This document shows, piece by piece, positions 1-64,000 of a stretch of DNA of 64,000 bases. Position numbers and translations under genes: made by a program. The stretch's first letter is position 1; the number at the start of each line of letters is the position of its first letter. The notes under the pieces were generated by a model that was not told the DNA's origin, did not search any database, and was given only the letters and a program-made list of their open reading frames with translations. Origin of the DNA: an uncultured Bacteroidales bacterium (GTDB lineage Bacteria > Bacteroidota > Bacteroidia > Bacteroidales > Muribaculaceae); contig CANSAP010000008.1 of NCBI GenBank assembly GCA_947644715.1, positions 1 through 64,000 on the forward strand, in the 5' to 3' direction.

Positions 1-127
1 CATGTGATATTTCTTAAACATATTAACAAATTCAAAAAGTCAAGATGACTTCACAATCTCAGAGCCTGCATCAGCTCGATAATTTGTTAATTCGGTTTAA
101 TCAAGACAGGCTATCAGTTATTTTTCG

Positions 128-135
128 TAATTTTG
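128..135 (+). promoter_or_regulatory. Bacteroidetes -7 box (TAATTTTG) upstream of araC-type gene
   Basis: TAnnTTTG match about 20 nt upstream of the ATG at 155. Confidence 0.45.
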
Positions 136-154
136 CACATCATGAGAACTATAT

Positions 155-976
155 ATGGATAGACTGAAAGTATTTGAATATCCCAATATTTATATTGCTA
201 ATTATAGCACTGACAATCGCGCCTGCGCTCACAGCTGTCGCGAACACACGCTCATATACGTTTTATCCGGTCGGTTGGAAATATCCGAGGGTGACATCAA
301 AACCAATTTGGAGCCGGGGCAAGTGGCTTTCATGCGTCGCGACCACAGGCTTCAAATGGAAAAGCGGGCGCACGATGGCTCCCCTTACAACTCTATCGTG
401 CTCAAGTTTTCCAGAGACTTCTTGCGGAATACTTATCAGAAGCTACCCTCAGGCAAACTGCCTCAGGCTGCCATTCGTTCAAAAAGCAGCTTGATGGTAA
501 TGGAAAGCGAGAGATCGGCTCTCAAAAAGCTGCTGGAATCAGTGCTACCATATTTTGAGACTGATTCAAAACCTACGGAACAGGAACTTAATGCACGGAT
601 GGAAGAGGCTCTGATGGTTGTTCTATCTACTGACGAGAATCTTTACGCGTCTCTCTTCGACTTCATTGACCCATGGAAAATCGATATTATCGACTTCATG
701 AACCGAAACTACATGCAAGACATGTCACTGGAAGAAATCGCTTATTACACCGGTCGCAGTCTCTCAACCTTCAAGCGTGATTTCAAGAAATGCAGCTCTC
801 TGACGCCTCAGAAATGGATTATCCGCCGAAGGCTGCAAGCAGCCCACAATCTGATAGCTTCCGGCAACAAAAACATTTCTGAAATCTGCTTCGACGTAGG
901 CTTCAAAAATCTTTCACACTTCTCGCGCATCTATAAAGATACGTATGGAGTCTCTCCATCACTGGCAAATCAGTAA
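155..976 (+). CDS. AraC family transcriptional regulator
   Basis: 273 aa; C-terminal double HTH (SLEEIAYYTGRSLSTFKRDFKK...ISEICFDVGFKNLSHFSRIYKDTYGVSPS). Confidence 0.9.
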   Translation: MDRLKVFEYPNIYIANYSTDNRACAHSCREHTLIYVLSGRLEISEGDIKTNLEPGQVAFMRRDHRLQMEKRAHDGSPYNSIVLKFSRDFLRNTYQKLPSGKLPQAAIRSKSSLMVMESERSALKKLLESVLPYFETDSKPTEQELNARMEEALMVVLSTDENLYASLFDFIDPWKIDIIDFMNRNYMQDMSLEEIAYYTGRSLSTFKRDFKKCSSLTPQKWIIRRRLQAAHNLIASGNKNISEICFDVGFKNLSHFSRIYKDTYGVSPSLANQ

Positions 977-1049
977 TCTCTATATACGGTTACGGCTCAA
1001 TCTGCGCGAAGACAGATTGAGCCGTAAATGTGTGGGGAAGCGACGTGCA

Positions 1050-1751
1050 TCAATCCACTGAAGGAGCAATGAGCTTATAGCCCTTGCCATGGATATTGAT
1101 AATCTCGATGTCGGGGTCATCCTTCAGCAGCTTACGCAGCTTGGTGATGTAGACATCCATCGAACGGGCGTTAAAATAATTGTCATCCACCCAAATGCTC
1201 TTCAAAGCATAGTTGCGCTCCAGCACTTCATTCAGATGCTGGCAAAGCAACGTGAGCAGATCGCTCTCCTTGGTTGTCAATTTCTTGCTGATGCCATCGT
1301 CGGTAGTAAGCGTCTGTTTCTGAGTGTCAAACATGAACCGACCGAGCCTGTACATTGTAATCTCCTTGTCCTTCTTGCCGCGCACACGACGCAGGATGGC
1401 ACTGATGCGGCTGACCAGCTCCTCCATGCTGAAAGGCTTCGTAATGTAGTCATCAGCACCAAGCTTGAAGCCCTCAAGCACATCTTCCTTCATGTTCTTT
1501 GCCGTGAGGAACACAATGGGCACCTCAGCTCCGGCCGCGCGAATCTCCTGAGCAAGGGTAAAACCATCCTTCTTAGGCATCATCACGTCAAGCACACAGA
1601 AATCATATCTTCCCTTCAGAAAGGCCTTATATCCCTTGTCTCCGTCAGGCATAAGATCCACCGCATAGCCTTTGGCCATAAGGAACTCTCGCAGGAGCAT
1701 GCCGAGATTCTCGTCATCCTCACAGAGCAGAATTTTCAATTTGTCGTCCAT
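1050..1751 (-). CDS. rprY: OmpR-family response regulator (RprY-like)
   Basis: Receiver domain (LLCEDDENLG, VLDVMMPKKDG, FLTAK, KPF) plus winged-helix C-terminus; paired with histidine kinase. Confidence 0.88.
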   Translation of the reverse strand: MDDKLKILLCEDDENLGMLLREFLMAKGYAVDLMPDGDKGYKAFLKGRYDFCVLDVMMPKKDGFTLAQEIRAAGAEVPIVFLTAKNMKEDVLEGFKLGADDYITKPFSMEELVSRISAILRRVRGKKDKEITMYRLGRFMFDTQKQTLTTDDGISKKLTTKESDLLTLLCQHLNEVLERNYALKSIWVDDNYFNARSMDVYITKLRKLLKDDPDIEIINIHGKGYKLIAPSVD

Positions 1752-1785
1752 AGTTGTATCTGTTTTTAAGTTATTATTCTTTTAA

Positions 1786-3243
1786 TTATTCCTCAACCGC
1801 AAGCGGGAGTGTTATTATGAATGTTGTTCCGGCACCGGGGACACTTTCGGCCTTCACGCTGCCATGAAATGACTCAATAAGCTTTCCGACATAGGCCAGG
1901 CCGAGCCCGAATCCCTTCACATCATGACGATTACCGGTGGGGACACGATAGAACCTGTCGAAGATTCTTTTCAAGTGCTCCTTACGTATCCCTATACCAT
2001 TGTCGCTGATGCGAATCTCGAGTTTGGAGCCCGAAGGATTAAACGTCAAAATCTTTAACTCGGGATCCACATCCTCCCGGCGATATTTTATCGCGTTGTC
2101 CAGCAGATTAAACAGCACATTAGTGAAATGCATCTCATCCACATATATCAGGGCATTCATGGCATCGAGCTTCATATCAAGCTTGCCGCCAAATTTCTCC
2201 ACTTTGATTTTGAAGGTATTAACCACCTGAGCTATTACGGCGTTTGCATCCACTTCAGTAAACTTCAGGTTCGGGCCACGTCCGTCAAACATTGACATCT
2301 GGAGCACCTTCTCAACCTGAAAACGCAGTCGCTTTGACTCATCCGTAATCACGCCGGCCAAATGAGCCAGCATCGCCGGAGATTTCCTCACGGAATCATC
2401 GGCCAACATCTGGCCGGCCAAAGAAATCGTGGATATGGGAGTTTTATACTCATGCGTCATATTATTTATGAAGTCGGTCTTCATCTCCGTCAGGCGCTTC
2501 TGTCGGAAAGCAATCACGATTGTATAGACGAAGACGAGCAGAAGAATCAGTGTCAGGGCAAGGGTCGGAATCAACCAACGAACTGAGTGATAGATATAAT
2601 CCCCCTTGGTCGGGAAGTAAACCTTAAGGTAATAGAATGTGCGGCTCGCAGGGAACAGCACTTGAGAATACATCTCACTCTCGCGGTCGGATGGTATCTG
2701 ACCCGAAGTATAAATCAGAGCATGGCCGGAAGTAGTCACCCGGAAGTCAAACGGAAGAGTGATTCCCTGTTCGGCGAGTTTCTGCTTGAGAATAGAACGC
2801 AGCTCGCTGGAATCGGCTCGCTCCAAGGCCGGGCGATGCTCTCCCTCACGCATTATATTGAGAATCACTTCATTAAGCAATTCCTTTTGATAGAGATATT
2901 GACGACGAATCGTCTGCTGCATCAGCTTATACCGGTGATCCAATCCTCCGGCTGAGTTATCAATTATGGGTCGCGGTGTTTCATCATACAATGAATCTGA
3001 CGCAGTCGGGAAGAATGCAGCCTCAATGTCCTGCATCTCCTCAATATCCTGTTCCAGATAGTGCAGCGTCTCCATCCTTTCAAGCTCGCCGGCAACCCCG
3101 TATAAAGCGCGCCGGGCATTCTCATCGAACTGCTCGGAACGCATACGCGTCATCTTGTCCATATACATAATCTGTATATAGATCAGGCCGCCGAAAGTGA
3201 TGGCCATTACTATGGTGAGCAACCAGATTGTAGACTTCTTCAT
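1786..3243 (-). CDS. rprX: Sensor histidine kinase (RprX-like)
   Basis: Two TM segments, H-box FINNMTHEYKTPISTI, N-box LLDNAIKY, G-boxes ISDNGIGI / GFGLGLAYV. Confidence 0.88.
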   Translation of the reverse strand: MKKSTIWLLTIVMAITFGGLIYIQIMYMDKMTRMRSEQFDENARRALYGVAGELERMETLHYLEQDIEEMQDIEAAFFPTASDSLYDETPRPIIDNSAGGLDHRYKLMQQTIRRQYLYQKELLNEVILNIMREGEHRPALERADSSELRSILKQKLAEQGITLPFDFRVTTSGHALIYTSGQIPSDRESEMYSQVLFPASRTFYYLKVYFPTKGDYIYHSVRWLIPTLALTLILLLVFVYTIVIAFRQKRLTEMKTDFINNMTHEYKTPISTISLAGQMLADDSVRKSPAMLAHLAGVITDESKRLRFQVEKVLQMSMFDGRGPNLKFTEVDANAVIAQVVNTFKIKVEKFGGKLDMKLDAMNALIYVDEMHFTNVLFNLLDNAIKYRREDVDPELKILTFNPSGSKLEIRISDNGIGIRKEHLKRIFDRFYRVPTGNRHDVKGFGLGLAYVGKLIESFHGSVKAESVPGAGTTFIITLPLAVEE

Positions 3244-3514
3244 TTCTGTAATACGGATGAAGGTTCACCCGGGAATGTAATCTCTCCCCTAAAGCCGGGA
3301 GATTTTTACCTATTTAACAATATTATGGCAATATTAGTTTACTTTGAAGTTAGTTAATGCGGGACGACATTTTGATTTCGCGAAGTCCTCAGTCGGGACA
3401 AGGGAAAGTATGATGAGTCTTCCCGAATTTTAACATTCAAGTGCAAAATTAACATTTAAGTGTGAAAATAGCAAAAGTCAGAGGGCAAAATTTTTAAGGT
3501 AGTAAAAAAATCTC

Positions 3515-3522
3515 TAACTTTG
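3515..3522 (+). promoter_or_regulatory. Bacteroidetes -7 box (TAACTTTG)
   Basis: TAnnTTTG match upstream of gene at 3630. Confidence 0.45.
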
Positions 3523-3629
3523 CACTTTCATTTCGGCTCACAAACTTGGCTAATCAGCCCGCAAATGAGGCCATTTGTCAAGCTCGAGTCGGTTGCTTAC
3601 TCATCTTAAAGTAAAAAAGACATTACATT

Positions 3630-5036
3630 ATGGGTGGATTTTTTGGCACTGTGCAGAAAAACAGTGTAGTGACTGACCTTTTTTATGGCACAGACTATCA
3701 CTCACATCTCGGCACCAAGCGTGGCGGCATGGCCACTTACGACTCCGAAAATGGTTTTGTGCGCAGCATTCACAGCCTTGAAAATTCTTATTTCCGCACG
3801 AAATTTGAACCGACACTCTCTCGCTTTTCCGGCAATGCCGGCATCGGCGTCATCAGCGACAATGACTCGCAGCCGATTGTTGTAAACTCAAAGGTTGGCA
3901 AATTTGCAATCGTCACGGTAGCAAAAATCGCCAACATGCAGCAGCTTGAAAACGAACTGCTCGATGAGGGGGTGCACTTTGCCGAGCTCAGCAGTGGCAA
4001 AACCAATCCCACCGAACTGATTGCCACCATCATAGCCGGTGGCACAGACATAGCCGACGGCATACGCCGCGTGCAAGAGCGTGTTAAAGGCTCTGTTTCA
4101 ATGCTTTTGCTCACTCCTGACGGCATCATTGCCGCACGCGACAAATGGGGACGCACCCCTATCGTAATCGGCTCCAAGCCTGAGGGCTATGCAGCAGTCA
4201 GCGAAACAGCCTCACTCCCGAATCTCGGATTCAAGGAGGAACGAGACTTGGGTCCCGGAGAAGTAGTACACATTACCGCCGATGGAATCACCACTCTTCT
4301 TCCTCCGCGAAAGGAAATGCAAGTCTGCTCTTTCCTGTGGGTTTACTACGGATTTCCGGTCTCATCTTATGAAGGGCGTAATGTGGAAGACGTGCGCTTC
4401 CGCAGCGGATATCTTATGGGCGAAAAGGATGAAACAGAAGTTGACTGCGTCTGCGGCATTCCCGATTCAGGCGTAGGCATGGCTCTTGGTTACGCCGAAG
4501 GCAAAGGGGTGCCTTACCACAGAGCGGTTGCAAAATACACCCCCACCTGGCCCCGCTCCTTCACTCCGGGGCGTCAGGAACTGCGCAACCTTGTAGCAAA
4601 AATGAAGCTCATTCCCAACCGGGCTATGCTCGACGGGCATCGCATCGCTTTCTGCGACGACTCAATTGTGCGTGGCACTCAGTTGAAGGACAATGTTGAA
4701 ATGTTGTATCAATATGGAGCCAAAGAGGTGCACATCCGCATCGCCTGTCCGCCGCTTATCTACGGATGCCCCTTCATAGGATTCACATCATCAAAAAGCG
4801 ACATGGAGCTGATTACCCGCCGAATCATCAAGGACATCGAAGGGGATGAGAACAAGAATCTCGAATTATATGCAACAACCGGCACACCTCAATACAAAGC
4901 TATGGTAGCCAAAATAGCAGAACAATTCGGCATTGACTCGCTGCGCTTCAGCACTATTGAAGATCTGATTGAAGCCATCGGCCTGCCCAAGTGTAAAGTC
5001 TGCACCCACTGCTTCGACGGCTCCTCCTGCTTCTGA
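3630..5036 (+). CDS. Amidophosphoribosyltransferase-like protein (PurF paralogue with degenerate glutaminase N-terminus)
   Basis: PRPP loop AFCDDSIVRGTQL; C-terminal CKVCTHCFDG; begins MGGFFGTV where CGIxG is expected; in-frame stop at 3612-3614 rules out an N-terminal extension. Confidence 0.85.
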   Translation: MGGFFGTVQKNSVVTDLFYGTDYHSHLGTKRGGMATYDSENGFVRSIHSLENSYFRTKFEPTLSRFSGNAGIGVISDNDSQPIVVNSKVGKFAIVTVAKIANMQQLENELLDEGVHFAELSSGKTNPTELIATIIAGGTDIADGIRRVQERVKGSVSMLLLTPDGIIAARDKWGRTPIVIGSKPEGYAAVSETASLPNLGFKEERDLGPGEVVHITADGITTLLPPRKEMQVCSFLWVYYGFPVSSYEGRNVEDVRFRSGYLMGEKDETEVDCVCGIPDSGVGMALGYAEGKGVPYHRAVAKYTPTWPRSFTPGRQELRNLVAKMKLIPNRAMLDGHRIAFCDDSIVRGTQLKDNVEMLYQYGAKEVHIRIACPPLIYGCPFIGFTSSKSDMELITRRIIKDIEGDENKNLELYATTGTPQYKAMVAKIAEQFGIDSLRFSTIEDLIEAIGLPKCKVCTHCFDGSSCF

Positions 5037-5083
5037 CATTTCAACAATCCCCGCTCCCGAAGCGCAAGATAACACAAGCATTC

Positions 5084-5115
5084 AACTTCAGCCCGCAAAA
5101 AAGCGGGCTGAAGTT
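5084..5115 (+). terminator. Intrinsic terminator-like hairpin after the PurF-like gene
   Basis: Perfect 13-bp stem AACTTCAGCCCGC / GCGGGCTGAAGTT with A6 loop, followed by T-rich TTGTTATT. Confidence 0.8.
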
Positions 5116-5397
5116 TGTTATTATGCCGATTAATGAGTAATTTTGCACTGTAATTTGCCCTGACGGGCGGGGCTGATTATTCTCCATTTCCCGGGCTGCC
5201 AATGCAGACTTTAATTGCGGTTCATCTCATCCGAATTTTTGCCTGCATCCAAGCCTTAGAAACTGTTTGAACTTCAATGGTTTTAGCACTTAGAGAGAAT
5301 CAATCACAACACAAATAAGCTCGAATTAACATTCGAGCTTAAATCCAAACACACTCTTAACGCCCGCTTGATTACTAAAAAACAAAACAAATTCATA

Positions 5398-6879
5398 ATG
5401 GCTAAGGAACTTAAGAATCTTACCAAACGCAGTGAGAATTATTCGCAGTGGTATAACGAGCTGGTCGTGAAAGCTGACCTGGCCGAACAGAGCGCAGTGC
5501 GCGGTTGCATGGTCATCAAGCCTTACGGCTATGCCATTTGGGAAAAAATGCAGCGCACACTGGATGCCATGTTCAAAGAAACAGGTGTCCAAAACGCATA
5601 CTTCCCTCTTCTGATTCCGAAGTCATATCTCTGCCGCGAGGCTGAACACGTAGAGGGCTTCGCCAAAGAGTGTGCGGTTGTAACCCACTACCGTCTCAAA
5701 AATGACCCGGAAGGCAACGGAGTTGTAGTCGACCCTGAAGCTCGCCTCGAGGAGGAACTCATCGTTCGTCCCACTTCCGAGACTATCATTTGGGGCACCT
5801 ACAAGAATTGGATTCACTCTTACCGCGACCTGCCCCTGCTCATCAACCAGTGGGCCAACGTAATGCGTTGGGAGATGCGCACCCGCATGTTCCTGCGCAC
5901 AGCTGAGTTTCTTTGGCAAGAGGGCCACACTGCCCACGCTACGGCAAAAGAGGCGGAAGACCGCACTGTTCAGATGATTAACGTCTATGCTGATTTCGCA
6001 CGCAAATATATGGCACTCCCGGTTGTTGTCGGTGTAAAGAGCGAAACTGAACGCTTTGCGGGCGCTCTGAACACCTACACCATCGAGGCTATGATGCAGG
6101 ATGGCAAAGCACTCCAGAGCGGCACCTCTCACTTCCTGGGTCAGAACTTCGCAAAGGCTTTCGACGTGACATTCATCAATAAAGAAAATCAGGCTGAGTA
6201 TGTATGGGCTTCCTCTTGGGGCGTATCCACCCGCCTGATGGGTGCTCTGATAATGGCCCACTCCGATGATAACGGCCTCGTGCTCCCCCCGCACCTCGCT
6301 CCTATTCAGGTGGTGATTGTGCCCATTTATAAGAACGACGAGCAGCTGGCTGCCATCTCAGAGAAGATTCAGCCCGTCATTAACGAACTGAAGAGCCTCG
6401 GCATCAGCGTAAAATATGATGATGCTGACAACCGCCGCCCCGGCTTCAAATTCGCCGACTATGAGCTGAAAGGTGTGCCCGTACGCCTCGCTGTCGGCGC
6501 CCGCGACCTGGAGAATGGCACAGTGGAACTCATGCGCCGTGACACACTTGAAAAGGAAACCCTCCCCATCGAAGGAATTGCCGCTCACATCAACTCTCTG
6601 CTCGAAGAGATTCAGCAAAACATCTATGACAAGGCTCTCGCCCGCCAAAAGGAAATGACCTACGAGGTAAATTCCTACGATGAATTCAAGGAGAAAATCG
6701 AAGCGGGTGGCTTTATGCTCTGCCACTGGGACGGCACTCCTGAAACCGAAGCCCGCATCAAGGAAGAGACTAAAGCAACCATTCGCTGCATACCTTTGGA
6801 TGGCGACACCACCCCCGGCGTCTGCATGGTCACCGGCAAGCCCTCCAAGCAGCGTGTCGTGATTGCCCGCTCATATTAA
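5398..6879 (+). CDS. proS: Prolyl-tRNA synthetase
   Basis: Class II aaRS motifs ([38 protein letters not shown]); ATG at 5398 fits better than the ORF-track start at 5368. Confidence 0.95.
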
Positions 6880-6888
6880 TATTTCCCG

Positions 6889-6917
6889 GGGAGAGTGCTG
6901 ACTGTCAGCACTCTCCC
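6889..6917 (+). terminator. Terminator-like hairpin after proS
   Basis: Perfect 13-bp stem GGGAGAGTGCTGA-CTG-TCAGCACTCTCCC. Confidence 0.7.
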
Positions 6918-6945
6918 TCCACTACTCATAATCTCTGCTCAATCA

Positions 6946-7030
6946 AGAAACTGCTTGAGTGTGTGCTTGGATTTCAATGGTAAATCCATCAAAAACACCT
7001 CTCAAAATTTCATTAACCCGAACAGTTTCT
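6946..7030. repeat. Short degenerate copy of the AGAAACTGTTT-type inverted-repeat element
   Basis: Ends AGAAACTGCTT ... AACAGTTTCT; right arm CAAAAACACCTCTCAAAATTTCATT resembles the right arm of the 12034-12218 element. Confidence 0.55.
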
Positions 7031-7144
7031 AAAACACTACGAATCTATCGGAACATGGAACAACTGCAATCCACTATGATTCAACCATGTTCATTACATC
7101 AAACTCGGTTTATTTCCAACATACCCTAAACAGCTCTCTAATTC

Positions 7145-9328
7145 ATGAAGACCGGCCGAATACTGACATACTCACTTCTAACCTGTGCCTCACTCTCATT
7201 GGCGCAAGCTCAAGCCTTGACCCCGTCGGAATATTGCGATCCCACTATATCCGCGCCCAAGGCAATCAAAACAATGACACCCATGCCGGATGGCGAAAGC
7301 TATCTCTGCATCGGCACTGAAGGCAAGACAATTGACCGGTACAGCTATAAAACCGGCAAGAAGGTGGAGACGATATTCGATGTCGAGACTGTTAAAGGCG
7401 ACACGAAAATATCTGAGTTTGACGGTTTTTCCGTAAGTGACAACGGTCGCGCACTTCTGCTTTGGAACGACTCTCAGGGAATCTACCGTTATTCTTTCAC
7501 GGCGCAATATTTCGTCTACGACATTACTCGCGGAACAATGAAGCGCGTCTCCTCCGGCGGCGCGCAGCGAGGAGCTGTTTTGAGCCATGACGGCACTATG
7601 GTGGCTTTCACACGCGACAATAACATCTTTATAACCAATCTGGATTTTGATTCCGAACGCCAGGTGACCGAAGATGGTGTTGCCGGAAAGATTATCAACG
7701 GTGTGCCTGATTGGGGCTATGAAGAGGAGTTCGGAGTCGAGAACACTATCCGCTGGGCGCCGGATGACTCAACACTTGCTTTCATCACATTCAATGAGAG
7801 TCAGGTGCCCTCATATCACTTCGACATTTTCTCAAGCTATTGTGCGCCAAAACCGGAATATGACCTGTACCCGGGAGAATACAGCTACAAGTATCCCTTG
7901 GCCGGAGACAACAACTCTGTTGTGCAAGTTAAAGTGTATAACGTAGATTCCCGCATAACGAAAGTTATGGACCTGCCTATTGCGGAAACAGACTATGTTC
8001 CGTCAGTTGAATATGGTGGTTCATCTGACCGCCTGATGGTCATGCTTCTCAACCGCGACCAGAACAATCTTCGGCTTTACAACGTGAATCCCGGCTCAAC
8101 GGTAGCCCGATTGCTGCTGACCGAAACGAGCGAGGCTTGGCTGAGTCCGTCGGCATATCAGATGGTTGACTACCGCTCCGATGCCTTCGTGATTGGGAGC
8201 GATAGAAGCGGTTGGCGTCATCTCTACGAATATGATTACTCCGGCAACCTGCGTAAGCAGCTGACCTCCGGAAACTACTATGTTACTGAATACTACGGAT
8301 ATAACGCTTCTACCCGCGAGCATTACTTTCAGACTACACAAAACGGCGCGACCGAACGCAACGTCGCGCGTACATCTGCCTCAGGCGTGCAGATGCTTCA
8401 TCCCGAGAAGGGCTGGGAATCAGCCTCTTTCAGCAAGGGGATGCAATACTATGTTCGCACTTGGAGCAATGCCGTAACACCTCAGCAGTACACCCTCCAT
8501 TCGCTGAAAGGCAAAATCGCAGACCTTGAGATGAATGAGGACTACGCTGCAAAGTATGCCTCAGCGCCCAAAATGGAACTCACTTCCATTCCCAATGCCG
8601 CAGGCGAACAGATGGATGCCTACATCATCAAGCCTGCCGACTTCTCCCCGACCAAGAAGTATCCCGTGATGCTGTATCAATATAATGGACCCGAGAGTCA
8701 GGAAGTGCGTAACAGATGGAGTATGGGCGGCCTCTACTACATTGCGTCGCAGGGCTATGTGGTGGTCTGTGCTGACGGCCGTGGCACCGGCTTCCGCGGA
8801 CGCGCATGGTGTGACGTGGTTTATAAGCGTCTCGGCACCATCGAGACCGAAGACCAGCTGGCCGCAGGTCGTTGGGCTTCCACGCAGAGCTGGGCCGACC
8901 CTCAGCGCCTCTCCTGCTTCGGATGGAGCTATGGTGGCTATATGACTCTGATGGAACTGACCGCCCCCGGAACTCCGTTCAAGGCCGGTGTGTCTATGGC
9001 ACCCGTCACTGACTGGCGCTTCTATGACGCTATCTACACTGAACGCTATATGCTCTCCCCGCGTCAGAACAAGGAGGGTTATGACAGCTCATCCACACTC
9101 CTTCGCACCCCCAATCTCAAAGCCAAGCTCCTCATAATGAGCGGCACGGCAGATGATAATGTCCACATTTACAATACTTATAAGTTTACTTCAAAACTCA
9201 CCTCAGAGGGCACGATGTGCGACATGATGGTCTGGACCGGCTTCGACCATTCACTCCGCACGTGCGATGTGCGCTCCGTCCTCTATCGCAAGGTAGTTGA
9301 CTTCCTCGACTCCCGTCTCGGAAAGTAA
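7145..9328 (+). CDS. S9 family prolyl dipeptidyl peptidase (DPP-IV type)
   Basis: Signal peptide; DPPIV N-domain; catalytic CFGWSYGGYMT, SGTADDNVH, GFDHSLR. Confidence 0.92.
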   Translation: MKTGRILTYSLLTCASLSLAQAQALTPSEYCDPTISAPKAIKTMTPMPDGESYLCIGTEGKTIDRYSYKTGKKVETIFDVETVKGDTKISEFDGFSVSDNGRALLLWNDSQGIYRYSFTAQYFVYDITRGTMKRVSSGGAQRGAVLSHDGTMVAFTRDNNIFITNLDFDSERQVTEDGVAGKIINGVPDWGYEEEFGVENTIRWAPDDSTLAFITFNESQVPSYHFDIFSSYCAPKPEYDLYPGEYSYKYPLAGDNNSVVQVKVYNVDSRITKVMDLPIAETDYVPSVEYGGSSDRLMVMLLNRDQNNLRLYNVNPGSTVARLLLTETSEAWLSPSAYQMVDYRSDAFVIGSDRSGWRHLYEYDYSGNLRKQLTSGNYYVTEYYGYNASTREHYFQTTQNGATERNVARTSASGVQMLHPEKGWESASFSKGMQYYVRTWSNAVTPQQYTLHSLKGKIADLEMNEDYAAKYASAPKMELTSIPNAAGEQMDAYIIKPADFSPTKKYPVMLYQYNGPESQEVRNRWSMGGLYYIASQGYVVVCADGRGTGFRGRAWCDVVYKRLGTIETEDQLAAGRWASTQSWADPQRLSCFGWSYGGYMTLMELTAPGTPFKAGVSMAPVTDWRFYDAIYTERYMLSPRQNKEGYDSSSTLLRTPNLKAKLLIMSGTADDNVHIYNTYKFTSKLTSEGTMCDMMVWTGFDHSLRTCDVRSVLYRKVVDFLDSRLGK

Positions 9329-9433
9329 CCTCTTGCTCCGATTCTCTTCTCTCTTCTTGACTTCTTACAAGCTCTTGTGTGTGGTCTCCACTCTAATCAG
9401 TCAACCGCACAATGTATTAAATACTCCGGCACA

Positions 9434-10816
9434 ATGACAGAAATTCTTCGCAACCTGTTCAAGGTCAACAGCCGACAAATATTCCTACTCTGGCGCAACT
9501 TCGCTGTGTCACTGCTCATCTTCATGGGCATGGTAATCTTGACGAAGTTACTCCCGACATATCTCGCTCCGATAGTTTCAACCGTAGCCTGCGCGGCATT
9601 ATACTTTTTAGCTTACTCCAGGGCATATTCCGATACGGAATCATGCATGGTCGTGCCTTACACGATGTTCATGATAATGCTCTGCTACACGGTCACGACC
9701 GTGCTGCTGAACCTGCTGAACATCTGGTTCATGCTGAACCTGCCGAGCGCTGTCGTTATATTTGAGGGCTACTTTATACCGGGCTTGATTTTCGGGCCAT
9801 GCGCAATAGTAGTCTGCTGCATTGTGTATCTGCGTCGCCACAAATTGAGCATCTGTGCTGACTGTCGTCTGCAAAACGATTCATCTATGGAAAAGGGGCG
9901 TTCCGGCGTTATTTTCTCCCAAGAGAGTGAGCTGCAGATTAAGAACTTGCTCTTGCTTTTTACGATTGTAACAACAATTTTCTGGCTCTATTATGAACTT
10001 GAATTTGTTGATGCCAGCATCACCGCCCGCGATGCCTTTGTCTTTACCTACATGATGATGGCTGCCTGCGTCGCTGACATGCTTTTCTTCGGAATGAGAT
10101 ATTACAACCTTTATCTTGACCTGAAGGAGCGTGACGAGCTGGTGTCACCGGGAGAGTTGGCCAACATTTCAACGCGCACCTATCTCCGCTACTACGTTAT
10201 CTGCGGCGACAATATTCTTCTCTCCTCCTCCAAAAATGATGCCCTGCGAGATATTGAGGGGGAGATTTTCGAGACTCCGTTCATTGTCCGCCAAATAGTG
10301 AAGGGTATTCCGGAAGCTGAAGTCAAGGAGATTATTGAGCGCACCACAGGTGTTAAGAATGGCATACTGCGCTTTTTCTTCGGTCGACGAGTGAATGAGA
10401 TAGGTGATCACCGCATCATGCGCTACTTCTATTTCCTGCCCGGTGAGCCTTCCGATTATCCCGCACTTGCCAAAAAGGGTGAGTGGCTCAGCAGCGAGAA
10501 ATTCAAGACCATCTACAACACTGCTCCGCTCAAGCTTGGCTCCACACTGCTTGGCGACATGAGCCGTCTTGCAACTATCATGGTGACAAGCAAAACCTTT
10601 GATGAGAATGGTGAACGACGACTGAAGCTAATGCAGTATCGCCCGTCGTTCAACTTTGCCGAGCTGCATAACACCCCCATCGACTTCCACGACGAGCTGT
10701 GGATTCGTGTTTCACTCTATAACAGCGACCATCGATTCTTCCGCCTTAAGCGCTGGCTGCGTCACAACGAAAAGAAGCGCAAAAACCTTCCTTTCAATCA
10801 GACTCCATTGTCCTGA
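9434..10816 (+). CDS. Multi-pass membrane protein of unknown function
   Basis: Hydrophobic N-terminal segments, soluble C-terminus; no family recognised; ATG at 9434 preferred. Confidence 0.6.
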   Translation: MTEILRNLFKVNSRQIFLLWRNFAVSLLIFMGMVILTKLLPTYLAPIVSTVACAALYFLAYSRAYSDTESCMVVPYTMFMIMLCYTVTTVLLNLLNIWFMLNLPSAVVIFEGYFIPGLIFGPCAIVVCCIVYLRRHKLSICADCRLQNDSSMEKGRSGVIFSQESELQIKNLLLLFTIVTTIFWLYYELEFVDASITARDAFVFTYMMMAACVADMLFFGMRYYNLYLDLKERDELVSPGELANISTRTYLRYYVICGDNILLSSSKNDALRDIEGEIFETPFIVRQIVKGIPEAEVKEIIERTTGVKNGILRFFFGRRVNEIGDHRIMRYFYFLPGEPSDYPALAKKGEWLSSEKFKTIYNTAPLKLGSTLLGDMSRLATIMVTSKTFDENGERRLKLMQYRPSFNFAELHNTPIDFHDELWIRVSLYNSDHRFFRLKRWLRHNEKKRKNLPFNQTPLS

Positions 10817-10890
10817 TTGCAAAGAAACTGTTTAAGCAGTGGCAACCCGGTAACATTCGATCCCATTCACTTACCCTTCACTTTACACTC

Positions 10891-11880
10891 ATGACTTCCC
10901 CTTCTGAGAATCCACTTCCACTGATAGCAATTGTCGGCCCCACGGCCTGCGGCAAAACCTCGAGAGCTGTCGCATTGGCCTTGGCTCTTGACGGAGAGAT
11001 TCTCAGCGCTGACTCTCGCCAGGTGTATTGCGGAATGGATTTGGGCACGGGCAAGGACATCTCTGACTACGAACCTCTGTTCGCAAAATATCGGGACACT
11101 ATCGGAGGCAAGATGCCCGGGCTCCACTTGGTAGATATTTGTCCGGCTGGCACTAAATATAACCTTCACAGATATTTGCAGGATTACTACCTGGCGGAAG
11201 CAAGCATCCTGCAGCGCGGCAACCGACGCATTCTGTGCGGAGGTACAGGGATGTACGCAGAAGCTGTCTTAAGCGGACTGCGACTGCCGGAAGTGCCCGA
11301 AAATCCCGAATTACGAGCAAGCCTGCGAGACATTCCTCTATCAGAATTGCATAGCCGTCTGGCCGCCATGAAGCAGTTGCACAACACAACGGATGTCGAC
11401 ACACATGCCCGAGCAGTGCGAGCCTTGGAAATAGCACAGTACTACCTTCAGCATCCGGAAGCAGCTCAATTGGCTGACCGCAGTCAAGCGGTTCCTCCTC
11501 GCTCCGAAATATTCCTTATCGACATCCCCAGGGAGTTGCGCCGCCAGCGAATTACCCGCCGCTTGCATGAACGCATCAACCAAGGGATGATTGAAGAGGT
11601 GGAGGGATTACTTGCTCAGGGGATATCCCCGGATGATTTGATATACTATGGCCTTGAATATAAATTCCTGACGCTGCATATTCTTGGCCACATCACACGT
11701 GAAGAGATGCATTCACAACTTGAGACCGCCATCCATCAATTTGCAAAGCGGCAGATGACCTGGTGGCGCGGAATGGAGCGACGCGGCTTCAAGCTCCATC
11801 CCATTGCACATGACACGACTGACGAGCAGTTTATCTCCACCGTAAAAGAGCGACTGCGCACCGCCGGAGCATCTATCTGA
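10891..11880 (+). CDS. miaA: tRNA dimethylallyltransferase
   Basis: IAIVGPTACGKTS P-loop, SADSRQVYCGMDLGTGK, GGTGMYAEAVLSGL, KRQMTWWRG. Confidence 0.95.
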   Translation: MTSPSENPLPLIAIVGPTACGKTSRAVALALALDGEILSADSRQVYCGMDLGTGKDISDYEPLFAKYRDTIGGKMPGLHLVDICPAGTKYNLHRYLQDYYLAEASILQRGNRRILCGGTGMYAEAVLSGLRLPEVPENPELRASLRDIPLSELHSRLAAMKQLHNTTDVDTHARAVRALEIAQYYLQHPEAAQLADRSQAVPPRSEIFLIDIPRELRRQRITRRLHERINQGMIEEVEGLLAQGISPDDLIYYGLEYKFLTLHILGHITREEMHSQLETAIHQFAKRQMTWWRGMERRGFKLHPIAHDTTDEQFISTVKERLRTAGASI

Positions 11881-11942
11881 GTGGCTGCATATAATATATT
11901 CATGCAGCGCAACCTCTTCTTTTTAATTAAATCACACTTTTC

Positions 11943-11974
11943 TTTGTAGTTTCGCAAAAACTTTGTTAACTTTG
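11943..11974 (+). promoter_or_regulatory. Bacteroidetes promoter TTTG-N20-TAACTTTG
   Basis: TTTG (11943-11946), 20 nt, TAACTTTG (11967-11974). Confidence 0.55.
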
Positions 11975-12033
11975 CGTTGACCTTTAACGTTACCATATCA
12001 GAAGCAGTTTCGACTGCACTCAACTCTCCCCTT

Positions 12034-12218
12034 AGAAACTGTTTAAGTTTATGTCAATGCAATTTTGAGAGATGTTTTTGAGTGATTTTCGCGAGTTGAA
12101 GAGGGAGCATAGCGGGCTATGCGACCGATGAAACTCGGCGAAAAGCGCCAAAAACAGCCTCAAAATTCATTGATAACAAGCTATAAAAATATTTCCGACA
12201 TAAACTTAAACAGTTTCT
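12034..12218. repeat. Long-hairpin intergenic element, TIR type 1 (AGAAACTGTTTAAGTTTATGTC)
   Basis: Perfect 22-bp terminal inverted repeats (12034-12055 / 12197-12218), further imperfect inner complementarity, apical CATAGCGGGCTATG. Confidence 0.8.
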
Positions 12219-12498
12219 TACAGTCGGCGCTATTTTCCGTTGATAACCTTATTCTCAGTCTTTGATTAGACAATGAGGCTCTCTTGACTTTCCAATGAGA
12301 CTCAAGAAGACTTCAGCATTAACAATTCAGTGATTTAGCCTGCAACTTTTCACTCTTTCTGCTAATATAATCTGAGACTCCGAAGTCGAAAGGCTTATTT
12401 CAAATAATTGTCCAAGTAACCCAATCTTTCTACTGCGGGCAAGCATATTGGTTCAACCGTTTATGTTCCCCGTCAGCAAAACAAACATCTACACACCT

Positions 12499-14460
12499 AT
12501 GAGTTATCTTAAATTCGATAAGAGCCTCATGATAAATTTGGAGCAAAGCCTCCCGAAGGAGATGCTGCGCACCAATAAAAGTGGTGCTTATCACTGCACA
12601 ACCATCGTAGGGTGCAACACACGCAAGCAGCATGGACTGCTCGTGATACCAATCCCGGAGATGGATGACAAGGCGCACGTGCTCCTCTCATCGCTCGACG
12701 AGACTGTTATTCAGCATGGTGCCCCCTTCAATCTGGGGCTTCATCAATATGGAGAAGGGGTGTTCAGCCCTAATGGCCATAAATACATACGCGAGTTTAA
12801 CTGCGACAGTGTTCCCTCTGTAACTTTCCGCGTTGGAGGTGTGATACTTACCAAGGAAAAGGTATTCATCTCTCATGAAAACCGCATCCTCATAAAGTAC
12901 ACCCTTAAGGACGCCCACTCCCCCACTACTCTTCAGTTCCGCCCGTTCCTGGCCTTCCGCAATGCAAATGACCTATGCATGGCCAACGGATCAATCAATA
13001 CGGCTCTTGAACAGGAGAAGAATGGCATAAGCTGCTGCCTGTATGCAGGCTATCCCCGCCTATACATGCAGTTCAACAAAGAGGTTAAATGGGTGAGCGA
13101 CGGGCACTGGTACAATGGCATTGAATACTACAAGGATCGCGACAGAGGCATCCCTTATAAAGAAGACCTTTGGGTGCCGGGATACTTTGAACTGCCAATC
13201 CGCAAGGGTGAAAGCATTATCTTTTCCGCTTCCACGTTTGACTGTGACCCGAAAGAATTTGAAGCTACCTATGAGGCTGAAATCTCAACACGCACCATGC
13301 GTACCTCCTTCTATAATTGCCTGAAGAACTCAGCCAAACAGTTCTACCTGAAGAGGGGTAAAAACATGTATATAATGGCCGGTTATCCCTGGTATAATGT
13401 GCGCAGCCGCGATGAGCTGATAGCTTTGCCGGGTTGCACCTTGGCCATTGACCATGAGGAGGATTTCAAGGCTATTGCACACACCTTTATAGAGGCCTAC
13501 CGCAAGTTCGTCGCTACCGGAGAAACAGATGCTACGATTCATGAGATTGACCTTCCTGACATTCCGCTGTGGCTGACATGGACCTTACAGCAGTACCGCC
13601 GTGTGCATGGCGCAGAGAAGTGTCGCGAACTGTTCGGTGAGGCTGTACGCAACATCATATCCGACATCGTCAGCGGGAAAATTCCTAACCTGATGCCCGA
13701 TGACAATGGCTTGCTGCGCACCGAGGGGCGCGAGAAGCCGGTGAGCTGGCTGTCAGCCTCAATTGATGGGAAACCGATTATTCCGCGCTCCGGATACCTG
13801 GTTGAGTTTAATGCCCTTTGGTATAACGCTCTGATGTTTGCCGCTGAACTGCATGAAGGAGCAGCTGATGACTTCTCAGCGGAGTGCCGGAAGCGTGCCG
13901 AAAGCATGAAACAACCATTCCTCGATACATTCCTGAATGACTACGGGTATCTGTATGACTACGTGGACGGCGCCTACACCGATTTAAGCGTTCGCCCGAA
14001 CATGGCCATCGCCGTGGGACTTGACTACTCCCCTCTTGACCGCAGGCAGCGCAAGTGTGTACTGGACTTTGCCACACGCGAGTTACTCACACCCAAAGGA
14101 TTGCGGTCTCTCTCTCCAAAGAGTGCCGGATATAATCCGACATACGTGGGCGGACCCATCGAGCGCGAATATGCCGTGCATCAGGGTCCGGCCCGTCCCT
14201 GGCTCTTCGGATTCTACGCTGATGCCTATCTTAAGGTGTTCGGCACATCTGGGCTTGGATTCATTGAGCGACAACTGATTGGCTATGAGGATGAAATGGC
14301 GGAAGGATGCATCGGCTCCCTGTCAGAACTTTACGACGGCAACCCGCCCTACACCGGACGCGGAGCCATCAGCACCGCCAAGAACGTAGGCGAGATTCTG
14401 CGCACTGTGCATAACGTCAAACGCCTTAACAAACAATTACTCACCGACTCTAAATCCTGA
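12499..14460 (+). CDS. Amylo-alpha-1,6-glucosidase / glycogen debranching enzyme
   Basis: GDE N- and C-terminal domain features (LRTNKSGAYHCTTIVGCNTRKQHGLLV, PYTGRGAISTAKNVGEILR); adjacent glycogen genes; ATG 12499 chosen over the TTG at 12448. Confidence 0.85.
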   Translation: MSYLKFDKSLMINLEQSLPKEMLRTNKSGAYHCTTIVGCNTRKQHGLLVIPIPEMDDKAHVLLSSLDETVIQHGAPFNLGLHQYGEGVFSPNGHKYIREFNCDSVPSVTFRVGGVILTKEKVFISHENRILIKYTLKDAHSPTTLQFRPFLAFRNANDLCMANGSINTALEQEKNGISCCLYAGYPRLYMQFNKEVKWVSDGHWYNGIEYYKDRDRGIPYKEDLWVPGYFELPIRKGESIIFSASTFDCDPKEFEATYEAEISTRTMRTSFYNCLKNSAKQFYLKRGKNMYIMAGYPWYNVRSRDELIALPGCTLAIDHEEDFKAIAHTFIEAYRKFVATGETDATIHEIDLPDIPLWLTWTLQQYRRVHGAEKCRELFGEAVRNIISDIVSGKIPNLMPDDNGLLRTEGREKPVSWLSASIDGKPIIPRSGYLVEFNALWYNALMFAAELHEGAADDFSAECRKRAESMKQPFLDTFLNDYGYLYDYVDGAYTDLSVRPNMAIAVGLDYSPLDRRQRKCVLDFATRELLTPKGLRSLSPKSAGYNPTYVGGPIEREYAVHQGPARPWLFGFYADAYLKVFGTSGLGFIERQLIGYEDEMAEGCIGSLSELYDGNPPYTGRGAISTAKNVGEILRTVHNVKRLNKQLLTDSKS

Positions 14461-14466
14461 CGCACT

Positions 14467-15726
14467 ATGAAAGCACTAATGTTCGGGTGGGAATTCCCCC
14501 CGCATATCTTAGGTGGCCTCGGCACGGCAAGCTACGGTCTTACCCGCGGCATGCACAACTGTGGCAACATGGACATCTCTTTCGTGATTCCGAAACCGGT
14601 GGGCGACGAAGACAAATCCTTTGCTCAGATTATCGGTGCATCAAATACCCCTGTGGCCTGGCGCGATGTCAGTTATGACTACGTGCGAGACCGCATCGGG
14701 AATGTTATGCCTCCGGAACTGTACTTCGACCTGCGCAACCACATCTACGCAGACTTTAATTACCTGCATCTTAATGACTTGGGCTGCATAGAATTCTCAG
14801 GTCGTTATCCGGACAATCTGCTTGAGGAGATTAACAATTATTCGATTGTGGCCGGCGTGATTGCCCGCACCATCCCCTGCGATATCATCCATTCTCATGA
14901 CTGGCTGACATATCCGGCCGGTATACATGCAAAAAAAATCACGGGCAAGCCGCTTGTAATTCATGTGCACGCCACAGATTTCGACCGCTCTCGCGGTAAT
15001 GTGAATCCCACAGTCTTTGGCATCGAGAAGGATGGCATGGATAATGCCGACCATATCATCACCGTCTCTGAGCTTACGAGACGCACGGTCATTGACAAGT
15101 ATCACATTTCGCCGGACAAGGTCACAACCGTGCATAACGCAGTTGTGCCTCTGAGTGAGGAGATTCTCTCGCTGCCACGCCGCAAGAATAAAGAGAAGGT
15201 GATTACATTCCTCGGCCGTATCACTATGCAGAAAGGTCCCGAATATTTTGTGGAGGCTGCAGCCAAGGTGCTTAAGAAGAACCGGAATGTGCGCTTTGTT
15301 ATGGCCGGTTCCGGCGACATGATGAACAAGATGATTCGCCTGGCTGCCAAGCGTGGGATAGCCGACCGCTTCCATTTCACCGGTTTTCTGCGCGGCAAGC
15401 AGGTATATGAGATGTTGGCCGATTCTGACGTCTATGTGATGCCCTCCGTCTCTGAGCCGTTCGGCATTTCTCCTCTTGAGGCCATGCAGATGGGTGTCCC
15501 ATCAATCATTTCAAAACAGAGCGGCTGTGCCGAAATTCTCAACCACGTAATCAAAACCGACTACTGGGATGTGGATGCTATGGCTGATGCCATGCATGCT
15601 TTGGTCAGCTACCCGGCTATGCACGAATCTCTGAAGCGTGAAGGCATCGAAGAGATGAAAGGCATTACCTGGGAAAAGGCCGGACAAAAAGTAATCGACA
15701 TATATAACAAGGTATTACAGCATTAA
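14467..15726 (+). CDS. GT4-type glycosyltransferase (glycogen synthase-like)
   Basis: MKALMFGWEFPPHILGGLGTASYGLTRG, HSHDWLTYPAG, SEPFGISPLEAMQMG. Confidence 0.88.
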   Translation: MKALMFGWEFPPHILGGLGTASYGLTRGMHNCGNMDISFVIPKPVGDEDKSFAQIIGASNTPVAWRDVSYDYVRDRIGNVMPPELYFDLRNHIYADFNYLHLNDLGCIEFSGRYPDNLLEEINNYSIVAGVIARTIPCDIIHSHDWLTYPAGIHAKKITGKPLVIHVHATDFDRSRGNVNPTVFGIEKDGMDNADHIITVSELTRRTVIDKYHISPDKVTTVHNAVVPLSEEILSLPRRKNKEKVITFLGRITMQKGPEYFVEAAAKVLKKNRNVRFVMAGSGDMMNKMIRLAAKRGIADRFHFTGFLRGKQVYEMLADSDVYVMPSVSEPFGISPLEAMQMGVPSIISKQSGCAEILNHVIKTDYWDVDAMADAMHALVSYPAMHESLKREGIEEMKGITWEKAGQKVIDIYNKVLQH

Positions 15727-15778
15727 TGCCAAATCCATATTAATCCACATATCACTAACCCTCACAACTACCTGAATA

Positions 15779-17173
15779 ATGAAAAACATCTGTTTTTACT
15801 TCCAGATACATCAGCCTTTCCGCCTGAAGCGCTATCGCTTCTTTGAGATTGGCAACGACCACTACTATTATGATGACTTCGCCAATGACGACATCATCAC
15901 TCGCATCGCCCACAGGTCATATATCCCAATGGCCGACACGCTGCTGACTATGATTAAGGAGAGTGGAGGAGCGTTCAAGTGCGCCATATCCATCACAGGC
16001 ACTGCCATTGAGCAGCTTCAGATTTATGTGCCCGAGTTCATTGACAAGCTTAAAGCGCTCGCCGACACAGGTTGTGTTGAATTCCTCAGCGAAACCTATG
16101 CCCACTCCCTCTCTTCGCTTAAAGATGCTGATGAATTCGTTCGCCAAGTGAAGTCTCACGACAAGCTGATTAAGAGCCTGTTCGGCCAGAAGCCAAAGAT
16201 TTTCCGCAACACGGAGCTAATATATGATGACGAGATTGCCTGCCTCGTGGCCTCTATGGGCTTTAAGGGTGCAATCACTGAGGGTGCGAAACATATCCTC
16301 GGATGGAAGAGTCCTGATTTCGTCTATAACGCAGCCTCAGCACCGGGACTGAAACTCTTGCTGAAGAATGACAAGCTCTCCGATGACATCTCCCGCAACT
16401 TTAATAACCACGAATGGAGCGAGTATCCGCTCACAGCCGATAAGTATATCGACTGGATTGCTGGACTGCCCGAGGACCAGCAGATTGTGAACCTTTTCCT
16501 CTCAATGGAAACTTTCGGAGAGTTCCTGCCCGCCGAATCAGGAATCTTTGACTTCATGCGCGCGCTGCCCCGTTTCGCTGCCGAACGCGGAATCTCATTC
16601 ATGACTCCTGCCGAGGCCTGCTCCAAGCTCAAGAGTGTCGGGGAGTTGTCAGTTCCCTATCCGATGTCATGGGCTGACGAGGCCCGCGACGTGAGCGCCT
16701 GGATGGGTAATGACTTGCAGCGTGAAGCGCTTGACAAGCTTTATTCAGTGGCTGAGCGAGTGAATCTTACCACTGACCGCCGACTCAAGCAGGATTGGGA
16801 GTACCTTCAGAGTGCCGACCACTTCTTCTATATGAGCACAAAGAATCTCTCTGACGGCTCAGCCCATGCTTCTTTCTCCCCTTATGACAGCCCTTACTCG
16901 GCCTTTACCAATTACATGAATGTGCTGGCCGACTTCATTGTCAGAGTGGAAGAGCAATATCCCATGGAGATAGAAAACGAGGAGCTGAACTCTTTGCTTC
17001 TGACCATACGCAATCAGGCACAGGAAATCGAGACTCTGAATAAGGAGGTTAAGCAGTTACGCACAAATATCCTCAACGCTGACGACTCGAATAATGCACC
17101 TGAACCGGCTCGTACGACCAAGAAATCGACAGCAAAACCGGCCACTTCAAAAAAGACCTCCAAAGGCAAATAA
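15779..17173 (+). CDS. Glycoside hydrolase family 57 protein (alpha-amylase/glucanotransferase type)
   Basis: Begins CFYFQIHQPFRLKRYRFF; FRNTELIYDD; FLSMETFGEF. Confidence 0.88.
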   Translation: MKNICFYFQIHQPFRLKRYRFFEIGNDHYYYDDFANDDIITRIAHRSYIPMADTLLTMIKESGGAFKCAISITGTAIEQLQIYVPEFIDKLKALADTGCVEFLSETYAHSLSSLKDADEFVRQVKSHDKLIKSLFGQKPKIFRNTELIYDDEIACLVASMGFKGAITEGAKHILGWKSPDFVYNAASAPGLKLLLKNDKLSDDISRNFNNHEWSEYPLTADKYIDWIAGLPEDQQIVNLFLSMETFGEFLPAESGIFDFMRALPRFAAERGISFMTPAEACSKLKSVGELSVPYPMSWADEARDVSAWMGNDLQREALDKLYSVAERVNLTTDRRLKQDWEYLQSADHFFYMSTKNLSDGSAHASFSPYDSPYSAFTNYMNVLADFIVRVEEQYPMEIENEELNSLLLTIRNQAQEIETLNKEVKQLRTNILNADDSNNAPEPARTTKKSTAKPATSKKTSKGK

Positions 17174-17189
17174 ACGCAACCACAACTCG

Positions 17190-17229
17190 CTGTGCGCAGT
17201 ATTTCGTTTTAATGGAATGCTGCGCACAG
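17190..17229 (+). terminator. Terminator-like hairpin after GH57 gene
   Basis: CTGTGCGCAG ... CTGCGCACAG 10-bp stem. Confidence 0.55.
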
Positions 17230-17267
17230 TTCATATTTACAGACAATTACATAAATAACAAGTCCTT

Positions 17268-17350
17268 AAAAGTTTTCCAAAACAATTAATTAAGTACTTA
17301 ATAATTAGTGTTTTACAATTTTGCAAACATTAAAAAGTTTTCCAAAACAA
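17268..17350 (+). promoter_or_regulatory. Paired direct repeat AAAAGTTTTCCAAAACAA (candidate operator) upstream of nrdD
   Basis: Two identical 18-bp copies at 17268-17285 and 17333-17350, each with palindromic GTTTT-CC-AAAAC, 65 bp apart. Confidence 0.6.
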
Positions 17351-17369
17351 AAATATTTAGCTCAAATCA

Positions 17370-17401
17370 TTTGGTAAAACCCGTTATAATTCATAACTTT
17401 G
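17370..17401 (+). promoter_or_regulatory. nrdD promoter TTTG-N20-TAACTTTG
   Basis: TTTG at 17370-17373, TAACTTTG at 17394-17401. Confidence 0.65.
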
Positions 17402-17459
17402 CATCATCAAAAAACACACCAATTAATCCCATTTTAGAACTCAAATTTCCCAATCTCCA

Positions 17460-19667
17460 ATGATACAGACAGTTGTCAAACGTGATGGCCGCGTAGTCGG
17501 CTTCAATGAAGAGAAAATCAGAGCAGCTATCCGCAAAGCGATGCTCCAGACCGAAAAAGGCGAGGATGAGTCTCTGCTTCAGAAAATCACTGACCGAATA
17601 ACTGTCACCGGCACCGACCAAATGACCGTGGAGCAGATTCAAGACCGTGTGGAACTTGAGTTGATGAAATCTCCCCGAAAGGAAGTCGCTAAGAAATATA
17701 TCGCCTATCGCGACCAGCGCAACATAGCCCGACGCGCCAAAACTCGCGATATGTTCCTTGAAATCATTGAGGCTAAAAATAATGATATCACCCGCGAAAA
17801 CGCCAATATGAACACCGACTCGCCGGCGGGAATGATGATGAAGTTTGCCAGCGAAACGACAAAGCCGTTCGTCGACGATTATCTGCTGTCTCCCGAGGTG
17901 CGCGAAGCTGTGCGCGGGGGCTATCTGCACATTCATGATAAAGACTACTACCCCACTAAGTCTCTCACATGTGTGCAGCATCCTCTCGACAGGATTCTCA
18001 AGCATGGTTTCTCGGCCGGACATGGAGAGAGTCGCCCGGCCAAGCGCATCGAGACAGCATCCATCATTGCTTGCATCTCGCTGGAAACAGCTCAGAATGA
18101 GATGCATGGAGGTCAGGCAATCCCGGCGTTTGATTTCTACCTGGCTCCATTCGTGCGCAGCTCGCTGATTGAAGAGCTTAAGCGACTTGAAGAGGTTTCC
18201 GGCAAGAGTCTTGAACACCTGTATCACAAGGAGCTGACTGATTATGTAAAGCGGGATATCTCCGGACTTGAGGGGGAAGAACGCCTGTTCGCTCATGCCG
18301 TGAACTGCACGGTAAGCCGGGTGCATCAGGCTATGGAGGCGTTCATACATAACATGAACACAATCCATTCCCGCGGCGGTAACCAGGTGGTATTCAGCTC
18401 AATTAACTATGGCACGGACACATCCGCCGAGGGTCGATGCATCATTCGAGAGTTGCTGAACTCAACCTATGAGGGTGTAGGTGGTGGCGCTACGGCTATC
18501 TTTCCCATCCAGATATGGAAGAAGAAGAGAGGGGTCAGCTATCTGCCTGAAGACCCGAACTACGACCTGTATCAACTCGCATGCAAAGTGACTGCACGCC
18601 GCTTCTTCCCCAACTTCCTAAATCTTGACGCCACATTCAACCAGCATGAGAAGTGGGATGCATCTGACCCGGAGAGATACAAATATGAAGTGGCAACAAT
18701 GGGTTGCCGCACCCGCGTCTTCGAGAACAGATTCGGGGAGAAAACATCCATCGGGCGTGGTAATCTCTCGTTTACGACCATCAACATTGTGCGTATCGCA
18801 ATCGAATGCATGGTGATTAAGGATAAGGATGAGCGCATCAGTAAGTTCTTCTCAAAGCTCGATGAAGTGCTTGACATCGCTGCTGTTCAGCTATGCGAAA
18901 GATTTGATTTCCAGAAGACTGCATTGGCCAAACAATTCCCTCTGCTGATGAGCCGTCTGTGGAATGGAGGTGACTCGCTCGCTCCTGAGGATACTATTGA
19001 GGCAGTAATCAATCAGGGCACACTTGGCATTGGGTTCATCGGACTGGCCGAAGCTTTAGTGGCACTGACAGGCAAGCATCACGGCGAATGCGAAGAGGCT
19101 CAGGCTCTCGGCTTGCGCATCGTCAGCCACATGCGCTCCCGCGTCAATGAATACTGCGAAAAATATAGGCACAATTTCAGTGTACTTGCCACTCCGGCCG
19201 AAGGATTGTCTGGTAAATTCACGGCGAAAGATCGCCGATCGTTCGGCATAATACCCGGAGTGACCGACCGCATTTTCTACACCAACTCCAATCATGTGCC
19301 GGTCTACTATCACTGTTCGCCTCGTCACAAAGCCAAAGTGGAGGCACCCTACCACGAACTGACCGGCGGCGGCCATATCTTCTACGTGGAGATTGACGGC
19401 GATGCAACGCATAATCCTAAGGCCATCAGCGACATAGTTGATCTCATGGACCGCTATAACATTGGCTATGGCTCGGTCAATCACAATCGCAACCGCTGCA
19501 TGAAGTGTGGCTATGAGGATGCTTCGGAGAATCTTGAGAAGTGTCCTTCATGCGGAAGTTCTCACATAGACAGGCTGCAACGCATCACAGGCTATCTCGT
19601 AGGCACAACTGACCGCTGGAACAGTGCAAAACTTGCTGAGCTGAATGACCGCGTTATCCACAAATGA
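17460..19667 (+). CDS. nrdD: Anaerobic ribonucleoside-triphosphate reductase
   Basis: ATP-cone N-terminus; C-terminal CMKCGYED...CPSCGS zinc site and RITGYLVGTTDRWNSAKLAEL glycyl-radical motif. Confidence 0.96.
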   Translation: MIQTVVKRDGRVVGFNEEKIRAAIRKAMLQTEKGEDESLLQKITDRITVTGTDQMTVEQIQDRVELELMKSPRKEVAKKYIAYRDQRNIARRAKTRDMFLEIIEAKNNDITRENANMNTDSPAGMMMKFASETTKPFVDDYLLSPEVREAVRGGYLHIHDKDYYPTKSLTCVQHPLDRILKHGFSAGHGESRPAKRIETASIIACISLETAQNEMHGGQAIPAFDFYLAPFVRSSLIEELKRLEEVSGKSLEHLYHKELTDYVKRDISGLEGEERLFAHAVNCTVSRVHQAMEAFIHNMNTIHSRGGNQVVFSSINYGTDTSAEGRCIIRELLNSTYEGVGGGATAIFPIQIWKKKRGVSYLPEDPNYDLYQLACKVTARRFFPNFLNLDATFNQHEKWDASDPERYKYEVATMGCRTRVFENRFGEKTSIGRGNLSFTTINIVRIAIECMVIKDKDERISKFFSKLDEVLDIAAVQLCERFDFQKTALAKQFPLLMSRLWNGGDSLAPEDTIEAVINQGTLGIGFIGLAEALVALTGKHHGECEEAQALGLRIVSHMRSRVNEYCEKYRHNFSVLATPAEGLSGKFTAKDRRSFGIIPGVTDRIFYTNSNHVPVYYHCSPRHKAKVEAPYHELTGGGHIFYVEIDGDATHNPKAISDIVDLMDRYNIGYGSVNHNRNRCMKCGYEDASENLEKCPSCGSSHIDRLQRITGYLVGTTDRWNSAKLAELNDRVIHK

Positions 19668-20151
19668 ACTTCAAGAGCCGGAAGAGCTCCTGAAGCAAAA
19701 GACTCTGAGAGTTATTGACATAATCGACGGCACAAGCGTAGATGGACCGGGACTGCGGACCTCCATCTATCTTGCCGGATGCCGACATGCCTGCCCCGGC
19801 TGTCATAATCCCTCCACATGGGATTTCGCAGCAGGGCAGGATATGTCAATCGCCTCCCTGCTTGATGTTATTGAAGAAGCTGAGTTCCCGGTAACTATAA
19901 GCGGTGGCGACCCTCTCTATCAGTCAGAGGGGGTGACACTGCTCGCTCGCGAAATCAAGCGTCGACTGGGATTGGATATATGGCTTTACACCGGGTTTAC
20001 CATCGAAGAGATTCGCGCCTCAGAGAGACTCTCGCAACCTCTGCCCTATATTGACACTATTGTAGATGGACCCTTTATTGAATCAAAGCGCGACCCATCG
20101 TTGCATTTCAGAGGCTCAACCAATCAACGGATTATTCATCTCAAGCATTAG
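19645..20151 (+). CDS. nrdG: Anaerobic ribonucleotide reductase-activating protein
   Basis: Radical SAM CRHACPGCHNPSTWDF; overlaps nrdD 3' end. Confidence 0.93.
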   Translation: MTALSTNELQEPEELLKQKTLRVIDIIDGTSVDGPGLRTSIYLAGCRHACPGCHNPSTWDFAAGQDMSIASLLDVIEEAEFPVTISGGDPLYQSEGVTLLAREIKRRLGLDIWLYTGFTIEEIRASERLSQPLPYIDTIVDGPFIESKRDPSLHFRGSTNQRIIHLKH

Positions 20152-20157
20152 AGCCGG

Positions 20158-21138
20158 TTATTCAAGCATGGTCGGTGCTGTCTCCGGCTCCTCTGTTTGC
20201 ACAGGCTCAGTAACGGGCACAACCTGAGGCAGGCTGTCCTTCGGAGTGGGCACCGGAGCGCCAATGCTGTCAACCTTTGCAGCCGGTTTCTTGGAATCGG
20301 GAGTTTGTGGCGTACGTGAAACCGGGCCTTTGGCTACGGACACCCACGGAATGCGGTTACCCTCATTTACATTCACCTTCTCGTCCCTGCGACTCGGCGA
20401 AACAATAACCGGCATGCCGGGCTTGACATGCTTCACAAGTTCGAGAATATGATCATTCGTGACTCTGATGCAGCCATGAGAGCAGCGCAGCCCGATTGAC
20501 CCGGGAGCGCGAGTGCCATGGATGCCTATTTGTGTTGTGCCGGGAATCAGCAGGCGGATGAATCGGGGGCCGAACTGTCCTTTGACCTTTGAGACCTTGC
20601 CATTGTCATCTCGGAAGAGCCAATCAGTGCTGTCATAGATTCCCTCGACGGAAAAGAAACCTTCGGGAGTGCGGGAATCTCCCTTCTTATGTTTAGTGCC
20701 ATAATTGCGGCCACAAGCAATGCCATACTTAAGCTGCTCACGGCCATAGCGGTCATATAGTGCCACCTGCATTGACTCCTTGTCTACAATAAGGAAACCG
20801 TCATGCTGATTATTAAGCAACTTCATGGCATAGCTCAGGCACTCCTGACTCATCTTAGGGAGAATGCCGCTCATGTATTTGTCAGCATCCGGGAGCGACT
20901 GCATCAGTTCTATGGCCTCGTTGCTGGAATAAGCGGTGTAACGGGGACGGTCAGGCTCTGCCTCTTCCTTCTTCTCTTCAACCTTGGCGGAATCGAAATC
21001 ATCTTCCGAAACGGTTTGCTCTCCAACGACAGCAGCAGTGTCTGCGGCTGATGTGGAGCCATTCTGTCCGGAACAGGCACATAAAATAAATAAGGATGCG
21101 GCAAGCGCGGAAAGTATGCAGGATAGTTTCATTATCAA
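20158..21138 (-). CDS. L,D-transpeptidase (YkuD) lipoprotein
   Basis: Lipobox LFILCACSG; HGTRAPGSIGLRCSHGCIRVTN catalytic motif. Confidence 0.9.
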   Translation of the reverse strand: MIMKLSCILSALAASLFILCACSGQNGSTSAADTAAVVGEQTVSEDDFDSAKVEEKKEEAEPDRPRYTAYSSNEAIELMQSLPDADKYMSGILPKMSQECLSYAMKLLNNQHDGFLIVDKESMQVALYDRYGREQLKYGIACGRNYGTKHKKGDSRTPEGFFSVEGIYDSTDWLFRDDNGKVSKVKGQFGPRFIRLLIPGTTQIGIHGTRAPGSIGLRCSHGCIRVTNDHILELVKHVKPGMPVIVSPSRRDEKVNVNEGNRIPWVSVAKGPVSRTPQTPDSKKPAAKVDSIGAPVPTPKDSLPQVVPVTEPVQTEEPETAPTMLE

Positions 21139-21301
21139 AACGACAGAAAATTCTCTTTAAGAAATCGGAGCGCAAAGTTAACAATAAATCCGCACTTTAG
21201 CAAATTAGTGAATCACCCTTTTTGTTCCATTTCGCCCTCTCACTCCCGCGTAGACCGAAAGTAGACTTTGCTTGCCTCAAATTCTGATTATTCTCGGTCT
21301 C

Positions 21302-21463
21302 TTATCGCGCGTCCTTGTGTTTCTTTTTACAGGTTTGTGAAAGTGAGCAGCACGAACAACCGCCCCCTTTTTTACGCGACAAGCGAATAAAACCACGAAG
21401 CATCCACACCAGGCAAGCGCCGATTATCAGTCCAATAATTGTGTATTGAAGTTCTATACTCAT
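21302..21463 (-). CDS. Small Cys-rich single-pass membrane protein, 53 aa (FeoB-associated Cys-rich type)
   Basis: MSIELQYTIIGLIIGACLVWMLRGFIRLSRKKGGGCSCCSLSQTCKKKHKDAR; ATG overlaps TGA stop of the upstream NlpC gene (ATGA); below the ORF-track size cutoff. Confidence 0.75.
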   Translation of the reverse strand: MSIELQYTIIGLIIGACLVWMLRGFIRLSRKKGGGCSCCSLSQTCKKKHKDAR

Positions 21464-22044
21464 TTCATTTCAGGCACACGCCCGTATTTTACGAATCTTG
21501 TTGAATACCATGGGTTATCCATGCGGCTAACCACAACACCTTTACTTGAGGAGGCATGAATGAAGCTCACATCGTCAAGCATCATTCCAACATGAGTCAC
21601 GCGCCCCGCCTCTTTTCCTGTGGCAAAGAAGACGAGGTCGCCGGGTTTTACATCCTTCTTCTTCAACGTCTTGCAGAAATCTGCCTGCTTGGCCGAGTTG
21701 CGCGGAATCTTAATGTCAAGCTCAGTCAGGTACACCTGCATGACGAATCCGGAGCAGTCAGTACAGACACCTTTCTCCTGACCTGCGTATTTATAAGGAG
21801 TGCCAAGCCAGGTTATCGCTTCTTCCACGAGTTTCTTGCGGTCGCCATGCAGATTCGCATCCTTCACATACTCCTGTTTCAGCTCCTTCTCTTCTTTCTT
21901 GCGATTGGCTCGCTTGCGCTTGGCCACTCGCTCTTTTCGGTGCTTGTCTTTACGCACGGAACCGGATGAGGAGCAGGATGCAACGCCGGCGGTCAGGCCG
22001 ACCGTCAGAAGCAGGAATAAAAGAATGCGCGCAAATCGTCTCAC
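21460..22044 (-). CDS. NlpC/P60 family cell-wall hydrolase (lipoprotein)
   Basis: WLGTPYKYAG...CTDCSGFV, RVTHVGMML; lipobox VASCSSSG. Confidence 0.9.
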   Translation of the reverse strand: MRRFARILLFLLLTVGLTAGVASCSSSGSVRKDKHRKERVAKRKRANRKKEEKELKQEYVKDANLHGDRKKLVEEAITWLGTPYKYAGQEKGVCTDCSGFVMQVYLTELDIKIPRNSAKQADFCKTLKKKDVKPGDLVFFATGKEAGRVTHVGMMLDDVSFIHASSSKGVVVSRMDNPWYSTRFVKYGRVPEMK

Positions 22045-22317
22045 ACTGCAAAGTTAGCATAAGTTTTCCAAACCGCCAACAAGCCCACGCCTGTTTAATA
22101 TTTTTAGCACTTTGGCGCCCTCGTATTAATAAATCATAAATAGGCGTTACAGCTGCAGGGAATCTGAAATATAGTTTGTAATTTTGCGTATGTTAAAAAA
22201 GGAGCTTTTGAAGCCTCCTGTGTCGGAGTGCGCTTGGTATCAATAACGATAATGAGCTACGCGAAGATGTCCGCCACTCTCTAATTTAACGTATTAACAT
22301 TTCAAATTACCCAAAAT

Positions 22318-23811
22318 ATGAAATTAAGCATCTCTGCCCTTGGTCTGTGCTTGCTCCTGGCCGGCACACAGGGCATCGCCAAGGCCGATGAAGCGACCTT
22401 TGTACGCACGGCTGCCACTCAGTCGTTTGACACGGATTTCACCCGCGCTGCAGAGAAGACAATCAACTCTGTGGTATGCATCAAAAGCTATGTATCCCGC
22501 CCGCAGCAGCAATATTATGACCCCTTCGGAGGAATGGGTGGCTTCGACCCGTTTGAATTCTTCTTCGGTTCGCCTCAGCAACGTCAGCAGACTCCCCGCA
22601 ACCGTAATAACGGAGGCTCCAAAAACAAGAAGCAGAGCGAACAGGTGCAAAGCGGCCTCGGCTCCGGTGTTATTCTTACAGCCGATGGCTACATTGTAAC
22701 CAACAATCACGTGGTGGCTAATGCTGACCGCCTTGAAGTGCTGCTGAATGATAACAACACTTACGAAGCACGCATCATTGGAACTGATGAAGCCACTGAT
22801 CTCGCTCTCATTAAGATTGACGCCTCAGGACTACAGCCCATGGAGTTCGGCGACTCTGATGCCGTGAAGATTGGCGAATGGGTGCTTGCCGTAGGCAATC
22901 CTTTCGGGTTCAACTCTACGGTGACTGCCGGCATCGTTAGCGCGAAAGCACGTTCCATCAGCTCCGGTACCGGCGCCTCACGCATGGGCCTGGATTCCTA
23001 CATTCAGACTGACGCAGCTCTGAATCCCGGCAATTCGGGTGGTGCACTGGTTAATCTGAAGGGTCAGCTGATTGGTATCAACGCTGCCATTTATAGCAAC
23101 ACAGGTTCTTACACCGGTTTCTCTTTCGCCATACCCACTACTGTTGTAAAGAAGATTATAACTGACCTGAAGCAGTATGGCACTGTGCAGCGCGCTATGC
23201 TCGGTATCACTTATATTGAGCTGGATGCCAAGCTGGCCAAGGAGAAGGAGATCGAGGGCATTGTGGCCGGCATATATGTCGACAGTGTGCAGGATCGCTC
23301 CACTGCCCGCGAACTTGGCATCGAAGAGGGTGACGTAATCACGGCCATTAACGGCAAGGATGTCCACACTTCTGCCCAACTCGTGGAACAGATGAATCAG
23401 TTCCGCCCGGGTGACGACATAACCGTGACCTTCTGGCGTTCCGGCAAGAAATATACCAAAACCGCTACGCTGCGCAACGACCGAGGCAACACGGAGATTA
23501 CCAAGAAAGATGATTTCTCATCGCTCGGATGCGCCTTCATGAAGCTCTCGGCTGAAACAAAGAACCACATGGGCATTTCCCACGGTGTGCAGGTACAGGG
23601 TCTCAAGAAGGGCCTGTTCAAAGATGGCGGCATCAAGGATGGATTTATCATTCTTTTCATCAACGATGAGCCGGTTAACAGTGCCGACGATGTGGAGTAC
23701 ATCTACAATCAAATCATGAAGAATTCCGACGGTGAGAAGGTGATGTTCATCTCAGGCATCTATCCCACCGGCAAGAAGGGCTATTACGCCGTGGACCTCG
23801 CAGCAGAGTAA
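22318..23811 (+). CDS. DegP/HtrA family serine protease
   Basis: NNHVV, DLALIKI, NPGNSGGALVNLKGQLIGIN, two PDZ domains. Confidence 0.94.
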   Translation: MKLSISALGLCLLLAGTQGIAKADEATFVRTAATQSFDTDFTRAAEKTINSVVCIKSYVSRPQQQYYDPFGGMGGFDPFEFFFGSPQQRQQTPRNRNNGGSKNKKQSEQVQSGLGSGVILTADGYIVTNNHVVANADRLEVLLNDNNTYEARIIGTDEATDLALIKIDASGLQPMEFGDSDAVKIGEWVLAVGNPFGFNSTVTAGIVSAKARSISSGTGASRMGLDSYIQTDAALNPGNSGGALVNLKGQLIGINAAIYSNTGSYTGFSFAIPTTVVKKIITDLKQYGTVQRAMLGITYIELDAKLAKEKEIEGIVAGIYVDSVQDRSTARELGIEEGDVITAINGKDVHTSAQLVEQMNQFRPGDDITVTFWRSGKKYTKTATLRNDRGNTEITKKDDFSSLGCAFMKLSAETKNHMGISHGVQVQGLKKGLFKDGGIKDGFIILFINDEPVNSADDVEYIYNQIMKNSDGEKVMFISGIYPTGKKGYYAVDLAAE

Positions 23812-23834
23812 TCACACTCATCAATTATAACCTG

Positions 23835-23872
23835 AAGGGGTGGTCAGCAGAACCGATAGCTGACCACCCCTT
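23835..23872 (+). terminator. Terminator-like hairpin after htrA
   Basis: 14-bp perfect stem AAGGGGTGGTCAGC / GCTGACCACCCCTT. Confidence 0.75.
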
Positions 23873-23893
23873 CTCATTTGCCTTTACCGATTC

Positions 23894-26029
23894 TCATCGG
23901 CGCACTATTTCTTTCGTTACTCTATTTCCACGGCGCACGATATATATGCCGGCCGAGGGATTGTGCACCTCTACCCCCTGCATATTGAAGTAGCGGGGCG
24001 TCTCTGCATCGAATATATCAACGGTCTCAACAGAGGTGGCTGAGGCAAGCGTCAGCTTCATCGCTTTCAGATCAGCTGTAACAGTGTACTCCCCGGGGGC
24101 TACAGCCCAACTGGCTGCCGACATTGCATCTACCATATAGGCATATTTACGTATAGCAACCGAAGAATTCAACTCAGCCTTGGCATCCTCTTCTGTTGCG
24201 CCATAGCGGTCACCCTGATTGACTCCATTCCAATCGCCGTCAGAGCTGTCAAGGGAAGTGATGAAAGTGATATAACCATATCCTTTGTCGGCCTCATCAA
24301 TTGTCACATTACGATAAACATAAACCCCGTCACCGGCTTCATCAGGCAAGAGTCCCAAGGAGGTCTGCCATGTCGCACCATTAATGGTTCCTATCAGATA
24401 GAGCTTTTCGGGGAAATTATTGTCACCCGTTCCACTCCCATCATAGGTGCCGGATTGACCGGTCACGGTGTACAGTCCGTTGGCAACAGCAACGAAATCG
24501 GAGGTCTTCGTAGCATCTCCATCTCCGGCATTGAAGAGAAGGCCGGTGGTTCCGGCAGGCACTTTGTAAGTCCAAATCTCACCCTCTACTTTGCTCATAG
24601 CCACACCGGGCCAGGTGCTTTCCTCCGCTCCCCAGTAGTGAATATAAGGGTTGCTCCAGTGAGTGGAACTGTTGTCAAAATACACATTGAAAGCCTCGCC
24701 TCCTGACACGATGCCGCTATCATCGCCACTACCGGTGCCTCCGCTTGTCTCGCTGCCTGAAATGACATTGACCTTCGTCCAGATGCAGTAGTCATTGCCT
24801 GAGGCCTTTATGTCTGAATCGGAATAGCCTTCGGGACTAACCATGGCGCTACCGACTTTTACGACCACTTTGCCTTTGGTGCCGGTAATCTCTGCCATGT
24901 AGCAGTCAGCGCTTGATCGAAGCACTTTAACGGTCGACATATTGTGAACGCCGGCGGAATTGCGGATATCAATCATTTTTTGAATAGCGGCCTTATTCTC
25001 TTTATAATGAGGAAGAAAGACACAGGGAGTGCCGGGAGAGAAGAGCATAAAGGCGTTTGCAGCCGGCACATTGCCGTTAAACTTTGACCCATCGCGATAG
25101 GTGTCGTGATTGTCGATAAAGGTCACGGCATATTGCGGATATCCGAAATGAATCAGACCGGCAGGCTGGTCGGTCGTGCCGTTGGCCTTCCACACAAGTT
25201 TCGTCAAGTCGCCGGAATGGAACGCTTCATTTACTGCATATTTGAAGGCAAAATCGAACGCTGCACTCTGTCTTCCGGTAGCCTCAATCCATGCAGCCAA
25301 GGCGTCGTAGCTCGCATCCCAATACTCCCCGACCGAGAATCTTGGCTTGGCATATTCATTATAAATCTTGTTGAATCTTCCGGCATATCCCTTCACCATG
25401 TCATAGCGAAAACCGGAGTATCCCATGTCATCCAGCAGGAATTTGCAATAGTTCTTGACATTATCCTGCACGGTGGGATTAGTGTGGTCAAGGTCGCGGG
25501 AACCGTCGAAGTCATCGCCGGTATCGGGTGCACCCGTGGGAGTGGCTTGGCCGGAGGCATTGCGCACTTCGTCAGTGGAGCAAATATGTTCGGGACCGAG
25601 TTGCCAGGTCCGGCCGTTCCAAGTCTCCGCAGGGAAGTCAGTCCAGTTGCTTTTGCCGCTGCGATGATTCACGACGACATCCTCGATGATGCCAACATTC
25701 TTTTCTTTGTATGCCGCTATCATTGCACGCAGCTCAGCTTCGGTGCCGAAGCGGGTGTTGTGGTTTGTGAACCAATAGACCGGGTCGTAGCCCATATATC
25801 CTGATGCGGATTTAGCACTGTTAGGCACCCATATCAGGGTGAAGTACTTTGAGAGTTCGTCACACTGCGAAGTGAGATTGGTCCATTTGGTGTCGGTGTA
25901 AGAATCCCAATAGAAGCCTTGCAGCATTACGCCTACATAATTTGCAGGCCATGCATAGTTGGCAGCCCCGGCAATTGTTGGCGCCAAGGTCAATGCTACG
26001 CCGGCGAGTGCCTTAATGAGTTTATTCAT
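23894..26029 (-). CDS. Secreted GH13 alpha-amylase with CBM26-like starch-binding module and T9SS-like C-terminal tag
   Basis: GH13 motifs (EDVVVNHR, GFRYDMVKGY, FIDNHDT); FNVYFDNSSTHWSNPYIHYWG; C-terminal YFNMQGVEVHNPSAGIYIVRRGNRVTKEIV. Confidence 0.9.
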   Translation of the reverse strand: MNKLIKALAGVALTLAPTIAGAANYAWPANYVGVMLQGFYWDSYTDTKWTNLTSQCDELSKYFTLIWVPNSAKSASGYMGYDPVYWFTNHNTRFGTEAELRAMIAAYKEKNVGIIEDVVVNHRSGKSNWTDFPAETWNGRTWQLGPEHICSTDEVRNASGQATPTGAPDTGDDFDGSRDLDHTNPTVQDNVKNYCKFLLDDMGYSGFRYDMVKGYAGRFNKIYNEYAKPRFSVGEYWDASYDALAAWIEATGRQSAAFDFAFKYAVNEAFHSGDLTKLVWKANGTTDQPAGLIHFGYPQYAVTFIDNHDTYRDGSKFNGNVPAANAFMLFSPGTPCVFLPHYKENKAAIQKMIDIRNSAGVHNMSTVKVLRSSADCYMAEITGTKGKVVVKVGSAMVSPEGYSDSDIKASGNDYCIWTKVNVISGSETSGGTGSGDDSGIVSGGEAFNVYFDNSSTHWSNPYIHYWGAEESTWPGVAMSKVEGEIWTYKVPAGTTGLLFNAGDGDATKTSDFVAVANGLYTVTGQSGTYDGSGTGDNNFPEKLYLIGTINGATWQTSLGLLPDEAGDGVYVYRNVTIDEADKGYGYITFITSLDSSDGDWNGVNQGDRYGATEEDAKAELNSSVAIRKYAYMVDAMSAASWAVAPGEYTVTADLKAMKLTLASATSVETVDIFDAETPRYFNMQGVEVHNPSAGIYIVRRGNRVTKEIVRR

Positions 26030-26059
26030 GAGCAGAAAAAATGTAAGTTGGTAAATAGC

Positions 26060-26116
26060 TCACGGGGCACCCTTCATCTCACGCATCACTGCATGAAAGA
26101 ATCGGGTTCCCCGTGA
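26060..26116 (-). other. Leader hairpin upstream of the amylase gene
   Basis: TCACGGGG / CCCCGTGA 8-bp stem enclosing nested TTCAT / ATGAA. Confidence 0.45.
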
Positions 26117-26135
26117 ATATGAGGTTAAGAGTGGC

Positions 26136-26163
26136 TCGGATTTAAGAGTGTGCTTAAATCCGA
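26136..26163. terminator. Strong hairpin after the zinc-ribbon gene (possible terminator)
   Basis: 11-bp perfect stem TCGGATTTAAG-AGTGTG-CTTAAATCCGA; T-run lies only on the + side. Confidence 0.45.
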
Positions 26164-26185
26164 ATTAATCTTTTTATTCTCTATC

Positions 26186-27001
26186 TCAGGCTTTGGCCTT
26201 CGATGCGCGGCGCTTGGGTGCGGGAGCTTCCACTACCTCTTCTTCAAGGCCGGCAAGCTTGGCATCAATCATGATGCGTCCGCAGTATTCGCATACGATA
26301 ATCTTCTTGTGCATTTTGATTTCCAACTGACGCTGTGAAGGGATGCGATTGAAGCAACCGCCACAGGCGTTACGCTGCACAGTCACGATGCCAAGACCGT
26401 TGCGCGCGTTCTTGCGAATGCGCTTGAAAGCAGCCAGGGTGTAAGCATCAATGAGGGGTTCGAGGTCGAGAGCACGGGCACGCAGGTTCTCCTCCTCGGC
26501 CTTGGTCTCGCTCACGATGTCGGCGAGTTCAGCACGCTTCTCTGCCAAAATGTGTTCACCGTCGGCGAGCTCTTCCTGAGTGCGTACAATCTCAGCTTCT
26601 TTGTTCTCGCGCGCAGTGGTGTACTCACGGATGTTCTTTTCGGCCAGCTCGATTTCGAGTCCTTCAAATTCAATTTCTTTGTTAAGGAAGTCGAATTCGC
26701 GGTTGTTGCGCACGTTGTCCTGCTGCTCTTTGTAGCGGGCAATTTTTGCCTGACGGTCGTTGATTTCACCGGTCTTGGTTGCAATCATTTTCTTCAGCTC
26801 GGCAATCTCTTCGCGATGCTTTTCGATGCGGGTGTTATAGCGTGCGATGTTATCCTCCAGGTCTTTCACTTCGTTGGGAAGCTCACCGCGGAGAATCTTG
26901 ATACGGTCAATCTCGGAGAGAATGGTCTGCAATTCAAAGAGGGTCTTCAATCGTTCCTCTACGCTGCGTTCCTTATCCGTTTTCTTGCTTTCAGTAGCCA
27001 T
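26186..27001 (-). CDS. C4-type zinc-ribbon / coiled-coil protein (DUF164-like)
   Basis: Long coiled coil then CGGCFNRIPSQRQLEI...VCEYCGRI. Confidence 0.88.
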   Translation of the reverse strand: MATESKKTDKERSVEERLKTLFELQTILSEIDRIKILRGELPNEVKDLEDNIARYNTRIEKHREEIAELKKMIATKTGEINDRQAKIARYKEQQDNVRNNREFDFLNKEIEFEGLEIELAEKNIREYTTARENKEAEIVRTQEELADGEHILAEKRAELADIVSETKAEEENLRARALDLEPLIDAYTLAAFKRIRKNARNGLGIVTVQRNACGGCFNRIPSQRQLEIKMHKKIIVCEYCGRIMIDAKLAGLEEEVVEAPAPKRRASKAKA

Positions 27002-27030
27002 ATATTGATGTTTACTTTTGTATTTCTGAA

Positions 27031-27816
27031 TTATAGGAAGTTAATGGGGTTATGCTCTTCTTCAGAGGTGTATGTCACGAAGTCGGGGAAGCGGTCGGCA
27101 AGCAGATGGCTGAATATCTTGCGGGTGCACAGTTCGCTCTCAAAATGCCCGACATCAGCAATCAGGATGCGTTTGCCCCAAGTGGTGAAGTCGTGATATT
27201 TTACGTCGCCCGTCACCATTGCATCGGCACCGGCCTCAACAGCCTTGCGGATAAGGCTTGCACCCGCACCGCCACAGACTGCTATCCGCCTGACAATCAG
27301 TGAGGGGAATGATGCGGAGTACTTCAGACACTTGACGCCGAACGTATCCTTCACCTTGCGCAGGAATTCGAGAGCAGGGAGCGGCTCAATGAGTCCGATT
27401 GCCCCAAGCCCGACATGCTCGTCGGCGGCATCGGGGTCAAGCACCTTTACATCGTGCAGGCCGAGAGCGGCTGCAATCTCCATGCTCACTCCGCCTCGGG
27501 CACGGTCAAGATTCGTGTGGGCTGAATAAATAGAGATTCCATGGCTCAGGGCCTTGATGATGATGCGTCCTTGCTCTGTGGCTGTCGTCACACTCTTGGC
27601 TCCACCGAAAATCAGCGGATGATGCGAGATAATCAAGTTACAACCTCGATTCAAGGCTTCGTCAATAGTCTGCTCCGTCACGTCGAGGCATATCAATGCA
27701 GCGGTGGCTCTGCTCTCGGCATCGCCTACCTGCAAACCGGCATTGTCATAGCTCTCCTGCAGGGATAGCGGAGCATACGATTCAAGCGCCTGAATTATCT
27801 CTTTAACCGTGGGCAT
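27031..27816 (-). CDS. Nif3-like dinuclear metal centre protein
   Basis: NAGLQVGD, LIISHHPLIFGG, SAHTNLD, TGDVKYHDF. Confidence 0.9.
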   Translation of the reverse strand: MPTVKEIIQALESYAPLSLQESYDNAGLQVGDAESRATAALICLDVTEQTIDEALNRGCNLIISHHPLIFGGAKSVTTATEQGRIIIKALSHGISIYSAHTNLDRARGGVSMEIAAALGLHDVKVLDPDAADEHVGLGAIGLIEPLPALEFLRKVKDTFGVKCLKYSASFPSLIVRRIAVCGGAGASLIRKAVEAGADAMVTGDVKYHDFTTWGKRILIADVGHFESELCTRKIFSHLLADRFPDFVTYTSEEEHNPINFL

Positions 27817-27829
27817 ATGCTGTCAGCTC

Positions 27830-29587
27830 TTATTTATCAAGGGGTTGAAGTTGCAGCTTCAGCTCGTCGAGCTGTGCGGGGTCGAGCGGTGAGGGTGACT
27901 CGTTCATGACATCACGTCCGGAGTTGTTCTTCGGGAAGGCAATGGTGTCGCGGATAGAGTCGAGTTCAGCCAGCATGGAGACGAAGCGGTCGAAGCCTAA
28001 CGCAAGACCACCGTGAGGGGGTGCGCCATACTTGAACGCATTCATGAGGAAGCCAAACTGTTCCTGTGCTTTTTCGGGGGTGAAGCCCAGCAGTTCAAAC
28101 ATGGTGTCCTGCAACTCGCTGTCATGGATACGTATTGAACCGCCACCCAATTCGGTACCGTTCACAACTATGTCGTAAGCCGTAGCGCGCACTTTGCCGG
28201 TGTCGGTGTGCAGCAGCGGAATATCCTCGGGGTTGGGCGCTGTGAAAGGATGGTGCATGGCGTAGTAGCGCTGAGTCTCTTCGTCCCACTCGAACAGGGG
28301 GAAGTCAATCACCCAGAGGGGAGCGAATTGATTTTTGGGACGCAGGCCGAGTCGGTTGCCCATCTCCAGGCGGAGTTCTCCGAGCGCTTTGCGGGTTTTG
28401 GCAGTTGCTCCGCTCAGAATCAGCAGCAGGTCACCGGGGTTGGCATTCATGGCCTGAGCCCATTGCTTGAGGTCGTCGTCGCTGAAGAACTTGCCAACGC
28501 TGCTCTTGATTGACCCATCCTCGGCAATCTTCACCCAAACGAGTCCCTTGGCGCCTATCTGCGGACGCTTGACGAAGTCTGTCAGTTCATCGGTTTGCTT
28601 GCGGGTGTAGCCTGCACATCCGGGCACGCAGATGCCTGCGGTGTACTCTGCATCATCCATCACTGCAAAGCCATGACCTTTCACTAAGTCGGTGAGTTCA
28701 ACGAACTTCATGCCGAAACGGATGTCGGGCTTGTCGGAGCCGTAATACTTCATTGCATCGGCCCAGGTGATGCGGGGGAAGGCTTCCGTGAAGTCGATGT
28801 TTTTAACATACTTGAAGATATGCTTTACAAGTCCTTCAAACATATTGATGACATCTTCCTGCTCTACGAAGCTCATTTCGCAGTCCACCTGAGTGAACTC
28901 CGGCTGACGGTCAGCACGCAGGTCTTCATCGCGGAAGCATTTTGCGAGCTGGAAGTAGCGGTCGAATCCGCTGACCATCAGGAGCTGCTTGAAGATTTGA
29001 GGGCTCTGGGGGAGTGCATAGAACTCGCCGGGATTCATGCGTGAGGGAACAACGAAGTCACGCGCTCCTTCAGGGGTGGACTTAACGAGTATCGGGGTTT
29101 CGATTTCCAGGAAGCCATTGGCATCCAGGTAGCGACGAATCTCGAAGGCCATGCGGTGGCGCAATTCGAGGTTGGCACGCGGAGCGGGACGACGAAGGTC
29201 GAGATAACGGAACTTCATGCGGAGGTCATCGCCACCATCCGTGTTGTCTTCAATCGTGAACGGGGGGACATCGCTCTTGTTCAGGATTTTAAGCTCTGAG
29301 GCTATAATCTCGATTTCACCCGTGGGCAGATTCATGTTTTTGGAGGCACGCTCTTCGACTTTGCCGGTGACCTGCACCACGAATTCGCGGCCAAGCTTTG
29401 AAGCGGCATCGCAAAGGTCGGCGTTAATCTCGTGACTGAACACAACCTGAGTGATACCGTAGCGGTCTCGCACATCCACAAATGTCATGCCACCCATTTT
29501 GCGGCTGCGCTGAACCCAGCCGGCTATGGTTACTTCTTTTCCACAATCACAGAGACGCAACTCTCCGCATGTAGCTGTTCTATACAT
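27830..29587 (-). CDS. aspS: Aspartyl-tRNA synthetase
   Basis: [71 protein letters not shown] at 29587 preferred over the ORF-track start. Confidence 0.95.
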
Positions 29588-29678
29588 ATTTACAAGTATG
29601 AATAATATTCTTTTGCATAAACAACCCATCCACACCCGGGACAAGCCCTAATCGGCATACAATGAGCCATTAAACATG

Positions 29679-29709
29679 CAAAGTTAATAATAAATTTCGT
29701 GCTTGCAAA
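29679..29709 (-). promoter_or_regulatory. aspS promoter (minus strand TTTG-N19-TAACTTTG)
   Basis: + strand CAAAGTTA (29679-29686) and CAAA (29706-29709). Confidence 0.55.
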
Positions 29710-29918
29710 ATTTTCATTCCGTTTCGTCAGTCTGTCCGTCAGTCGGTCCTTCTCCAAGAGGGTTGCGATTGACCGGTCTGCAACTGCTCGACCGTCAGTC
29801 TTTTGGGGTGCCGTCGCTCATGAGTCAGGGTGTTTAATCCCCCTTTTTAACGAGCAATGCGACCCGGCCTGAGTAGAGGCGAGTCGCACTGTGCGATGAT
29901 TATCATGGTAGGGCTCCG

Positions 29919-30857
29919 TTACTGCGAAACTATGATTTTGCGGCTTGTGCCGCCCAGGTTCTCGATGTAGATTCCGCTCGATGTGGGTCTGCCTTGAACC
30001 ATCCGGCCGTCGATGGTGTAATACATGGCTTCCCGGGATACCTGCGAGGGGATTGCGGAGACTCCGGTCTGAATATCGTTGTTCACTTCGATGTAGCCAT
30101 CCTTGAGGTTTATCTCGATGTGTGAGTAGCCGTAATACTGTTTGACTGACTGCGATACGTTAAAGGTGGCTGAGGTGTTGGTGGCATAAGCGATTGCCAC
30201 GGGGGTGTCATCTTCCAGTGTGATTGCAGATTCTGAGGCATCGGTCGGGCCGAAAATAAATGCGTCTACGTTATATTGGGGTTCATATGAGATTTTGAAG
30301 TCAGCGGGCACTATGACGTCTGCGGCATATTCGCCTGTTGTCGCATCACCTTGCACCTCTACACTTGCTCCTGAGGCATTCATGAGGTAAAGCTTCTGCG
30401 GATATTCGGGCACACCGGAGGTGGCTGTGGGCTTTGCTACAATCATGTTGGTGCTAATGCCATCGATGCTTCGGGTGTAGTACTCGAAGTCATATACCCC
30501 GGCTCCCGGCAAGGTGATGACTGTGCCTGTGGATGCTATGGTGAGGGGGCTGGGATAGTTGGCCGGGATAGGGGTTACGGCGTAGGGGGGAAGACCGTTA
30601 AAAGTAAATTCCTGTGTGGAGCGTTTTTCCACATAGACTGCAAACTTTCCGGAGGTGACGGCTACGTCAGAGGCTGTGTAAGTGTCGCCATCTGATGTGG
30701 AGAGCTGCACCATGTCGGAGTAATTGCCTGAGGCATCGGGAGTCACTGTGCCATCGGCTGAGGCGGGGATGATGTAGACATTGTAATCGTAGTCCTGAGC
30801 GGAGGCTGATAGGGATACGAGCAACAGAGAGATAATGAGTGTGTAAATCTTTTTCAT
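29919..30857 (-). CDS. Secreted protein with T9SS-like C-terminal tag, unknown function (possible carbohydrate-binding)
   Basis: Signal peptide; PQKLYLMNASG module resembling PEKLYLIGT in the amylase; C-terminal YYTIDGRMVQGRPTSSGIYIENLGGTSRKIIVSQ. Confidence 0.6.
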   Translation of the reverse strand: MKKIYTLIISLLLVSLSASAQDYDYNVYIIPASADGTVTPDASGNYSDMVQLSTSDGDTYTASDVAVTSGKFAVYVEKRSTQEFTFNGLPPYAVTPIPANYPSPLTIASTGTVITLPGAGVYDFEYYTRSIDGISTNMIVAKPTATSGVPEYPQKLYLMNASGASVEVQGDATTGEYAADVIVPADFKISYEPQYNVDAFIFGPTDASESAITLEDDTPVAIAYATNTSATFNVSQSVKQYYGYSHIEINLKDGYIEVNNDIQTGVSAIPSQVSREAMYYTIDGRMVQGRPTSSGIYIENLGGTSRKIIVSQ

Positions 30858-30920
30858 AGTTTTTCAATTAAGAGTTTGATAGTATAACACTGCTGCTCTG
30901 CTCTTGGTTTATAAAGCTAC

Positions 30921-30961
30921 AGCGACAAACACTCCTGTGTGTGGGGGGAGTGTCTGTCGCT
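30921..30961 (-). terminator. Hairpin between trxA and downstream gene
   Basis: AGCGACAAACACTCC / GGAGTGTCTGTCGCT, 15-bp stem with one mismatch. Confidence 0.65.
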
Positions 30962-30988
30962 GCTTGTATGGGGATACGAGGTAACCTC

Positions 30989-31303
30989 TTAGAGCAATGC
31001 TTCGAGCTTTGAACGGAGTTCGTCGATGGAGACGAGACCCACTGTGCGGTCTTTCAGCTCACCATCCTTGAAGAAGAGGACTGTGGGGATGTTGCGCACG
31101 CGGTTTTCTGCTGAGATTTCGTCGTTTTCGTCGACATTGAGTTTGCCTACAATAGCTTTGCCCTCAAACTCTTCGGCGAGCTTCTCAACAGCGGGTCCGA
31201 GCTTGATGCAGGGGCCACACCATTCTGCCCAAAGGTCGATTACGACGGGCTTACCTGAATTAATTGCCTCACGGGCTGATTCGTCTGTAAATTTAGTTGC
31301 CAT
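30989..31303 (-). CDS. trxA: Thioredoxin
   Basis: VIDLWAEWCGPCIKLGP; 104 aa. Confidence 0.95.
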   Translation of the reverse strand: MATKFTDESAREAINSGKPVVIDLWAEWCGPCIKLGPAVEKLAEEFEGKAIVGKLNVDENDEISAENRVRNIPTVLFFKDGELKDRTVGLVSIDELRSKLEALL

Positions 31304-31324
31304 AGTTTCAGTATTATAGATTTA

Positions 31325-31577
31325 AGAGTGTTGTCTAAAAATATATGTTAAGACTGAGGCGGCTGTTTTTAGGAATTTACAAAAAGCAGCCGGACAATGT
31401 TTCCGGAAGCCCTTTGTATTCCTCAAGTGTGCTAAAAATAAATGTTCCGTCCCGCATCTTTAAGCCTCTTCAGCCCGTTGGTTCGGTCACATAGCCCGCT
31501 ATGCGCCCTCTCCTGCATGGCTGAAGCCATCTTAAAACTGCGGCCTCAGTCTTAACATATATTTTTAGACACACTCT
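31325..31577. repeat. Intergenic inverted-repeat element, TIR type 2 (AGAGTGTGTCTAAAAATATATGTTAAGACTGAGGC), short form
   Basis: 35/36-bp TIRs with a 1-nt indel; internal sequence nearly identical to 55507-55820 except for a missing ~60-bp hairpin module. Confidence 0.85.
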
Positions 31578-31684
31578 AAGTTTCGGCTATGATTGTTGCG
31601 AAAATTGCCCCAAAGTTACACCAAATTTCCCACACTACAAAATTTTTATTCGCCTAAAAATTTTCCCAACCGGAATTGAATTAT

Positions 31685-31692
31685 TACCTTTG
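31685..31692 (+). promoter_or_regulatory. Bacteroidetes -7 box TACCTTTG upstream of HU gene
   Basis: TAnnTTTG consensus match. Confidence 0.4.
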
Positions 31693-31813
31693 CAAAATAA
31701 TCGCGGGCAATCACTTCCTGCCGCAGGATTTCCTGCCGGGTACATATCCACATGCCACAAGACAGGCTCCGGAACTCAGGCAGGATAAATCGTTATTATT
31801 TGAAGAGGCTCAT

Positions 31814-32095
31814 ATGGACACTAAGACTTTGATTGACAACATCTCTCGCCGCGCAGAACTTGACAAGAGTGCGTGCGCTTCATTGCTTGAATCTATGGTC
31901 GACACTATCGGCTCACGGTGCAGCCGCATGGACAGTGTAGCCATTCCGGGCTTCGGCAGCTTCGAACCGAAGAAGCGGATGGAGCGGGTCATGGTGATGC
32001 CCTCTACGGGAAAGCGGATGTTGCTGCCTCCGAAGATTGTGCTTTCGTTCAAGCCTTCGGCTATGCTTAAGCAGAAGCTGCGTGAGTCCAAATGA
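31814..32095 (+). CDS. HU-family DNA-binding protein
   Basis: MDTKTLIDNISRRAELDKSACASLLESMVDTIG...SVAIPGFGSFEPKKR; ATG at 31814. Confidence 0.85.
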   Translation: MDTKTLIDNISRRAELDKSACASLLESMVDTIGSRCSRMDSVAIPGFGSFEPKKRMERVMVMPSTGKRMLLPPKIVLSFKPSAMLKQKLRESK

Positions 32096-32186
32096 TTCTG
32101 TTGCAGGGAGCGCATCTCTCTGAGCTAAATTCGATTTCCAAATTCACACCTTAAAACAAGTAACTCCTCTACTATAATATTTGCCA

Positions 32187-33509
32187 ATGAACGCGAAAAT
32201 AACTTTACCCGACCTTATAACAGCCCTGTCCGAAAATTCCGGTCAGCCCCGCAGTGTGTGTGAACGTTTCATTAAGGTGATGTTTGCCACGGTGGCTGAG
32301 ACGCTTGTTGCCGGAGAGAATGTGAAGATTAAAGGACTGGGCACTTTCAAGGTGAGTGATGTTGAGGAGCGCAAAAGTGTGAATGTCAACACGGGTGCCG
32401 AGATGATTATTCCGGGTCACCGGAAGGTTTCATTTAATCCTGACAAGAGTCTGGCGGAGTTAATCAATTTGCCGTTCGCTCTGTTTGAGCCGGTTGAGCT
32501 TGAGGATGAGGTGTCGGAAGAGATGCTGGCCGGCGTTGATGAGCAAATGCCTGAGGCTGCGCAAGTGGCTGAGACGCAGCCCCCGGTGCAGGAGGAAGCT
32601 CCAGCCCCTGAGCCGAGCGCCCCTGAAACTGCCGAGCCAACCGAGGGCAGTGAGCCTGACCCTTGGGAGGAGGCTGTCGAGGAGCAATTCTCTGAGCCTG
32701 TGTCTACAAACGAACCTGAACCTGCGCCTGAGCCTACACCTGAACCTGAGCCGGCTGAGACGCCACAGGAGCCGGAGGAAGAAACGATTATTGAGGAGAG
32801 CCGGCAAGCTCCCGCTGAGGCTCCTGCCAAGCCTGCTACGGCTTCAAGTCGTTACGAATCCATTATAGATATAGAGGATGAAGCGGAGGAGAACCGCAAG
32901 AAGGTTGAGATTCATGTGCATTCGCCTGAATGTCATGCACCTCACTTCAGGAAGGGTATTTATATCGGCATAGCGGCAGCAGTTGTCTGCATGGTCCTTC
33001 TGCTGGCTGCATGGCGCATTTTCCTTCCGGCATCTTTCTGTGCTCTGACGGCCACTGCTGAGCCACAGTCTCAAGGCGAGTTGATTGCGCAGCAGGCACG
33101 TGAGGCCACTCCGGCTGCCGACACACTCCCCCCGGCTGCCGACACGCTTCCGCAGGGGGAGCGCATCGAGCCTGTGCAGGCTGCTGAGGCACCTGACGCT
33201 GCTCCCACTCAGGCTTCTGACAAGGCTACCGAGGAGCATGTGCAGGAGGCTCCCGCCAAGGTCTACGACACGATTACGAAGAAACGCTTTCTGACCACTA
33301 TGGCCAAGGAGCATTATGGCGACTACAATCTCTGGCCTTATATCTATGATGAGAACAAGGCCATTCTCGGTCATCCTGACCGCATCAAGCCGGGCACGAA
33401 GGTGGTCATTCCTCCCGCCTCGAAGTATGGCATTGATGCCGGCAATCCTGACTGCATAGCCCGAGCCAAGCGGCGTGGGGCGGAAATCTACGCCAAGTAT
33501 AAAAAGTAG
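32187..33509 (+). CDS. HU-domain / Glu-Pro-rich linker / transmembrane / LysM-domain fusion protein
   Basis: HU fold at N-terminus (GENVKIKGLGTFKVSDVEERKSVNVNTGAEMIIPGHRKVSFNP); TM YIGIAAAVVCMVLLLAAW; LysM-like RFLTTMAKEHYGDYNLWPYIYDENKAILGHPDRIKPGTKVVIP. Confidence 0.85.
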   Translation: MNAKITLPDLITALSENSGQPRSVCERFIKVMFATVAETLVAGENVKIKGLGTFKVSDVEERKSVNVNTGAEMIIPGHRKVSFNPDKSLAELINLPFALFEPVELEDEVSEEMLAGVDEQMPEAAQVAETQPPVQEEAPAPEPSAPETAEPTEGSEPDPWEEAVEEQFSEPVSTNEPEPAPEPTPEPEPAETPQEPEEETIIEESRQAPAEAPAKPATASSRYESIIDIEDEAEENRKKVEIHVHSPECHAPHFRKGIYIGIAAAVVCMVLLLAAWRIFLPASFCALTATAEPQSQGELIAQQAREATPAADTLPPAADTLPQGERIEPVQAAEAPDAAPTQASDKATEEHVQEAPAKVYDTITKKRFLTTMAKEHYGDYNLWPYIYDENKAILGHPDRIKPGTKVVIPPASKYGIDAGNPDCIARAKRRGAEIYAKYKK

Positions 33510-33665
33510 CTTCATTCCCGGCACCGGAGGGATGGCGAAGCTCTGCGGGCGCACATCTTGCGGGAAAGAATTTGCAGAACCGGAAATAATTTGTTAATTT
33601 CGCACGTTATTTCCATCTCCGGGAATAACACTCACACTTACATTAATACAAGAAAACCCCACTAC

Positions 33666-34061
33666 ATGGAAGTATCAGGAAAAATCATAGCTAAGCTCCC
33701 GCTGCAGAGCGGTGTGGCCAAAGCATCAGGTCGCGAATGGAAGAAGCAGGAATATGTGCTTGAGACGCATGACTCCTTTCCCCGCAAGGTGAAGTTCGAT
33801 TTCTTCGGCGAGCGTGTGGACCAATATCCCTTGGAGATTGGCGAGGAGGTGACCGTCTCTTTCGACATTGAGAGCCGCGAGTTCAACGGTCGATGGTACA
33901 CCGACATCCGCGGATGGAAGGCTGAGAAGGGGGCTGCACCCGCTGCCGCTCCTGCCCCTCAGCAGACTGCACCCGCCGCTCCTGCCGACCCCTTCGGAGC
34001 ACCGCAGGCTCCTGCTTTCTCCCCTGCTCCCGACAGCGCTCAGGATGACCTCCCCTTCTGA
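33666..34061 (+). CDS. DUF3127 family protein with SSB-like acidic C-terminal tip
   Basis: MEVSGKIIAKLPLQSGVAKASGREWKKQEYVLET...; P/A-rich tail ending QDDLPF; ATG at 33666. Confidence 0.8.
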   Translation: MEVSGKIIAKLPLQSGVAKASGREWKKQEYVLETHDSFPRKVKFDFFGERVDQYPLEIGEEVTVSFDIESREFNGRWYTDIRGWKAEKGAAPAAAPAPQQTAPAAPADPFGAPQAPAFSPAPDSAQDDLPF

Positions 34062-34091
34062 TTTCCGGCAAAATCCTCGGAAGTAACTGTA

Positions 34092-34142
34092 AAGAAGACC
34101 GCCTGCAGCTCCCTCTACGGCTTGCCGCAGCCGAGTCTTCTT
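34092..34142 (+). terminator. Hairpin after DUF3127 gene
   Basis: AAGAAGAC ... GTCTTCTT flanks followed by ATTCTTTTG. Confidence 0.4.
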
Positions 34143-34227
34143 ATTCTTTTGCAGCCGAGTCTTTTATTTATGTCTCTTTTACCGGAAGGTTGAGGAACAC
34201 TTCTCCCCTTCCGATTGTTCTCATTTC

Positions 34228-34590
34228 ATGAACACTACCAACGACAACGACCTGCTCCTGACGATTGTGGAAGCCATTCAGGATCGCAAAGGGCAGGATA
34301 TAACATTGATTGACCTGACAAGGTTGCATGTCAGCAACGCGCAGCATTTCGTGATTGCCCAGGGTGGCAGCCCCACTCAGGTTTCGGCCATTGCCGACTC
34401 TGTGCGCGAACTCGTTCAGCAAAAGCTTGGCATCAAGCCTGTCAACTATACCGGCTACACTAATTCCACATGGATAGTGATTGACTATGGCTATGTTATG
34501 GTGCACATCTTTGTGCCTGATGCCCGCCGGTTCTATGACATTGAAACCCTTTGGGCTGACGGCGAATTCACCGAAATACCCAATATCTAA
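34228..34590 (+). CDS. rsfS: Ribosomal silencing factor
   Basis: DITLIDLTRLHVSNAQHFVIAQGGS...WIVIDYGYVMVHIFVPDARRFYDIETLWAD. Confidence 0.92.
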   Translation: MNTTNDNDLLLTIVEAIQDRKGQDITLIDLTRLHVSNAQHFVIAQGGSPTQVSAIADSVRELVQQKLGIKPVNYTGYTNSTWIVIDYGYVMVHIFVPDARRFYDIETLWADGEFTEIPNI

Positions 34591-34601
34591 TCTATCCATT
34601 T

Positions 34602-36692
34602 ATGCCTATTGGTCAGCAAGGAAATAAGAAAGGCAGCAAGCGTCCGATGCTCAACATGTATTGGATGTATCTGCTCATCATACTCTCTCTGGTAGCCCTT
34701 TATAACTTCCAGGACAACACCGCCGTGAAAGAGGTTTCGGTGGATCAGTTTGTGGAGGAGGTTACGGAGGGTTCCGTTGAGAAAGTCAAAATCAACCGTG
34801 AAGATGCCACCGTCTCGGGTGTGCTCAATGCCGAGGGTCTGAAGAAAAATGGCCTTGCAGGGAGCAACGGGCGCGCCTCGGAGGGTGAAATACGCACACA
34901 GGCCGTCAGCGCCGAGCGCTTCGACGAGAAACTTTCGGCGGCCAACGAGGTGCGCAAGAGCCGAGGGCTGGAGCCTGTGCCCTATGAGTTTGTGAACGGC
35001 TCTGACCTGATGAAGCTCTTCTGGTACTTCGGTCCCATCCTGGTCTTCGTGCTCTTCATGGTCTTCATGTCGCGCCGCATGAGTGGCCCCGGGGGTGCCG
35101 GGGGCATCTTTAACGTTGGCAAGAGCCGCGCCAAGGTTTTTGACAAGAAGACTGACACGAATGTGACCTTCAAGGATGTGGCCGGCCTGGCCGAGGCCAA
35201 GGTTGAGATTGAGGAGATCGTAGAGTTTCTCAAGAACCCGCAGCGCTACACTGAACTGGGGGCCAAGATTCCCAAGGGGGCGCTGCTGGTGGGTCCTCCG
35301 GGCACCGGTAAAACCTTGCTGGCCAAGGCAGTGGCCGGAGAAGCCAACGTGCCGTTCCTCTCGATGAGCGGTTCTGACTTCGTGGAAATGTTCGTGGGTG
35401 TCGGTGCAGCGCGAGTGCGCGACCTCTTCAAGCAGGCCAAGGAAAAGGCTCCCTGCATTGTCTTCATCGATGAAATTGACGCCGTGGGTCGTGCCCGCGG
35501 CAAGAACCCCAACATGGGCAGCAACGATGAGCGCGAGAACACTCTTAACCAGATGCTCACCGAGATGGATGGCTTTGGAGCCAACAACGGCGTGATTATC
35601 CTTGCGGCCACGAACCGCGTGGACATGCTCGACAAGGCTCTGCTGCGTCCCGGACGCTTTGACCGTCAGATTCTTGTGGACCTGCCGGAGCTGACTGACC
35701 GTGTGGAGATTCTCAATGTGCATCTGCGCAACCTGAAAATAAATGCCACGCTTGACGTGGAGCAGATAGCACGTCAGACCTCAGGCTTCTCCGGCGCTGA
35801 CCTGGCCAACGTCTGCAACGAGGCTGCCCTCATAGCCGCCCGCAATAACAAGGAGGATGTCAGCATGGATGATTTCCGCAAAGCCATTGACCGCATCGTG
35901 GGTGGTTTGGAAAAGAAGTCCGTGGTCTACACAGCTGAGGAGAAGGATGCCATTGCCACACATGAGGCGGGACATGCCACCGTCAGCTGGCTGATTCAGT
36001 ATGGCAATCCGCTCGTCAAGGTCACCATCGTGCCCCGCGGCCGCGCCGGTGGCTACGCCATGTATGCTCCCGAGGAGCGTCATTACACCCCGATGCAGAG
36101 CCTGCTTGACACCATCTGCACGCTCGTGGCCGGACGTGCCGCCGAAGAGGTGTTCACCGGCGTTGTGGGCACCGGCGCCAGCGACGACCTTGAGAAAGCC
36201 ACCAAGCTTGCACTGAGCATCGTGATGTATTACGGCGCTAGCCCCCGCCTGCGCAACCTCAACTATCATGACTCCACAGGTCAGGCCTACGGCTTCCAGA
36301 AGCCTTACAGCGAGGCCACGGCGAAGGTCATTGATGAGGAGGTGGAGCGCATTGTCAATGAACAGTATGACCGCGCCAAGGAGATTCTCAAGAAGTATGG
36401 CAAGGAGCACAACGAGATTCGCGACCTGCTCATTAAGCGTGAGGTCATCTATCATGACGATGTGCAGGCAATCCTTGGCCCCCGCCCCTGGAAGAGCCGT
36501 GAAGAGGACCCGGCCGTGCAGGCGCGACAGAAACTCCTGGCTGATAACGCCCGCAAGGCGCAGGATAACATCAGCTCTGAGACTAAAGAGGACGCCTCGG
36601 CACAGGAGCAACCTGCTGCAGAAGAGACTGCCCCGTCGACATCGCCCGACAGCGATGAAGATGCAGGCACTCCTCCCCCATTCAATAAGTAA
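34602..36692 (+). CDS. ftsH: ATP-dependent zinc metalloprotease FtsH
   Basis: [16 protein letters not shown] region, HEAGH zinc motif. Confidence 0.96.
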
Positions 36693-36699
36693 ATAGGAT

Positions 36700-37962
36700 A
36701 TGATTGAAGATAATATTATTGCCACTGAGGCGAATGAGCGCACCGTGCTCGTCGGGCTGATTACTCAGAATCAGAATGAGACGAAGACCCGCGAGTATCT
36801 GGACGAGCTTGCATTTTTGGCCGAGACGGCCGGAGCTGTGCCGGTGCACACGTTCCTTCAGAAGATGGATTATCCCAACCCCCGCACCTATGTGGGCAAA
36901 GGTAAACTCGAGGAGATTCGCAGCTACGTTGAGGAGCAGGAGATTGGCATGGTAATCTTCGACGACGACCTCTCGACGAAGCAAGTCACCAACATAGAGC
37001 GGGAGCTGAAGGTGAAAATCCTTGACCGAACCTCGCTCATTCTCGACATCTTCGCACGACGTGCGCAGACGGCCACGGCACGCACTCAGGTGGAGCTTGC
37101 GCAGTATCAGTATCTGCTCCCGCGCCTCACCCGCATGTGGACTCACCTCGAGCGCCAGCGTGGCGGCATCGGTATGCGTGGCCCCGGCGAGACACAGATT
37201 GAGACCGACCGCCGAATCATCCTCGACAAAATCTCCCGCCTGAAGGAGGAGCTGCGCCACATCGACAAGCAGAAATCCATCCAGCGCAAGAACCGCGGCA
37301 AGCTCACGCGCGTGGCACTCGTGGGCTACACCAATGTGGGCAAGAGCACCATCATGAACCTGCTGAGCAAGAGCGACGTCTTTGCCGAAAACAAGCTCTT
37401 CGCTACCCTCGACACGACGGTGCGCAAGGTAATCATCGACAACCTCCCCTTCCTGCTGACCGACACCGTGGGCTTCATCCGCAAGCTCCCGACTCATCTC
37501 GTGGACTCCTTCAAATCCACGCTCGACGAGGTGCGCGAGGCCGACCTGCTGGTGCATGTTGTCGATGTCAGCCATCCCCAATTTGAGGAGCAGATTGAAG
37601 TGGTCAATCGCACGCTCCACGAGGTCTGCGGCGCCTCTGACAAGCCTATGATAATGGTTTTCAACAAGATAGACGCCTTCACCTATACCCCCAAGGATCC
37701 TGACGACCTCACCCCCTCCACCCGCGCCAACATCCCTCTCGAGGAATTTGAGCGCTCATGGATGGCACGCACCTCAGGGGCCTGCGTCTTCATCTCCGCA
37801 AAGAAGAAAATCAATATCGACGCCCTGAAGCAGATGCTATACGAGAAGGCTCGCGAGATACATGCCGAGCGATTCCCGTATAACGACTTCCTGTTTCAGA
37901 AATATGACCAGGACTACACCCTCGACGAAGCCTGCAGTCAAGACCCCGACACATGCAACTGA
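36700..37962 (+). CDS. hflX: GTPase HflX
   Basis: GPGETQIETDRR, VGYTNVGKSTIMN, DTVGFI. Confidence 0.95.
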   Translation: MIEDNIIATEANERTVLVGLITQNQNETKTREYLDELAFLAETAGAVPVHTFLQKMDYPNPRTYVGKGKLEEIRSYVEEQEIGMVIFDDDLSTKQVTNIERELKVKILDRTSLILDIFARRAQTATARTQVELAQYQYLLPRLTRMWTHLERQRGGIGMRGPGETQIETDRRIILDKISRLKEELRHIDKQKSIQRKNRGKLTRVALVGYTNVGKSTIMNLLSKSDVFAENKLFATLDTTVRKVIIDNLPFLLTDTVGFIRKLPTHLVDSFKSTLDEVREADLLVHVVDVSHPQFEEQIEVVNRTLHEVCGASDKPMIMVFNKIDAFTYTPKDPDDLTPSTRANIPLEEFERSWMARTSGACVFISAKKKINIDALKQMLYEKAREIHAERFPYNDFLFQKYDQDYTLDEACSQDPDTCN

Positions 37963-39656
37963 CAGCATCAGAAATACTCCGCCTCGAGAATCAAGGATGC
38001 TTCTCCACCGATTGGACAGAGGTCACCATAGCCCCCGGCTCTGACCTCTCGCTGCTGCGCGCAGTCAGATTCATGGGCAAGACATCAATCGGGATGCTCC
38101 GCAAGCAGCCCGGGCGCCCAACAGGCATCTTCAACGCCGTCATAGCCGACTGTACCATTGGCGACAACCCCTACATAAGCAACATCCATGGAGAGCTGCG
38201 CGGCCTGCGTATAGCAAACAATGTTACCATTGAGAACGTGGGACGCATCACCTGCGAGCAGGAAGCCCCCTGCGGCCTCGGTGTGCCCGTAGCCGTGCTC
38301 GACGAAACCGGCTCGCGTCCCGTGCCCCTATTCCCCACCCTCACCTCGCAGCTCGCATCACTTATGGCGCGCAATCCCCGCCTGGCTGAGTATCACATTC
38401 TCCCGATGCTCAAGGACGCCTGGGAGCATGAACCGACCGGAAGCCTCATCGGCGACGGCGTGACTATCAGAGACGCCGGATGCCTGCGCAACCTGCGCAT
38501 TGACCCCGGCGTCACCATTGAAGGGGCATCCCGCCTGATTAACGGACGCATCATAAACAACGCCCCCGCTGAACCGCTGGCATACGTGGGTGCCGGCGTC
38601 GATGCCGAGAATTTCATGATTGTAGATGGCCGAGTGGACACCGGCGCCATGCTCCGCAACGTCTTCGTCGGGCAAGGGGTCGAGATTGACAAATACTTCT
38701 CAGCCCACGACTCCCTCTTCTTCGCCAACAGCTCCTGCGAATGCGGAGAAGCTTGCGCCATAATAGCCGGCCCCTACACCGTCACCATGCACAAGAGCAC
38801 ACTACTCATCGGTGCCGAATACTCCTTCATGAACGCCGGCTCAGGCACCAACTCCTCCAACCACATGTATAAGCTCGGCCCCGTGCACCATGGACTGATG
38901 CAACGCGGCGTCAAGACAGCCAGCAGCTCCTACATGATGTGGGAGGGACGAATCGGCGCCTTCTCCCTGCTCATGGGGCAACACAAAACGCACCCCGACA
39001 CTACCCCCTTCCCCTTCTCCTACCTCTTCGGCACCCCCGAAGGGAAAACCGTAGTAGCCCCCGCCCTCATGCTCCGCTCCTGCGGCCTCGACCGCGACAA
39101 AGTGAAATGGCCTGCCCGCGACCGCCGCACTCCGGCTCGCCTCCCACTGATGGACCATCTGCACTTCGATGTCCTGAACCCGCTCACAGTCTCCACCATG
39201 CTCGATGCCCTGCGGCTCATCGACGAGATTTCCCGCCTCAGCCCCGAGCCTGACGGCTACATCCACCATGGCGGACTCCTCTTCTCCCCCTCGGCCCTGA
39301 GCCGCGGACGTGACATCTACACCCGCGCTATCGTGGTCTACCTGCAACGCGTCACCTCCCGTCCCACCCCCGATACCACCGGCCTCACCACCCCCGAAAG
39401 CTGGATAGACCTGGGGGGACAGATAATCCCGGGCGACATCACGGCCAAAGTGCGCGAGTGCGAAACAATCAGCCAGGTCAATGAACTGATAGACAACGCA
39501 TTCCTGCACTACCCTGCGCTCGAATATCTCTACGTGCAGACCCTTCTTACCCCTGAATGGCAGCAGAGGCTTGCAGATGCAGACACCTACACCATCCCCT
39601 TCTACGCCGACATCGAAGCCGACCGCACCCGAGCCCTCTCAGCCCTGACCCGCTGA
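37953..39656 (+). CDS. DUF4954 family protein (left-handed beta-helix-like)
   Basis: MQLTASEILRLENQGCFSTDWTEV...; hexapeptide-like beta-helix stretches; overlaps hflX 3' end by 10 bp. Confidence 0.8.
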   Translation: MQLTASEILRLENQGCFSTDWTEVTIAPGSDLSLLRAVRFMGKTSIGMLRKQPGRPTGIFNAVIADCTIGDNPYISNIHGELRGLRIANNVTIENVGRITCEQEAPCGLGVPVAVLDETGSRPVPLFPTLTSQLASLMARNPRLAEYHILPMLKDAWEHEPTGSLIGDGVTIRDAGCLRNLRIDPGVTIEGASRLINGRIINNAPAEPLAYVGAGVDAENFMIVDGRVDTGAMLRNVFVGQGVEIDKYFSAHDSLFFANSSCECGEACAIIAGPYTVTMHKSTLLIGAEYSFMNAGSGTNSSNHMYKLGPVHHGLMQRGVKTASSSYMMWEGRIGAFSLLMGQHKTHPDTTPFPFSYLFGTPEGKTVVAPALMLRSCGLDRDKVKWPARDRRTPARLPLMDHLHFDVLNPLTVSTMLDALRLIDEISRLSPEPDGYIHHGGLLFSPSALSRGRDIYTRAIVVYLQRVTSRPTPDTTGLTTPESWIDLGGQIIPGDITAKVRECETISQVNELIDNAFLHYPALEYLYVQTLLTPEWQQRLADADTYTIPFYADIEADRTRALSALTR

Positions 39657-39731
39657 CCCGTGCCGGCCATCTGCCCCGGCCTGGCAGTCGGCCATTCGGT
39701 CAGCCACTATGCCAGGGCAGAGGAACACTAC

Positions 39732-42700
39732 TCAGCCGGGAAGAGCGATTTTCTTGTATTCCACTGAGGTTACCTTCAGGAACTGCGGAAGATAACTTTC
39801 CCAATCAGCGAGAATACGCGCTGCAAGGGGGCTGCCCGTGAATCGGTGATGACGCTCAATCAGGTCGTGAAGCTCAGCTATCTCATAGTCCTCACGAAGC
39901 AGCGTCAGCTCCACGAGATCCATGTTGACATAATAGTCGAGATTGCCGGTGCCGTTCCAGATGTAAGCCACACCGCCACTCATGCCTGCAGCGAAATTGC
40001 GCCCGATTTTGCCGAGCACCACCACGCGACCGCCGGTCATATACTCGCAGCCATGGTCACCCACACCCTCCACGACAGCTATCGCGCCACTGTTGCGCAC
40101 CGCAAACCTCTCGCCGACACGACCATTAACGTATAGCTCGCCGGACGTGGCGCCATACAGCAGAGTATTCCCCGCTATCGTGTTGCGGCAAGCCTCGAAG
40201 GTGGCCTCACGCGGAGGAACGACCACGATTCTGCCCCCCGACAAGCCCTTGCCCAAATAATCATTCGCATCACCCTCAAGCCTGAAAGTCAGCCCTTTGC
40301 AAAGGAAAGCGCCGAAGCTCTGCCCGGCTGACCCGGTAAACTTGAGCCGCACGCTGTCCTCAGGCAACCCGCTGCTTCCGAAGCGCTTCGTGACATAGCC
40401 GCTGAGCATAGCCCCCACCGAGCGGTCAGTGTTGACTATCGGCATTCCCAGCGAAATCTCCTGCTTAAGCTCAATGGCATTCCCAATCAGCTGCAGCAGA
40501 GCAGCATCCTTGACCGAGTCGAGCTTATGGTCCTGCTCCGTCTCAAAGTGCAACGCATTCTCCCCCTCGACCCTGAAGAAGAGGCGAGAGAAGTCAAGCT
40601 TGGCCTGCTTGCTTCCCTCAGCAGAGGCACGACGCCTCAGCAGGTCAGCGCGACCCACAATCTCATCGAGACTGCGGTAGCCCATCGCGGCCAGCCGCTC
40701 CCGCACGCTGCGCGCCATGAACCGGAAGTAATTAATCAGATGCTCATATCGCCCGACGAACTTCTTTCGCAGCTCGGGACTTTGGGTGGCCACACCCTTC
40801 GGACAGGTGTTAGTGTGGCATTTGCGCACCATGCAGCAGCCAAGCACCACCAGCGCAGCCGTGCCGAAGCCATACTCCTCAGCCCCCAGCATAGCAGCGA
40901 CCATGATGTCATGCGGACTCTTCAGCTGCCCGTCGACCTGAAGTCGCAACTTGCCCCGCAAGTTATTCCTTACAAGAGTCTGCTGAATCTCAGCCAGCCC
41001 TATCTCAGCCGGCACACCCGCATGTTTCATCGAGCCGGCAGGGCTGGCACCCGTGCCCCCGTCGCAGCCACTGATAAGAATCTTGTCGGCCTTAGCCTTA
41101 GCCACACCCGCGGCTATCGTGCCCACACCACTCTCGGCCACAAGCTTGACACTGATTTGAGCCTCAGGATTCACGTTCTTCAAATCGAAGATGAGCTGGG
41201 CAAGATCCTCAATGGAATAGATGTCATGATGTGGCGGCGGACTGATGAGCGTAATGCCGGGGATGGAACGGCGGGTGCGGGCAATCACTTCATCCACCTT
41301 GAACCCGGGCAGCTGGCCACCCTCACCCGGCTTCGCCCCCTGCGCCACCTTAATCTGAATCTCGGCGGCGTTCACAAGATACTCCGCATCTACGCCAAAG
41401 CGCCCTGAGGCCACCTGCTTGACGCTGCTGCGCGCCCAAGTGCCGTCCGGGCGCCTCTGATTGCGTGCCGGGTCTTCGCCTCCTTCACCAGTGTTACTCA
41501 TGCCCCCAATCTCATTCATGGCGATGGCTAAAGCCTCATGTGCCTCACGACTGATGGCACCAAACGACATGGCCTCCGTGCAGAACCGGCGCATAATGCT
41601 CTGCTCACTCTCAACCTCATCTACTGAAATCGGCTCCCGGTCACTCTCCACCCCAATCATGTCGCGCAGGAATATCGGCTCAGGCTTCTCCTCAACCAGC
41701 CTGACGAAGTCGAGAAACTTCTCATAGTCCCCTTCGCGAGTGGCAGCCTGCAGGGCGCGCACCACAGGTGGATTCCAGGCGTGCAGCTCCCCGCCGCGAC
41801 GGAACATATACTGCCCGGCATCCTCAAGCTCCGGAGCATCAGCACTCCAAGCCTTCGAGTGAAGCTTGAGAATATCAGCAGCAATATCTTCTATGTCAAT
41901 ACCTTCAATCGGCGATGGGGTTGTGCCACCCATGTAATGATTCAACAGGCGCGAGCTGACCCCCAACGCCTCAAACAGAGCACAGCCGCGATAGCTGCGG
42001 ATGGTCGATATGCCCATCTTCGACATTATCTTCAGTATCCCCTTATTCACAGCCTTGATATAATGCTGCTCAGCCCCGTCATAATCAAGCTGAAGCTCGC
42101 CGCGCCCCACCATATCCTTCAGCAGAGCGAAAACCATATACGGATTCACGGCACTCGCACCATAGCCCATGAGCAGACTCACATGCATCACCTCACACAC
42201 CTCTCCGCTCTCCACAATAATAGCTATCTGCGAACGCTTCCGCCGGCTCACAAGATGATGATGCACTGCCGAAAGAGCCAGCAGCGAGGGTATAGGCGCC
42301 AGTGCGGCAGTCACACCCCGGTCAGAGAGCACCATATAGTTATACCCCTCATCCACAGCGCATTCAGCATCTCGGCAGAGCCGGTCGATAGCCCCTTCAA
42401 GAGCAGTCACTCCCCCCTCGGCCTCGAAAAGCATAGGAAGCGTAATCGTGCGAAAGCCCTTGTACTGGAGATTGCGCAGAATGTCCAGCTCACCGTCAGA
42501 AACAATCGGCGAAGGCATCCTCACCACATTGCAAAGCTCCTGCGAAGGGTTCAGAATATTCTTCCTGACAGCCCCGACATAACTCGTCAGCGACATCACC
42601 AGCTCCTCGCGGATAGGGTCAATCGGAGGATTAGTCACCTGCGCGAACTGCTGCCTGAAATAATTGAAGAAACGCTGAGGCTGAGCTGAGAGAACCGCCG

Positions 42701-44195
42701 CAGGAGCATCATTACCCATAGAGACCACCGGCTCCTGAGAATTCAGAGCCATCGGCTTGAGAATACGCTCAATCTCCTCACGATTATAGCCGAATGCCGA
42801 CAGTTGCCGCTCCATGTCAGCCACTTCATGTGTCACTTTACGTCCACTGCGCAACTTGCTGAGTTCTATGCGGTTATCATTCAACCACTCACCATAAGGA
42901 TGCTCCGAGGCAAGCGCCTGCTTGATTTCCCGGTCAATCAGGATGCGACCCGCCTCAGTGTCAACCATAAGTATCTTGCCCGGCTTCAACCGAGCCTTAT
43001 GCTCAATGTCAGCGGCATCAACGGCCAGCACACCCGTCTCCGACGCAATAATCATCTCACCACTCTTAGTCACAAGAGTGCGCGCAGGGCGCAACCCGTT
43101 GCGGTCAAGCATACCCCCGGCATACCGCCCGTCAGAAAAAATGATAGCAGCAGGGCCATCCCAGGGAGCCATGAAAATCGAATGATACTCATAGAAGGCC
43201 AGCAGCTTGCGAGAAATGGGATTCTGGTCATTACAGCTCTCAGGCACAAGCATCGCAAGCGCATGCGGCAGACTCATGCCCGAACGCACAAAGAACTCCA
43301 ATGCATTATCCATCGAAGCACTGTCACTCATGCCCGGCTGAATAACCGGACCTATGCCGCTCATCTCCCCAAGATTCTCAGGATCAATCACTGCCTCACG
43401 CGTAGACATCCAAAAACGATTCCCACGAATAGTGTTAATCTCACCATTATGCCCAATCAGGCGGAAAGGCTGCGCAAGCCGCCACTGCGGAAACGTATTA
43501 GTCGAAAACCGCGAATGAACAAGCGCTATCGCACTCGTGAAATATGGACTCTGAAGGTCCTTGAAATAGAGCCGGAGCTGAGCCGAAGAGAGCATACCCT
43601 TGTAAATGAGCGTGCGTGTAGACATACTCACAACGTAGCACCCCTCCTTATCCTCAATCTCACCACTCTCCAGCACCCCCTGCTCAATCCGCTTGCGAAT
43701 AACATAGAGAAGAACCTCAAGACGCTCCTGATTGTCACAGCCCACAATGAAGAGCTGCCGAATCACAGGCTCACTCGCCAAAGCATCATCACCAAGCACC
43801 GAAGAGTCAACCGGCACATCACGACTGTGCATCAGAAACAAACCCTGAGCCTTTATCTCTCGGTCTATGATAGCCTCGAACTCCCGGCGGTCACGCTCCC
43901 CCTGAGGCAGAAACACCATCCCAACCCCATAACGACCCTTCTCCGGCACCGGTATCCCATTCAGCAAAATAAACTCATGAGGAATCTGCACCATAATGCC
44001 GGCACCGTCACCTGTCTTATCGTCGGCACCCTCAGCTCCTCGATGAGCCATGTGCTCAAGCACCTTCAGCCCCTGATCAACTATATGATGATGCTTGCTG
44101 CCATCAATCTTAACCACGAGACCCACTCCACATCCGTCATGCTCATATGCGGGAGAATACAGTCCTCCCCCCTGTCTGCTGTCTTTATTACCCAT
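39732..44195 (-). CDS. gltB: Glutamate synthase large subunit
   Basis: 1487 aa; N-terminal HDGCGVGLVV amidotransferase, FMN-binding and GXGXG C-terminal domains. Confidence 0.95.
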   Translation of the reverse strand: MGNKDSRQGGGLYSPAYEHDGCGVGLVVKIDGSKHHHIVDQGLKVLEHMAHRGAEGADDKTGDGAGIMVQIPHEFILLNGIPVPEKGRYGVGMVFLPQGERDRREFEAIIDREIKAQGLFLMHSRDVPVDSSVLGDDALASEPVIRQLFIVGCDNQERLEVLLYVIRKRIEQGVLESGEIEDKEGCYVVSMSTRTLIYKGMLSSAQLRLYFKDLQSPYFTSAIALVHSRFSTNTFPQWRLAQPFRLIGHNGEINTIRGNRFWMSTREAVIDPENLGEMSGIGPVIQPGMSDSASMDNALEFFVRSGMSLPHALAMLVPESCNDQNPISRKLLAFYEYHSIFMAPWDGPAAIIFSDGRYAGGMLDRNGLRPARTLVTKSGEMIIASETGVLAVDAADIEHKARLKPGKILMVDTEAGRILIDREIKQALASEHPYGEWLNDNRIELSKLRSGRKVTHEVADMERQLSAFGYNREEIERILKPMALNSQEPVVSMGNDAPAAVLSAQPQRFFNYFRQQFAQVTNPPIDPIREELVMSLTSYVGAVRKNILNPSQELCNVVRMPSPIVSDGELDILRNLQYKGFRTITLPMLFEAEGGVTALEGAIDRLCRDAECAVDEGYNYMVLSDRGVTAALAPIPSLLALSAVHHHLVSRRKRSQIAIIVESGEVCEVMHVSLLMGYGASAVNPYMVFALLKDMVGRGELQLDYDGAEQHYIKAVNKGILKIMSKMGISTIRSYRGCALFEALGVSSRLLNHYMGGTTPSPIEGIDIEDIAADILKLHSKAWSADAPELEDAGQYMFRRGGELHAWNPPVVRALQAATREGDYEKFLDFVRLVEEKPEPIFLRDMIGVESDREPISVDEVESEQSIMRRFCTEAMSFGAISREAHEALAIAMNEIGGMSNTGEGGEDPARNQRRPDGTWARSSVKQVASGRFGVDAEYLVNAAEIQIKVAQGAKPGEGGQLPGFKVDEVIARTRRSIPGITLISPPPHHDIYSIEDLAQLIFDLKNVNPEAQISVKLVAESGVGTIAAGVAKAKADKILISGCDGGTGASPAGSMKHAGVPAEIGLAEIQQTLVRNNLRGKLRLQVDGQLKSPHDIMVAAMLGAEEYGFGTAALVVLGCCMVRKCHTNTCPKGVATQSPELRKKFVGRYEHLINYFRFMARSVRERLAAMGYRSLDEIVGRADLLRRRASAEGSKQAKLDFSRLFFRVEGENALHFETEQDHKLDSVKDAALLQLIGNAIELKQEISLGMPIVNTDRSVGAMLSGYVTKRFGSSGLPEDSVRLKFTGSAGQSFGAFLCKGLTFRLEGDANDYLGKGLSGGRIVVVPPREATFEACRNTIAGNTLLYGATSGELYVNGRVGERFAVRNSGAIAVVEGVGDHGCEYMTGGRVVVLGKIGRNFAAGMSGGVAYIWNGTGNLDYYVNMDLVELTLLREDYEIAELHDLIERHHRFTGSPLAARILADWESYLPQFLKVTSVEYKKIALPG

Positions 44196-44375
44196 TTTTC
44201 TAAACTGCGTAAACTAATTTTTAGACGACGATTAAACCCTATCGCCTGTAATACTGGCGACAAAATTAATGCAAATATTTCACTTATCCAACTTTTCTAC
44301 ACATTATTTATCAATACGCAGCCCTTATAAGCATCCATTCCGAACACATAATTTCACCAAATGAAGAAGTTTAAC

Positions 44376-44383
44376 TAACTTTG
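44376..44383 (+). promoter_or_regulatory. Bacteroidetes -7 box TAACTTTG upstream of DUF2130 gene
   Basis: TAnnTTTG 22 nt upstream of ATG 44406. Confidence 0.45.
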
Positions 44384-44405
44384 TACTAACAATATACTTC
44401 CTCCC

Positions 44406-45803
44406 ATGAAAGAACTTTTGAAAGAACTTCGATGCCCCAACTGCGGCAGCGTTTTCCACGTTGACAAAGACATGTTCGCCTCCCTTGCAAATCAGGTGCG
44501 CGACAAGGCCTTCGACGACGAGCTGAAACGCCGTGCCTGCGACTTGCAGGAAAAACTCAAAAGCGACTTCGAACTGCAGAGAGCAAAAGATGAACAGCAC
44601 TTCGCCCGCCAACTCTCCGAACGAGACCTGTCCCTCGACCGGCGCACGGCTGAAATCAACATGCTCAAGGAGAAAGTAGCCTCCGTGGCCGACAAAACGC
44701 GCCTCGACATGGCCGACACCATCGCTCGCCGCGACGAAGAAATCGCTCGACTGCGCCAGCAATTAGCCTCCGCAGAACAAAGCAAAAAGCTCGAAATCGA
44801 AGCCGAAAGACTCCGACAACAGCAGCAAATGCAGGCAAAAATCAACGACCTCACCAACACCCTCGAAACATCCCGACGCGAAGCTGCATCCCAACTCGCC
44901 TCCCTCAAAGAAAAACACTCGCTCATCGTCAGCGAAAAAGAAAAGGAGATAGAGTACTACAAAGACTTCAAGATGCGCATGTCAACCAAACTCATCGGCG
45001 AATCACTCGAAATCCACTGCAGCACCCTCTTCGAGCAAGCCCGCAGCATGGGACTCTTCCCCGACGCACAATTCAGCAAAGACAACGACGCCCGAACAGG
45101 CTCAAAAGGAGACTTCATCTTCCGTGACTTCATCGACGGCGAGGAATACATCTCCATAATGTTCGAAATGAAGAACGAAGCCGACACAACGGCTACCAAA
45201 CACAAAAACACCGACTTCCTCGAAAAACTCAACAAAGACCGCAACGAGAAACACTGCGAATTCGCCGTGCTCGTCTCAATGCTCGAACGCGACAACGAGC
45301 TCTACAACGCCGGAATCGTAAACCTCTCACATCGCTACCCGAAGATGTATGTCATTCGCCCGCAGATGTTTATGCCCCTCATTGCCCTGCTATGCCACGC
45401 CGCGCAGAAAAGCTCCTCACAGATACGCGAACTACGCTCAGAGCTCGAACTGGCTCGCGCCCAGTCACTTGACGTCTCAAAATTCGAAAAACGCCGAAAC
45501 GACTTCGCGGCAGCATTCTCCAAACTCGTCAAAGACCACAATAAAAAAACCGAAGACGCAACCTCCGGTATCGACAAAATCATAAACTCACTCGAAAAAC
45601 AGATTGCTGAACTGCGAAAAGTGAGAGACCTCTTCTCAACAGCCGACAAAAAACTCCTTCAAGCCGAAGACCTCATTGAAAACAAATTCACAATAAAGAA
45701 ACTGACCTACGGCAACCCAACAATGCGTGCCAAATTTGAAGAAGCCCGCAAGCAAAACCCCGACCCCGGCGCAGAACAAAACCCCGACGCCGGTGACGAA
45801 TAA
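44406..45803 (+). CDS. DUF2130 (COG4487-like) coiled-coil protein with possible nuclease-fold core
   Basis: N-terminal RCPNCGSVF zinc-knuckle half, long coiled coil, GSKGDFIFRDFIDGEEYISIMFEMKNE. Confidence 0.78.
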   Translation: MKELLKELRCPNCGSVFHVDKDMFASLANQVRDKAFDDELKRRACDLQEKLKSDFELQRAKDEQHFARQLSERDLSLDRRTAEINMLKEKVASVADKTRLDMADTIARRDEEIARLRQQLASAEQSKKLEIEAERLRQQQQMQAKINDLTNTLETSRREAASQLASLKEKHSLIVSEKEKEIEYYKDFKMRMSTKLIGESLEIHCSTLFEQARSMGLFPDAQFSKDNDARTGSKGDFIFRDFIDGEEYISIMFEMKNEADTTATKHKNTDFLEKLNKDRNEKHCEFAVLVSMLERDNELYNAGIVNLSHRYPKMYVIRPQMFMPLIALLCHAAQKSSSQIRELRSELELARAQSLDVSKFEKRRNDFAAAFSKLVKDHNKKTEDATSGIDKIINSLEKQIAELRKVRDLFSTADKKLLQAEDLIENKFTIKKLTYGNPTMRAKFEEARKQNPDPGAEQNPDAGDE

Positions 45804-45841
45804 ACATTCCTTCGGAGTCCATTGGCTTTAGTGTATATCTA

Positions 45842-45858
45842 AGAGTGTGTCTAAAAAT
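45842..45858. repeat. Solo end of TIR type 2 element
   Basis: AGAGTGTGTCTAAAAAT shortly after the stop of 44406-45803. Confidence 0.5.
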
Positions 45859-45890
45859 GACAGGCGCGTGGAAAACGGGCTGTCACTCGC

Positions 45891-46490
45891 TTACTTGCCG
45901 TATTTCGCTGCAACCTCCTGCGGAATCTCGCCCGCTGCGCGCGTACTGATGCCCAACGCAAAACCCTTCAGAAAGCGATTATAAGTATCCTCATCCTCCC
46001 CGCAGGCCTGACGAAAGTCTGCAATCTCCCTGTCAACCTGGCCAATCTTGAGCTTCTTGTCCATAACATCATTAACATACTCAAGCCCCAACTGATAACC
46101 AGCCTTGTCAGGGTCAACCAAAGCACTCTTCTTATAAAGCTTCAGCTTGCTGACCAACGGCAACTGCTTTGTGTAATCATCCATCGCAAGAGCATAAAGC
46201 TCATACTCCTTCTCGCCCCTATTCATGTAAATATAGGCATCCACATCCGAAAAATTATTGATGCTAACCCCCTTGACCTCACCTATCGCAGCCTTACACA
46301 GATACATCGCCAAAGAGTCCATCGGCATCCCGCTCTCAATCAGCATCCGCACCTTAACCGTGTCAGCACTCGCCGCAAAATCCTTCGACATGCGCGACGT
46401 CGTGGCATCCTCCGCACTATCACTCTTGCACGAACTCAAGGACACCATAACTACAGCCACAGCCACTAACAAAATCTTCTGTATTGACAT
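45891..46490 (-). CDS. Lipoprotein of unknown function
   Basis: Lipobox VSLSSCKSD; no family recognised. Confidence 0.65.
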   Translation of the reverse strand: MSIQKILLVAVAVVMVSLSSCKSDSAEDATTSRMSKDFAASADTVKVRMLIESGMPMDSLAMYLCKAAIGEVKGVSINNFSDVDAYIYMNRGEKEYELYALAMDDYTKQLPLVSKLKLYKKSALVDPDKAGYQLGLEYVNDVMDKKLKIGQVDREIADFRQACGEDEDTYNRFLKGFALGISTRAAGEIPQEVAAKYGK

Positions 46491-46625
46491 AACTCGTTTG
46501 CTTCAAGATGATTTAACACTGCAAAAGTAGTTAATTTATTTGAAAGCAGGAAGCAATCACGACATTTTTCGAGGACGGAAGCACACAATATTCCGCGCAG
46601 ACACCAAGCAGCAGAACGCTGACAA

Positions 46626-46853
46626 TCATTTCTCACGGAAAAAGAAACTGTAAAACAGGCTGTGCCGGCTCACACCCTCACTGTTCCCCGCCTCATAACG
46701 CAGCTCTCGCAAATCATCCTGAAGCCGCCGACCCTTCTCCTCCCCCCTGAAATAAGTCGAAAGGAAATGAATCACAAGCAACACAAGCACGACACCCCCG
46801 AGAATAAACGAGAGCGTAACCACAGCTGCTATGTTGCTTAAAATCTGTTCCAT
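46626..46853 (-). CDS. Small single-TM protein of unknown function
   Basis: 75 aa, one strong TM (VVTLSFILGGVVLVLLVIHFL). Confidence 0.45.
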   Translation of the reverse strand: MEQILSNIAAVVTLSFILGGVVLVLLVIHFLSTYFRGEEKGRRLQDDLRELRYEAGNSEGVSRHSLFYSFFFREK

Positions 46854-46956
46854 CGCATGTCCGGAGAGAGGCTATACTCTTAGAACACACAATGGAACAG
46901 ATTAGTTGCACGAAGGATGTTAAATATATGTTATAAATGCAAAAGAACGCTGAAGC

Positions 46957-48075
46957 TTACTCTCCGAGCGTAGCCGCAAACTCCATCAGGTAAGCCTTAA
47001 TGAAATCATCGATGTCGCCATCCATCACGCCACCCACGTCAGAAGTCTGATGTCCCGTGCGATGATCCTTAACACGCCGGTCATCAAACACATAGGAGCG
47101 AATCTGGCTGCCCCACTCGATTTTCATCTTGCCTGCCTCAACCTTCGCCTGCTCAGCCATGCGATGCTGCATCTCCTTCTCATACAGAATGGAACGCAAG
47201 TGACGCAAAGCATTCTCCTTATTCTTCGGTTGGTCACGGGTCTCGGTATTCTCAATCAGAATCTCCTCTTCCTCGCCCGTATAGGGATCCTTATATTGGT
47301 AACGAAGTCGAACGCCACTCTCAACCTTGTTCACATTCTGACCACCGGCGCCACCCGAACGGAACGTATCCCAAGAGATGGCCGCCTGAGAAATCTGAAT
47401 ATCGATAGTGTCATCCACCAGCGGGGTCACGAATACCGACGCAAACGAGGTCATACGCTTACCCTGAGCGTTATACGGACTGACACGCACGAGGCGGTGC
47501 ACACCATTCTCACTCTTCAGATAACCATACGCATACGCTCCCTCGATATTAATCGTAGCGCTCTTAATGCCCGCATCGTCACCCTCAAGCAGCTGGGCGA
47601 TTGAAGTCTTGTAGCCATGCTTCTCCGCCCAGCGCAAATACATGCGCATCAACATCTGAGCCCAATCCTGGCTCTCCGTGCCTCCGGCGCCCGAATTGAT
47701 TTTAAGCACAACGTCCATCTTGTCCTCCTCGCGACGCAACATATTGCGAAGCTCCAGACGCTCGATGTCAGCCATAACCTTGGCATAGAGGCTGTCAACC
47801 TCCTCCTCAGTCACCAGCTCATCCTTCACAAAGTCAAAAGCCAGGCGCAATTCCTCAACCTGCTTCGACAGATTCTCATAACCTTCAATCCAAAACCGGA
47901 GGTACTTGATTTTGCGCATCTGCACCTCCGCTGCCTTCTGGTCATTCCAGAAATCAGGCACATGAGTGCGCAACTCCTCCTCCTCAACCTGAATTTTCTT
48001 GGAATCAATGTCGAGATACCGGTTAAGGTCTTCAAGACGCTGCCCGGCCTCCTTGAGTTGTTCGAGAGTTATCAT
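46957..48075 (-). CDS. prfB: Peptide chain release factor 2, continuous reading frame
   Basis: GGQNVNKVESGVRL catalytic loop; RYLDIDSKK in frame with no internal TGA. Confidence 0.93.
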   Translation of the reverse strand: MITLEQLKEAGQRLEDLNRYLDIDSKKIQVEEEELRTHVPDFWNDQKAAEVQMRKIKYLRFWIEGYENLSKQVEELRLAFDFVKDELVTEEEVDSLYAKVMADIERLELRNMLRREEDKMDVVLKINSGAGGTESQDWAQMLMRMYLRWAEKHGYKTSIAQLLEGDDAGIKSATINIEGAYAYGYLKSENGVHRLVRVSPYNAQGKRMTSFASVFVTPLVDDTIDIQISQAAISWDTFRSGGAGGQNVNKVESGVRLRYQYKDPYTGEEEEILIENTETRDQPKNKENALRHLRSILYEKEMQHRMAEQAKVEAGKMKIEWGSQIRSYVFDDRRVKDHRTGHQTSDVGGVMDGDIDDFIKAYLMEFAATLGE

Positions 48076-48084
48076 ATAGTCTAT

Positions 48085-49935
48085 TTATCTGTGTCGAGTG
48101 TTAAATACCGGCGGAGTCGTCAGGAACTCCTCAGGATACATTGCATTAATCTCCTTCGCATAACGCTCCGCAATCACATTGCGGCGAAGCTTCAGAGTGT
48201 TCGTAATCTCCCCCGACTCCATCGTAAACGGATTCGGAAGCAGCGTGACACGCTTGACCGTCTCAAAGGGTGCCATCCCCTTCTGATCCTGCTTGATGCG
48301 GCTGAGATAGAACTCTATCACCCTCTCATTCCGGCACAGGCTCTCACTCCGGAAATCAATTATCCCCTGCTTCTCCGCCCATGAGCGAAGAGTGCTGAAA
48401 TTAGGCACTACCAAAGCAGAGACATACTTGCGGGCATCACCGATGACAGCCACCTGGTCAATATACGGATCGGCAACCAACAGAGCCTCAGTGGCCTGCG
48501 GAGAGATATACTTGCCGTTAGAGGTCTTGAACATATCCTTCTTCCTGTGCGTCAGCACCAAAGCCCCCTGCTGATTCATGAACCCCGCATCACCGGTATG
48601 CAGGTAGCCGTCAGCAGTGAAAGCCTCCGCATTAGCCGCGGGATTCTCATAATACCCGGGAGTCACCGTCGGACCCTTCACCAATATCTCACCATCATCC
48701 GAAATCTTGACCTCAACCATAGGCATAGGGGTGCCAACCGTCCCTATCTCATAATCCGTGTGAGGATAACAGGACACAGTAGCAGTCGTCTCCGTCATGC
48801 CATAACCGAAAATCAAGTCTATGCCCATCTTCCGCATAGTACCGCAGATTTTATCAGAAAGCGCAGCGCCGGCTGTCGGAAAGAAATTCGGCGAAGGGAT
48901 ACCGATGGTCTCACGCACCTGCGAGAACAGCTTCCTGTCCCAAAAGGCATATTCCTTCCGGAGAAGCCACGGAGCACGCAGCCCCAATCGCTTGTAATGC
49001 AGATTCATGCGCGCACCCACCCTCATCGCTCTGTGCACCATCAGCCGAGCCAAGGGATTCATCCGGCTGATGCGATGAATGATGCCCGTGTAAATCTTCT
49101 CCCAGAACCGAGGGACGCAACACATCAGATTCGGATGCACCTCATGGAGAGAACGCTCAATATCCCGCGGGTCATAATTGAAAGCTATCCGCAAACCCTT
49201 CGCCATGCAAAAGAAAGTCCAAGCCTTCTCAAAGACATGGCTCATAGGCAAGAAACAGAGCGAGAGCTCATGCTCCTCAATCTCAGGCAGACGCTTCAAG
49301 TGCTCACGCACGGCAGCCTCAAAGTTGCCATGAGTAAGCATCACCCCCTTGGGCTCACCAGTGGTGCCGGAAGTATAGATGAGCGAAGCTAAATCCTGCG
49401 GTGTGCCCTGCGAAGCCCGAGCCTTAACATCCGCCAGAAGAGCCGAATTCCCCTTGGCCAGAAACTCCGACCAGCCAAGCGTAGTAGCATCTTCGGCGTC
49501 AGCCACACCTGCGCGCTCACAAAGAAGCACAATCTGATCCACTGCCTGAGGATGCGCCTCAGCAAAACAGCGAGCCATCTCATACTGCTCCCTCGCTCCC
49601 GCAAAGATAATGCGCGCTCCGCTGTGCAACATTATATAGTCAAACTGCTCCTGCGAACAGTAAGCATATATCGGCACACCGCAGATTCTATGGAAGAAAC
49701 AGGCAAACTCCACCTGCAACGCCTCCGGACGATTGGGAGTGCACAGAGCAGCCTTGGATGCCTCAGCCGCTCCAAGCGCCATCAACGCACACGCAGCCCG
49801 CTCCGTGGCATGAATAAAATCAGCCCACGTAAAGGTGCGCCACACCGTCTCGCCCGGAGCCTTGAACGAGCAGAACTCACGGTCATGATAAGTATCCGCT
49901 TGCTCATATAACCGGTCTATCAGATAGTTTGCCAT
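48085..49935 (-). CDS. AMP-dependent long-chain fatty-acid-CoA ligase
   Basis: YTSGTTGEPKGVMLTH, GYGMTETTATVSCYP, YLHTGDAGFMN. Confidence 0.9.
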   Translation of the reverse strand: MANYLIDRLYEQADTYHDREFCSFKAPGETVWRTFTWADFIHATERAACALMALGAAEASKAALCTPNRPEALQVEFACFFHRICGVPIYAYCSQEQFDYIMLHSGARIIFAGAREQYEMARCFAEAHPQAVDQIVLLCERAGVADAEDATTLGWSEFLAKGNSALLADVKARASQGTPQDLASLIYTSGTTGEPKGVMLTHGNFEAAVREHLKRLPEIEEHELSLCFLPMSHVFEKAWTFFCMAKGLRIAFNYDPRDIERSLHEVHPNLMCCVPRFWEKIYTGIIHRISRMNPLARLMVHRAMRVGARMNLHYKRLGLRAPWLLRKEYAFWDRKLFSQVRETIGIPSPNFFPTAGAALSDKICGTMRKMGIDLIFGYGMTETTATVSCYPHTDYEIGTVGTPMPMVEVKISDDGEILVKGPTVTPGYYENPAANAEAFTADGYLHTGDAGFMNQQGALVLTHRKKDMFKTSNGKYISPQATEALLVADPYIDQVAVIGDARKYVSALVVPNFSTLRSWAEKQGIIDFRSESLCRNERVIEFYLSRIKQDQKGMAPFETVKRVTLLPNPFTMESGEITNTLKLRRNVIAERYAKEINAMYPEEFLTTPPVFNTRHR

Positions 49936-49980
49936 ATAATTCTAATCAGTTTTTACGTAAAATTCCGAGTCCCGGTGTCG

Positions 49981-50940
49981 CTAAATGTCAAGCCCGCACT
50001 CAGCAAACAGCCGCTTGTCGTCAGCCACCTGATTGCCTATTGAGGTCAACATGTCGCCCATCAGCGCTCCATTCATGCCGCCACGCAGGATGCGGGCAGT
50101 CGACTCCCTGCTCAGGCGCATACGCCCACCCGCAAACCGCAACGTCTTTCGAGGCAACAGAAAGCGGAACACAGCCACCGTGCGGATAACCTCCTCCTCA
50201 CTAATCAGAGGCTGATGCTCCAGCGGAGTCCCTTTTATAGGATTCAGAATATTGAGGGGCACCGAGTCCACATCAAGCTCCCGCAATTCCAACGCGAGGT
50301 CAATGCGATCCTCCATGCTCTCCCCCATGCCTATTATCCCCCCGGAGCAGACCTGCAATCCGGCCGCTCGAGCAGCCCGTATCGTAGCCTTCTTCTCCTC
50401 CGGAGTATGAGTGGTGCACAAATTGGGGAAGAACCGTGCAGAAGTCTCAAGATTACAATGATAGCGCTTTACACCCGCCTCCCGCAACCGATGCATCTGC
50501 TCCTCATCCAGAAGCCCCATCGAAGCACAAAGATACAAGGAAGTCTCCCTCCTCAGTCTCTTATATATATCAAGGAAAGGGGGCATGTCACGCTCAGTTA
50601 CACGCTTGCCGCTCGTGACGAGCGAGAAACGCCGTATTCCGGCCTTTTCATTCTCAGCGGCAGCACGCATAACCTCATCCTGATCAATCGTGTTATATGT
50701 GCGGCATCCGGTGTGATGGCGCGTAGCCTGCGCACACCATTTGCAATCCTCTCCACACAATCCGGAGCGGGCATTCACAATCGAACAGGAATCAACCTTA
50801 CGTCCCACCAGCGCCTCTCGAATGGCATCGGCTGCATCACACAGTTCATCGATGTCCTCATATCGGGCCAACTCAATCGCCTCCTCGCGGGTGACGTCAT
50901 AGCCGGCCAACACCTTTTCGGTAAGTTCAGAAAGATTCAT
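49981..50940 (-). CDS. bioB: Biotin synthase
   Basis: Radical SAM SGLCGEDCKWCAQATRH; NLETSARFF; GGRMRLSRE. Confidence 0.92.
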   Translation of the reverse strand: MNLSELTEKVLAGYDVTREEAIELARYEDIDELCDAADAIREALVGRKVDSCSIVNARSGLCGEDCKWCAQATRHHTGCRTYNTIDQDEVMRAAAENEKAGIRRFSLVTSGKRVTERDMPPFLDIYKRLRRETSLYLCASMGLLDEEQMHRLREAGVKRYHCNLETSARFFPNLCTTHTPEEKKATIRAARAAGLQVCSGGIIGMGESMEDRIDLALELRELDVDSVPLNILNPIKGTPLEHQPLISEEEVIRTVAVFRFLLPRKTLRFAGGRMRLSRESTARILRGGMNGALMGDMLTSIGNQVADDKRLFAECGLDI

Positions 50941-51002
50941 TGCTATTGTTCAATATTATTAACAATCGGCAAAGTTAGCAAAAAATCCCTAACAAGCCAA
51001 AT

Positions 51003-51779
51003 TCAATTCAGCTCGGCATCCCCCTGCTCACACACGGCCTCATCCTGCATCACCTCCCCGTCCGGCTGAGCAGTAGCCGCAGTCATGGCCAAAGCCAAAG
51101 CATGTTGCGAATCAAAGAAGCTCTGGAGCAACTGCCGCAACAAATCCTTGCGATAAGGAATTTCTGACGTGTACAGAATATCAGCGAACGCATGAACCGC
51201 CACATATTCATCCTCCGCACCATGCGCTGCATACAGCTTCACCAACGAAAAGGCTCCATTGATTCTGTTAATCATGCGGGCAAGCAGATTCTGCTGCTCC
51301 ACAGGAGACGAGTATATGCAAGGATAATAGATGCGCACCATCTGCTCCTGCGTATCCATCATCCTGAAGTATCCTCCCTGAAAATGAAAGAAGATGCCTT
51401 GTTCATCCCTCACCGGATCCATCCCCATTTCATGAAGGTCAGCCTCAGCAATCTCGTCGGCCAATAACTCACCATCCTTATCCGTATTGCCGGCATCCGC
51501 ACATACAGGTCGCTTGGCTGCAATTTCCCTGGTTGCGCTCACAAGACGAAGCACCCTCTTGCCAAGAAAGCTCATCCGCATACGTTGCCACGTGGCAATC
51601 AATGCAAACACGAGAGCCGTCACAGCCGCCCCGACTATAATTCCATGAGCCGGATTAGCTCCGACATCCGCCGCCGAAAAAACCAACATGACTGAAACCA
51701 AGGCAAGCGCCCCGGCCAATAAAAGCAACATCAAGCGACTGTCACGACGCGAAATATGTGAAGTAAAAGTGAATTTCAT
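51003..51779 (-). CDS. Membrane protein of unknown function
   Basis: Two N-terminal TM segments, soluble C-terminal region. Confidence 0.55.
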   Translation of the reverse strand: MKFTFTSHISRRDSRLMLLLLAGALALVSVMLVFSAADVGANPAHGIIVGAAVTALVFALIATWQRMRMSFLGKRVLRLVSATREIAAKRPVCADAGNTDKDGELLADEIAEADLHEMGMDPVRDEQGIFFHFQGGYFRMMDTQEQMVRIYYPCIYSSPVEQQNLLARMINRINGAFSLVKLYAAHGAEDEYVAVHAFADILYTSEIPYRKDLLRQLLQSFFDSQHALALAMTAATAQPDGEVMQDEAVCEQGDAELN

Positions 51780-51989
51780 AGCTGTCTAATTTCATGTGAG
51801 TATAATAATTCAACATCCGGAGCTGCCAATGAGTTTAACAATCAGCAGATGGCACACAGAAAAAGTAGCAACACATTTTCACAATTCGCAAAATTTGTTT
51901 AACTTCGCACTTCAGAAACGCAAGTTCCGATGCTTGCGGTTGAAAGCCTCTAACTACAAATCTAATTTCTCTAAATCACATATTATCTA

Positions 51990-54047
51990 ATGAGCGACAA
52001 CAAGACAAATCCTCCACAGGAGGAGAACCTGATGACCCCGACGGGTCTTCCGGAAAACGCGTTCCGCGAGCTGGGTGCCGACGAAGAGTACACTCCGGTC
52101 CTGCATCCCGTGCGTGAGCAGAAGGAGGTCACGGTCTATTCCGTTGGCATGGGTCTGCTTATGGCCATTGTATTCAGTGCCGCTGCCGCCTACCTTGGTC
52201 TGAAAGTAGGTCAGGTGTTTGAGGCCGCAATCCCGATTTCAATCATTGCCGTAGGTCTGTCGGGCGCCCTGAAAAAGCAGGGAGCTCTGGGGCAAAACGT
52301 TATCATCCAGAGCATCGGCGCATGTTCTGGTGTAATCGTGGCAGGTGCGATATTCACTCTGCCCGCCCTCTACATTCTCCAGGCAAAATACCCGGAAATC
52401 ACCGTAAACTTCTTCCAGATTTTCCTCAGCTCGCTCTTCGGCGGCATTTTGGGTATCCTCTTCTTCATCCCCTTCAGAAAATACTTCGTGAAGGACATGC
52501 ATGGCAAATACCCCTTCCCTGAAGCCACAGCAACCACTCAGGTGCTCGTCAGCAGCGAAAGCTCCAAAGGAGCCGGAGGTCAGGCCAAAACCCTTGTTAT
52601 CGCCTCTCTTATCGGTGGTCTCTATGACTACATCGTAGCCACATTCGGATGGTGGGCAGAGACTGTCACCACCACCGCCACCTCCTGGGGTGCGACGATT
52701 GCTGAAAAGAGCAAAATGGTGCTCTCCTGCAACACAGGCGCCGCACTCCTCGGTCTCGGCTACATCGTAGGTCTCAAATATGCTTTCGTTATCTTCGCTG
52801 GTTCAATCTTCGTATGGTGGATTGTTGTGCCCCTGCTTGGCGAATACTCCACAATGGGACTGCTCGACCTCAATTCGATGGACGCTCAGACCATTTTCGC
52901 ATCCAAAGCGCGCATGATGGGTATCGGCGGTATCGCCATGGCCGGCGTTATCGGCATCGTGAAATCATGGCCCATTATCCGTCAGGCCGTCGGTCTTGCC
53001 GGTCGTGAATTCAAAGGTGGAGCTGCCACTGAAAAGCCCCATCGCTGGCAGCTCGACATCTCAATGAAGCAGGTTGTGTTCTTTATTGCCCTCGCCTGCA
53101 TCGCAGTGCTGCTCTTCTTCTGGTTCGGCGTAATCAGCACCTTCTGGCAGGCACTCGTCGCTTGGATTGTAGTCATAATGATTGCATTCCTCTTCACCAC
53201 TGTTGCAGCCAACGCAATCGCCATTGTGGGCTCCAACCCGGTGAGCGGCATGACTCTGATGACCCTCATTATTGCCTCTGCAATATTTGTGGCTATCGGC
53301 CTGAGCGGCACCAGCGGCATCGTTGCCTCCATGGTAATCGGTGGTGTTGTCTGCACAGCTCTCTCCATGGCCGGCGGCTTCGTGACCGACCTGAAAATCG
53401 GCTACTGGCTTGGCTCCACGCCCCGCAAACAGGAGACTTGGAAATTCCTCGGCACCCTCGTGTCAGCAGCCACAGTTGGCGGCGTAATCATGGTGCTCAA
53501 CAAGGTGTATGGCTTCTCAGGCCCCGATGCACTCGTGGCTCCGCAGGCTAACGCTATGGCAGCCGTTATCGAGCCGCTCATGATGGGTGGCGACACTCCC
53601 TGGATTCTCTACATCTCCGGTGCAGTGCTGGCTCTGCTTCTTAACTGGCTCGGGGTGCCTGCCCTTGCATTCTGCCTTGGCATGTTCATTCCCCTCCCCC
53701 TCAACACTCCGATGCTCGTGGGTGGCGCTCTTGCATATTTCGTGCAGAAGTCAAGCAAGAACAAGGAGGTCAGCGCAGCCCGCTACGACCGAGGCACACT
53801 CATCTCCTCCGGCCTCATCGCCGGCGGCGCTCTATTCGGCGTCTTTGCTGCCCTGACTGCTTTCTTCAAAGGGTCTGACCCCAACGGAGCCATGTATCGC
53901 TTCATCACCTCAATCAGCCCCGAGGGTGTATTCTCCGGCTTTGGAGATGCCTTCATCGCTGACTTCACTCAGGTGGCCGGCTTGGTTATGTACGCCCTGC
54001 TGATTGCCTACGTCTACATCGACTCCAAACGTGCGAAAGCTCTTTAA
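51990..54047 (+). CDS. Oligopeptide transporter, OPT family
   Basis: 685 aa, multi-TM; FPEATATTQVLVSSE, GSNPVSGMTLMTLI. Confidence 0.88.
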   Translation: MSDNKTNPPQEENLMTPTGLPENAFRELGADEEYTPVLHPVREQKEVTVYSVGMGLLMAIVFSAAAAYLGLKVGQVFEAAIPISIIAVGLSGALKKQGALGQNVIIQSIGACSGVIVAGAIFTLPALYILQAKYPEITVNFFQIFLSSLFGGILGILFFIPFRKYFVKDMHGKYPFPEATATTQVLVSSESSKGAGGQAKTLVIASLIGGLYDYIVATFGWWAETVTTTATSWGATIAEKSKMVLSCNTGAALLGLGYIVGLKYAFVIFAGSIFVWWIVVPLLGEYSTMGLLDLNSMDAQTIFASKARMMGIGGIAMAGVIGIVKSWPIIRQAVGLAGREFKGGAATEKPHRWQLDISMKQVVFFIALACIAVLLFFWFGVISTFWQALVAWIVVIMIAFLFTTVAANAIAIVGSNPVSGMTLMTLIIASAIFVAIGLSGTSGIVASMVIGGVVCTALSMAGGFVTDLKIGYWLGSTPRKQETWKFLGTLVSAATVGGVIMVLNKVYGFSGPDALVAPQANAMAAVIEPLMMGGDTPWILYISGAVLALLLNWLGVPALAFCLGMFIPLPLNTPMLVGGALAYFVQKSSKNKEVSAARYDRGTLISSGLIAGGALFGVFAALTAFFKGSDPNGAMYRFITSISPEGVFSGFGDAFIADFTQVAGLVMYALLIAYVYIDSKRAKAL

Positions 54048-54048
54048 G

Positions 54049-54068
54049 AGAGTGTGTCTAAAAATATA
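54049..54068. repeat. Solo end of TIR type 2 element
   Basis: AGAGTGTGTCTAAAAATATA starting 2 nt after the OPT stop codon. Confidence 0.55.
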
Positions 54069-54073
54069 ACGCA

Positions 54074-54110
54074 GAAAAGGAGATAAGCCGGCATGGCTCG
54101 TCTCCTTTTC
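54074..54110 (+). terminator. Terminator-like hairpin after OPT gene
   Basis: GAAAAGGAGA...AGCC-GGCAT-GGCT...TCTCCTTTTC. Confidence 0.65.
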
Positions 54111-54151
54111 TACTTTATTCTATGTGATACAAATTGCCTGCCCTAAACCAA

Positions 54152-55474
54152 TCAGCAAGAGCAACACTTTTTGTTTCCGGCCACACAATGAAAGACCTCA
54201 TTCTCATGGTGCATCATTTCCTCCAGATGCTTGGCATAGGCGGCCATATCCTTAATCGGATTGCGGGCTACGCCACTTGCTTCAGCCGCTTTGGCTACGG
54301 CGGGAGCTACATATGTCAGAAGACGCGGGTCGAAAGGTGTCGGCAATATATAGAGCGGCCCGTAGCTCAAATCCTTGCGACCGTAAGCCTCTTTGACACG
54401 CTCCGGGACAGGCTGCTTGGCCAAATCCGCAATTGCTCTTACAGCGGCATGCTTCATGTCCTCATTAATGTCAGTGGCATGACAATCAAGCGCTCCACGG
54501 AAAATGTAAGGAAAACCGAGAAGGTTATTAAGCTGATTCGGCAGGTCGGAACGACCGGTAGCAAAAATCAGATCCGGACGGGAAGCGGTTGCCAGGTCAT
54601 AAGAAATCTCAGGGTCAGGATTAGCCAGTGCAAACACGATAGGATTCTCTGCCATTGACTTCAGCATCTCCGGAGTCAACACATCAGCCACAGAAAGGCC
54701 AAGGAACACATCGGCATCAACCATGGCCTCAGCCAGTTCCCGAATTTCTCGCTCCGTGGCAAACTCCAGCTTCTGCGGATTCAGACCTCCTCGGCTGCGC
54801 GTAATCACACCCTTGGAGTCGCACATGACAATATTCTCACGCTTCATGCCCAGGCTTATCAGCAGTCGGGTGCAGGCTACGGCAGCCGCCCCGGCACCAT
54901 TCACCACCATGCGGACATTCCCTATCTCCTTACCCTGCAATTCAAGCGCGTTCAGCATCCCGGCAGCCACGATAATGGCCGTGCCATGCTGGTCGTCATG
55001 CATCACAGGTATATCACACTCCTTCTTGAGGCGCTCCTCAATCTCAAAGCACTCCAGAGCCTTGATATCTTCAAGATTGATGCCACCAAAGGTGGGAGAC
55101 ATTGCCTTGACCGCCTTCACGAATTCATCGACATCAGTTGTGTCAAGCTCTATATCAAAAGCATTGATGCCGGCAAACACCTTGAAAAGGAATGCCTTGC
55201 CCTCCATAACGGGCTTAGAGGCAGAGGCCCCGATATTACCCAGGCCGAGCACAGCCGTACCATTACTGATTACAGCCACCAGATTACCTTTGCCTGTGTA
55301 TTTCCAGACATTCTCTTCTTTCTCGCGAATAGCCTCACAAGGGAATGCCACACCGGGTGAATATGCCAACGAAAGGTCATAAGAGGTTGCGTAAGCCTTC
55401 GACGGCAGCACATCTATCTTGCCCGGAGTCGGGTACTCATGATAATGTAATGCTTCTTCTTCAGTGATTTTCAT
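54152..55474 (-). CDS. Malic enzyme (oxaloacetate-decarboxylating), short form
   Basis: SLAYSPGVAFPC, MHDDQHGTAIIVAAG, GAGAAAVACTRLL; 440 aa with no phosphotransacetylase-like C-terminal domain. Confidence 0.9.
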   Translation of the reverse strand: MKITEEEALHYHEYPTPGKIDVLPSKAYATSYDLSLAYSPGVAFPCEAIREKEENVWKYTGKGNLVAVISNGTAVLGLGNIGASASKPVMEGKAFLFKVFAGINAFDIELDTTDVDEFVKAVKAMSPTFGGINLEDIKALECFEIEERLKKECDIPVMHDDQHGTAIIVAAGMLNALELQGKEIGNVRMVVNGAGAAAVACTRLLISLGMKRENIVMCDSKGVITRSRGGLNPQKLEFATEREIRELAEAMVDADVFLGLSVADVLTPEMLKSMAENPIVFALANPDPEISYDLATASRPDLIFATGRSDLPNQLNNLLGFPYIFRGALDCHATDINEDMKHAAVRAIADLAKQPVPERVKEAYGRKDLSYGPLYILPTPFDPRLLTYVAPAVAKAAEASGVARNPIKDMAAYAKHLEEMMHHENEVFHCVAGNKKCCSC

Positions 55475-55506
55475 AATTTATGTTGTGTGCTATAATTAAT
55501 GGGTTC

Positions 55507-55820
55507 TAAGAGTGTGTCTAAAAATATATGTTAAGACTGAGGCGGCTGATTTTTAGGAAAATAGCATCTAAGGTGAGGGAGCATAGCGGGCTATGTGACC
55601 GAGCCGCCGATGCTATTTTACAAAAAGCAGCCGGACAATGTTTCCGGAAGCCCTTTGTATTCCTCAAGTGTGCTAAAAATAAATGTTCCGTCCCGCATCT
55701 TTAAGCGTCTTCAGCCCTTTGGTTCGGTCACATAGCCCGCTATGCTCCCTCACCTGCATGGCTGAAGCCATCTTAAAGCTGCGGCCTCAGTCTTAACATA
55801 TATTTTTAGACACACTCTTA
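55507..55820. repeat. Intergenic inverted-repeat element, TIR type 2, long form
   Basis: Perfect 37-bp TIRs (55507-55543 / 55784-55820) and nested perfect 32-bp inverted repeat (55571-55602 / 55724-55755). Confidence 0.9.
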
Positions 55821-55870
55821 GAGTAAACTCTTTTATAGGGGGGAATGTTGCATATCAGGGCAAATTTTTG

Positions 55871-55878
55871 TAATTTTG
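55871..55878 (+). promoter_or_regulatory. Bacteroidetes -7 box TAATTTTG
   Basis: TAnnTTTG about 18 nt upstream of ATG 55897. Confidence 0.45.
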
Positions 55879-55896
55879 CACCCTAATTTTCCCGAC

Positions 55897-56511
55897 ATGA
55901 ACACTGCCTCCCCCGATACCCACTCAGAAAGCTCCGTGACCGGCGACGGCGGCCACGTTCATCCCTTTTGGCGTTTCCTCTATCTGCTCGTTGCACCCGT
56001 GCGCGGATGGAAACGCATCAAGAATGCACGATATTCCCCCGAATACTTTGCCCGCAGTCTCTTCTTCCCTCTCTTGGCTTTCATGTCAGCGGCAAGCTTT
56101 ATGGCTATGCTCTATTGCGACGAAGCAACCCTCGCCCACACCCTCCAGACAGCAATTTGCCTTTTCGTGGCAGGCTTCGCTGGCTACTATGCAGTCGTAG
56201 TGTTGGCTCGCACTTTCCTTCCCATAGCAGCACGAATAAAGATTGACTCCCGCTTCGGCAAAGTCTACGTAATGACCTGCATGAGTGTGCTGGCCTTGGC
56301 TATCAGCATCTATGAACTGGTGCCAGGCATAGGAATGCTGTTTCTTGTAGCGCCAATCTATGCCGCCTATCTCATGGTCAAGGGGGTGAGATACCTCAGA
56401 GTACCCGACCAGGAGGTTAACCCCACCGCCATCCTGATGACACTCCTGCAACTCGGCACCCCCATGGCAATCTATTTCATGCTCGAACTCCTCATGCCCT
56501 CTGCGGCTTAA
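55897..56511 (+). CDS. Integral membrane protein (Yip1-like)
   Basis: [38 protein letters not shown] plus about 5 TM segments; ATG 55897 preferred over the TTG at 55876. Confidence 0.65.
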
Positions 56512-56525
56512 AAAACTCATTGGTT

Positions 56526-56981
56526 ATGGCTCAACAGCAAATCAACATAAAGAACCGTCGCGCTACTTTCGACTACGAAATTACCGACACATTCACCGCC
56601 GGCATTGTCCTGACAGGCACTGAGATCAAATCCATCCGTCAGGGTAAGGCCTCACTCGTCGACACCTATTGCGTCATCGACAACGGCGAGGTGTGGGCCA
56701 AGAATACATATATTGCAGAGTATTTCTATGGCTCCTACAACAACCACTCGGCACGCCGCGACCGCAAGCTGCTGCTTACACGCAAGGAAATATCAAAGCT
56801 GATTAAGGCCTCCTCCGACCCCGGCTACACGATTGTGCCTCTTCGCATATTCATCTCCGAACGTGGCCTCGCAAAAATGGTTATAGGCGTGGCTCGAGGC
56901 AAGAAGAGCTACGACAAGCGCCAGTCCCTGCGCGAAAAGGATGACCGTCGCGCAATGGAACGCGTAATCAAGAACAAATAA
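56526..56981 (+). CDS. smpB: SsrA-binding protein
   Basis: [35 protein letters not shown]...[17 protein letters not shown]. Confidence 0.95.
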
Positions 56982-57013
56982 TTCAGTCACTTCTCTCCCT
57001 TCAATCCCTCTAT

Positions 57014-58882
57014 ATGGAACTCATCAAGCATGAATGCGGCATCGCTATGGTGCGCCTGCTAAAACCGCTCAGCTATTACAAAGAGAAGTATGGCACAGAG
57101 CTGTATGGACTCAACAAGCTGTACCTGCTCATGGAAAAAGAGCACAACCGAGGTCAGGAAGGAGCCGGAATAGGCTGTGTCAAGATGGACACGCCTCCCG
57201 GCTCCGAATATATTTTCCGCGAACGTGCAGAGGGATCCGGTGCAATTCAGGAAATTTTCGGAAACGTACACCGGGCTATCGACAACGCCCGCAAGCTTGG
57301 TGAGGCGGAACCGTTTGTAGGTGAGGTCTATATGGGACACCTCCGTTACTCCACCACCGGACGCAGCGGCCTGAGCTATGTCCACCCCTTCATGCGGCGC
57401 AACAACTGGAGTGCACGCAACATGCTTCTGTGTGGCAACTTCAACATGACGAATGTCGACGAAATCTTCAATCAGATTACAGCCACCGGACAACACCCCC
57501 GCCTCTATGCCGACACCTTCCTGCTGCTTGAGCAACTCGGCCACGCGCTTGACCGTGAGAATGAACGCTTGTTTGCCATTCATCATGCAGCCGGTGAAAC
57601 CGGAATGACATTGGCCACATCCATTGCCCGCGAGCTGAACACGGCCAACATGCTTCGCCGATGCGCTCCGACATGGGATGGAGGCTACGTTATCTGCTCC
57701 ATCATCGGCAACGGTGACATGCTTGCAATGCGCGACCCGCGTGGAATTCGTCCGGCATTCTATTATGCCGACGACGAGGTGGTGGTCGTAGCCTCCGAAC
57801 GTCCGGTGATTCAGACGGCATTCGATCTTCCGGTAGCTGCAGTCAAGGAGCTTGCCCCCGGCTCTGCGATAATCGTAGACCGCGACAGCACCTGGCGCAT
57901 TGAGCAGATTCTGCCGCCTCTCGAGAATCAACGCTGCTCTTTTGAACGCATATACTTTTCTCGTGGCTCTGACGCCGACATCTATAAAGAAAGGAAAGAA
58001 CTGGGCAGACTGCTCGGTCCAAAAGTGCGCGAAGCCCTTGACGACGACCTCGACAACTCCGTATTCTCATTTATTCCCAACACGGCCGAGGTGGCGTTCT
58101 TTGGTCTCGTGGAAGGATTGGAAGACTATCTAATCAGCAAAAAGATTACTGACATACAAAGCCTTGAAGCCTCAGGCCGTTTGGACAGGGAACATCTCGA
58201 GGCTATCCTGAGCCGCCGCATCCGCCGCGAAAAAATTGCGATTAAAGACATCAAGCTGCGCACCTTTATAGCCGAAGGTGAGAGCCGAAATGACTTGGCC
58301 TCGCATGTATATGATGTAACCTACGGCTGTGTCCGCTCAGACGTCGACAATCTCGTGGCCATCGACGACTCCATCGTGCGTGGCACAACGCTACGCCAGA
58401 GCATCATCCGCATTCTCGACCGACTTCGCCCCCGCAAGATAGTAATCGTCAGCAGTGCTCCTCAGGTGCGCTATCCTGACTGCTACGGCATCGACATGAG
58501 TCGCATGGGAGAGTTCATAGCCTTCCGCGCCGCCATCGAACTGCTTAAGCAGCGAGGCATGTCAGAGCGTATAGACGAGGTTTACAAGCTGTGCAAAGCT
58601 CAGGAGAACCTTCCCAAAGAGGAGGTCGTGAATCATGTGAAAAAGATTTACGAACCCTTCACCGATGAGGAAATCTCCGATAAGATTGCTCAAATGCTCA
58701 CTCCGGAAGGAACCCGCGCACAAGTAAAAATTGTTTACCAGACCCTTGAGGGGCTGCACCGGGCCATCCCCAATCACCCCGGAGACTGGTATTTCTCAGG
58801 CAATTATCCCACTCCCGGCGGCAACCGCCTTGTGAACCATGCCTTTATTAACTACTACGAAGGACGCAGTGAAGCACGCTGA
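57014..58882 (+). CDS. purF: Amidophosphoribosyltransferase with intact glutaminase motifs (622 aa)
   Basis: MELIKHE-CGIA putative propeptide and Cys nucleophile, HNRGQEGAGIG, PRPP loop VAIDDSIVRGTTL. Confidence 0.85.
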   Translation: MELIKHECGIAMVRLLKPLSYYKEKYGTELYGLNKLYLLMEKEHNRGQEGAGIGCVKMDTPPGSEYIFRERAEGSGAIQEIFGNVHRAIDNARKLGEAEPFVGEVYMGHLRYSTTGRSGLSYVHPFMRRNNWSARNMLLCGNFNMTNVDEIFNQITATGQHPRLYADTFLLLEQLGHALDRENERLFAIHHAAGETGMTLATSIARELNTANMLRRCAPTWDGGYVICSIIGNGDMLAMRDPRGIRPAFYYADDEVVVVASERPVIQTAFDLPVAAVKELAPGSAIIVDRDSTWRIEQILPPLENQRCSFERIYFSRGSDADIYKERKELGRLLGPKVREALDDDLDNSVFSFIPNTAEVAFFGLVEGLEDYLISKKITDIQSLEASGRLDREHLEAILSRRIRREKIAIKDIKLRTFIAEGESRNDLASHVYDVTYGCVRSDVDNLVAIDDSIVRGTTLRQSIIRILDRLRPRKIVIVSSAPQVRYPDCYGIDMSRMGEFIAFRAAIELLKQRGMSERIDEVYKLCKAQENLPKEEVVNHVKKIYEPFTDEEISDKIAQMLTPEGTRAQVKIVYQTLEGLHRAIPNHPGDWYFSGNYPTPGGNRLVNHAFINYYEGRSEAR

Positions 58883-60683
58883 ACCCCGCCCTCTCGAACT
58901 TCTTGCTCCCGCCCGCGACCTGCAAGTGGGTCGAGCCGCAATTATGCATGGTGCCGATGCCGTCTATATCGGTGCCTCGGCCTTCGGCGCACGTGCCTCC
59001 GCAGGCAACTCGGTTGAAGACATCGCCGAGCTGTGCCGCTTTGCTCATCAATTCAGAGCGAAGGTCTACACTACGGTCAATACGATTGTCTACGAACGCG
59101 AACTGGAAGCAGTGCGCCGCCTGATTGACAAGCTATACCAAGCCGGCGTAGATGCAATCATAGTTCAGGACATGGCTCTGCTCCGGATGCAGCTCCCCCC
59201 TATTGAGCTGCACGCATCCACACAGTGCGACACCCGCACCCCCGAAAAGGCGGAGTTTCTGCAAGAGGCAGGATTCTCGCAGATTGTCCTTGCCCGCGAA
59301 TTGACTCTGCCGGAAATCAAAGCGATAACGGAAAGAGTTAAAGTTCCGGTGGAGGTCTTTATTCACGGAGCGCTCTGTGTCAGCTATTCAGGTCGATGCC
59401 ACGCTTCCCAAGCGCTGTGCGGCAGAAGCGCTAACAGAGGTGAATGTGCACAGATTTGCCGCCTCCCCTACACTCTGACCGACGCTAACGGAAAAGTCCT
59501 GGCGCGCGACAAGCATCTCCTCTCTCTGCATGACTTCAATACCACGGCCTCGCTGCAACAGCTTGTGGATGCCGGAGCATCCTCTTTCAAAATCGAAGGA
59601 CGCCTGAAGGATGAAGCCTACGTCAAGAATATTACGGCTCACTACCGCCGGAAGCTTGATGAAATCATTGCTGCGAACCCCGACCGCTACCGCCGCGCCT
59701 CATGCGGAACGGTGAATCTCAATTTTACCCCCTCACCACAGAAGAGTTTCAACCGAGGCTTCACTTCCTATTTCCTTAACGAACGCAGGCCGGCATCCAT
59801 CGCATCCATCTACACTCCCAAATCGCTGGGTGAGCCGATGCAAAACCTTGACGACCTGCACAACGGCGACGGACTATCATTCTTCACCTCTCGTGGAGAA
59901 TACACCGGGTTTCTCGTGAATGGTGTCAGAGGAGGCAGACCGGTGCCGAACAAACCGATTCAGATTCCCAAGAACGCATCTTTCTTCCGCACCACTGATG
60001 TCGCCTGGGACAAGACCATGTCTCGCACCGACACAGCCTCCCGACGCATCTCCTTGAAAATTAAACTGTTCAGCAACAGGATTGAAGGAGAAGATGAGCG
60101 CGGAGTGCGTGTAGTCCTTCCTCATTCTCTTCAGCCTGAAGCTGCCCGCAAGCCACAGAACATACGCGCTTACTTCGAGAAGTTAGGGGATACAATCTAT
60201 TCCCTGGCTGATTTTGAACTGCATCTGCCCGCCGACAGTTTCATCCCGGCATCAGCTCTGACGGCTCTGCGCCGCTCCCTCACAGAGGCTTTAGACTCTG
60301 CAGCCGTCGCCACTTACCGGCGCAATCTCAGAGCGAAGGAGAATCCTGAGGCGAAATATCCGGCAGAGAAGCTCGACTACCGCGACAACGTGGCCAACTC
60401 ATTGGCTGACAAATTCTACCGCGACCATGGTGTTAAGCAAATCGAACCTGCCATGGAAACAACCGCAGCTCCCGCCAAAGCGGGCACTGTGGTCATGACC
60501 ACCCGCCATTGCGTGCTGCGCGAGCTTGGGCTTTGCCTGCGCGAGCTGAAAGCCAATGGTCGGGAGCTGCCCAAACTGCCCTTAACCCTGCGTTCATCTG
60601 CTCGCAACGGCTCTTCGGGAAGCACTGCCACACTGCATGTCCGGCCCGACTGTGCCCGCTGCGAGATGCAGATTACGCTCTGA
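58839..60683 (+). CDS. Peptidase U32 family protein
   Basis: LELLAPARDLQVGRAAIMHGADAVYIG; EVFIHGALCVSYSGRCHASQALCGRSANRGECAQICR; true start may be a GTG near 58869. Confidence 0.9.
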   Translation: MPLLTTTKDAVKHAEPRPLELLAPARDLQVGRAAIMHGADAVYIGASAFGARASAGNSVEDIAELCRFAHQFRAKVYTTVNTIVYERELEAVRRLIDKLYQAGVDAIIVQDMALLRMQLPPIELHASTQCDTRTPEKAEFLQEAGFSQIVLARELTLPEIKAITERVKVPVEVFIHGALCVSYSGRCHASQALCGRSANRGECAQICRLPYTLTDANGKVLARDKHLLSLHDFNTTASLQQLVDAGASSFKIEGRLKDEAYVKNITAHYRRKLDEIIAANPDRYRRASCGTVNLNFTPSPQKSFNRGFTSYFLNERRPASIASIYTPKSLGEPMQNLDDLHNGDGLSFFTSRGEYTGFLVNGVRGGRPVPNKPIQIPKNASFFRTTDVAWDKTMSRTDTASRRISLKIKLFSNRIEGEDERGVRVVLPHSLQPEAARKPQNIRAYFEKLGDTIYSLADFELHLPADSFIPASALTALRRSLTEALDSAAVATYRRNLRAKENPEAKYPAEKLDYRDNVANSLADKFYRDHGVKQIEPAMETTAAPAKAGTVVMTTRHCVLRELGLCLRELKANGRELPKLPLTLRSSARNGSSGSTATLHVRPDCARCEMQITL

Positions 60684-60694
60684 GTTCAGCATTA

Positions 60695-61309
60695 TTAAGG
60701 TCTTATGCCGGTTATGCCCATAAAGGCTAACCCCATAAGAGCTGCTATGATAAGCGTTATGCCCGTGCCTCGCAAAGGCGCGGGTATCGCTTTATCTACC
60801 AGGCGCTCCCGAATGGCTGCAACGCAAATGATTGAAAGCAGCCAGCCTGTTCCGGCTCCCGCGCCATAAATTGTAGCAATCAGAGCATTTCCAAACTCCT
60901 TTTGCTGCATGAAAAGCGCTGCGCCAAGAACAGCACAGTTCACTCCTATAAACGGGAACTTCGCACCCGAAGAGTTTTTTTGCACACGGCCGCACTTGGT
61001 GCTTATCATCTTCATAAGCTGCACAAGGCAGGCTATAACTGCGATAAACGCGGGGAGGCTCAGATAGCTGAAATCCCGGGAGGCGAACCCTTCACTGAGC
61101 CACCGGAGCGCTCCGGGAGCAAGGATATACTGACTGATACACCAACTGACCGGCATTGCAACAACAAGCACCAGCCACACGGCCACCCCCATTCTGCGGG
61201 CTGACCTCACATTGCCGGATGCAACCAGGAAGGTGAGCAGACCCAGAAAATAGGCAAGCACCAAGTTGTCGATAAACACCGACCTTATGAACAGGTTCAA
61301 ACTCTCCAT
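60695..61309 (-). CDS. nqrE: Na+-NQR subunit E-like
   Basis: VFIDNLVLAYFLGLLTFLVAS, GVNCAVLGAALFMQQ, LRGTGITLIIAALMGLAFMG; co-oriented with nqrD/C/B. Confidence 0.87.
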   Translation of the reverse strand: MESLNLFIRSVFIDNLVLAYFLGLLTFLVASGNVRSARRMGVAVWLVLVVAMPVSWCISQYILAPGALRWLSEGFASRDFSYLSLPAFIAVIACLVQLMKMISTKCGRVQKNSSGAKFPFIGVNCAVLGAALFMQQKEFGNALIATIYGAGAGTGWLLSIICVAAIRERLVDKAIPAPLRGTGITLIIAALMGLAFMGITGIRP

Positions 61310-61313
61310 ACCA

Positions 61314-61934
61314 TCAATTCTTTAATTCCCCCTTTCTGCGCGCACGTCTGATCCAGATTACGCAAGCCACAATCAGCAACGCTGCCGGAGGCAGAAGCAT
61401 GACATTATTGTTCATATACCCCGCGTCATACCAGCACTGAGGCACTACCCGGCTACCCCAAAGTGTGCCGCTTCCGGTCAGTTCGCGAACGATGGCCACA
61501 ACAATCAGAACCACTCCATAGCCAATGCCACTCCACAGTCCTTTAACCAATGCGCGCAGCGGTCCGCAGTGCAGAGCAACCGAGGCTACCTGCCCCATGA
61601 GTACAGAGTTAGCCACAATCAATCCGACATACACTGAAACCAGCATACTGACCTCAAAGGCTACGACCGTCAGCACCTGCTCAACGAGCACCGACAGAAC
61701 AACCACTATCACAATCAGCACCGTCCTGCGCGCAGCGCCCGGAATAGTGCGACGTAACATTGATGCCACGCAGTTAGCCAACGCCAATACCGCAATAACC
61801 GACAGAGCCATGAAGACTGCCGCTTTAAGCTCGGTTGTGACAACCAGCGCCGGGAATATACCCAACAGCCATGCCGACTCGGAAGTCCTGCTATTCCGCG
61901 ACCCGGATGATGAATTGAATGATGCTTTACTCAT
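61314..61934 (-). CDS. nqrD: Na+-NQR subunit D-like
   Basis: LLGIFPALVVTTELKAA, LSVYVGLIVANSVLMGQ-type region, RELTGSGTLWG. Confidence 0.83.
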   Translation of the reverse strand: MSKASFNSSSGSRNSRTSESAWLLGIFPALVVTTELKAAVFMALSVIAVLALANCVASMLRRTIPGAARRTVLIVIVVVLSVLVEQVLTVVAFEVSMLVSVYVGLIVANSVLMGQVASVALHCGPLRALVKGLWSGIGYGVVLIVVAIVRELTGSGTLWGSRVVPQCWYDAGYMNNNVMLLPPAALLIVACVIWIRRARRKGELKN

Positions 61935-61938
61935 GCGC

Positions 61939-62652
61939 TTATCTTGAGAGCGTTCTGAAGAATTGTGTGTAAGGTTCGAGGCTTTCTCGCAACATGCGGC
62001 TCACACCCTGTGAAGTAACAGTGCTGCCGCTCACTCCATGCACCCATGAGCCTGAACGCGGTTCCCGACCCGGCTTGCAGATGACCACTGACTCAAACCG
62101 CCCACGTTTTGAAAATATATCCTTACCCTCAAATTGAGAGGAGAATGCAGCCTTTTCAATCTCAGCGCCCAGCCCTGGTGTCTCACTCTGCTGTGCAAAG
62201 TAAGCGCCATATATTGTGCTTCCATTGGCATCAAAAGCCACATAGCCCCAAATCGGACCCCACAAACCGCAGCCATAGACCGGCACAATATACTTTATCC
62301 CATGCGGGGTCGCACACTCGAACACCGCCAGCTTCCTTCTGTCAGCCGGAGCCTTGAAAATCGCAGGCAGCCTCATGCAAGCATTGAAGGCATGTTCCGG
62401 ATTCCTGTCAGCCACGACACCATGATAGTTTACAATATAGCTCCTCTTGATGTGGGTTGAGAAGACTTCCGCCACATTCTTGCCATCAGCTGAAATGCGA
62501 GCTGCGCGCAATATTCCGCAGCGCACCTCATTCGCCTTATTCTCCTGCTGCTTTGGACGCGACCACTGATTCACTAACCCGAGCAGCCCTACCGCAACCA
62601 GAATCAGCAGCCCGGAATAAACTATTGCGTAAATCCTCCCCTGTTTCTTCAT
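61939..62652 (-). CDS. nqrC: Na+-NQR subunit C-like
   Basis: VPVYGCGLWGPIWGYVAFDANGSTIYG...ETPGLGAEI; VSGSTVTSQGV near C-terminus. Confidence 0.85.
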   Translation of the reverse strand: MKKQGRIYAIVYSGLLILVAVGLLGLVNQWSRPKQQENKANEVRCGILRAARISADGKNVAEVFSTHIKRSYIVNYHGVVADRNPEHAFNACMRLPAIFKAPADRRKLAVFECATPHGIKYIVPVYGCGLWGPIWGYVAFDANGSTIYGAYFAQQSETPGLGAEIEKAAFSSQFEGKDIFSKRGRFESVVICKPGREPRSGSWVHGVSGSTVTSQGVSRMLRESLEPYTQFFRTLSR

Positions 62653-63842
62653 CTCTGCATGGCATTAAGACGGCGCAAGCGACGGTTAATATTTACTCTC
62701 ACCACACATCTGTCAATGAGCGATGCAAAAGCATTCATAATCAATACGGCTGACATGGCACCCTCCGGATAACCCAGGCCGTAACAACGAATAACTATGG
62801 TCAACAGACCTATAAGGAATCCGTACACGCACTGGCCGCTGCGTGTGCGACAAGCCGTCACGGGGTCAGTAGCCATAAAGACTATCGCAAAGGCAAACCC
62901 ACCGACACACAGCTGCTGCAAGGGCGACAGATATGCAGCCGGACAAAGTGGCGACGCACTGACCCAAGCTATGCAGGCCATCAGAACCGCTCCCGCTACC
63001 CCACTGAGCATTATCCGCCAGCTGCCGACACCGCTAATCAACAAAATAGCAGCGCCAATCAAGATGCAAAGTGTTGAGGTTTCTCCCCAGGAACCCGGCA
63101 TGAATCCGAGGAAACAATCAAGAGTGCTGAGCGGATTCCCAACGGCGTCGGTCAGTTGCACATCGGCAGGATGCAGTGCCGATGAAATTTGACCCAGGGG
63201 AGTCGCACCGCTGAATCCATCGACCGCTGCACTGCCGCCAAGGCTCACAAAGACTTGGTCGCCGCTCATCGCAGCCGGATAAGCAAAGAAGAGGAACGCA
63301 CGGGCAATCAGAGCTATATTAAAGATATTATAGCCGGTGCCCCCAAACGCCTCTTTCGCAAATATAACGGCAAAGGCAACTGCAACAGCAAGCATCCACA
63401 GCGGGGTGTCTATGGGGCATATCATCGGAATGAGCAATCCCGTCACCAAGAATCCATCTTGCACGTCACGACCGCGTATCTGCGCAGCCGTAAACTCTAT
63501 ACCCAGCCCCACTACATATGCCACTACAATCTGAGGCAACGCGCGAGCCGCACCGTAAAGAAATGTCTCCCAAAAGCCGCAGGTCAGACCGCATGCCAGA
63601 TTATGCTGAAAGCCTATGTTATAAAAACCGAAGAGCAGACTGGGCAATAACGCAAGAACCACGAGCATCATTGTGCGCTTGGAATCATTAGCATCATGCA
63701 CATGCACTCCGGCAGTAGAGGTAACGTTTGGCGTATAGAGAAAAGCGTAGACTCCATCGAAGACACTATGCAGTTTCTTCCATCGTCCTCCAGGCTCGAA
63801 TTGCGGTCTGAGTCTGTCTAAATGTCGCTTGAATCCCTTCAT
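62649..63842 (-). CDS. nqrB: Na+-NQR subunit B-like
   Basis: LHSVFDGVYAFLYTPNVTSTAGVHVHDANDSKRTMM; VDGFSGATPLGQ flavinylation motif; 397 aa. Confidence 0.88.
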   Translation of the reverse strand: MKGFKRHLDRLRPQFEPGGRWKKLHSVFDGVYAFLYTPNVTSTAGVHVHDANDSKRTMMLVVLALLPSLLFGFYNIGFQHNLACGLTCGFWETFLYGAARALPQIVVAYVVGLGIEFTAAQIRGRDVQDGFLVTGLLIPMICPIDTPLWMLAVAVAFAVIFAKEAFGGTGYNIFNIALIARAFLFFAYPAAMSGDQVFVSLGGSAAVDGFSGATPLGQISSALHPADVQLTDAVGNPLSTLDCFLGFMPGSWGETSTLCILIGAAILLISGVGSWRIMLSGVAGAVLMACIAWVSASPLCPAAYLSPLQQLCVGGFAFAIVFMATDPVTACRTRSGQCVYGFLIGLLTIVIRCYGLGYPEGAMSAVLIMNAFASLIDRCVVRVNINRRLRRLNAMQR

Positions 63843-64000
63843 CTCCCTTGATTATCGATCTGTTTTGCGCGCAGGCTCATCAGGGCGTCGCGCACAATCT
63901 GCTGAAGCGGCTGCTTGGATGTGTCAACAAACTCCGGCAGGGCAAAATCTTCGGGAGCAACCTCGTAGATGCCAAGTTGCTCCATCCGCTCAATATCCCC
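63839..64000 (-). CDS. nqrA: Na+-NQR subunit A-like, C-terminal fragment (truncated by window edge)
   Basis: Translated tail GDIERMEQLGIYEVAPEDFALPEFVDTSKQPLQQIVRDALMSLRAKQIDNQGR*, matching the NqrA C-terminal pattern; ATGA overlap with nqrB start. Confidence 0.65.
   Translation of the reverse strand, partial: GDIERMEQLGIYEVAPEDFALPEFVDTSKQPLQQIVRDALMSLRAKQIDNQGR

Follow-up and report, generated by a model that had tools for sequence, protein, structure and literature searches.

An Na+-NQR operon lacking nqrF and three of the four NqrD-NqrE cluster cysteines in a Muribaculaceae genome

Na+-NQR, Rnf and the present operon

In the canonical Na+-NQR, electrons from NADH pass via the FAD and the [2Fe-2S]-cluster of NqrF to the [2Fe-2S]-cluster of NqrD-E, from there to the FMN of NqrC, and finally via the FMN and the riboflavin of NqrB to quinone (PMC10643135; PMC12174285). 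The step through the NqrD-E cluster crosses the membrane, the FMN of NqrC facing the periplasm (PMC10643135). Four cysteines of NqrD and NqrE are the ligands of this intramembrane cluster (PMC9325719), and in Vibrio cholerae the single change NqrD-C29A suffices to abolish it (PMC10643135). Asp133 of NqrD and Glu95 of NqrE matter for Na+ uptake (PMC9325719), Glu95 being required for Na+ pumping (PMC10643135; PMC9325719), and a salt bridge between Glu95 of NqrE and Arg71 of NqrD stabilizes one conformation of NqrD-E (PMC10643135). Rnf (RnfABCDGE) has a homologous core. For the transition from RNF to NQR, an nqrABCDE stage without input subunit has been postulated (Reyes-Prieto et al., 2014; PMC4014512), and according to the same model RnfC lost its cofactor sites after the input had been lost and was retained as NqrA (PMC4014512).

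The operon described here lies at the end of a 64,000-nucleotide stretch of DNA (the window) from the metagenome-assembled genome (MAG) of an uncultured Bacteroidales bacterium of the gut. With the Na+-NQR of V. cholerae (structures 7xk3 and 8a1t) and of canonical Bacteroidales it shares five of the six subunits, the gene order, the predicted folds of NqrD and NqrE, the FMN-binding threonines, and Asp346 and Asp397 of NqrB; it differs in that NqrF is absent, three of the four NqrD/NqrE ligands are lost, and the exchanges D133K in NqrD and E95K in NqrE are present. It differs from Rnf, of which the same genome carries a separate complete copy, in lacking RnfB, in ending at nqrE, and in that its first gene product is by three Pfam domains NqrA and not RnfC. 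The postulated nqrABCDE stage likewise is a five-gene operon without input in which a subunit is kept despite ligand loss; the present operon, however, is secondarily derived from a complete NQR, and here the membrane cluster itself is lost. The V. cholerae NqrD-C29A variant also lacks the NqrD-E [2Fe-2S]-cluster (PMC10643135), but it is an engineered single change in a complex with NqrF present. In the open-access literature searched, no report of a natural NQR that lacks both NqrF and the cluster came to light.

The site of the missing nqrF

Window and contig together carry an intact nqrA-B-C-D-E set as one operon on the minus strand (NCBIfam and Pfam matches). The 3′ part of nqrA occupies 63839..64000 and the gene continues to C8:65200, just past the window edge (full gene C8:63839-65200, 453 amino acids, with the NqrA N-terminal, second and SLBB domains all found by Pfam). 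It is followed by nqrB (62649..63842, 397 amino acids), nqrC for the periplasmic FMN subunit (61939..62652, 237 amino acids), nqrD (61314..61934, 206 amino acids) and nqrE (60695..61309, 204 amino acids), the last two being accelerated genes for whose products the fold is predicted to be preserved. NqrB and NqrC exceed the TIGR cut-offs; the equivalog cut-offs are missed by NqrD (180 vs. 245 bits) and by NqrE (198 vs. 248 bits). The best structural matches of the AlphaFold models of NqrE and NqrD are NqrE and NqrD with TM-scores of approximately 0.80 and 0.78, respectively, but the models reach no more than modest confidence (pLDDT 68 and 73) and canonical relatives served to guide them, so that they are evidence for fold compatibility only.

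Between nqrE and the gene for a U32 peptidase (58839-60683, plus strand, convergent with nqrE) there are only 11 bp (60684..60694), and it is at this site, a rearrangement junction, that relatives have nqrF. No remnant of nqrF was found at the junction. An earlier note made from the DNA letters alone had given the order, coordinates and strand of the nqr genes, all of which proved correct on re-examination, and had reported that nqrF is present neither in its usual slot nor elsewhere in the window. This absence extends to the genome (2.4 Mb, 97.85% complete), a draft MAG of 73 contigs of which the rest was covered by family profile searches: there was no match to TIGR01941 at E ≤ 1e-3, and thus no orphan nqrF, whereas a Bacteroides genome used as positive control gave an nqrF match.

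The closest relative compared, G070 (record JAAVFJ01; 86% identity in PurF, 96% in RnfA and 93% in SmpB), has a canonical nqrABCDEF operon with nqrF directly after nqrE. In G070 a priA-nqrABCDE block and a smpB-purF-U32 block are on separate contigs, and the two flanks of the present junction, purF-U32 and priA-nqrA, both match the synteny of G070. Because the blocks are apart in G070 and adjacent here, two blocks have been joined where nqrF should stand. It could be argued that in a 73-contig draft of 97.85% completeness nqrF resides in the unassembled 2% or that the contig is chimeric, a standard pump being in operation. This we consider very improbable, since the U32 gene closes the slot within 11 bp on one and the same contig, both flanks agree with G070, and the fact that two genes have each lost cluster ligands (see below) is independent evidence of a lost electron path. 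As a separate observation, the U32 peptidase is only 64% identical to that of G070, far below the values for the adjacent purF and smpB products.

The cluster ligands, the Na+ residues and their conservation in relatives

Alignment with HMMER to the 7xk3 chains shows that three of the four cluster ligands (V. cholerae numbering; the NqrD alignment is ungapped) are replaced: Cys29 of NqrD by F27 (TTC, 61854..61856, minus strand), Cys112 of NqrD by S110 (TCT, 61605..61607, minus strand) and Cys26 of NqrE by L25 (CTC, 61235..61237, minus strand). Only C125 of NqrE, equivalent to Cys120 (60935..60937, minus strand), remains. The codon positions and replacements are exactly those named in the earlier note. 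Canonical congeners keep the cysteines, and in NqrD and NqrE neither a cysteine at the three changed sites nor a compensating one was found. Compensated frameshifts were considered for the odd N-terminus of NqrD and for residues 106-118 of NqrE, and were rejected since the other frames do not restore the peptide of the relatives.

The charge is reversed at two Na+-uptake residues. According to the alignment, K131 of NqrD (61542..61544, minus strand) replaces Asp133 (role from PMC9325719) and K100 of NqrE (61010..61012, minus strand) replaces Glu95, the salt-bridge partner of NqrD R71 (roles from PMC10643135 and PMC9325719), so that the Glu95-Arg71 pair is now a Lys-Arg pair. The set of Na+-uptake residues is therefore incomplete, only Asp397 of NqrB being kept. 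In contrast to the ligands of the iron-sulfur cluster, the flavin sites are retained: the threonine for covalent FMN in NqrB is T214 (V. cholerae T236; 63201-63203, minus strand) and that in NqrC is T211 (V. cholerae T225; 62020-62022, minus strand), both by alignment. Also kept are the gate and Na+-path residues of NqrB, D326 (= D346) and D377 (= D397) included. Within NqrB, changes are most crowded at residues 125-130 (63453-63470), where the genus-invariant HEIQEG reads RDVQDG.

The loss of the cysteines and of nqrF is no trait of the family, and G070 itself retains the full set of four cysteines. In 96 of 96 other nqr loci all four cysteines are present wherever the residue is readable (unreadable sites are N-masked or truncated by a contig end), and nqrF is present wherever the contig extends. 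Among the 111 genomes of the genus, 87 have nqrF above the cut-off and 86 have a strong NqrD match, and of these 86 the present genome alone is without nqrF. Among the 394 genomes of the order, the present genome shares a strong nqrA without nqrF at a completeness of at least 90% with a single other, a 680-contig assembly which also lacks NqrE. Other relatives without the cysteines were found neither among 48 relatives of NqrB (contig search) nor in an NqrD-based search. The losses of the cysteines and of nqrF are thus derived and unique in the sample, in which they are known from one MAG. Some candidates were set aside: six order-level genomes with nqrA and an absent or weak nqrF have no NqrE but only an Rnf-like RnfA, which fits fragmented assemblies or loss; the divergent NqrD of congener G075 is due to N-masked sequence; and the in-frame TGA in the nqrD of congener G086 is a natural stop just beyond the conserved protein. 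The complete nqr operon is missing in about 20 of the 111 congeners (e.g., G029, G004, G007, G033, G080 and G087), five of them at 99–100% completeness, i.e., loss of the operon is recurrent in this Muribaculaceae genus.

Rates of change and selection

In the NqrB tree the present protein groups with that of G070 (support 98/96), its branch being 0.51 long vs. 0.088. In the NqrD tree the long branch is poorly placed. Since the latter tree is unreliable, it is from the NqrB tree and from best-hit identities that the operon is judged to be vertically inherited. Branch dN values (present genome/G070) are 0.165/0.122 for NqrA, 0.134/0.046 for NqrB, 0.169/0.096 for NqrC, 0.409/0.012 for NqrD and 0.260/0.027 for NqrE, as compared with 0.047/0.046 for PurF, 0.012/0.009 for RnfA and 0.025/0.032 for RnfE. 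The ratio to G070 is thus 34-fold for NqrD, 10-fold for NqrE and 1.4- to 3-fold for NqrA to NqrC, and is 1 for the controls. The residues invariant in 12 congeners are kept to 92% in NqrA, 91% in NqrB, 84% in NqrC, 52% in NqrD and 67% in NqrE. Together these patterns indicate that the acceleration is centered on the iron-sulfur half of the complex.

It should be noted that in the codon models dS is saturated for NqrA, NqrC and NqrD (at the bound or >6), which makes the branch omegas unreliable, and for this reason tests based on dN, on invariant sites and on BLOSUM scores were used instead. The changes at invariant sites score +0.95 in NqrB (−0.62 in neutral simulations), +0.28 in NqrD (−0.71) and +0.30 in NqrE (−0.66), and for none of the three did any of 1000 neutral simulations reach the observed conservativeness. 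In NqrA and NqrC the invariant-site changes, which are few (11 and 13), are indistinguishable from neutral. If neutral, approximately 4.7 stop codons would be expected in nqrD and 2.7 in nqrE (approximately 7 together), and none is observed; a neutral phase of the whole operon as short as 0.04 substitutions per site would already reduce the probability of zero stops to approximately 0.008. All frames from nqrA to nqrE are open, and nqrD and nqrE are free of frameshifts. From the conservative changes in NqrB, NqrD and NqrE and the lack of stops it follows that the membrane subunits are probably still selected, at least for fold. The argument of the earlier note that intact frames speak against simple decay is in this way strengthened.

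The GC3 of the nqr genes is 0.53–0.59 vs. 0.62–0.69 in G070, the drop being 0.09–0.13 for nqrB, nqrD and nqrE and approximately 0.05 for nqrA and nqrC, while PurF, RnfD, RnfE and most of the Rnf genes are steady. This suggests weak or perhaps reduced expression of the operon.

These data have to be weighed against a further explanation, namely that the operon is in the middle of decay: with nqrF lost, the complex would be dead or close to it, and the frames of nqrA to nqrE would be open only because too little time has elapsed. We take this as a serious possibility, if short of an even chance. All five subunits evolve faster than in G070, GC3 has dropped, the changes in NqrA and NqrC are compatible with neutrality, and with the operon repeatedly lost in the genus, also from the five nearly complete genomes, a transient relic is plausible; the GC3 drop, the near-neutral changes in NqrA and NqrC and the recurrent loss also speak against a retained role. 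An operon of pseudogenes, however, should not have open frames throughout, nor substitutions in NqrB, NqrD and NqrE that are far more conservative than neutral ones, and the missing stops and frameshifts are difficult to reconcile with it. Moreover, relative to G070, NqrD and NqrE have changed far beyond NqrA to NqrC, a pattern which a single death of the whole operon does not give.

Electron routes and a possible residual role

Of the centers of the canonical path, the first three, i.e., the FAD and [2Fe-2S]-cluster of NqrF and the [2Fe-2S]-cluster of NqrD-E, are absent here, and the remaining ones could therefore at most equilibrate with the quinone pool, from NqrB out to NqrC. As an input subunit was not found genome-wide and the obligatory NqrD/NqrE center is without three of its four ligands, the genes imply that the complex must have lost NADH:quinone activity along the known path. 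The genome encodes a complete Rnf operon of its own (RnfB, C, D, G, E and A, with all four cysteines; contig C32, L006:2265-7232), which serves as an internal control for the cysteine loss, and in addition ApbE, cytochrome bd and the complex I subunit NuoH. With a complex I subunit, Rnf and cytochrome bd present, the loss of NADH function would be tolerable, and with ApbE present NqrB and NqrC are predicted to be capable of being flavinylated.

The explanation that we favor, at about an even chance of being correct, is a secondarily "headless" Na+-NQR with a retained but reduced role. After the split from G070 a rearrangement would have fused nqrE to the purF-U32 segment, nqrF being gone, although the order of these events may have been different. 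Without NqrF no electrons would reach the [2Fe-2S]-cluster of NqrD-E, selection on the center and on gating would be relaxed, and the three ligands, Asp133 of NqrD and Glu95 of NqrE would subsequently have been replaced. Complex I and Rnf could presumably carry out the oxidation of NADH and of ferredoxin. What persists would be the quinone site of NqrA, NqrB with riboflavin, FMN and the Na+-path residues, and NqrC with FMN, while NqrD and NqrE would serve as a membrane scaffold on which selection, though weakened, still acts. A quinone-linked flavin module or an Na+ conduit without transmembrane electron input would be the most likely remaining function. That NqrABCDE actually works without NADH input or intramembrane [2Fe-2S]-cluster, for example by exchanging electrons between quinones and a partner in the periplasm via the flavins of NqrB and NqrC, possibly coupled to Na+ movement, is in our estimate unlikely.

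In the earlier note the complex was regarded as divergent or neofunctionalized, possibly with another electron donor. The loss of standard NADH:quinone activity agrees with our analysis. The second part, a new function or donor, goes beyond the data. With relaxed constraint on NqrD and NqrE, lower GC3 and recurrent operon loss, a complex that is degenerate, functional in part or decaying slowly is about as likely. A neofunctionalized flavoprotein complex would transfer electrons from quinol via the flavins of NqrB and the FMN of NqrC to a periplasmic acceptor, or would be fed at NqrC by a periplasmic donor. The location of the FMN of NqrC on the periplasmic side (PMC10643135) and the retention of both FMN threonines, of the gate and Na+-path residues of NqrB and of ApbE would fit such a route. 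We nevertheless consider it distinctly unlikely, since no partner gene for an alternative electron route was found in the operon neighborhood and the changes resemble losses rather than gains.

Whether a remodeled complex or a pump partway to loss, the complex, known from one MAG, cannot work as the pumps of its relatives do. Its pattern of loss is a natural dissection of the parts of the pump that depend on electron input: the input subunit, the cluster ligands and the NqrD/NqrE coupling residues are gone, and the flavin and quinone modules are kept. As a secondary counterpart of the postulated nqrABCDE stage, it makes testable whether NqrA, NqrB and NqrC can be under selection without transmembrane electron transfer. 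As for the genome's own Rnf complex, its most rapidly changing subunit is RnfB.
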